Virus record (IMG/VR): IMGVR_UViG_3300004804_000029
Coordinates: 1 to 24,513 of that record
From: a virus
Strand: one strand, 5' to 3'
Length of the DNA: 24,513 bases
This document shows positions 1 through 24,513 of this stretch, piece after piece. The notes below the pieces were generated by a model, which was not told the DNA's origin, made no database searches, and was given only the letters and a program-made list of their open reading frames with translations. Positions within the stretch are counted from its first letter, which is position 1. The number at the start of each line of letters is the position of its first letter. A program made the position numbers and the translations under genes.

Positions 1-52
1 TCTTAAGTTCATATAAAGTGTTTAATACCGTTGATGATGGAATAAATGCCAT
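1..52 (-). CDS. 5' end of an unidentified gene, cut by the window edge
   Basis: An ATG lies immediately at the end of the gp5 gene in a TAATG stop/start overlap, the arrangement used repeatedly in this genome. The visible product is MAFIPSSTVLNTLYELK, after which the window ends. It is open throughout and sits downstream of gp5 in the baseplate operon, so a structural role is plausible. Seventeen residues are too few to identify a family. Confidence 0.5.
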   Translation of the reverse strand, partial: MAFIPSSTVLNTLYELK

Positions 53-2364
53 TATGCTATCAACGTATAAGTACCGATACCACCATATCTTTGATGATCT
101 CTCATCGTAAATGCCATCTGTCTATTAGCTGTATACTTAAATGACACATGGATCCATACAGTATTTGCGCCAGAATACTCTAATAATAGTTGATCATATG
201 GTATAAGTTGTTGTATAGCTTGGATAGCATCATAGTGTTTCTGTCTACTAAATCCTGGGATAATAATATCTGCCGCTTGGCCGAGATAATGCTGTGACGT
301 CTTACTTGATTCAGCAACGTCTCCAGGTTTTCTAAATCCAGAAGTAATTATCATGCTTGGATACAAGTTAATGATTGGTTCTAAACAGTTCTCAGCAAGA
401 CCTTTAAGGTTACATACGATCTCTTGAGCTGTCATGCCTTGTTGGTCGACAGGCATCCTAGCGCCATTCTTTGTCAATGAACCTAGAGTAAAGTGTGGTG
501 ATAGTTGCAAGTCTGGTGTAAACTTACTCATGCTGCTAATGATGTTACAGCTTTGCGGTAATGGCGCTACGTTGTTTCCACCTGCGCTTGCAGATCCTTG
601 TGCTGTACCATAGTCTTTCTCATCAGCCTTTAATGTACCATCATTAATTTGTTTAGCTGTATATGCAGTAGCATCACCTTCTTCAGGTGTCTCATACCAT
701 GCTGCAGCTTCAGCGCCACGAGTGATGACTACTAAGTCTGAGAAAGTATGTACTATAGGAGTAGCTATATCAAGAGTATCTAACCCAGTGCCATTTGCAT
801 CACCAGCAGTGCCGCTGTTCATATCTACACGCACAGCATCCACATTAAATGTTGCTCCAGCTTTAAAGTTTTGTGCACCCGCAGATTGTACGTTTACGCT
901 ATTAGCAGATAATACATTGACGGGGTCTGTATGCGTCTCTATGTTTACACCTTTGGCTTTTAAGTTGTATGTACCAGCTACGTCTACATCCATGTTACCT
1001 GTAACTTTCATATTGACGTTACCTACGACCTCGACGTTCATAGCATTATTGATCTTGACATTACTGTCACCATCAATCGTTATGTCTGAAGTCCCTTTAA
1101 TATAGAGATGACCATGTCGTTCAAGTATCTCGTACTTATCGCCTACTATTCGTTTTACCTCTGTACCGTTTGCATCTATCTCAGTAAATGTTCCAGCTTT
1201 ATGATACATGTGTATACGTTCAGAGTGTTGAGTATCGTCAAACTCCATGATATGACCAGACTCTGTCATAAACACATGGTTATATGGATAAGAAGAGTTG
1301 TATGGGATTGGTGATTGGTTCCATGTCTTACCACCTGCAGTAAGCACGTTCTTTTCTTGAGCTAACTCTTTCTTATATACGATGGTCTTTTTGATGTCTT
1401 CATGTCTTGCAAGCTTATTAGTATCTGGCTCGTTTAAGTATAAAGGATACTTACCTTTAGGGTCTTTAAATCCAAGTACCATTGCAAGGCCTTCATCTTT
1501 AAGACCTGATGATGCTGTAGTCGAGTCGACAGGAGCTGTAGTTGAAGTAGCAGGTACTAAATCTCCTGACACGCTTGGCACACCATCTTGTAAGAATAAG
1601 TCTTTTTGGTTTGTCCTTTGTTGTAGTAGGTATGGATCGATGTTTCCATCTACTTTATTATAATCATTAAATGCCGTGGCAGCTTCTAAGTAGTTACCAG
1701 AATTCAAAGATTTAGCTAGAGCAGAGTTATTAAATGCATCTACACCTATTTCATATATTAAAGATGCTAATCCATCGTACATTGATTGTGATAATGGTGC
1801 TTTGATCTTTGCATTAATTGCTGGATAGATGTCGTTCTGTAAAGTAGTGTTGATGTCTTCATCAGTCAGTTGACTATTGTTTTGTTTTATTTGGGTTATC
1901 GCTGTAGACGATGCTGTATAAGACGATGCAGGATTTAACCCTGTTAATTCTGTGGTTGGAGTAGAGTCTGTACTAGTGACTATGTTTCCATTCTGGTCTG
2001 TAACGTTATGCTCACTAGAACCTGGTAAGAACCCATCTTCTTTTAATACCATCTGATCGATGTCTTGGTCTACAGATCCTTGTGCTTGTGGGATACCGCC
2101 AATAGAACCTAATATGATTGGCTGTTGTTCATCTTCGTCTCTGAACATGACTACTACCCATGTGCCTTCGACTGGCCCTACTGGAGAGTGACCGATACCT
2201 GACATGGCAGCAGAAGTGATAGGCTGCATAGGATATGCCCATGGTAAGTCTTCAGTCTTTAACTGTGTCTTATCGTGGTGATGTAGACCTACCACGCGTA
2301 CTTGGCATCTACCAAGTTTAAATGGGTCTTGTCTATTCTCAACTACTCCAGTATATAATCTCAT
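52..2364 (-). CDS. 5: gp5-like baseplate hub/central spike with degenerate lysozyme lobe and C-terminal M15 peptidase
   Basis: 770 aa. Residues 1-95 look like the gp5 N-terminal OB-fold (start MRLYTGVVENRQDP, then a GTWVVVMFRDED strand). Residues about 155-260 match only the C-terminal lobe of a GH24 (T4-type) lysozyme: LTDEDI, PLSQSMYDGLASL and a QQR..Q..LFLQ end. The N-terminal catalytic Glu/Asp/Thr part of that fold is absent. Residues about 380-520 are short V/N/D-rich repeats expected to form the beta-helical needle. Residues about 615-760 are a zinc D,D-peptidase of the M15A type: H692..D699 in SQHYLGQAAD, E729 in LLLEY and H739 in WIH. In T4, gp5 is the cell-puncturing device carrying lysozyme; here peptidoglycan cleavage is probably done by the peptidase instead. 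The 3' end overlaps the next gene's start and the 5' end overlaps the gp27-like gene by 4 nt, so it is translationally coupled. Confidence 0.85.
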   Translation of the reverse strand: MRLYTGVVENRQDPFKLGRCQVRVVGLHHHDKTQLKTEDLPWAYPMQPITSAAMSGIGHSPVGPVEGTWVVVMFRDEDEQQPIILGSIGGIPQAQGSVDQDIDQMVLKEDGFLPGSSEHNVTDQNGNIVTSTDSTPTTELTGLNPASSYTASSTAITQIKQNNSQLTDEDINTTLQNDIYPAINAKIKAPLSQSMYDGLASLIYEIGVDAFNNSALAKSLNSGNYLEAATAFNDYNKVDGNIDPYLLQQRTNQKDLFLQDGVPSVSGDLVPATSTTAPVDSTTASSGLKDEGLAMVLGFKDPKGKYPLYLNEPDTNKLARHEDIKKTIVYKKELAQEKNVLTAGGKTWNQSPIPYNSSYPYNHVFMTESGHIMEFDDTQHSERIHMYHKAGTFTEIDANGTEVKRIVGDKYEILERHGHLYIKGTSDITIDGDSNVKINNAMNVEVVGNVNMKVTGNMDVDVAGTYNLKAKGVNIETHTDPVNVLSANSVNVQSAGAQNFKAGATFNVDAVRVDMNSGTAGDANGTGLDTLDIATPIVHTFSDLVVITRGAEAAAWYETPEEGDATAYTAKQINDGTLKADEKDYGTAQGSASAGGNNVAPLPQSCNIISSMSKFTPDLQLSPHFTLGSLTKNGARMPVDQQGMTAQEIVCNLKGLAENCLEPIINLYPSMIITSGFRKPGDVAESSKTSQHYLGQAADIIIPGFSRQKHYDAIQAIQQLIPYDQLLLEYSGANTVWIHVSFKYTANRQMAFTMRDHQRYGGIGTYTLIA

Positions 2365-3656
2365 TGTCCACCTTTATTCAAGTCAACTATTAATGTATCT
2401 TTAATCAATTCCATGTGACACTGGTGTTTCTCTCTATCAATAAAATGGTTGATAGCAGACACTATATAGTATCCAGAAAACATATTATCAAGCATCTCTT
2501 TTTGTGTGTCAGTACCTTCTATCGGATTAAACTTATTCAACCTCATGAATATCTTTTGTCCTACTGTATAGTCTGTCCTGCCTGGGACTACTATCTCTAT
2601 CTTAGTAGCTTCTGCTTGCTGTAGTAGTGACATACGCTTTTGGATAGTCTTAGAGTTAGTCACGTCACCAAAGTTATTGAAGTTGCCATAGTATTTTGGG
2701 TATGCAAAGACTACAGAGTTTGCTCTACGTATAGCTTTATCAGATACCGGAGAGAATTCATTTAGATGCTTCTCTTTAGGAAAGTCATTTAACATATCAA
2801 AGTTCTTTGCTACATACTTCTTAGTCACTAAGTCATAGTTAATCATCTTAGATGCAAACATACCTGATCGAGACCTATCAATATAGTCATAAGCTCTAGG
2901 TATACTAATATCTATGATACGTTTATATTCTTCTTGTACACTCCTGAATGATCTGCCGTCAGGAGTAAACTCTCTCATGTAAGAGTCATATGTAAACTCT
3001 TGAACTATTGGCCCTGAATATAATGACTCTAATGAAACAAAGTTTAATCCATTACGGTTTTCAAAGAATATGTACGAAGCGGATCCATTATCATTTGCAG
3101 AAGTTTCTGCAGTATAGTTCAATGACTTGACTGGAGCCCAGAAGTTTGCTATGAACTTGACTCCATTTGGTGTGTCTTCAATGATAGCAGTCTTCTTAGA
3201 CTCTAATCCATCTTTTGTATCTGATATGATAGACTTAGCGATGTCTGAACACTTACCATAGTATGCTTTACTGACCTTCTTATTTAAGTCTACTACAGCT
3301 TCTCTAGTCATGAAGTGTAGTTCGTATATGATGTTACGATCACCTGACATCTCGCGATTAGCCATCTTATAGATATAGAACTGGTCATCTATGACTTTAT
3401 CTTTGCCTTCAAAAGACGGTGTGTGTAGCTTGATATTTAAGTATTCCTCACCAACCAATGGGAATAAGTTAGCAAGGTCTAATGAATCCTTTAAAGCTAT
3501 GACTCCTGAGATGAACGGAGAGAATAAGTCTTCGTATATCTCAATAGCAACTACTTGGTTAGTTACTTCTTGACCGAATCCATTCGAAGAAATAATCTCA
3601 ATCTTATCGATCGAGATGTCTCCCGCGAAACGTATGACTTCATTATCAGCTGCCAT
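2361..3656 (-). CDS. Baseplate hub protein, gp27-like
   Basis: 431 aa, start MAADNEVIRFAGDI. The sequence is soluble and beta-rich, with a late GRTDYTVGQKIFMRLNKF segment and a GYYIVSAINHFIDRE segment. These resemble the domains with which phage hub proteins (T4 gp27, Mu gp44) grip the spike. T4 gp27 is about 391 aa, so the size is comparable. It lies directly upstream of gp5 with a 4-nt ATGA overlap, which is the expected partner because gp27 and gp5 form a trimeric hub complex. Direct similarity to T4 gp27 is weak by eye; the assignment rests on size, fold hints and position. Another hub-associated role cannot be excluded. Confidence 0.6.
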   Translation of the reverse strand: MAADNEVIRFAGDISIDKIEIISSNGFGQEVTNQVVAIEIYEDLFSPFISGVIALKDSLDLANLFPLVGEEYLNIKLHTPSFEGKDKVIDDQFYIYKMANREMSGDRNIIYELHFMTREAVVDLNKKVSKAYYGKCSDIAKSIISDTKDGLESKKTAIIEDTPNGVKFIANFWAPVKSLNYTAETSANDNGSASYIFFENRNGLNFVSLESLYSGPIVQEFTYDSYMREFTPDGRSFRSVQEEYKRIIDISIPRAYDYIDRSRSGMFASKMINYDLVTKKYVAKNFDMLNDFPKEKHLNEFSPVSDKAIRRANSVVFAYPKYYGNFNNFGDVTNSKTIQKRMSLLQQAEATKIEIVVPGRTDYTVGQKIFMRLNKFNPIEGTDTQKEMLDNMFSGYYIVSAINHFIDREKHQCHMELIKDTLIVDLNKGGQ

Positions 3657-4147
3657 TATATAAGATCTTTAAAGTTTTTGATGATTGTATTTAATAGGTT
3701 TGCAGAGATTAACTTGATACGGCGCTTTCCTTCATTGACACTAAACTCATAGTCATAGTTAGACACAGAAGATGCACCAGCTTGACTAGAGTCTACTATA
3801 AATCCTTTAGCATTAACATAGTGATGTGTCGCATACTTATTAGCTCCATACTTTTGGTCGATGTGTTTCTCTAGTTGTGGTATGGTTAATGGGAAGTCGT
3901 CTACATAGTTATACTTATTGTTACATAACATGACTACCCAATGATATAATGGAGAGCCATATACCTTTTCTGCAATGATCTCAGGAGTCTCACCATCGCG
4001 AATATCATACTCATCATATAGAGTTATATTCGCAAGGATCTGTGTCCTAACCCTTACGTTTTGTGAGATGTCCTTAACAAGCTTATACTCAGTCTTGTTT
4101 TTGACTTTAAATGGATACAAGAATGTAGGGAAGTTATTAAAGTACAT
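3656..4147 (-). CDS. 53: Baseplate wedge protein gp53
   Basis: 163 aa, somewhat shorter than T4 gp53 (196 aa). The family signature is clear: NITLYDEYDIRDGETPEIIA followed by EKVYGSPLYHWVVMLCNN and DDFPLTIPQLEKHI. In T4, gp53 joins neighbouring wedges through a LysM-like domain during baseplate assembly; the DGETPEIIAEKVYGSP stretch is that LysM-like motif. It overlaps the gp27-like start by one base (TAATG) and follows gp48 after 3 nt, so the whole baseplate block is one tight transcription unit. Confidence 0.85.
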   Translation of the reverse strand: MYFNNFPTFLYPFKVKNKTEYKLVKDISQNVRVRTQILANITLYDEYDIRDGETPEIIAEKVYGSPLYHWVVMLCNNKYNYVDDFPLTIPQLEKHIDQKYGANKYATHHYVNAKGFIVDSSQAGASSVSNYDYEFSVNEGKRRIKLISANLLNTIIKNFKDLI

Positions 4148-4150
4148 ATA

Positions 4151-5290
4151 TTATAGTCCGTCTGCAATCTTCTCTTTTGTAAGAGTTGCGAGTTCTTTAA
4201 ATGTTAGTGTGATGTTAATCTGTGTAGGTGTACCATCTGGAAACGATGTATACTGACCATTTGGTGTATAGTTAACTGTCATGTCTGTTAATACGCATGA
4301 AGTATGTCTATTCACATGCATGTTTTCTTGTGTATCCTTATAGTAGAATATATCAAACTCAGAAGGATATACATATAAGAAGTTGTTAGCATCTTTAAAC
4401 TCTGGATGCATATGATACTTAAATTCTTTGATGATACGTTCTACATTAGCCGCTTCAGCAGCGTCTCTTGGATAAAACTGATAGTCAAACGTAAATGTCC
4501 TAAAGTTAACGTTCTTAAATAGTTGTTCTTTTCTTGGGTTAGGAGCAAGACCAGTAAGCTTTGATATGCCTGCTGTACCAGGAATCTTAAGACCTAATGA
4601 TAATCCAGCAGCGGCAGCATTAGGGTTATTCAGTGCATCACTAACTACGTTACTCATGTTCTTTTGTTTAGCTGCTGTCTGTAATGCTCCAGACCCAGCT
4701 AATCCCATAGCATAGATATCAAGCTCTTCCTCTTCATAGTTTACACTATAAGTTGTCTGCATAGTATTAGGAGCGTGTAATGCTATAGCAGTCTTTAATC
4801 TTTTCTTTTGGCCTGAGAATGTTGAACCTACTTTTTTTAGTGCATAATCAGCGCCGACAGAAGTTCCACCAATCAATGTAATAGTCTTAAGACCAGCATT
4901 TGCTGCAAGTCCTGTGATACCGGCTGGGATTGCAGAACCTGATATCACAGTGCCTGCTCCAGCACCAATCCTATTTGATAGAGCTGATAGGTCTCCATAG
5001 TCTCTTGGAGTAGCGTCTCTTACTGATAAACCTGGATTTTCTTTTAATAGCTTAGAGTCTGAAGCTACGTTGATATAGAATATAGCATAGTTACCACCGT
5101 ATTGGTTCAATGAACCCATGAGATCTGATGGATACTGGAGTTGGTCTATTTGATACTTGTTCTTATCAAATGTTGCAGGTCCTCCTCTATTAGTATAGAG
5201 ATTATCACCACGACCTAGATTATCAGGTTTTGTATCACCGACAGGTGATGTTGGACTACTTACTAGTATGCTGGGAATTGGATCAGCCAT
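4151..5290 (-). CDS. 48: Baseplate tail-tube cap protein, gp48-like
   Basis: 379 aa from the chosen start MADPIPSILVSS (T4 gp48 is 364 aa). The C-terminal third carries the tail-tube-type signature NPRKEQLFKNVNFRTFTF, YQFYPRDAAEA, then FKYHMHPEF, YPSEFDIFYY and a final Gly/Thr-rich strand ending in LTFKELA. The middle (about 100-250) is glycine/alanine-rich and may wrap the hub. In T4, gp48 caps the baseplate and starts tube polymerisation with gp54. Two ATGs are possible: 5296 lies directly against an AGGA, while 5290 has AGGA with an ideal 6-nt gap, so 5290 is preferred. It is the first gene of the minus-strand baseplate operon. Confidence 0.8.
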   Translation of the reverse strand: MADPIPSILVSSPTSPVGDTKPDNLGRGDNLYTNRGGPATFDKNKYQIDQLQYPSDLMGSLNQYGGNYAIFYINVASDSKLLKENPGLSVRDATPRDYGDLSALSNRIGAGAGTVISGSAIPAGITGLAANAGLKTITLIGGTSVGADYALKKVGSTFSGQKKRLKTAIALHAPNTMQTTYSVNYEEEELDIYAMGLAGSGALQTAAKQKNMSNVVSDALNNPNAAAAGLSLGLKIPGTAGISKLTGLAPNPRKEQLFKNVNFRTFTFDYQFYPRDAAEAANVERIIKEFKYHMHPEFKDANNFLYVYPSEFDIFYYKDTQENMHVNRHTSCVLTDMTVNYTPNGQYTSFPDGTPTQINITLTFKELATLTKEKIADGL

Positions 5291-5296
5291 TTGCAT

Positions 5297-5300
5297 TCCT
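5297..5300 (-). promoter_or_regulatory. Ribosome binding site deciding the gp48 start
   Basis: AGGA on the minus strand ends exactly where an upstream ATG (5296) begins, too close for initiation there, but is 6 nt from the ATG at 5290. This favours the shorter product. Confidence 0.6.
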
Positions 5301-5314
5301 AAACGTTTATTGAT

Positions 5315-5322
5315 TATTTATA
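5315..5322 (-). promoter_or_regulatory. T4-type late promoter -10 (TATAAATA) for the baseplate operon
   Basis: A perfect minus-strand TATAAATA, the T4 late promoter element read by gp55 sigma with gp33 and the clamp. Transcription would start near 5309, giving a leader of about 19 nt before the gp48 ATG at 5290. Confidence 0.6.
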
Positions 5323-5329
5323 ATAAATA
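5322..5329 (+). promoter_or_regulatory. Possible late promoter -10 (AATAAATA) for gp4
   Basis: A plus-strand octamer matching TATAAATA at 7 of 8 positions, 6 nt before the gp4 ATG. With the minus-strand element at 5315-5322 it would form a back-to-back late promoter pair. The region is AT-rich, so chance is possible. Confidence 0.35.
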
Positions 5330-5335
5330 CATAAG

Positions 5336-5773
5336 ATGTTTCATAAACGACGATATAAACCAATGTTTCCCGAGAAGTATGAAGGGGATCCTACCAACAT
5401 CATCATGAGATCAAGTTGGGAGACTCGCTTTGCATCATGGTGTGATAAGAACCCATCCATATTAAAATGGTGTTCTGAGGAGACAGTAGTCCCATACAGA
5501 TGTCCTACTGATAATCGCCTCCATAGATACTTCATTGACTTCAAGATACGTGTTAAGACTAAAGACAACCAGACGAAGACATACTTGGTTGAAGTCAAAC
5601 CTGCAAAGCAGACTCAACCTCCAGTGTATCCAGGTAAAAAGACTAGGCACTATATCACAGAATCAATAACATTTGTTAAGAATCAAGCTAAATGGAAAGC
5701 TGCGACAGAGTATTGTAAAGATAGAGGCTATGAGTTCGTTATCATCACAGAAAATGAATTAGGCCTGAATTAA
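5336..5773 (+). CDS. 4: Head completion protein gp4 (nuclease-fold)
   Basis: 145 aa (T4 gp4 is 150 aa). The start MFHKRRYKPMFPEKYEG, the MRSSWETRFASWCD segment, then HRYFIDFKIRV and TYLVEVKPAKQT are typical of gp4 homologues, which share a TnsA/PD-(D/E)XK-like nuclease fold: E29 in WETRF, D70 in FIDF, and E86-x-K88 in VEVKPAK. In T4, gp4 acts after DNA packaging to make heads ready for tail joining. It is the first plus-strand gene, diverging from gp48 across about 45 nt. No clear Shine-Dalgarno precedes the ATG (ATAAG only), which fits the closely spaced promoter upstream. Confidence 0.85.
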   Translation: MFHKRRYKPMFPEKYEGDPTNIIMRSSWETRFASWCDKNPSILKWCSEETVVPYRCPTDNRLHRYFIDFKIRVKTKDNQTKTYLVEVKPAKQTQPPVYPGKKTRHYITESITFVKNQAKWKAATEYCKDRGYEFVIITENELGLN

Positions 5774-5775
5774 CA

Positions 5776-5783
5776 TATAAATA
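5776..5783 (+). promoter_or_regulatory. Late promoter -10 (TATAAATA) immediately before the next gene
   Basis: A perfect 8/8 TATAAATA in the 15-nt gap after gp4, with only 5 nt between it and the ATG at 5789. If used, transcription would begin at or next to the start codon, giving a leaderless message. Confidence 0.5.
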
Positions 5784-5788
5784 ATCAA

Positions 5789-6373
5789 ATGGCTCAATTA
5801 ATTAAAGACGTATTTACAGAGAACCAATATAGCTTAAAAGAAGCTGCTATAAGGTCAAAGGCATGGTTCCAGCAACAAGCTACTCTGCTTGGAAGACAGA
5901 ACCTTACCTCAAAGAAGGTATTAAACTCTGACCCACATAGAGTAAAGAACTCTATAGTTCCAGGTAACTTGTATATGTTCTTATATGACCCTAAAGGTAA
6001 AGATGAACTACCATATTATGATAAGTTTCCATTGGTATTCCCTTACAAGAAGGTGGGTGGAGGTTTCATAGGATTAAACATGCACTACTTGCCATACCAA
6101 CCACGAGTCATACTATTACAAAGACTAATGGACTTTGCTAGTAATAAGGCGATGAATGAGAATACTAAGTTAAACTACTCATGGAGTCTTATAGGTGGAG
6201 TGAGTAAGTTTAAATGGGCAGAACCATGTGTTAAGCATTACTTGTTTAGCCATGTTAAGTCAACATTTAGAAAGATAGATGCACCTGATTGGGCTACAGC
6301 AATGTTACTACCAGTAGAACAGTTCGTAGGCGCAAGCAAGAACCAGGTCTGGGCAGACTCAACAGGATACTAA
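5789..6373 (+). CDS. Conserved T4-like virion protein, possible DNA end protector gp2
   Basis: 194 aa, start MAQLIKDVFTENQYSL. Recognisable conserved blocks are SKAWFQQQATLL, PGNLYMFLYDPKGKD, LPYYDKFPLVFPYKKVG, GFIGLNMHYLPY and PCVKHYLFSHVKS. I recall these blocks from T4-like marine phages, where this protein is often labelled DNA end protector or structural protein. In T4, gene 2 is the neighbour of gene 4, and here it follows gp4 by 15 nt, which supports gp2. It is shorter than T4 gp2 (274 aa). Acting on DNA ends before tail joining is known for gp2 and only inferred here. Confidence 0.5.
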   Translation: MAQLIKDVFTENQYSLKEAAIRSKAWFQQQATLLGRQNLTSKKVLNSDPHRVKNSIVPGNLYMFLYDPKGKDELPYYDKFPLVFPYKKVGGGFIGLNMHYLPYQPRVILLQRLMDFASNKAMNENTKLNYSWSLIGGVSKFKWAEPCVKHYLFSHVKSTFRKIDAPDWATAMLLPVEQFVGASKNQVWADSTGY

Positions 6374-6374
6374 G

Positions 6375-7106
6375 ATGGCGACATTAAACCAATTCATATC
6401 AAATATAAAGAGCGAAGGCCTAATGAGGACTTCAAGATTTGCTGTAACCATGCAAACTCCTAGATCACTAGGTAGTTCTGTAAAAGACCTACGTAAGATA
6501 TTGTTATATTGTGATAGCGTTAACTTGCCAGGTATCAACCTTGAGACTACACAAGCTAAGACATTTGGTGAGTATAGAGAGATGCCGTTTAATAAGCTTT
6601 TTGATAACATTAATATGAGTTTCTATGTAGATAATTCTATGCATGTCAAACGCATGTTTGATAGTTGGATGGGTGCGATCCAAAACCCAACTACAAGAAA
6701 CTTTAACTACTATAAAGATTATACCACTGACATCACTATTGAAGTATTTGATGTAGCTGACAGAAGTAGGTATCAAGTGGTATTATATCAATGTTATCCT
6801 AAAGCATTAAACCCAATACAGATGGATTATGCTGGCAAGGATGTTATGAAGATGACAGTAAGCATGAATTATAAGTATTGGATATCAAGTTCAATATCAG
6901 TGAATGCTAAACCATCTACGACTACTAATGGTTCTACATCAAATAACCTATATACTAATTATTTTTCTGACTCTCAACAAATACCTGAGACATATTTTAC
7001 AGATTACCCTAACTTCCAATCAGGGTTTAACTCATTTGAACAAGGAAGAGCTTCGTTATTCTCAACAGAAACTGCATCCGTAGGACAAGGAAGCATATTA
7101 ATTTAA
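6375..7106 (+). CDS. Tail-tube-fold protein, probably the gp54-like tube initiator
   Basis: 243 aa. The central part has the order typical of T4 gp19/gp54 tail-tube-fold proteins: a CDSVNLPGINLET strand, FGEYREMPFNKLFDNINMSF, a MFDSWMGAIQNPTTRNFNYY helix/loop, TTDITIEVFDV, then YPKALNPIQMDY and MTVSMNYKYW. The C-terminal 70 residues are Ser/Thr/Asn-rich without recognisable motifs. The main tube protein gp19 normally lies beside the sheath gp18 and terminase gp17, which are not here; with gp48, gp4 and gp26 nearby, gp54 is more likely. It starts one nucleotide after the previous stop and has no clear ribosome site, so coupling is probable. Confidence 0.65.
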   Translation: MATLNQFISNIKSEGLMRTSRFAVTMQTPRSLGSSVKDLRKILLYCDSVNLPGINLETTQAKTFGEYREMPFNKLFDNINMSFYVDNSMHVKRMFDSWMGAIQNPTTRNFNYYKDYTTDITIEVFDVADRSRYQVVLYQCYPKALNPIQMDYAGKDVMKMTVSMNYKYWISSSISVNAKPSTTTNGSTSNNLYTNYFSDSQQIPETYFTDYPNFQSGFNSFEQGRASLFSTETASVGQGSILI

Positions 7107-7115
7107 GGAAATAAA

Positions 7116-7634
7116 ATGGCAGAAATTAAAAAGGGTGTAAGTGATAATGCTTACAATCAATTAGCAGAAGCAGATACAAATGGAGATGGCTACGTAAGTA
7201 GCCAAGAGTTAGCCATGTACATGGAGTTTAAACGTAAAGAGCTTGAAGACCAAGACGCTCAACGTGACGCTATGCGTAAGATGACATGGTTCGCTTTATG
7301 GGGTATGTTACTCTATCCAGTAACTATCGTTATTGCTTCTTACTTAGATGTAGATGATGCAGCTAAGATCATCGGTAATATTGCTCCTACATACTTTGTT
7401 GCAATCTCAGCTTTGGTAGCAGCTTTCTTTGGCGCTAATGCGTATTCAGCATCAAAAAAGTCTGAGGCGGCTCCAATGCCGCCGCCTAGACCATCATTTC
7501 CAACACAAGCACCAATGGTTGTAAATGATCCAGCTCCTGTAGTTGATACAGCATCTCCACCTCCAGCATTTGGTGAAGATCCAGCTCCAGAAGCACCAGC
7601 AGGTAGAGTAACGCCAACACGTAAGATTACGTAA
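7116..7634 (+). CDS. EF-hand membrane protein of unknown function (holin candidate)
   Basis: 172 aa. Residues 20-31 (DTNGDGYVSSQE) form a textbook EF-hand calcium loop with acidic or polar ligands at positions 1, 3, 5 and 12. A charged helix follows (about 32-55), then two membrane segments (about 57-77 and 90-110) and a proline/alanine-rich tail (about 116-165) ending in basic residues. A good GGAAAT site precedes the ATG. It sits between the tail-tube-fold gene and gp16, in the late structural block. Two transmembrane helices plus a charged tail would suit a holin or inner-membrane partner; the EF-hand suggests a calcium response. No known function can be assigned. Confidence 0.75.
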   Translation: MAEIKKGVSDNAYNQLAEADTNGDGYVSSQELAMYMEFKRKELEDQDAQRDAMRKMTWFALWGMLLYPVTIVIASYLDVDDAAKIIGNIAPTYFVAISALVAAFFGANAYSASKKSEAAPMPPPRPSFPTQAPMVVNDPAPVVDTASPPPAFGEDPAPEAPAGRVTPTRKIT

Positions 7635-7649
7635 CATAAAGGTATTATT

Positions 7650-8081
7650 ATGAAGTCTGATGACAATTTATCAAAGATATTTGATGTAGAGCCTCTTAAA
7701 CAGGGTGAAGTTGCAAGTGTGGGACAAGAGATTGTCCCAGCTTCCAATAAGGTAGAAGAGAACGTTGATTACGACTATGATTCAGCTCGTAACAACCTAC
7801 ATAAGCTATTGAATCAAGGACAAGATGCATTGTACCATGCGCTAGAGATAGCCAAACAGTCTGAGCATCCAAGAGCCTTTGAGGTAGTAGGAAACTTAAT
7901 GAAACAGTTAGCTGACACTAATGAACAGCTACTAGCATTAAGTGAACGTAAGCAGAAGTTGGATGCTCCTAAGCAACAAGAAGGACAGCCTAATAAGCAA
8001 GTGACGAACAACAACGCGATATTCGTGGGATCTACAAGTGAATTGAGTAAGATGATCAAGGATATGAATAAAGGAGAATAG
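7650..8081 (+). CDS. 16: Small terminase subunit gp16
   Basis: 143 aa (T4 gp16 is 164 aa). It has the order of T4 gp16: an acidic N-terminus, DYDYDSARNNLHKLLNQG, a helical pair including EIAKQSEHPRAFEVVGNLM, TNEQLLALSERKQ, and the C-terminal NNAIFVGSTSELSKMIK. The last block aligns with T4's NATVFMGSPTELMDEI. gp16 forms rings that regulate the gp17 packaging motor and recognise DNA. gp17 does not follow here: the next gene is gp26, so the two terminase genes are separated in this genome. Confidence 0.85.
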   Translation: MKSDDNLSKIFDVEPLKQGEVASVGQEIVPASNKVEENVDYDYDSARNNLHKLLNQGQDALYHALEIAKQSEHPRAFEVVGNLMKQLADTNEQLLALSERKQKLDAPKQQEGQPNKQVTNNNAIFVGSTSELSKMIKDMNKGE

Positions 8082-8082
8082 T

Positions 8083-8796
8083 ATGGCATTACCTATTAAT
8101 AATACACCAACCTATACGCTGGTGTTACCATCAACCGGTAAAGAAGTTAAGTATAGACCGTTTTTAATCAAAGAAGAGAAGACATTACTCTTGGCTCATC
8201 AGTCAGAAGATCCTAAAGTAATGGTCGAGTCTCTCAAAGGCGTGATTAAGTCATGCCTTAAAGATGACACAGATGTAGAAACGTTTGCTACATTTGACAT
8301 CGAGTATGTGTTTACACAGATCAGAGCAAAGTCTGTAGGTGAGATCGCAGAGTTAATGATTAGATGTGATACATGTGAAGATGAAAAGGCTGTTGCTAAG
8401 GTAGAAGTAGACTTGACTAAGATCGAAGTCAAAAAAGATACAGAGCATACAAACAAGATTCAACTTTTTGATGATGTTGGCATATTGATGAAGTATCCAA
8501 CAATCGATGTACTTAAGAAGTTAGAGAACCTTGATAACACAAATGTTGATGAAGTATTCAGTGTCATCATTGAATGTGTTGATTCGATATATGATACTAA
8601 TCAAGTATACCATGCTAAAGAACAAAGTAGAGATGAGTTGTTACAGTTCCTCAATAACTTATCATCTGAGCAGTTCCAAAGGGTTCAGAAGTTCTTTGAG
8701 ACGATGCCTAAGTTGACACAAGCTGTAGACTATAAGTGTCCAGTATGTAATAAAGAGCATCATAAAGTATTAGAGGGTTTAAATAGTTTTTTTTAG
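8083..8796 (+). CDS. 26: Baseplate hub assembly protein gp26 / tail assembly chaperone (short form)
   Basis: 237 aa (T4 gp26 is 208 aa). It matches the T4 gp26 baseplate family: YTLVLPSTGKEVKYRPFLIK, EEKTLLLAHQSEDP, then VEYVFTQIRAKSVGE-like text at 73-88. Two CxxC pairs, CDTC at 95-98 and CPVC at 219-222, could bind zinc. An AAGGAG site precedes the ATG. The last codons are AGT TTT TTT TAG within an eight-T run, and the -1 frame is open for 60 further codons, up to the tape measure start. gp26 is needed for hub assembly; together with the extension it has the layout of lambda gpG/gpGT tail chaperones. Confidence 0.8.
   Translation: MALPINNTPTYTLVLPSTGKEVKYRPFLIKEEKTLLLAHQSEDPKVMVESLKGVIKSCLKDDTDVETFATFDIEYVFTQIRAKSVGEIAELMIRCDTCEDEKAVAKVEVDLTKIEVKKDTEHTNKIQLFDDVGILMKYPTIDVLKKLENLDNTNVDEVFSVIIECVDSIYDTNQVYHAKEQSRDELLQFLNNLSSEQFQRVQKFFETMPKLTQAVDYKCPVCNKEHHKVLEGLNSFF
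8773..8793 (+). promoter_or_regulatory. Probable programmed -1 frameshift site with upstream SD-like stimulator
   Basis: The heptamer T TTT TTT (8787-8793) is a canonical X XXY YYZ slippery site in the gp26 frame, followed directly by the TAG stop. GAGGG at 8773-8777, 9 nt upstream, resembles the internal Shine-Dalgarno that stimulates the E. coli dnaX -1 frameshift. I see no strong downstream hairpin. Confidence 0.65.
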
Positions 8797-8975
8797 TTAA
8801 TCTCTCTCATGAGTCTTTGCATAACTTCTATAAGATGAACTTTGCACTGATGCAATATCATCATTATAGTTTAGAAGACTTAGAGAACATGATACCATTT
8901 GAGAGAGATATCTACGTTGCTATGTTAATTAAGTACTTAGAAGAAGAGAAACAGAGACAGGAAAATAACAAATAA
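8793..8975 (+). CDS. C-terminal extension of gp26 read by -1 frameshift
   Basis: Open in the -1 frame relative to gp26, giving 60 residues after the slip: LVNLSHESLHNFYK, then a helical stretch with MNFALMQYHHYSLEDLENM and IPFERDIYVAMLIKYLEEE, ending in a charged tail. The full fusion would be 297 aa. An internal ATG at 8835 has no Shine-Dalgarno, and the codons before it (HESLHNFYK) look protein-like, which argues for frameshifting over separate initiation. The stop overlaps the tape-measure ATG (TAATG). Position, short length and acidic/aromatic helix fit the T half of a G/GT tail assembly chaperone that binds the tape measure. It may play the part of T4 gp51, but no similarity was established. 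Confidence 0.7.
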   Translation, partial: LVNLSHESLHNFYKMNFALMQYHHYSLEDLENMIPFERDIYVAMLIKYLEEEKQRQENNK

Positions 8976-10543
8976 TGGCTAAGAAAGATCCATCGCTATC
9001 ATTAGAGTATATCTTACAGAAGCAGCAGTCTGAAAAGCTTTCAGGCTTAAGCTCTACTGTAAAGTCGCAGTTAGGTAATATACCTCCTGCTGGTAGCGGT
9101 ATGCCTCCTGAGAATAAGATCTTATCAGAACTTAAAAAGATCAACACGTCTTTAAATGTTGGTCTTAATAAGAACATCGTTAAGATGACTAAGACTATCG
9201 AGAATAGCACTAGTACTCTTGCTGGTTTTATGAAAGGATCTAGGAAACCAGTACCTCCACAAACTAAGAATGACTTAAGTCAACAAGATATAGAAGATAA
9301 AGACTATAAAGCCCAAGAGTTACATCTATTAGAAGAGATTCGTGATGGCTTAAGGATTAAAGAAAAGAAAAAGGATGATTCTGAACTTGCTACATGGCTA
9401 AAAATATTAGGTGGAGCTATTGCAGCGGCAGTTGCAGCCCTTAAATCGTGGACTAAATTAGTTAGAAATCTAATAGATGCTTTCCTTCCTGAAAAATTAA
9501 AAGCTAGGATATCTGAGTCATTTAATAAATGGTTTAAAGGTCTATTAAAAGATTTTAAATTAGCTAAGACCCAAATCTCAGACTTCTTTAAACCAGTATC
9601 AGACATATTTAAAAGTGTTGCAGAAAAGCTTAAGAAAGCTTTCACATTTAAAGAAGAAAGCTATATAGGAAAAATCATCAAAGCATTTAGGAATGGATTT
9701 AAATACATTGGAGACACATTTAACAGTGCTATTAAACTAATTAAAGCTTTCTCTAAACTAAATTTCGTATCATCTATAACAGAATTCTTTGGACAAATAT
9801 CTAAATTTGGAAAATACTTTGCTAAGATCGGTATGAGATTTGCTAGGATATTTGAACCACTTGCTATCATCATAGGCGTATTCACTACTATATCAAAGAC
9901 TATTGAAGGTTATAAGACAAAAGGAATAGTTGGTGGGATAGGCGGATTCTTAAAAGGCGTAGTAGGAAGTATCGTATTAGGGTTCTTCGATTTAGTCAAA
10001 GACATCTCTGCATGGGTAATAGGATTATTTGGGTTTGATAAAGCTAAAGCATTTTTAAATTCATTCTCGTTTGAGAAGCTATATGATGATATGATCGACA
10101 AGATCGTAGACTCTGTCAATAACCTATTCACTAGCATAGGTGATATATTCCGTAATGCACTTAAATGGTTATCTAACATCGAGATACCTGCAGTAAACTT
10201 CTCTGTATTTGGTAAGAAGTTTGAAGCTGGTCCATGGAAACCATTAGCTGGATTTGCTCCAGATGAAAAACCAACAGAAGCTCCTAAGGCAGTAACTGCA
10301 GAAGCTATTGAAGTTAAGCCAGAACAAGTAGTTACTCCTCCACCAGTTGCAGCTGAAGCAATCTATGATAGGTCTGCTGAGAATGAAGAAGGAGCAATGC
10401 AATCATTTGCTGCGCCTACTAATAACATAGTCAACGCACCAACGACTATCACTAAGTCTACACAAAACAACTTAATGAAGGTTAACATTAGAAATACTGA
10501 CACATCTATAAAAGATTATTATAGATCCAGATTTGCCTCATAA
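8975..10543 (+). CDS. Tape-measure/baseplate hub protein, gp29-like
   Basis: 522 aa (T4 gp29 is 590 aa). Long helical regions alternate with hydrophobic, glycine/alanine-rich segments, for example about 144-157 (LGGAIAAAVAALKS) and about 290-345 (PLAIIIGVFTTISK, then GIVGGIGGFLKGVVG). Phe/Lys repeats dominate 185-290, and a Pro/Glu-rich linker precedes the C-terminus, which ends TDTSIKDYYRSRFAS. This composition, with membrane-like segments in a soluble tail protein, is typical of tape measures, which set tail length and exit into the host envelope during DNA injection. It starts on the stop of the gp26 extension, exactly where tape measures follow their chaperones. Confidence 0.7.
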   Translation: MAKKDPSLSLEYILQKQQSEKLSGLSSTVKSQLGNIPPAGSGMPPENKILSELKKINTSLNVGLNKNIVKMTKTIENSTSTLAGFMKGSRKPVPPQTKNDLSQQDIEDKDYKAQELHLLEEIRDGLRIKEKKKDDSELATWLKILGGAIAAAVAALKSWTKLVRNLIDAFLPEKLKARISESFNKWFKGLLKDFKLAKTQISDFFKPVSDIFKSVAEKLKKAFTFKEESYIGKIIKAFRNGFKYIGDTFNSAIKLIKAFSKLNFVSSITEFFGQISKFGKYFAKIGMRFARIFEPLAIIIGVFTTISKTIEGYKTKGIVGGIGGFLKGVVGSIVLGFFDLVKDISAWVIGLFGFDKAKAFLNSFSFEKLYDDMIDKIVDSVNNLFTSIGDIFRNALKWLSNIEIPAVNFSVFGKKFEAGPWKPLAGFAPDEKPTEAPKAVTAEAIEVKPEQVVTPPPVAAEAIYDRSAENEEGAMQSFAAPTNNIVNAPTTITKSTQNNLMKVNIRNTDTSIKDYYRSRFAS

Positions 10544-10568
10544 AAAAAGGAGCTTACGCTCCTTTTTT
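10543..10568. terminator. Bidirectional intrinsic terminator between convergent genes
   Basis: AAAAAAGGAGC / GCTCCTTTTTT form an 11-bp perfect stem with loop TTAC. The A and T runs give a U-tract in both directions. It ends the plus-strand late block and the minus-strand replication block. The stem encodes the last residues (KKGA) and the loop holds most of the stop region of the minus-strand gene. Confidence 0.85.
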
Positions 10569-11090
10569 AAAATCTACCATCAATATAACCCGCTCTTCAT
10601 CAGAACCGTTATATGCATTATGGGTTATCATGTCATCGAACACAAACATCTTTCCTTGTTCCCATTCAACGCGTTCACCATTGACTTCTAAGTATGCACC
10701 TTTAGGACATATCAATCCTAAGTGAGATCTTAGTACTTCTCCAGTGTAACCAGTATGAGGGTATATTGTAGTCTTTGGCTCTAAGATAGAGAAGCCTGCT
10801 ATGTATACTCCAGGTATAGCTTTGACAAGCTTATTAGTTAAAGGGAATTGATCCCTAACTTTCTGCGTATAGTAGTAGTCGTCTCTACCTTTATAAACCA
10901 AACCGATAGCTTTCCATCCTTGATTATATAGTTCTTTCTCAGGCCAAGGATATACAAGGCCATCCTTAATGAATGCACTGTCGACAGTGATAGTCGCCAT
11001 AGCTTTTTTATATTCATCAAGGATGTCTTGCCAAGCTTCCTGTATTGTGTACAGGAACTTGTAGTTATCTATCGAGTAGATATAACTCAT
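10554..11090 (-). CDS. Aspartyl/asparaginyl beta-hydroxylase-like protein (copy 1)
   Basis: 178 aa. The C-terminal half has the double-stranded beta-helix signature of the Asp/Asn beta-hydroxylase family: H112 in PHTGYTGEVLRSHLGL (glycine, not aspartate, two residues on, as in human AspH), R121 and H123, then WEQGKMFVFDDMITHNAYN with H157, and R167 for 2-oxoglutarate in RVILMVDF. Such enzymes hydroxylate Asp/Asn side chains using iron and 2-oxoglutarate. The N-terminal half is unlike AspH and may hold substrate specificity. It ends in the terminator and its ATG overlaps the gp32 stop by one base, so it is co-transcribed with the replication genes. A related gene lies at 18919-19545. Target unknown. 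Confidence 0.75.
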   Translation of the reverse strand: MSYIYSIDNYKFLYTIQEAWQDILDEYKKAMATITVDSAFIKDGLVYPWPEKELYNQGWKAIGLVYKGRDDYYYTQKVRDQFPLTNKLVKAIPGVYIAGFSILEPKTTIYPHTGYTGEVLRSHLGLICPKGAYLEVNGERVEWEQGKMFVFDDMITHNAYNGSDEERVILMVDFKKGA

Positions 11091-12034
11091 TAGCCTTCAT
11101 CAGCGATCTTTTGGAAGAAGCTCATGTCGAACTCATCGTTATCGTTGATCTCAGGTGCTTTGCTTGGTGCTGGAGCAGCTGTGTATGAAGGAGCTGGTGC
11201 TGATGCAAAAGATTTAGGCTCTGCAACAGGTAATGGCTCATTCGTCAACTGTTCTGCAGTAGGGATGTTACCACTACCACTCAACACTGAATCAAGCTTA
11301 GCTTTGAGTTCATCATATGACTTAAAGTGTTTGTCTTCTAAGAACTCACCAAGTTTAACTTGACGATTCACTACAGTTAAGATTGCTTCATCTGTCGGAG
11401 CAACTGGAGATGATTCAGCGAATGCAGACTGATCATAGTTAGGATAACCTTCTACCGTACGCATACGAATCTTGAAGTTTGCACCTTCCCATAGATCAAA
11501 CACGTTTACTGGCTTCTCATCTTCAAATGTAGGACGAGCCTTGTTCATGATCATATCAAATATCTTTTTACCATACTTGAATAGCATTACTTTGCCTTCA
11601 TTTTCTGGGTGTTTAGGATCTGATACGACTAAGATGTTTGAGATGAAGTGTAAACGACGTTTCTGTTTACGTGCGATCTCTTTGTTTGCTTCTGAACCAG
11701 AGTTCCATAATGTAGTGTTTAACTCACCTACTGGATCGTTTTGGCCGTTGTTGCCATTACGTGGAGTAGTCAAAGAGTTCTCAATGTACCATTTGCCTGT
11801 AGGGCCTTGGAAACCATGTGAGAAGATTTTTACCCATGGTAACTCATCACCTTCGACTCTTGGTAAGAAACGGATGACTGCTGATGCATTACCAGCTTTA
11901 TCTCGCTCTAACTTCCAAAAACGGTCGTCTTCGAATGACTTGCTATCTTGTTGGGGGTTTGCGATCTTTTCAAAAGCTGAAGCAATTTTGCCAAAATCGT
12001 TTGTGCGCGAAGCACGGAGTGTGTTTAAGTCCAT
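11090..12034 (-). CDS. 32: Single-stranded DNA-binding protein gp32
   Basis: 314 aa (T4 gp32 is 301 aa). The N-terminal LRASRT resembles the LAST basic motif used for cooperative binding. The core follows T4 gp32: FSHGFQGPTGKWYIENS, KQKRRLHFISNILVVSDP, HPENEGKVMLFKYGKKIFD, DLWEGANFKIRMRTV and GYPNYDQSAF. The C-terminus is Pro/Ala-rich and ends in an acidic tail (NDNDEFDMSFFQKIADEG) that in T4 recruits replication proteins. H73 of the T4 zinc site is kept, but I see no cysteine anywhere in the protein, so the zinc finger is lost. gp32 coats single-stranded DNA in replication and recombination. It is last in the order gp33-gp59-gp32, with its own late promoter and leader hairpin. Confidence 0.95.
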   Translation of the reverse strand: MDLNTLRASRTNDFGKIASAFEKIANPQQDSKSFEDDRFWKLERDKAGNASAVIRFLPRVEGDELPWVKIFSHGFQGPTGKWYIENSLTTPRNGNNGQNDPVGELNTTLWNSGSEANKEIARKQKRRLHFISNILVVSDPKHPENEGKVMLFKYGKKIFDMIMNKARPTFEDEKPVNVFDLWEGANFKIRMRTVEGYPNYDQSAFAESSPVAPTDEAILTVVNRQVKLGEFLEDKHFKSYDELKAKLDSVLSGSGNIPTAEQLTNEPLPVAEPKSFASAPAPSYTAAPAPSKAPEINDNDEFDMSFFQKIADEG

Positions 12035-12073
12035 CGTATTTTCCTTATATTAATAGTATTAAATGTGTATTTT

Positions 12074-12087
12074 GTAGATTGCTCTAC
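12074..12087 (-). promoter_or_regulatory. Hairpin in the gp32 leader, candidate autoregulatory element
   Basis: On the mRNA strand GTAGA-GCAA-TCTAC forms a 5-bp stem closed by a GNRA-type GCAA loop, ending 39 nt before the gp32 ATG. The rest of the leader is AU-rich and unstructured through the AAGG site. In T4, gp32 represses its own translation by nucleating at a folded leader element that ends near -40 and coating an AU-rich unstructured stretch. The layout here is the same; a pseudoknot partner for the loop is not evident. Confidence 0.5.
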
Positions 12088-12091
12088 GTTT

Positions 12092-12718
12092 TTATTTATA
12101 CAAACCCACATCAAAATTTGCAATAAATTCACTAAATATTTTATAGAGTTTGTCCTTATCATACTTCACAAATCCTCTAAGTTTCTCAAGCCTTCGTATC
12201 TCTGTCTCTAATATTAAGCTAATATGGGTATCATTTTTCCATACCATGAATAGCCTCTCATAGAAGTCACCTAATATACTGATAGTCTGAGGACTGATAC
12301 GTTTTCCTAGGTATAGTTTAATTATAACAGGAAACTCATTATTTGTACAATTAAAAATCTGTTGTATGCTGTACTTATTCTTTTCAGCTTCCAATAGTAA
12401 TACATTTAGGTCGTCTGAGAATACCTTAGTAACGCTTTCCTTGACCTTCTTCCAATGTAGATAAAACTCTTCAGCTTCCTCTACACCATAGATCATGTTA
12501 TCATTGCCATAGATAAAGTTTGCCACATAGAACTGTATGAGTTCTTGGTCTGTGTCAAACCTTCTAGCTAACTTCTCAAATATAAACCTATCGTTCCTAG
12601 CATTGAATGCATCATGGGAATACTTAATATTGCCTTTGTTCTGGAATACGTTAAACTTATCGTTATTGAAATGAAGTTTTAAGGCTAAGTAGTATCTAAA
12701 TGCCTTAAATCCGTTCAT
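12092..12718 (-). CDS. 59: DNA helicase loader gp59
   Basis: 208 aa (T4 gp59 is 217 aa). It starts MNGFKAFRYYLALKLHF, followed by KYSHDAFNARNDRFIFEKLA, QFYVANFIYGND and an all-helical remainder, in the order seen in gp59 homologues. gp59 binds forked DNA coated by gp32 and loads the gp41 helicase. Its place between gp33 and gp32 matches T4 gene order. The start overlaps the end of gp33 by 4 nt. Its stop lies within the late promoter of gp32. Confidence 0.85.
   Translation of the reverse strand: MNGFKAFRYYLALKLHFNNDKFNVFQNKGNIKYSHDAFNARNDRFIFEKLARRFDTDQELIQFYVANFIYGNDNMIYGVEEAEEFYLHWKKVKESVTKVFSDDLNVLLLEAEKNKYSIQQIFNCTNNEFPVIIKLYLGKRISPQTISILGDFYERLFMVWKNDTHISLILETEIRRLEKLRGFVKYDKDKLYKIFSEFIANFDVGLYK
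12093..12100 (-). promoter_or_regulatory. Late promoter -10 (TATAAATA) for gp32
   Basis: A perfect TATAAATA on the minus strand, lying inside the last codons and stop of gp59. Transcription would start near 12087, at the first base of the leader hairpin, giving a leader of about 53 nt. T4 gp32 is likewise also expressed late from its own promoter. Confidence 0.6.
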
Positions 12719-12942
12719 ATATCAAGTTTGCCCTTCTTAGGCAGGTAGTTGAGCTCAATCATATCACGTTCAATCTTTTGCTTGAGGTTTTTATTGATCA
12801 TACCTGAGATGTCCTCAGGATCTATAAAGTTTTGTTCGCAGTATAGTAATACTGCATCCATATGGGAGATTCGTTTCTCTACGACTAATGCTTCAATGAA
12901 TAATGAGAATTCATTGGTGTTCTTAAACATCTTACCTTCCAT
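12715..12942 (-). CDS. 33: Late transcription coactivator gp33
   Basis: 75 aa (T4 gp33 is 112 aa). It has FIEALVVEKRISHMDAVLLY, CEQNFIDPEDISGMI and LKQKIERDMIELNYLPKK, as in gp33 of T4-like marine phages. gp33 links the sliding clamp to host RNA polymerase and gp55 at late promoters, which fits the TATAAATA elements in this window. Two starts are possible: ATG at 12942 (TAATG overlap) or ATG at 12930 (MFKNTNEF), where AAGG lies a few bases upstream. The second gives 71 aa and has the better ribosome site. Confidence 0.8.
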   Translation of the reverse strand: MEGKMFKNTNEFSLFIEALVVEKRISHMDAVLLYCEQNFIDPEDISGMINKNLKQKIERDMIELNYLPKKGKLDI

Positions 12943-13208
12943 TATAACATGCCTAAATAGTGATTAGTCATCTTAATGTTATGCTTGATGTTCTCGTATG
13001 CTTTATACTTATCATTATATGCTTTCCATACTGGTGCATTCTTGTCAGTAGTAGCATTCATCTGATCGTCAAATAGCTCTAAGTATTCATCAAAGAATTT
13101 ATTGATCTCGTTTAAGTTCTTTTCTAACTCACCTTTGACTCTTATTAGTTCTGATTTATTACCTGTTTGATAACTGTGATTTATATGTTGTGCCACATTC
13201 ATGTCCAT
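12942..13208 (-). CDS. Small helical protein of unknown function
   Basis: 88 aa, mostly charged helix: LIRVKGELEKNLNEINKFF, then LELFDDQMNA and AYENIKHNIKMTNHYL. This could form a coiled coil. In T4, this place upstream of gp33 holds dsbA, also 89 aa, but the sequence does not match, and a better DsbA candidate lies at 22974. The first ATG (13208) is too close to its AAGGA; the ATG at 13202 (MNVAQH) has better spacing. A strong promoter-like element at 13228-13256 would start the transcript about 13-19 nt upstream, so this is probably the first gene of the gp33-gp59-gp32 unit. Confidence 0.65.
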   Translation of the reverse strand: MDMNVAQHINHSYQTGNKSELIRVKGELEKNLNEINKFFDEYLELFDDQMNATTDKNAPVWKAYNDKYKAYENIKHNIKMTNHYLGML

Positions 13209-13227
13209 TTCCTTGATTTAAAATTAT

Positions 13228-13256
13228 ATTATACCACACAATTCAATTAATGTACA
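13228..13256 (-). promoter_or_regulatory. Promoter of the TxTACw-17-TATAAT family
   Basis: Minus strand: -35 TGTACA (13256-13251), 17-nt spacer beginning TTAATTG, -10 TATAAT (13233-13228). The predicted start near 13221 precedes the small gene and gp33-gp59-gp32. It shares sequence and spacing with five other sites in the window. Confidence 0.7.
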
Positions 13257-13261
13257 CAACT

Positions 13262-13954
13262 TTAATCTATCGCACCATCCTCAACTTTTACCTTAATCTT
13301 AGCTTTCTTGACTGCAGGCTTTGGTTGTTCCACGATCTCATTATCCTTCTCAGCTTCCTTCTTAGCTTGCAGCTCTACAGCCTCAAACCTCTTCTTGAGT
13401 CTAGGCTTGATCTCTTCTGCGTTGAACCACAACTCAAGTCCATTTAAGACCTTCTCTAATTCAGTCTTAGTTAAGAAACCTTGGTATGCATCTAACAATA
13501 GCTTCTCACACTGTTTAACCGTAAAGTCTGTGTGCGCCTTGACTGTTGGTGTGTTACCAGCAGATCCGAATGAAGCAGTATGGATCATGATGTAGGCTGT
13601 ATCATATACATGGACAGCATGGCAATACATGGCTATTAGAGAGGCAGCAGAGTGACATGCACCCATTAGGAATGCAGTCACTTCTGCCCGAGATGAAAGG
13701 ATGCCTGATATGATTGCTCCAGCAGAATCAAGGTTACCACCTGGAGAATTAATAAACAGGTGAATCTTGTCGTTCTCGGATGCATTGATAAGCAGAGAGA
13801 CTAACTCTCTATACTTACTAGGATCCTCGATCTCTTGATCAAGAAATACTTCATGAGTTCTATATACAGACTCGATCGTATTGATATGTACATTATTAAG
13901 TAGTCCACTAAATATATTAGTTGGATTTTCATTTGCAAGTTGTGTCACGATCAA
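13262..13954 (-). CDS. ClpP-like serine protease
   Basis: 230 aa. ClpP landmarks are in order: IHLFINSPGGNLDSAGAI (69-73 is the NSPGG oxyanion loop), FLMGACHSAASLIAMY with the nucleophile at S105, and AYIMIHTASFG with catalytic H125. A C-terminal Lys/Glu/Val-rich tail (about 195-230) is an addition beyond the fold. The third triad residue cannot be placed with confidence. ClpP needs an ATPase partner; none is visible here, so it might work with host ClpA/ClpX, act alone like ClpP-type phage head proteases, or alter host proteolysis. It overlaps the SleB-like gene by 4 nt and therefore sits in an operon with a lysis-type gene, not with head genes. Confidence 0.8.
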   Translation of the reverse strand: MIVTQLANENPTNIFSGLLNNVHINTIESVYRTHEVFLDQEIEDPSKYRELVSLLINASENDKIHLFINSPGGNLDSAGAIISGILSSRAEVTAFLMGACHSAASLIAMYCHAVHVYDTAYIMIHTASFGSAGNTPTVKAHTDFTVKQCEKLLLDAYQGFLTKTELEKVLNGLELWFNAEEIKPRLKKRFEAVELQAKKEAEKDNEIVEQPKPAVKKAKIKVKVEDGAID

Positions 13955-14469
13955 ACCTTTCTATAAAATATATGATTTCCAATTTTTGTTGTTACACGAA
14001 CATTTTGCCACCTAGGATTTACATCTTTTGTATGGAAGAATAAAGCTCCTTTTGTAACATCTTGCATGTTCTTGTAGTTCATGTATGTATACGTAGCTAC
14101 AGATCTTGCATGTTCAAATACTTCTTTCTCATGCTTAGTATATCTATAAGCAACAGCTTTTGTTCTCTTATAGTCATCACAGTACCAACTAAACTGGCAT
14201 GTCTCTTCTATCTTTTGTGTCATAGCACCACAGATTGATTTTGGATATTTGCCAGAATGTACACGGTTAAGTGTAACCATTGCTACAGCTATCTGACCTT
14301 TAGTGGGTTCATATCCAGCCTCGTAATATACGTTCTGTGCTAGACACTCTACTTGTTTCTTTTCTGACTTAGTCAGAGTTTTAATTTTCTTATATAATGT
14401 TTCGGTATGTGCAATGTTAAAACTGCACAGGTAACATATAGCCAATATTGCGGCGAAAGTCTTTCTCAT
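13951..14469 (-). CDS. SleB-type cell wall hydrolase with signal peptide
   Basis: 172 aa. An N-terminal MRK plus about 17 hydrophobic residues looks like a signal peptide with a cut near NIA-HTE. The rest matches the cell wall hydrolase SleB family: LAQNVYYEAGYEPTKGQIAV with the catalytic Glu at 50, TLNRVHSGKYPKSICG, CQFSWYCDD, TKGALFFHT, PRW and IGNHIFYR. These enzymes are lytic transglycosylases acting on peptidoglycan. A secretory signal would let it reach the periplasm without a holin. AAGGAG precedes the ATG and a promoter lies 50 nt upstream. It is one of two cell-wall enzymes in this block, the other being GH19. Confidence 0.85.
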   Translation of the reverse strand: MRKTFAAILAICYLCSFNIAHTETLYKKIKTLTKSEKKQVECLAQNVYYEAGYEPTKGQIAVAMVTLNRVHSGKYPKSICGAMTQKIEETCQFSWYCDDYKRTKAVAYRYTKHEKEVFEHARSVATYTYMNYKNMQDVTKGALFFHTKDVNPRWQNVRVTTKIGNHIFYRKV

Positions 14470-14520
14470 GGGGATGTGCTCCTTGCGATTAGTTACTTAG
14501 CTTTTTATGTGCTTAGTATT

Positions 14521-14549
14521 ATTATACTTTAGATGTTAATTAAAGTAAA
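14521..14549 (-). promoter_or_regulatory. Promoter of the TxTACw-17-TATAAT family, driving the SleB-like and ClpP-like genes
   Basis: Minus strand: TTTACT (14549-14544), 17-nt spacer beginning TTAATTA, TATAAT (14526-14521). The predicted start near 14514 gives a 45-nt leader with an AAGGAG site before the ATG at 14469. The -35 overlaps the stop of the nuclease gene upstream. Confidence 0.7.
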
Positions 14550-15190
14550 TTTAATTTTTTGTAAGTTTGACGTAAGTCAACTAGATTGTGAATGAAGCTG
14601 CTACGCTTCCCTTGGAAGATTTGTGGTTTTTCATGGTCTACTCCTATTATTATTGTTAAGTTCGGAACTGAGATACCTGTCAGTTCCTCAAACATAACCG
14701 AATATGCCGTTGCTTGTAAAAAATAATGCTGTATATTATTTATATCTTTTGGTCTTTTAGAAGTCTTAAAATCGATTACCGATAGGACTCCATCATATTC
14801 ACCAATACAATCAACAGTTCCGGCTAACTCTAGTTTATCGGAATATAGCTTGCTTTCTAAAGCATGTATATTGTCTATCTTATCTACTATCGGCTTCATG
14901 GCATTCCACATCTCTGTGTCAAACATATCTGGCTCGATTACTTCACCTAAGAGGAACGCCTCACATAATGAGTGGATTCTTGTACCTCTACCTGATGCTG
15001 CTGTAGATATCCTATTTGCTTCTACCTCACCAACTCTTTTACGCCATTCATTAATAGCTTGTTTAGTAAGGTGTCCTGTTACTTGAGTAACTGAAGGATA
15101 GTTCTTACCAGAAGGTGTTTTATAGACTCGTCCTTCTGGTAGATCTAATCTTTCAAGGACTGGAAACTCATGATGTATAAAGTTCTTCAA
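14540..15190 (-). CDS. PD-(D/E)XK family nuclease (RecB/Cas4-like exonuclease)
   Basis: 216 aa. Motifs in order: YPSVTQVTGHL near 31-41, GRGTRIHSLCEAFLLGE (H73), ESKLYSDKLELAGTVDCIGE (E112, D127), VIDFKTSKRPK (D140, K142), and QATAYSVMFEEL (Q159). Together these make the metal-binding core of a PD-(D/E)XK exonuclease of the RecB/MGME1 type. Such phage enzymes process DNA ends or degrade host DNA; which applies here is unknown. Its start abuts the stop of the following upstream gene at 15191, so it belongs to the operon running from 16764 downstream. Confidence 0.85.
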   Translation of the reverse strand: MKNFIHHEFPVLERLDLPEGRVYKTPSGKNYPSVTQVTGHLTKQAINEWRKRVGEVEANRISTAASGRGTRIHSLCEAFLLGEVIEPDMFDTEMWNAMKPIVDKIDNIHALESKLYSDKLELAGTVDCIGEYDGVLSVIDFKTSKRPKDINNIQHYFLQATAYSVMFEELTGISVPNLTIIIGVDHEKPQIFQGKRSSFIHNLVDLRQTYKKLNLL

Positions 15191-15439
15191 TTATTTTTTA
15201 TCTGCGTACTTTGCTTTTAATGTTGGCTTCTTACGGTTAGGGTCTTTCTTTGGTTCTGTAGGTTTTGTTGCTTCTTTCTTTGCAACCGGTTTAGCTACTT
15301 CTTTCTTTGCAGGTTCTGCTTTCTTAACTGCAACAGGTTTAGCTTTAACTGGCTCTGCTGCACATACGTACATGCTATAACCAATTAAGCCAAATACGAT
15401 AGCGATACTAATTAATTCTTTTTTATAATGATTCCACAT
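15191..15439 (-). CDS. Small Lys/Ala/Pro-rich secreted or membrane-anchored protein
   Basis: 82 aa. MWNHYKKELIS is followed by a single hydrophobic segment (about 11-27) ending CAAEP, which may be a signal peptide or anchor. The remaining 55 residues are low-complexity, with repeats of the type VAKPVAKKEATKPTEPKK, very basic. This layout resembles small spanin-like or periplasm-spanning proteins near lysis genes, but no family is recognised. AAGGAG precedes the ATG with good spacing. It lies between the putative sugar-transferase-like gene and the nuclease. Confidence 0.7.
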   Translation of the reverse strand: MWNHYKKELISIAIVFGLIGYSMYVCAAEPVKAKPVAVKKAEPAKKEVAKPVAKKEATKPTEPKKDPNRKKPTLKAKYADKK

Positions 15440-15441
15440 AT

Positions 15442-15957
15442 TTACTCCTTAATAAAATTAAATTTAACTTCAGGATTACTCTCTATCATCCTAGTAAAAT
15501 TAAGTCTCCAATCTGGGGACATATTCATACTGTCTGAATCTATGAAATTCCTAGTATAACTTTTGTCTACGGTGTTATTACGTATGTTGCCTGTAGTAAA
15601 TGAGTCTGCACCATATATATCTATATCTGTATAACCAAGTTCTACTGCTTTAAGGCACGCTAAGTTGCCGCTTGACAAACCTTTTTGTGTCTTTTGTATG
15701 ATACCTAAGATATCGAACAACTGTTTTGCTCCAATCTGATCAACATACTCCATCACGTCCTGACTAAAGTATACTTTACAATCTATAAGACTTATATCTC
15801 GTATCAATACTTTAACCATTTGAGGATCTAGTATCACAGTGCAGTCAACCTTAGTCCATGGGATATTGCAACCTATGCGGTATGCATATTCTTTATCTGG
15901 ATTATAGGCTGACCGACTGGGACCATTACATAGTACCGCTACTTTCTTATTATACAT
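15442..15957 (-). CDS. Rossmann-like protein, possible glycosyltransferase-like
   Basis: 171 aa. The start KKVAVLCNGPSRSAYNP gives a beta strand and glycine loop, followed by RIGCNIPWTKVDCTVILDP and later LSSGNLACLKAVELGYTD and IDIYGADSFTTG. The VLCNGPS and SSGxxA...LG...I.IYG pattern resembles sialyltransferase/DUF115-type folds and similar phage proteins, which handle nucleotide sugars. No catalytic residue can be assigned, so function stays open. The codons MYN overlap a promoter-like -10 (TATAAT), so the 15949 promoter copy could not make this full protein; it is more likely read from upstream. Confidence 0.6.
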   Translation of the reverse strand: MYNKKVAVLCNGPSRSAYNPDKEYAYRIGCNIPWTKVDCTVILDPQMVKVLIRDISLIDCKVYFSQDVMEYVDQIGAKQLFDILGIIQKTQKGLSSGNLACLKAVELGYTDIDIYGADSFTTGNIRNNTVDKSYTRNFIDSDSMNMSPDWRLNFTRMIESNPEVKFNFIKE

Positions 15958-15977
15958 CGTAACTTAATTAAAGTACA
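15949..15977 (-). promoter_or_regulatory. Promoter-like copy whose -10 lies inside a gene
   Basis: Minus strand: TGTACT (15977-15972), 17-nt spacer beginning TTAATTA, TATAAT (15954-15949). The -10 falls on codons 2-3 of the gene starting at 15957, so the predicted transcript would begin inside it. The same stretch contains CTTAATT...AATTAAG, a 7-bp inverted repeat after the GH19 stop. It may serve the genes further downstream or be non-functional. Confidence 0.4.
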
Positions 15978-15978
15978 A

Positions 15979-16620
15979 TTAAGCTTCCAGGATTTCTATT
16001 GCATGGTTATAATGTTTGATACGGTCTTCTAAACCAATGTATCCACCATTGATAACCTTTGTCATCCCTTTGATGTCGCTTGCATCAGCATACTTATTTA
16101 GTTTGTTTTTATTCCAAAACCAAAGTGCCGAGTATAAGGAAGTTGGTACATCATCTGTCACGAGGTCAGGATCATTCATCACGGTTTCAGGGTCTTCAAA
16201 GAAGTCTGTAGCAAACGCGTGATAGTTAGCCTTACCTGTTAGTTGAATTGGACCACGTCCTCTAAACTTATAACCTTCGCCTGATGCTGTATCTCCATTA
16301 CCCATACGATTAGCATATATTACGTTTGCAATCATTTCAGGTTTACGGTGATATGGAGCAGAGTCTCTACCAGCTGCAGCAAAGTACTTACCAAATAGTT
16401 TGTTCAATGCATCAGCAGAGTAGTTTAGGTTTTCTTGAAGAGTCGTGAAGTCCGCGGATTCATGCGCACACTGAGCCACAAAGGCTGCAACACGTTTTGC
16501 AGTAGTTACTTCAAATTGAGGTAACTGCACAACCATAGCTTCATACCACTCATGAACGTTCTTATTGCGAGTAAGTATCTTGCCCAGTTTTTGCTCAGTA
16601 AAATCGAATTCGAAAGCCAT
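15979..16620 (-). CDS. GH19 family endolysin (chitinase-like muramidase)
   Basis: 213 aa. GH19 landmarks are FVAQCAHESADFTTLQENLN with candidate catalytic glutamates E54 and E63, then YSADALNKLFGKYF, GEGYKFRGRGPIQLTGKANY and a C-terminal NGGYIGLEDRIKHY. In phages, this family cuts the glycan of peptidoglycan at lysis. There is no signal peptide, so release by a holin would be needed. The ATG overlaps the stop of a short frameshifted gene upstream (TAATG). With the SleB-like enzyme and the peptidase on gp5, this is the third cell-wall enzyme in the window. Confidence 0.9.
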   Translation of the reverse strand: MAFEFDFTEQKLGKILTRNKNVHEWYEAMVVQLPQFEVTTAKRVAAFVAQCAHESADFTTLQENLNYSADALNKLFGKYFAAAGRDSAPYHRKPEMIANVIYANRMGNGDTASGEGYKFRGRGPIQLTGKANYHAFATDFFEDPETVMNDPDLVTDDVPTSLYSALWFWNKNKLNKYADASDIKGMTKVINGGYIGLEDRIKHYNHAIEILEA

Positions 16621-16764
16621 TATTTTTTAGCCACTAATCCAGCTACCTTAGCCCATGCTGCTTGTGCTAAAGCTACTGCTTTGTCAACGATTAGTGTTGC
16701 ATATTGTGGGTACTTAGCACCCAAATGTGCGCCTACTAAAAATAAAATAATGTTTGTTAACATA
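16620..16764 (-). pseudogene. Short membrane-protein gene broken by a one-base shift in a T6 run
   Basis: An AGGAG site stands before ATG 16764. The first codons read MLTNIILF, then a six-T run (minus strand, 16743-16738), after which the frame hits a stop. Removing one T gives a continuous product of 47 aa: MLTNIILFLVGAHLGAKYPQ, then YATLIVDKAVALAQAAWAKV, then AGLVAKK. This looks like the small phage proteins with one N-terminal membrane segment followed by a KYP motif and a helix. The other frame has no start codon of its own. Its stop overlaps the GH19 ATG, so it appears to be a real gene disrupted by an indel, a sequencing error, or slippage. Confidence 0.6.
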
Positions 16765-16784
16765 TGTTTCTCCTTTATTAACAG

Positions 16785-16812
16785 CTGAACTTATGTTGCT
16801 ATGGGGTTCAGC
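16785..16812 (-). other. Hairpin upstream of the short gene
   Basis: GCTGAAC (16812-16806) and GTTCAGC (16791-16785) on the minus strand pair perfectly over 7 bp around a 14-nt loop. No U-tract follows, so it is not a simple terminator. It lies in the leader of the short gene and the GH19 endolysin. Confidence 0.4.
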
Positions 16813-16822
16813 AAGGCCCATA

Positions 16823-17068
16823 TTAAATATATTTACTAGTCTTATTTAGCTGACTGCCTGGAGTCTTTTCGTGGATTCGTTGTAATACTTCTTTAAATCC
16901 GTTGTCGGCTTTGCGTACACCTAATCTGACTGGGTCGATAAGAGCATTCATACCTAACATTGATTCGATATTAGGATTCTCTTTGAGATACTCTTCCTTA
17001 GCAGAGATACTCATAAACTTTTCAAACACTTCACCAGTGTCTTTGTTTCTAAAGTCATATAATGGCAT
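16823..17068 (-). CDS. Small FmdB-like phage protein lacking zinc cysteines
   Basis: 81 aa. MPLYDFRNKDTGEVFEKFMS and ISAKEEYLKENPNIESML resemble the FmdB-type zinc-ribbon start (MPxYxFxC...), as in small proteins of T4-like marine phages, but the ribbon cysteines are missing. The C-terminus is basic: RKADNGFKEVLQRIHEK then GSQLNKTSKYI. Function unknown. An AAAGGA site and a late-type TATAAATA stand upstream, so it is probably a late gene. Confidence 0.65.
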   Translation of the reverse strand: MPLYDFRNKDTGEVFEKFMSISAKEEYLKENPNIESMLGMNALIDPVRLGVRKADNGFKEVLQRIHEKTPGSQLNKTSKYI

Positions 17069-17087
17069 AATTTTTCCTTTGTAGACT

Positions 17088-17095
17088 TATTTATA
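17088..17095 (-). promoter_or_regulatory. Late promoter -10 (TATAAATA)
   Basis: A perfect minus-strand TATAAATA just after the TAG stop of the oxygenase-like gene. The start would fall near 17082, 14 nt before the ATG at 17068. It would also serve the downstream GH19 endolysin, which suits late expression of a lysis gene. Confidence 0.55.
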
Positions 17096-17614
17096 CTATT
17101 TTTTATTGAAAAACATCGCCCAGGTGAACCTATAATGTGGAGCCAAGTGTGACTGAGCCCTTATAGAATGAGGCATCTCTCCATCAAAAATCAGCAGTCT
17201 AGCAGGTTTATACATGCATGTATAGACTATCTCACTCATGTCATCATTATAAATGACGGTCTCACCAGCCCATTCAGGCTTCCAATCTAAGTTGATATAG
17301 TATATCAACGATATCTGGTTAGAATGAGTATGAGGATAGTTAGTATCTGATGGAACTGATACGTTTATTGTGGTCCTTACAACTTCAAGGTCTTTATATG
17401 GCTTAAACTCTTTTAGTGCTTTAAGCTTATCTAAGAACCCAATACGATTGACATCATCTTCACTATAGTCTGAATGGATATAGACTTGATTCCTTCTATC
17501 CAATGGAGACGGACCATCTTGAGAACCTATCTTAAAATAAGAGTTAGTCACATAGTGATATAGCTTCTCATGATACGCTGTACCAAATGGGTTATCAATC
17601 ACTATAGGTTTCAT
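17096..17614 (-). CDS. 2OG-Fe(II) oxygenase-like protein
   Basis: 172 aa. The prolyl-hydroxylase-type jelly-roll pattern is visible: YPHTHSNQISLIYYIN (H95), a WKPEWAGETVIYND strand pair, RLLIFDGEMPHSIRAQ (H149), and HYRFTWAMFF (R162, the 2-oxoglutarate arginine). The usual HxD metal motif is replaced by HTH (H95, H97), so either the metal site is altered or the acid comes from elsewhere. Known relatives hydroxylate proteins or small molecules; the target here is unknown. The start overlaps the stop of the next gene upstream (ATGA). Confidence 0.7.
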   Translation of the reverse strand: MKPIVIDNPFGTAYHEKLYHYVTNSYFKIGSQDGPSPLDRRNQVYIHSDYSEDDVNRIGFLDKLKALKEFKPYKDLEVVRTTINVSVPSDTNYPHTHSNQISLIYYINLDWKPEWAGETVIYNDDMSEIVYTCMYKPARLLIFDGEMPHSIRAQSHLAPHYRFTWAMFFNKK

Positions 17615-18378
17615 TTACCAAACATCCTTGCAAACACACACTTAGACTTTGCTCTATCAGACACGTTACGTCTATTCATCTCAGCTTGTGTAACCTCTTC
17701 AGCTTCTAGTTGTTTATCAGTTGCATCCATGACTGTCATGTCTGCTTGTACTTTTGGAACTAACATGTAGTGTGCTATAGGTGTACCAGCTTTGAGTAGT
17801 GTCTCACCATTTAATACATGCCATTTTAATTGTACATTAAGTTGTGATACTCCATACTCTTGTGAAAAGAATCCAGGCATAGTAGTAAATCTTGTCTCTT
17901 CAGTGTATGGTACAGGGCCTTCCATCAAGTAGTATCCTTTTGGGACTATGCATCTCCATGGTGTATGGATCTTTAATACACAGTTCAGTGAGTCATCCCA
18001 TCCACCTTGATAATCTGCTAGCTGAGAAGATGGGTGGAAACCTACTGCTTCACCGACTTCCGCTTTACTCTTCATCTTCTTTTGGTCTATGGCAGAACGC
18101 CATTCAAATGTTTGCTTATCACCGTTAGTCTTAATGATGATGTCTTGCCATGTAGTCATGATCCAACCATATCTCATGAGGTTGAATACACCAGGACACT
18201 TTGCAGTATGCATGAACTTATGATGACCGTATTCAGGCTTCTTAGTCTGTTCTACAAATTCCTGTGTAGCTTTCTCAAACCAATTTTGTTTGATAGTATA
18301 AGCTGGAACTATTGGAGCTAGCTTAGTGACTTCAGGTATTAATGAAAAGAATTCTAGCTTAGGCCGCTTGTTGAACAT
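17611..18378 (-). CDS. Conserved phage protein of unknown function
   Basis: 255 aa from the chosen start MFNKRPKLEFFSLIPEV. Conserved-looking stretches are KFMHTAKCPGVFNLMRYGWI, a FHPSSQL segment, HTPWRCIVPKGYYLMEGPVP, LQLKWHVL-like text near 205 and KAGTPIAHYMLVPK. The order CPG...W...K..TPW...P.GY....GTP......P resembles a family of cupin-like phage proteins of the DUF6065 type, but this is from memory. A longer reading from 18525 would overlap the next gene by 167 nt and has unlikely sequence, so it is rejected. It starts inside the last codons of the neighbour (20-nt overlap). Confidence 0.65.
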   Translation of the reverse strand: MFNKRPKLEFFSLIPEVTKLAPIVPAYTIKQNWFEKATQEFVEQTKKPEYGHHKFMHTAKCPGVFNLMRYGWIMTTWQDIIIKTNGDKQTFEWRSAIDQKKMKSKAEVGEAVGFHPSSQLADYQGGWDDSLNCVLKIHTPWRCIVPKGYYLMEGPVPYTEETRFTTMPGFFSQEYGVSQLNVQLKWHVLNGETLLKAGTPIAHYMLVPKVQADMTVMDATDKQLEAEEVTQAEMNRRNVSDRAKSKCVFARMFGK

Positions 18379-18922
18379 TATGTATCCATTCTGGCTGTTT
18401 ACGTTTTTTCCACGAAAACATCCGTTGTTTTTCACCGTTATAATAGTTACGATATGACTGTACTCCATCACCAAATACTTTATATTGATCTGGCATCGCT
18501 GGAGTCGGGTCTGTAAATTCCCCAATAGGTATATTTTTAGGCCAAAATCTTAGTCTAGCTAGTAAACCTGTTGATTCACACTTATGAATCTTTTCATATC
18601 GATATGTGTATTCTGTACAAAGTTCTCGCATTAGTTGCCATAACCAATAGTAATTCATATTAGTTTCTCTACACCACTTTGCAGATGGATGATTCACATG
18701 TGTAGCATTATATAATAGTGTTTCACGTTCATCTGGTATCCAGTATCGAGTTACGCTTCTATTAGTTTCAGGATTGTATACTTTTTGAGCTCCTAATCCA
18801 TCTAATATGCGATGAGCAGTAGATAACAGTTGTGCAGATTCTAATATCATCTTGACACAATGTTTATCTACATGGTATTGCGCGGCTATCGTAGGATTTT
18901 TATCTAAATAAAATATATTCAT
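18359..18922 (-). CDS. Widespread conserved phage protein of unknown function
   Basis: 187 aa. It has a pattern common to many phage genomes: MNIFYLDKNPTIAAQYHVDK then HCVKMILESAQLLSTAHRIL, THVNHPSAKWCRETNMNYYW, LCTEYTYRYEKIHK, NIPIGEFTDPTPAMPDQYK and SYRNYYNGEKQRMFSW. The many conserved His, Trp and Tyr residues suggest an enzyme or nucleic-acid binder, but no function is known to me. Its start overlaps the stop of the upstream hydroxylase-like gene by 4 nt. Confidence 0.75.
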   Translation of the reverse strand: MNIFYLDKNPTIAAQYHVDKHCVKMILESAQLLSTAHRILDGLGAQKVYNPETNRSVTRYWIPDERETLLYNATHVNHPSAKWCRETNMNYYWLWQLMRELCTEYTYRYEKIHKCESTGLLARLRFWPKNIPIGEFTDPTPAMPDQYKVFGDGVQSYRNYYNGEKQRMFSWKKRKQPEWIHNVQQAA

Positions 18923-19545
18923 AGTTTCATGTATTCTAATAATGTTGGGTCCATTCGAACGTCTACAGATAGTATGATACGTTCAGATGTACCATCATGT
19001 TTCACAGAATGCAAATAAGGACCACCGTCCTTAAATGCTAATATCTTGCCTTCATGCCAAGTTTGTGTCTCTTCACCTACTGTTATCTTACAGTTAGGGT
19101 CTTCGACTAAACATAAGTGTATGCGCATGAAGTTTGGTGTTGTCCCATCATGCGGATGTATTACAGATCCTGGTATAAGTCTACTTATAAAACTATTGAC
19201 TAAGTTTCCTTCCTTCTCTAACTTAGATATAACTTTATCTATAGTAGGACATCGCTGTTTAGATCGTGTGATGATTTGGTCTATGATAACTTGTTCTTCA
19301 GGTGTACTATTCTGATCTATATGTTCATACTCAAACACAGACATAGGTACAGCTTTCCAATAGTTATCATAGAGCATGTATCTCTTGTTGTTATAGAATA
19401 CACCATATTGCGGATAGTCTATGAGTGTATTAGGATCACGTACATAATCAAGGGCTTCCTTCTTTATCTGCTCATAGTTATTCACTAGATCGATACAGAT
19501 GGGAGCATCCTTGATTATATCATGCCAAAAATATGGCTCTTTCAT
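18919..19545 (-). CDS. Aspartyl/asparaginyl beta-hydroxylase-like protein (copy 2)
   Basis: 208 aa. The C-terminal half repeats the pattern of the gene at 10554-11090: IHPHDGTTPNFMRIHLCL with H132, G134, R141 and H143, then TWHEGKILAFKDGGPYLHSV with H179, and SERIILSVDV with R189. Glycine instead of aspartate two residues after the first His is the Asp/Asn beta-hydroxylase form. The N-terminal half (FWHDIIKDAPICIDLV, YGVFYNNKRYMLYD) differs from copy 1, suggesting another substrate. It stands beside the 2OG-Fe(II)-like gene, forming a small group of putative oxygenases. Target unknown. Confidence 0.75.
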   Translation of the reverse strand: MKEPYFWHDIIKDAPICIDLVNNYEQIKKEALDYVRDPNTLIDYPQYGVFYNNKRYMLYDNYWKAVPMSVFEYEHIDQNSTPEEQVIIDQIITRSKQRCPTIDKVISKLEKEGNLVNSFISRLIPGSVIHPHDGTTPNFMRIHLCLVEDPNCKITVGEETQTWHEGKILAFKDGGPYLHSVKHDGTSERIILSVDVRMDPTLLEYMKL

Positions 19546-19739
19546 TATTTAAGTTTTGTGATACGATCTTTGTATTCTAAATAGACTAATGCGGATGCAG
19601 TCAAGAATACGACTAATCCCATAGCTACATTAGTATTAGTCGCGTATGCTATGAAGCATAGGAAAAATACAAATAGTGTTATGCTACCTAAATAGATTCC
19701 GATTGATTTGATTGATTCAAATAATACTTTATAGTTCAT
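19545..19739 (-). CDS. Small protein with two membrane segments
   Basis: 64 aa. Hydrophobic segments at about 14-33 (GIYLGSITLFVFFLCFIAYA) and 37-54 (VAMGLVVFLTASALVYLE) with basic residues at both ends, typical of a small inner-membrane phage protein. An AAGGAG site precedes the ATG, and both ends overlap neighbours (ATGA upstream, TAATG downstream). No family is recognised; a holin-like role is possible but unsupported. Confidence 0.65.
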   Translation of the reverse strand: MNYKVLFESIKSIGIYLGSITLFVFFLCFIAYATNTNVAMGLVVFLTASALVYLEYKDRITKLK

Positions 19740-19912
19740 AATGTCTCCTTAATAAATTCACCTTCTAATTTTTTATGGTCTACTATTTCAGTCCATAGAA
19801 AACCTTCATCATCATAATACTTTACCTTAAATTTCCAATCAGGTAAAGGCTCAAATTCTATAACTTTTGCTTTATAGGGTTGGAGTTGAGAGTTTTGGGT
19901 TGAAATGTACAT
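19736..19912 (-). CDS. Small acidic protein of unknown function
   Basis: 58 aa: MYISTQNSQLQPYKAKVIEF, then EPLPDWKFKVKYYDDEGFLW, then TEIVDHKKLEGEFIKETL. The alternating pattern suggests a small beta-sheet fold (WKFKVKYYDDEGFLWTEIV). Its TGA overlaps the ATG of the following membrane-protein gene, and the frame is open from the end of the metalloprotease gene, which it overlaps by 41 nt. The overlap is larger than usual here and there is no clear ribosome site, so the start is uncertain, but the C-terminal half looks genuine. Confidence 0.5.
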   Translation of the reverse strand: MYISTQNSQLQPYKAKVIEFEPLPDWKFKVKYYDDEGFLWTEIVDHKKLEGEFIKETL

Positions 19913-20396
19913 GATCTAATAGCCACCTCTTCATTTTGATTGCACCTTTGTCTTGTAGTGCGTAGGCTTCAATTTCCCACGGTTGTTTGCGATAGATGTA
20001 TCTATGTTTGTCGTCCTCATACGTCAAGTATTTGATCTTAACGTTGTACTTCAACTGGCCAGATATGAATTGTCTGGCGTGGACGAGCTCATGTGCTATC
20101 GTCTTACATAAGCTGGAAGTATTCTTTGCATTAAGTTCGATGAGGATGTCGTCATCATATTCCTGATCACAGTTACCTAACATCTCTTCGGACTTAAAGT
20201 TTTTAAATAAGAAAGTGTATCTTGTATCTTTAGCTTTCTTAGGGTATTTTTTTGATATGTCTTTGATTAGAGTCTTTTCTGCTGCTATACATTGCTTGAC
20301 ATATGTGGTTAATCTACGTGTCGATAGTCTCTCTACTGCAGGGGTGCAGTAAACCGAAATCTTATCGGACTTATAGAGTAAAATTTGTCTAATCAT
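19872..20396 (-). CDS. Zinc metalloprotease-like protein (HExxH, SprT-like arrangement)
   Basis: 174 aa from MIRQILLYKSDKISVY. TIAHELVHARQFISGQL contains HELVH (H102, E103, H106), and PWEIEAYALQ near 139-148 offers the third zinc ligand, the order seen in SprT-like and similar small metallopeptidases. The N-terminal half is basic (RRLTTYVKQC, KDISKKYPKKAK). A longer reading from 20441 would run through a promoter-like site and is rejected. The -10 of that site ends 7 nt before this ATG and no Shine-Dalgarno is near, so the message may be leaderless. Substrate unknown. Confidence 0.65.
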   Translation of the reverse strand: MIRQILLYKSDKISVYCTPAVERLSTRRLTTYVKQCIAAEKTLIKDISKKYPKKAKDTRYTFLFKNFKSEEMLGNCDQEYDDDILIELNAKNTSSLCKTIAHELVHARQFISGQLKYNVKIKYLTYEDDKHRYIYRKQPWEIEAYALQDKGAIKMKRWLLDHVHFNPKLSTPTL

Positions 20397-20403
20397 ATGT
20401 ATA

Positions 20404-20432
20404 ATTATACCACAGCTCCTAATTAAAGTACA
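20404..20432 (-). promoter_or_regulatory. Promoter of the TxTACw-17-TATAAT family for the metalloprotease-like gene
   Basis: Minus strand: TGTACT (20432-20427), 17-nt spacer beginning TTAATTA, TATAAT (20409-20404). The predicted start at about 20397 is next to the ATG at 20396. Confidence 0.65.
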
Positions 20433-20473
20433 TGCTGACATAACTTATTGATTACAAAGACAATTTACAACAC

Positions 20474-20497
20474 ACCCAGGATCACAGATTACCTGGT
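20474..20497 (-). other. Small hairpin in the gap after the conserved gene at 20526
   Basis: ACCAGG and CCTGGT pair over 6 bp with one bulged base around an 11-nt loop. No clear U-tract. It could mark a transcript end upstream of the next promoter. Confidence 0.3.
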
Positions 20498-20525
20498 ATA
20501 TAGCTTACCATATATTTATGTAAAA

Positions 20526-20945
20526 CTATGCTCCAGGCTGTGCCGGTGCGATGAACCCTGCCTCTTCAACCAACTTACGGGTGATTTTCTTATACTTCTT
20601 ATGAAGCTTCTGATCCTTAACAGCTATGATTACTTCTGCCTCAGATGGGTGTACAGACTCCAATAATGATATGAATAATGCTTCACGCTTGATTTGCTTT
20701 AAGTCTTGTCTAAGGAATACATAAAAGCGTCTAAGCTCCTGTGTAAGGATAGCTGGACTCATGCCAATAGGCGCATCATCCTTCTTATAAGGAGGCTCAT
20801 CCTCTGGTAGGAGGAACTTTTTATCAGGCAAGAATGCATATTCGAATATGATCTTAAGCGCTGAGTTGCCCTTATACTTTGTTGACAAAAGCTTAGGATC
20901 TGTATTGATCTCATCAAGCATCTCTGGTAAAAATCTAACTGCCAT
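20526..20945 (-). CDS. Conserved phage protein (DUF6433-like)
   Basis: 139 aa from MAVRFLPEMLDEINTDPKLL. Other conserved-looking blocks are DDAPIGMSPAILTQELRRFY, DLKQIKREALFISLLESVHP, SEAEVIIAVKDQKLHKKYK and KITRKLVEEAGF. I recall this as a family common to T4-like marine phages, found beside RNase H, without known function. The ATG at 20945 has GAGGAG 8 nt upstream; a longer reading would need a TTG start inside that site. It follows the rnh stop by one base. Confidence 0.7.
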   Translation of the reverse strand: MAVRFLPEMLDEINTDPKLLSTKYKGNSALKIIFEYAFLPDKKFLLPEDEPPYKKDDAPIGMSPAILTQELRRFYVFLRQDLKQIKREALFISLLESVHPSEAEVIIAVKDQKLHKKYKKITRKLVEEAGFIAPAQPGA

Positions 20946-20946
20946 A

Positions 20947-21843
20947 TTAAAACTCCTCAATCTCGTCCAATAATAGACGACATTTATTTTTGATTAAATA
21001 CTCCATTACAGAGTTCTTATCACCTTTCGGCTTTGTGTTCTCATAGGTATATATGATGATCTTAGCCAACTCTTCAGGTATGAAGTCAAAGTTAACTAAT
21101 TGTTGATTACGTTGATAGTTACGCTTCTCTTCATCGTTCTTACATGCCTCAATACCTTTCTCAAAGAATTCAGGTAAACGCTTAGCTGAGAAAGGCTTTT
21201 GTCTGTCACCTGATACAAACACATCATCCTTAGATAAGATGTTTGGTATACCATCACCGCTATCACCCTTTACGATGTGTTGTATAGTATACTCTTGAAT
21301 CTCCTTCTGAGATCCTTCTACGAACTTACGTTGCATAGGTGACCACTGACGGACATTCTTATTACGTTGCAGCTGTATGAAGTCCTTATCAGACGACACG
21401 ATCAATACTTTTTGAGGGCTATAGAATAACCCTTCTTGTATTAGTTCATGTTCTTGTGAGAAGTCTACAAGAGTGGCGATGATGTCATCAGCCTCGGCTC
21501 CCTCATTGATTAGTACTTTATAAGGGAAATAGTTGATGAGCTCTTCTCTTAGCTCTGCAAGTGTATCGAATATAAACCCCCAATCAAGGTCTGACTTATC
21601 TCGATTAGCTTTACGATGTGCTTTATAATGAGGGAATATGTTCTTACGCCAATAGTTTCGACCATCACATGCGATGACGATCTCACCATACTCTTTACCA
21701 TACTTCTTCTTGTAAGACTTGATGGTTGATAGTGTTGTATGACGTATTAAGTTCTTGATCTCTTCAGGAGACTGACGCTTGATGTCGTTCTGAAATGGTA
21801 AGATGTTACTTAATGCTATCTGGCTATAATCTAATATGATCAT
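20947..21843 (-). CDS. rnh: RNase H / 5'-3' exonuclease (T4 Rnh-like, FEN-1 fold)
   Basis: 298 aa (T4 RNase H is 305 aa). The flap-endonuclease metal residues are visible: MIILDYSQ (D5), VIACDGRNYWR, EGAEADDIIATLVD, VSSDKDFIQL and GDSGDGIPN. NIFPHYKAHR is the helical arch entry. The T4 enzyme removes RNA primers and flaps from lagging-strand fragments together with gp32. It overlaps the upstream 364-aa gene by one base (TAATG). Confidence 0.9.
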   Translation of the reverse strand: MIILDYSQIALSNILPFQNDIKRQSPEEIKNLIRHTTLSTIKSYKKKYGKEYGEIVIACDGRNYWRKNIFPHYKAHRKANRDKSDLDWGFIFDTLAELREELINYFPYKVLINEGAEADDIIATLVDFSQEHELIQEGLFYSPQKVLIVSSDKDFIQLQRNKNVRQWSPMQRKFVEGSQKEIQEYTIQHIVKGDSGDGIPNILSKDDVFVSGDRQKPFSAKRLPEFFEKGIEACKNDEEKRNYQRNQQLVNFDFIPEELAKIIIYTYENTKPKGDKNSVMEYLIKNKCRLLLDEIEEF

Positions 21844-22937
21844 TAAAATGCACCTAATAAAATTGTTTCTTCATTGATACGACCGTTTGGATTAGTAGGC
21901 TTTGTCGTTAAGGCTTTTGTTGCTGCACCTAACGCACGCTTACCAATCTGAGTATCTTTAAAGAACTTCTCAGGATTCCTAAGAGTCCATGTCCATGACT
22001 TAGCGATACTATAATTGATGATCGTAGTACCTTTGACTGATAGGATGTCTGAATCATCTGCAGCATACACAGTCAACTTACGATACTTAATATTATACAC
22101 CCATAATTCTTTAGCGCCAACGATCTCTGCTGGATTGATAGACTTAAGGTTTAATAAATCATGCTTAAACATATACTTAAGCTTCTTAACTATGATAGCA
22201 GGAGGCTTAGCTTTTACTACTCTCGGCTTCTTAACAGAAACTTGGTGTTGAGCACAATCATCTACGATAGATTGGATAGCAGCTCTAAATCGTTTAAGTT
22301 CAGTCTTAGTGAAGAATGAATAGCCTTCAACGAGTTGTTCATCTTTGCCTTCAAGCGCTTCATCGATCTCATCGACGTTAAGCTTATAGTAATCACCGAT
22401 CTTTTTAGCCACCATGCCTGATATATTATTAGATAATAGGTGTGCTTTAGTATTAAAGTCCCATACTTTTGAATGGATAAACTTATCGATAGCATAGTCG
22501 ATGTCTTCAGATGCTGCACGAGCTGCTTCAGCTACACGTTTATCTATAGAGATGACTGATGCTTTAGGACGAGGATCCTCTTCAGGCTTAACATAAGAAT
22601 AACATTCATATAGAGAGTCAAGCTTATCTTGTATGCCTTGCTTATCTTTGTCAGATAAGTATTCACCTCTATTAAGGATGGTGATCAATGATCCTAAAGA
22701 TAAGAACTCATAGTCTGGTGCTTTGGATAAGACGTCATAATACTTCTTATTAGTCTTCTTAAGATAGTTAAGGACGACCTTAGCACGTTCACTATTGTCC
22801 ATATTAAGGTTATAGTATCCTAATGCTTTCATCAGAGATGTGCGATACTCGTCTTGTGTTACCACAGGAGCACCATCACCTCGGCCTTTAGCAATAGCTT
22901 TTTCTTGCCATTCTTTGGTTGGTTTTTTAGTCTTCAT
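21843..22937 (-). CDS. Conserved phage protein of unknown function in the replication block
   Basis: 364 aa. No catalytic motif is recognised. Notable parts are the start KPTKEWQEKAIAKGRGDGAP, a helical middle including EYLSDKDKQGIQDKLDSLYE and RVAEAARAASEDIDYAID, and a basic linker (SVKKPRVVKAKPPAIIVKKL). Near the C-terminus a beta-rich part reads AKELWVYNIKYRKLTVYAAD and KGTTIINYSIAKSWTWTLRN. It lies between dsbA and rnh, suggesting a role in DNA metabolism or late transcription. The -10 of a promoter-like site ends 6 nt before the ATG and no Shine-Dalgarno is seen, so it may be translated from a leaderless message. Confidence 0.75.
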   Translation of the reverse strand: MKTKKPTKEWQEKAIAKGRGDGAPVVTQDEYRTSLMKALGYYNLNMDNSERAKVVLNYLKKTNKKYYDVLSKAPDYEFLSLGSLITILNRGEYLSDKDKQGIQDKLDSLYECYSYVKPEEDPRPKASVISIDKRVAEAARAASEDIDYAIDKFIHSKVWDFNTKAHLLSNNISGMVAKKIGDYYKLNVDEIDEALEGKDEQLVEGYSFFTKTELKRFRAAIQSIVDDCAQHQVSVKKPRVVKAKPPAIIVKKLKYMFKHDLLNLKSINPAEIVGAKELWVYNIKYRKLTVYAADDSDILSVKGTTIINYSIAKSWTWTLRNPEKFFKDTQIGKRALGAATKALTTKPTNPNGRINEETILLGAF

Positions 22938-22943
22938 AATAAG

Positions 22944-22972
22944 ATACTACCATAATAATTAATTAAAGTAAA
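22944..22972 (-). promoter_or_regulatory. Promoter of the TxTACw-17-TATAAT family (variant -10)
   Basis: Minus strand: TTTACT (22972-22967), 17-nt spacer beginning TTAATTA, -10 TAGTAT (22949-22944). The predicted start coincides with the ATG at 22937. It would drive the 364-aa gene, rnh and the conserved gene after it. Confidence 0.6.
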
Positions 22973-22973
22973 A

Positions 22974-23231
22974 TTATTCTGCTTCTTGGTTTGTAACTGT
23001 TTGATAGATCGTTTCAAATTCATCATTAAGAGCTACTTCTTCGTTGAAGTTTTGTCTATGATATGTATTAGCAAGCTTAGCTAATGTCTTTTTAGGGATC
23101 TTAAACTCGTCATAAAGGTTCTTAAGTACTTCTTTAACAAAGTCCTTCTCAGCCTCTACACGTGTCATTGAATCAGATATCTCGTTAAGAGCACCTTTGA
23201 TTTTCTTTTTGTCTTCTTCAAGTAATTGCAT
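22974..23231 (-). CDS. dsbA: DsbA-like double-stranded DNA-binding protein
   Basis: 85 aa from MQLLEEDKKKIKGALNEIS; T4 DsbA is 89 aa. The C-terminal two thirds follow T4 DsbA by eye: EAEKDFVKEVLKNLYDEFKI, KKTLAKLANTYHRQNFNEEV and EFETIYQTV correspond to T4's KDIRIRAKDELGV, FNRLLALYHKDNR and EEVVELYDTVF. T4 DsbA binds DNA near late promoters and enhances late transcription. GGAGAT precedes this ATG. The frame stays open further upstream into the tRNA, but that part is RNA, not protein. In T4, dsbA adjoins rnh; here a 364-aa gene separates them. Confidence 0.7.
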   Translation of the reverse strand: MQLLEEDKKKIKGALNEISDSMTRVEAEKDFVKEVLKNLYDEFKIPKKTLAKLANTYHRQNFNEEVALNDEFETIYQTVTNQEAE

Positions 23232-23350
23232 ATTATCTCCAAAATTAAAATGACGTGCCGGGGAGCCCTTGGGGTAGGACACGTTTGCTGCTTTGCTAAT
23301 GAGTATTGTACCGCGATCGCTCGCCTCCATCAAGTTCTCATTATATAAAT
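23232..23350 (-). ncRNA. GC-rich gene-free segment after the tRNA, possible structured RNA
   Basis: About 120 nt between the tRNA CCA end and dsbA, visibly richer in G and C than the surrounding genes. A strong hairpin at 23253-23284 pairs ACGTG and CC with GG and CACGT (one bulged base) around a 17-nt C/G-rich loop. The palindrome GCGATCGC lies near 23313-23320. It may be part of the transcript processed with the tRNA. It is also open as a protein frame fused to dsbA, but its composition is unlike the genes here. Confidence 0.4.
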
Positions 23351-23427
23351 TGGTGGGCCCACATGGACTCGAACCATGAACCAAAGGATTATGAGTCCTC
23401 TGCTCTAACCAACTGAGCTATAGGCCC
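23351..23427 (-). tRNA. tRNA with CAU anticodon, probably tRNA-Ile2 (alternatively tRNA-Met)
   Basis: A full 77-nt cloverleaf on the minus strand: acceptor GGGCCTA/TGGGCCC, D arm GCTC/GAGC, anticodon arm GAGGA-CTCATAA-TCCTT (anticodon CAU), T arm CATGG-TTCGAGT-CCATG, discriminator A and an encoded CCA end. The acceptor has C4-G69 and C5-G68, features used by TilS to recognise tRNA-Ile2, and looks like tRNA-Ile bodies; this favours the AUA-reading Ile2 form, as carried by T4. An elongator tRNA-Met cannot be excluded. Confidence 0.95.
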
Positions 23428-23494
23428 CTTTTTAAAGTGCACTAGGTAAAATAGAGGTACCCTTAGTTTGACCCCTCTAATGCACTTTAAAAAG
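23428..23494. repeat. 14-bp inverted repeat forming a long hairpin directly before the tRNA
   Basis: CTTTTTAAAGTGCA (23428-23441) and TGCACTTTAAAAAG (23481-23494) are perfect inverted repeats. The 39-nt loop contains a further 6-bp stem (TAGAGG 23452-23457 with CCTCTA 23474-23479). One arm touches the tRNA 5' end, so it may be a processing site or a terminator/antiterminator between the structured RNA and the tRNA. Confidence 0.7.
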
Positions 23495-23577
23495 ACTCTA
23501 CAACGTGCGTATCCACACTGACCCGCGGAAGCTGACCATGGATAGTCCGCATATATGTATTAAGTGGCGTAGAGTCT
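23493..23577 (-). ncRNA. Candidate structured RNA closed by a 9-bp stem and followed by T5
   Basis: AGACTCTAC (minus 23577-23569) pairs perfectly with GTAGAGTCT (23501-23493), and on the minus strand five T follow the stem. Inside, GCGGA (23550-23546) pairs with TCCGC (23529-23525), and GTGT/GCAC can close a small hairpin near 23508-23521. This gives a three-way-junction layout. There is no protein gene in this stretch and it lies directly upstream of the tRNA in the same orientation. I do not recognise it as a known RNA family. Confidence 0.5.
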
Positions 23578-23583
23578 AAGCCG

Positions 23584-23841
23584 TTAAATAGCTTGAACTG
23601 ATATTACTGACTCAAGTCTGAATGATCTCCAACCTTGGTTTTCAGTATCAAATACTCGTAACACTTCCTTCGAAGGCTCTTTATCAGATACATTCTTTGG
23701 TTGATGTTCATCGGGTATGTTTGTCAACGTACAAAGCATCGTTCTCTCTGTGCCATCCACTTTTTTAAACACAACTCTAACATCACCGGTGATCAGTTGT
23801 TTATAAACATGATCATAAAACTGTTCATCATTTAATATCAT
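23584..23841 (-). CDS. Small WYL_2/DUF2693-like protein
   Basis: 85 aa from MILNDEQFYDHVYKQLI. VRVVFKKVDGTERTMLCTLT, then LRVFDTENQGWRSFRLESVI matches the pattern of the small DUF2693 (WYL_2) family common in T4-like phages: a beta-barrel domain of unknown role, related by fold to WYL sensing domains. The ATG overlaps the stop of the preceding gene (TAATG). A longer reading from 23868 is possible but would overlap that gene. Confidence 0.65.
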   Translation of the reverse strand: MILNDEQFYDHVYKQLITGDVRVVFKKVDGTERTMLCTLTNIPDEHQPKNVSDKEPSKEVLRVFDTENQGWRSFRLESVISVQAI

Positions 23842-23987
23842 TAGTCTTCTCCATAACCTGGACCCCATGAATGAGGATCCACTAAACTGTTTAATAATTC
23901 TTGCTCTTCTAATGAAACTTCGTCCTCATCAATAGGATCTGGGGTTTCATACATACGACCTTTTTTAATGCCTTTTACATTTAACAT
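23841..23987 (-). CDS. Very small acidic protein of unknown function
   Basis: 48 aa from MLNVKGIKKGRMYETPDPID; the rest is acidic (EDEVSLEEQELLNSLVDP then HSWGPGYGED). A longer form starting at 24023 (60 aa) is equally open. The promoter-like TATAAT at 23994-23999 lies within that longer form and predicts a transcript starting at the 23987 ATG, so the shorter form is preferred. No family recognised. Confidence 0.55.
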   Translation of the reverse strand: MLNVKGIKKGRMYETPDPIDEDEVSLEEQELLNSLVDPHSWGPGYGED

Positions 23988-23993
23988 GATGTC

Positions 23994-24022
23994 ATTATAC
24001 CCCTTTTTTGATTTATTGTACA
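23994..24022 (-). promoter_or_regulatory. Promoter of the TxTACw-17-TATAAT family (divergent spacer)
   Basis: Minus strand: TGTACA (24022-24017), 17-nt spacer, TATAAT (23999-23994), then 6 nt to the ATG at 23987. The spacer starts ATAAATC instead of TTAATTA. It would drive the small genes, the structured RNA, the tRNA and dsbA. Confidence 0.5.
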
Positions 24023-24029
24023 TATATTT

Positions 24030-24434
24030 TTACCATGAGCTCGTATAAAATACTTCTTCACCGCGAGCAAAAGCTTCTCGAGCCTTTTTGATAAACTCAA
24101 TGTCTGCAGCTTTATCATCTTCGTCAAACCTCGAGTCATTACCAAAGAAGAAACCTTCGGTCTCTGGTAACTCATTGTTGAGTACCACAGACTCAATATA
24201 ATTGATGTCAGCCTCGGTGAGTTCCATCTCGATGCCATTAAAAGGTATCGCACGTTCCTGTTCAAAGTCTTCAGGATACTCATCACGCATCCATTGAGGG
24301 ATAGGTTGACCCTTGTCGTTCCACATGTCTTCTAATAGACCATGAAGAGCGTTGTGTTTTCTCCAGTATTGGAGTTCGATTGCTTTTGACTCCTTTTCTT
24401 TAGCGCGACTGTACGCGTACATATCTAAACCCAT
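24030..24434 (-). CDS. Conserved phage protein of unknown function (MGLDMYA family)
   Basis: 134 aa. The start MGLDMYAYSRAKEKES and ELQYWRKHNALHGLLEDMW are typical of a small protein found in many phages and some bacteria. Later parts include WMRDEYPEDFEQERAIPFNG and GNDSRFDEDDKAADIEF. Function unknown. The stop of the gene upstream lies 2 nt before the ATG. Confidence 0.7.
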   Translation of the reverse strand: MGLDMYAYSRAKEKESKAIELQYWRKHNALHGLLEDMWNDKGQPIPQWMRDEYPEDFEQERAIPFNGIEMELTEADINYIESVVLNNELPETEGFFFGNDSRFDEDDKAADIEFIKKAREAFARGEEVFYTSSW

Positions 24435-24436
24435 GA

Positions 24437-24513
24437 TTAAGCAGCCTTTCTTTGTTTGTTTAAATAATCGAACATGATAGCTTTAGCACAGTTCATGAAC
24501 TGACGAGCTTCGT
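24437..24513 (-). CDS. 3' end of an unidentified gene, cut by the window edge
   Basis: The last 24 complete codons are open on the minus strand and end with a stop just before the next ATG: EARQFMNCAKAIMF, then DYLNKQRKAA. Basic C-terminus. Too short to identify. Confidence 0.4.
   Translation of the reverse strand, partial: EARQFMNCAKAIMFDYLNKQRKAA

Follow-up and report, generated by a model that had tools for sequence, protein, structure and literature searches.

A T-run slip site at the end of gene 26 almost certainly yields two forms of a tail assembly chaperone in a T4-like phage

The gp26 junction and its neighborhood

The window (the whole stretch of DNA analyzed, 24,513 nucleotides) is a 24.5 kb virus record with T4-type genes, including those for gp26, gp32, RNase H, a gp5-type hub lysozyme, a DNA end protector, the tail tube protein and the terminase small subunit. 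The gp26 homologue was identified by profile searches (Pfam PF12322 T4_baseplate, E 2.3e-64; PHROG phrog_150, E 3.2e-70). Its final codons are AGT (8785), TTT (8788), TTT (8791) and TAG (8794), which lie in a run of eight Ts, as a preliminary description of this DNA had read them. That description had also placed a T_TTT_TTT heptamer in the right phase for -1 slippage, with a GAGGG sequence 9 nt before it; the heptamer agrees with the gp26 frame as read from its start, and the spacing of GAGGG to the Ts is as described (Table 1).

After a -1 slip, reading restarts at 8793 (TTA GTT AAT CTC ...) and continues through 60 open codons to a TAA at 8973-8975, which overlaps the ATG at 8975 of the following ORF as TAATG. 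The length of the open -1 frame and its stop on the tape measure ATG had been noted beforehand and were found to be exact. In searches against the PHROG profiles the extension matched phrog_634, "baseplate hub assembly catalyst" (gp51), with an E-value of 9.2e-25, and a second match was to the gp26 profile, PHROG 150, at its C-terminal end. The ORF that follows matched PHROG tape measure profiles (E 4.1e-8 and 2.2e-6), and a tblastn search of named phages with this ORF gave no match at 1e-5. Based on these profile matches and the TAATG overlap, gp26 and the extension lie directly upstream of a tape-measure-like ORF, as is the case for G/GT-type chaperones, and the lambda-type order of chaperone, frameshifted extension and tape measure that had been suggested for the locus was borne out. 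The tape-measure-like ORF is only 522 aa long.

Table 1. Features of the gp26 junction in the window.
Feature	Position	Strand	Details
gp26 homologue (TAC-N, putative short form, lambda gpG-like role)	8083..8796	+	237 aa; stop TAG 8794-8796
GAGGG, SD-like element, probable frameshift stimulator	8773..8777	+	9 nt 5' of heptamer; putative stimulator role
Slippery heptamer T_TTT_TTT, gp26 frame	8787..8793	+	inside 8-T run 8787-8794
-1 extension, gp51 C-terminal-like domain (putative TAC-C, lambda T-like role)	8793..8975	+	60 codons + TAA
Tape-measure-like ORF	8975..10543	+	522 aa; ATG overlaps extension stop (TAATG)

Three further features of the window were recorded. The gene at 7116-7634 (plus strand), which is flanked by those for the tail tube and the terminase small subunit, encodes a 172 aa protein that has a proline-rich tail and a weak EF-hand match below the Pfam cut-off. 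On the minus strand, 13262-13954 encodes a ClpP-type protease domain (PF00574, E 1.3e-16), here in a T4-like phage, and 23351-23427 is a tRNA-Met gene with the anticodon CAT.

Conservation of the heptamer and of the -1 frame

The T run is uninformative by itself, as TTTTTTT is not rare in this AT-rich window (5 matches versus 8.8 expected). Since T runs are common in AT-rich DNA, the conservation of the site among relatives was tested. Two scans of IMG/VR, with a few contigs occurring in both, produced 160 homologous loci from uncultivated viruses, which together with the window gave a full set of 161 and a non-redundant set of 90 at <85% gp26 identity. Identities of gp26 in the set reach down to about 40%, and the counts given below take no account of shared ancestry.

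An in-frame T_TTT_TT[T/C] was present at the gp26 stop, or no more than 8 codons away from it, in 161/161 homologous loci. The last base of the heptamer is T in 41 and C in 49 of the 90 non-redundant relatives, and the gp26 stop lies 0, 1 or 8 codons past it. The codon preceding the heptamer ends in T in every case, whether the residue is Ser, Asp, Asn or Ala. Of the 94 remaining Phe-Phe pairs in these genes, only 5 have T_TTT_TT[T/C] coding. The same layout of heptamer and extension was seen in named cyanophages (S-SM1, ACG-2014d and S-MbCM6), pelagiphages (HTVC008M and Mosig) and Vibrio phages (phi-Grn1 and D525), as well as in Sinorhizobium phage phiM7, Caulobacter phage Cr30, Stenotrophomonas phage YB07 and Rhizobium phage LG08.

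The extension is open, for 59-69 codons, in all relatives with sufficient sequence, and comparison of the junction across the relatives found the T run, the phase and the extension kept in the 161 loci. Pairwise substitutions in the extension land on the third positions of the -1 frame. The pN/pS of the extension was 0.18 in the -1 frame, as opposed to 0.96 when read in the frame of gp26 and 2.12 in the remaining frame. The substitution patterns indicate that purifying selection acts on the extension in the -1 frame only. In the window's clade, conservation of the extension starts straight after the slip (L-I/V-N-L-S/C-H-E/D-S-L) and continues across its internal Met codons. The codons ahead of the internal ATG had previously been judged protein-like, and conservation that begins upstream of the internal Met codons is in keeping with that judgement.

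Some phages carry the extension and lack the heptamer. In the Ackermannviridae Salmonella phage KE31, Dickeya phage phiDP23.1, Erwinia phage Bue1 and Vibrio phage VAP7 the -1 extension is present and T_TTT_TT is absent, and Vibrio phage K382 has likewise kept the -1 extension without a T_TTT_TT heptamer. In several of these heptamer-less phages an ATG overlaps the gp26 stop, in the form TAATG in phiDP23.1 and VAP7. Stop-start coupling, or a weaker or different slip site, may operate in such phages.

Stimulatory signals and alternative explanations

A GAGG, GGAG or AGGA core is located 7-17 nt 5' of the heptamer in 73/90 relatives, as opposed to a background of 3-5% at control positions. Glu is encoded at the SD-like position by GAG in 56 relatives and by GAA in 16, compared to 9 GAG and 32 GAA at other Glu-Gly pairs, and a conserved Glu-Gly peptide accounts for part of the GAGGG signal. 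GAGGG is a probable SD-type stimulator like that of dnaX. In dnaX of E. coli, the slippery heptamer A_AAA_AAG is preceded at about 10 nt by an SD-like sequence and followed on its 3' side by a strong stem-loop. The gp26 junction resembles dnaX in its tandem slippery heptamer and in the SD-like sequence preceding it, but differs from it in the heptamer itself and in that no conserved 3' structure was found here. Immediately 3' of the heptamer, local RNA folding was somewhat stronger than at control positions (mean z about -1.3, versus -0.04 to -0.54). A folded alignment of 28 close relatives contained no compensatory pairs indicative of a conserved 3' stem-loop, and single-sequence folds 3' of the site vary from relative to relative. 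Two relatives (L134 and L142) have a perfect short hairpin, GGTCCATATGGACC, just 3' of the slip site, and the close relatives of the window are without it.

The fusion could in principle arise from transcriptional slippage on the T run, rather than from slippage by ribosomes, and the window's eight Ts are of a kind that could permit a polymerase to slip. We regard this as very unlikely, because in 49/90 relatives the run is six Ts followed by a C, with the phase T_TTT_TTC kept, a pattern that fits tandem slippage by ribosomes, and because the SD-like element is conserved too.

A further alternative is that the extension is a separate small gene, translated from an internal start or by termination-reinitiation at the gp26 stop. 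Many cyanophage records treat it in this way (under the name "gp51 baseplate hub assembly catalyst"), and a -1-frame ATG overlaps the gp26 stop (TAATG or TGATG) in 4/90 relatives, as well as in phiM7, Cr30, YB07 and some Ackermannviridae. An independent gene does not fit, since conservation of the protein precedes the internal ATGs and the stop-overlapping ATG is absent in the other 86/90 relatives and in the window. The preliminary description had reported a single internal ATG without a ribosome site. The window in fact has four in-frame ATGs in the -1 frame (8835, 8850, 8889 and 8922), as well as a TTG at 8817, but the remark about the ribosome site stood for ATG 8835, ahead of which no SD-like sequence was seen in the window. 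That ATG is retained in about one third of relatives. In addition, a separate gene would leave the invariant heptamer and the SD-like core within gp26 unexplained. None of the 90 non-redundant relatives bears the extension as a free-standing gene with a ribosome site of its own, an arrangement that the preliminary description had itself raised. Weighed against the heptamers and SD-like elements of the relatives, both this account and transcriptional slippage were judged unlikely or rejected, and we consider a separate gene highly improbable.

An assembly or sequencing error, in which the loss of a T from an error-prone homopolymer would have split one continuous ORF (nine Ts would join the frames), was rejected as scarcely conceivable, because the identical break recurs at 161 loci, drawn from many samples, and in the complete genomes of cultured phages, in T6C and T8 runs alike.

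The heptamer in phase, the conserved -1 coding and the candidate stimulatory element provide strong support for a programmed -1 site, and the -1 frameshift giving a gp26-extension fusion, as was originally proposed for this DNA, is strongly supported by the comparative evidence. In public records of cyanophages, pelagiphages and Vibrio phages (e.g., GU071094.1, KC465899.1 and KT919972.1) the extension stands as a separate "gp51", as a hypothetical gene or without annotation. What many records of cyanophages and marine phages list as "gp51" is most likely no gene of its own but the frameshifted half of gp26, and such annotations should be joined.

Predicted products and relation to other chaperone systems

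Our analyses indicate that the phage almost certainly makes two forms of one tail-assembly helper by a -1 slip on the T run. The best explanation overall, which we hold to be very probably correct, is that gp26 is a short TAC to which a -1 slip on T_TTT_TTT adds a gp51-type C-terminus. Under the proposed mechanism, GAGGG would pair with 16S rRNA and hold the ribosome near the heptamer. Ribosomes, of which we infer that a minority slip, would then step back one base on T_TTT_TTT by tandem Phe-tRNA re-pairing, just before the stop. The slipped ribosomes would read on in the -1 frame to produce gp26 with a 60-residue gp51-type C-terminal domain, and those that do not slip would terminate to produce the short form. 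By analogy with lambda G/GT, the presumed chaperone function would be divided such that the abundant short form coats the tape measure protein, the product of the following gene, and the scarce long form recruits tail tube or hub parts. Neither form would need to remain in the virion.

The arrangement resembles that of lambda G/GT, in which a short chaperone and its -1 extension also come immediately before the tape measure gene and one gene has two products. The slippery sequence of lambda G/GT is G_GGA_AAG, whereas T_TTT_TTT is found here, in a contractile T4-like phage, and the comparison made here is one of layout. A 2016 review (PMC5009743), which states that the G-T frameshift is widely conserved "except T4", describes lambda G/GT as two products of one gene that act on the tape measure protein.

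In T4, gene 26 and gene 51 are oppositely oriented. Profile comparison aligned residues 11-201 of T4-type gp51 with gp26 (E 4.1e-10), and the C-termini of T4-type gp51 aligned with the -1 extension by hhalign (E 1.9e-9). Because the N-terminus of gp51 is similar to gp26 and its C-terminus to the extension, T4 gp51 looks like a gp26 paralogue fused to the extension, with T4 devoting one gene to the short form and another to the long form. The window's gp26 is accordingly homologous both to T4 gp26 and to the gp51 N-terminus, but T4 has two divergently oriented genes without a frameshift and a single gene here would give both products. The preliminary description was correct that gp26 and gp51 are separate genes in T4, yet the two look like the short gene and the fused long gene of one family. 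Nine frameshift-type records had a single gp26 adjoined by one extension and lacked a separate full-length gp51, and three T4-type records had gp51 in a single open frame, although records in either group may be incomplete. Structural models of gp26 (pLDDT 86.7) and of T4-type gp51, a natural fusion (pLDDT 88.7), had the same order of secondary structures, with three additional C-terminal helices in gp51. These comparisons support T4 gp26 and gp51 as the short and long forms of one tape measure chaperone, a reading that helps to explain why gp51 is essential but absent from the virion.

We tentatively offer one possible evolutionary scenario. The lineage of the window may retain an ancestral state in which hub assembly relies on a fixed ratio of gp26 to gp26-extension that slippage sets. 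The T4 arrangement would then have arisen by duplication, with fusion of one copy and loss of the frameshift, and the Ackermannviridae-type junction, which has no heptamer (e.g., ATT TTC ATT TAATG), would be a third route, using stop-start coupling.

Vladimirov, Gautam and Davidson reportedly described in 2022 a frameshift that several T4-like groups conserve, with genes 26 and 51 in use in the T4 group. Two later papers credit their study (Virology 2022, 566:9-15) with the assignment of chaperone genes in T4-like phages, PMC10885494 citing it for members in which a short gene exists beside a fused long one, and PMC12846349 for -1 signals of the poly-T type in the TAC-N genes of such phages. 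Going by these citations, a frameshift in T4-like phages was already described and is not the new finding that the preliminary description had expected to change the view of hub assembly. As the study is represented there, it concerns the same genes 26 and 51, the same kind of poly-T -1 signal, and the separate short and fused genes of T4-type phages; the SD-like element and the site statistics come from the present analysis. What is new here, relative to the study as cited, is a strongly supported case in an unlabelled lineage, together with the quantified conservation of the site and the SD-like element.

The Vandenendeviridae and Andersonviridae chaperone (PMC12846349) is similar to the present one in layout, with a poly-T -1 site ending TAC-N and a conserved -1 frame before the tape measure gene, but belongs to other phage families and has a GTTTTT signal. 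Profiles of gp26 and gp51 found nothing credible in sequence searches of the PDB. In a Foldseek search of the PDB with gp26, one of the top matches was the tail assembly chaperone of HK97 (2ob9), and this match was weak (E 0.9, probability 0.60).

Follow-up and report, generated by a model that had tools for sequence, protein, structure and literature searches.

The phage DNA analysed here (the window, i.e. the whole stretch of 24,513 nt of the IMG/VR record IMGVR_UViG_3300004804_000029) very likely harbours a real, conserved structured RNA, hereafter S1, in which the unpaired core stays near-invariant while the stems keep changing, a pattern that marks a functional RNA. As to its role, I favour, by a modest margin, a non-coding RNA gene of the phage that acts in trans and probably pairs with itself; processing, partner and self-association are inferred, and there are no expression data.

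By the comparison of gp32 and by PHROGs matches among its genes (for gp32, for baseplate and for the helicase loader), the window represents part of a T4-like phage. The nearest gp32 is that of Pelagibacter phage HTVC008M (55.7% identity over 86%), the identity to that of Methylophilales phage Melnitz being 47.4%. On the minus strand, which is the transcribed strand of both flanking genes and of the tRNA and the one on which the element is read, a WYL_2 gene is followed by S1, by a second hairpin (H2), by tRNA-Met(CAU) and by a DsbA-like gene (Table 1). In the window, this strand folds better than its shuffles (z -3.5, 1 of 200 being equally good); a plus-strand reading was rejected, for the fold is weaker there (z -2.6). 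A protein gene was rejected as well: 23428-23583 contains no ORF of at least 50 aa, and differences in length from group to group break any frame.

Table 1. Positions in the window of S1, its parts and its neighbours
Feature	Position	Strand	Remarks
Upstream neighbour gene, WYL_2 (Sm-like SH3 fold)	23584..23868	-	phrog_1086
S1, conserved structured RNA, ~85 nt	23493..23577	-	three-way junction P1 / P1b+P2 / P3; cmsearch, covariation in relatives
P1 5' arm	23569..23577	-	pairs with 23493-23501; starts 6 nt past the WYL_2 gene stop codon
P2 5' arm, GCGGA	23546..23550	-	in the near-invariant core; pairs with 23525-23529
P2b apical palindrome, CCATGG	23536..23541	-	proposed self-pairing loop
P2 3' arm, UCCGC	23525..23529	-
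J2/3, GGGUCA	23519..23524	-	GGU can pair with GCC of J1/2 (P1b)
P3 hairpin, 4 bp	23505..23518	-	loop GGAUAC
P1 3' arm	23493..23501	-	runs into T5
H2, 18-bp hairpin	23428..23494	-	abuts P1 at one end and the tRNA 5' end at the other
tRNA-Met(CAU)	23351..23427	-	neighbour of H2
Downstream neighbour gene, Phage_DsbA-like transcriptional regulator	22974..23231	-	typed protein

The covariance model R2 matches the window at 23492-23578 (cmsearch, 69.2 bits). P1 is a 9-bp stem that encloses a branched interior of ~67 nt and is followed by T5, while the near-invariant unpaired core is made of J1/2 (gCCAnYnAAUA..AUAUAU), directly before the P2 5' arm, and, in most members, of GGGUYA after P2. The 18 bp of H2, one G-U included, pair 23477-23494 with 23428-23445; the stem ends exactly at the tRNA 5' end, has 23493-23494 in common with the arms of P1, and is preceded by T's and followed by A's, the reverse of a terminator. 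An earlier note, made from the sequence alone, had claimed for this 156-nt stretch two adjacent structures (a 9-bp stem with a branched interior and T5, and a 14-bp inverted repeat touching the tRNA 5' end), arms overlapping by 2 nt and no plausible protein gene; all of this held, the 14 bp being only the core of the longer H2 stem. It had further proposed that the RNA is undescribed, and that its stems should be kept by paired substitutions; the second point held in the alignments of relatives, and the first is supported, as no Rfam 15 family model matches S1 in the window and the member loci searched and none matches H2 above its gathering score. Weak matches of H2 to microRNA families (mir-17 at E 0.049; in a second search at E 0.0005) stay below that score and were dismissed as look-alikes among long hairpins. 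Likewise, a search of the open-access literature returned no description of the S1 RNA, which is weak evidence that it is unpublished, subscription papers and preprints being mostly uncovered.

Folding of the single sequence is ambiguous, P1 being absent from the MFE structure and present only in the centroid; it is the comparative data that secure P1. In A7, an alignment of 61 chosen members (58 distinct sequences), 95.1% of the cells of the whole structure are paired versus 70.7% in shuffles, and control slides of the partners by 1-3 columns leave 30.4-43.5% paired; cells changed on both sides number 401 versus 120.4 in shuffles, and 22 of the 30 pairs show double-sided change. Four of five such measures exceed all 500 shuffles, the fifth (the 22 doubly changed pairs) being equalled by 48 of the 500. 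An earlier alignment, A6 (33 distinct rows), gives a similar covariation result. MAFFT alignments (A2, A3) misplaced P3 and the P1 3' arm. A6 and A7 were fitted to the model and hence lean towards it; this favours the fold in A7, yet slides made within the very same alignment do not pair. As for the single stems, all pairs of P1 (9/9) and of P3 (8/8) are doubly changed among relatives, and so are the two P2 pairs next to P2b (17 have G-C instead of C-G, and 21 have another pair instead of U-A). There is hardly any variation in the P2 core and in P1b, which carry little information by themselves, the one varying pair of P1b being G-U in 55 and A-U in 3, and the inner P2b pairs are only 70.7% paired.

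The WYL_2 protein, used as query, gave 62 loci, in 7 of which (L002-L008) S1 and H2 lie downstream of the WYL_2 gene; in an eighth (L009) the two are split by an insert of ~250 nt, and L022 carries S1 in another context. Further members came from pattern scans of viral contigs filtered with the covariance models R1 and R2, the set growing from 34 members by 10 matches and by another 25 (L353 counted among the 25); these member numbers are lower bounds. Over the matched span, S1 measures 71-148 nt. Eight near-duplicates (L261, L267, L268, L275, L297, L389, L401, L404) were left out of A7, together with second entries of contigs that bear two locus names. The pattern matches L076, L099, L225 and L227, as well as later scan matches without an R2 match, were dropped as chance. 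A small protein with the C-terminus DPHxxGPGxxE, encoded in the window at 23841-24023 (minus strand), repeatedly lies directly or one gene before S1, also in L071, L072, L228, L250 and others.

Among annotated phages, blastn with five S1-bearing queries yielded no convincing copy, whole-query searches being swamped by tRNA matches; R2 detects no S1 in Pelagibacter phage HTVC008M or Methylophilales phage Melnitz, and no cultured carrier was found. In bacterial genomes, 113 of 113 pattern stretches were checked with R2, the best reaching only 20 bits (E 0.17), the bacterial pattern covering only the GCGGAC type. S1 is likely phage-borne as far as sampled, because in two bacterial classes, under strict filters, none of 289 and none of 274 whole genomes carries it.

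The earlier note had taken S1 and H2 together and placed them beside a CAU tRNA, a picture that has to be widened. The two are separable: many S1 copies lack H2, and H2 occurs solely together with S1, which lies upstream in each of the 23 stretches from the H2 pattern scan; H2 variants were folded only singly. The CAU tRNA held in part: tRNA-Met, with H2 in between, is the neighbour in the group of the window, and other copies adjoin tRNA-Ser (in arrays), tRNA-Arg, Trp, Glu or Asp/Cys, a permuted tmRNA, or no RNA gene at all, in which case they lie directly after stop codons or between genes. Overall, 38 of 61 copies are found within 100 nt of a tRNA or tmRNA, as compared with 9.6% of random 90-nt stretches of the same loci, and in 38 of 38 S1 is on the strand of that neighbour; the remaining 23 have neither within 100 nt, some of their contigs being cut short.

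Other elements adjoin S1 in some loci. In L009 and L085 there is a third self-closed module, whose order relative to S1 and H2 differs; a module of ~155 nt closed by AAGAGCGC..GTGCTCTT (L009:372-527 and L085:3440-3595) is 95% identical in the two phages and seems to be another structured RNA. A stem-closed stretch of ~95 nt (AATAATACAC..GTGTATTAT; L009:273-370) is located between S1 and the ~155-nt module. Non-coding stretches with similar starts of the AGTCC..GGAC type occur in L271 (1180-1330, after H2), likewise in L375, and in L022 (1835-1960); they have no Rfam match at gathering score, and the one in L271 has a GGGGACTTAAAACGTCCCC hairpin near the next gene. In L363, L389, L401 and L404, another hairpin (AAAACACATTAGAG..CTAGTGTGTTTT) follows S1 in the place of H2. 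In L274 and L284, a GTCACCG..CGGTGAC stem-loop of ~41 nt, nearly identical in these two different contigs, lies just upstream of S1, and P1 extends to 19 bp.

Some S1 copies have a sigma-70-like promoter of their own just before P1, which is shown by sequence, there being no expression data. In L073 and L092, a promoter-like pair (11/12 consensus letters, spaced by 17 nt) stops 8-10 nt short of the P1 reference point, and in L070, L079 and L090 an 11/12 match lies 36-48 nt before it. Such matches occur in 5 of the 41 loci examined (about three lineages), against a background of 0.006 per 90 nt in the same contigs.

S1 is present exactly once in each of the 48 S1-bearing records searched with R2 (24/24 and 24/24), among them contigs of 98.9, 118.6, 124.0, 127.6, 212.9 and 235.8 kb; these records are contigs, many of them fragmentary, and none of those searched is rated at least 90% complete. 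A permuted tmRNA scores over the Rfam cut-off in 16 of 36 S1-bearing records searched; the same model also gives a signal in 5 of 14 control genomes, over the cut-off in 1. In five records (G001, G029, G031, G032 and G033, i.e. four distinct S1 sequences, as G031 equals G032), S1 lies inside the tmRNA match, with the CCA end on one side of it and the coding piece on the other. It precedes the permuted tmRNA by 5-13 nt in another five (G030, G036, G038, G039, G040) and by 61 nt in G043, follows it by 59 nt in G035, and is ~300 nt away in G037 and G042 and more than 7 kb away in G028 and G006. The last of these (the 235.8-kb record of L284) is a single phage contig with two permuted tmRNA genes, both of which exceed the Rfam cut-off.

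A case in point is L226, where S1 replaces the interior of the tmRNA intervening segment; in tmRNAs without S1 (Melnitz and G004, the latter searched with R2 as a non-carrier and found without S1) this segment is closed by a plain stem. In L393, a beta_tmRNA match starts at 7883, in the 3' part of S1 (7824-7918), and the ARAGORN extents also overlap S1. The tmRNA models cross S1 only as intervening segment, and an identity of S1 with a tRNA or tmRNA is not met.

These locations bear on a first rival explanation, a possible one, namely that S1 serves RNA processing in cis, together with H2 or a long P1, and separates a message or a piece of a tRNA or tmRNA precursor from what follows; it might do so as a self-cleaving ribozyme (self-cleavage being hypothetical) or as the target of a nuclease of host or phage. 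In its favour, S1 sits exactly at boundaries where precursors are cut, i.e. between tRNAs (in L374 with 5-6 nt on both sides), in the intervening segment of tmRNA and after stop codons, and it joins an invariant unpaired core to double-stranded closing stems. Against it, only one spacer per genome holds S1, though arrays have many; the tmRNAs of Melnitz and G004 manage without it, with plain stem-closed segments; and no ribozyme family of Rfam matches.

A second rival, which I regard as unlikely, makes S1 a cis-acting aptamer or attenuator of the downstream gene, P1 closing round a ligand and, with T5, ending transcription or hiding a ribosome-binding site. P1 with T5 does have the look of a terminator, both in the window and in close relatives; in L274 and L284, the P1 3' arm continues into an AAGGTG..ATG stretch, and an invariant core is typical of aptamers in general. 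However, the genes downstream are unrelated (several tRNAs, tmRNA, different proteins), many copies (L066, L228, L374) have no T run after P1, the terminator scan found none there, and an S1 in the intervening segment of a tmRNA lacks a downstream gene that it could regulate in the ordinary way. A simple intrinsic terminator was rejected, since the scan has no site in 23200-24100 and many members are without the T run.

Third, S1 might be a small DNA element, mobile or forming a recombination joint, with palindromes that act at the DNA level; it would then be a cassette for shuffling in the manner of the PeSLs of T4-type phages. The varied locations of S1, the module order that differs between L009 and L085, and the ORFs inserted upstream of S1 in L007 and L008 would agree with it. 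Yet the ends of P1 are not fixed in sequence, S1 is oriented like the stable RNA next to it in 38 of 38, there is one copy per record, and changes in the RNA pairs are compensatory; already strained by the orientation and covariation data, this reading is very unlikely.

The tips of P2b and P3 are hypervariable yet self-complementary. Of the distinct arms, 35 of 43 for P2b and 37 of 52 for P3 contain a self-complementary stretch of at least 6 letters; P2b shuffles (1000) average 10.8 and never exceed 21 of 43, P3 shuffles average 14.3 with a maximum of 24, and only 2 of 58 copies (L022 and L091) have no palindrome in either arm. These shuffles do not keep the hairpin stems, to which part of the excess is therefore owed; in an earlier set, with only the middle four letters of P2b randomised, 6.9 were expected and 19 of 26 seen. 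By eye, the central four letters of even-loop P2b hairpins in that set are CATG, CTAG, TCGA or CCGG in nearly all, and AGGC in one. Bases in the middle of a tight hairpin cannot pair together, so that their being kept complementary while changing points either to intermolecular pairing or to DNA template switching that perfects hairpins, two sources which sequence cannot separate.

Returning to the trans-acting RNA gene, S1 is, on balance, a gene housed either in units that are transcribed into stable RNAs (tRNA, permuted tmRNA) or in the gaps separating protein genes. It would be co-transcribed with its neighbours and freed by tRNA and tmRNA processing, i.e. by RNase P at the downstream 5' end and by trimming back to the upstream CCA, both routes being expected to act on it in a permuted tmRNA, with H2 or a long P1 as putative closing or processing stem. 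Freed copies would then pair with one another via their palindromic tips, the invariant core would bind a partner, so far unidentified, and S1 would act in trans during infection. A processing signal used repeatedly, or a switch of one gene, would agree poorly with a single copy and with neighbours that change, and its constant strand and the placement of promoters argue for an RNA gene. On the other hand, a single copy, as would suit a trans RNA, is also normal for a one-gene riboswitch, many of the copies without a nearby tRNA or tmRNA directly follow a stop codon, which fits a cis element too, and the possible ribosome-binding site reached by the P1 3' arm in L274 and L284 speaks against it; along the same line, the palindromic tips may stem from template-switch correction of imperfect hairpins and not from selection.

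A bolder version of this reading, no more than a possibility, pictures S1 as an RNA-only self-pairing machine, present in one copy in islands of translation genes, which would form dimers or polymers via its changing palindromic loops and grip with its core a conserved component of translation or trans-translation; the loops would serve as recognition codes by which only RNAs of the same phage pair, and S1 would be kin in kind, not in descent, of the GOLLD and ROOL cages.

GOLLD and ROOL are RNAs that phages and prophages encode near tRNA islands, and they form homo-oligomers and self-associate by kissing loops, one environmental GOLLD being downstream of a Met-tRNA (PMC12286853). S1 is likewise phage-borne and often near tRNAs; unlike them it is 71-148 nt long instead of hundreds (GOLLD often exceeds 800 nt), has no Rfam match to either, and its self-association, suggested by the palindromic tips, is only inferred. 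GOLLD had been named at the outset as a parallel, and S1 is not of that class. The stable RNAs C and D of T4 (species 1 and 2), one copy each in the annotated region of the tRNA cluster (AF158101), are also small RNAs beside phage tRNAs; homology is not met, as neither R1 nor R2 finds S1 in that region (L231), and RNA C ends, by its own sequence, in a tRNA-like T arm, whereas S1 does not. One permuted tmRNA gene is reported with a tRNA-Ala in its intervening segment (PMC11915505). S1 can fill this segment, whose closing stem then serves as P1; other phage tmRNAs (G004, Melnitz), however, have unrelated segments, and S1 also occurs far from any tmRNA. Finally, a glutamine riboswitch (glnA) has been described beside the two-piece tmRNA of Melnitz (PMC9004378), where RF01739 is found 3' of the tmRNA; it is, like S1, a structured RNA beside a phage two-piece tmRNA, but its core is different and S1 has no RF01739 match.

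To sum up, S1 is a well-supported RNA family, new to Rfam 15, in phages endowed with tRNA arrays and a tmRNA of their own, and it adds a case in which the part that a two-piece tmRNA discards houses an independent RNA. With the covariance model, the 58 sequences and the single-copy rule, there are direct ways to test whether S1 acts in trans, whether it pairs with itself and how it is processed. If the palindromes do serve self-pairing, this RNA of ~90 nt would offer a tractable system in which to ask why phages carry self-assembling RNAs beside their tRNAs, a question unsolved for GOLLD and ROOL.
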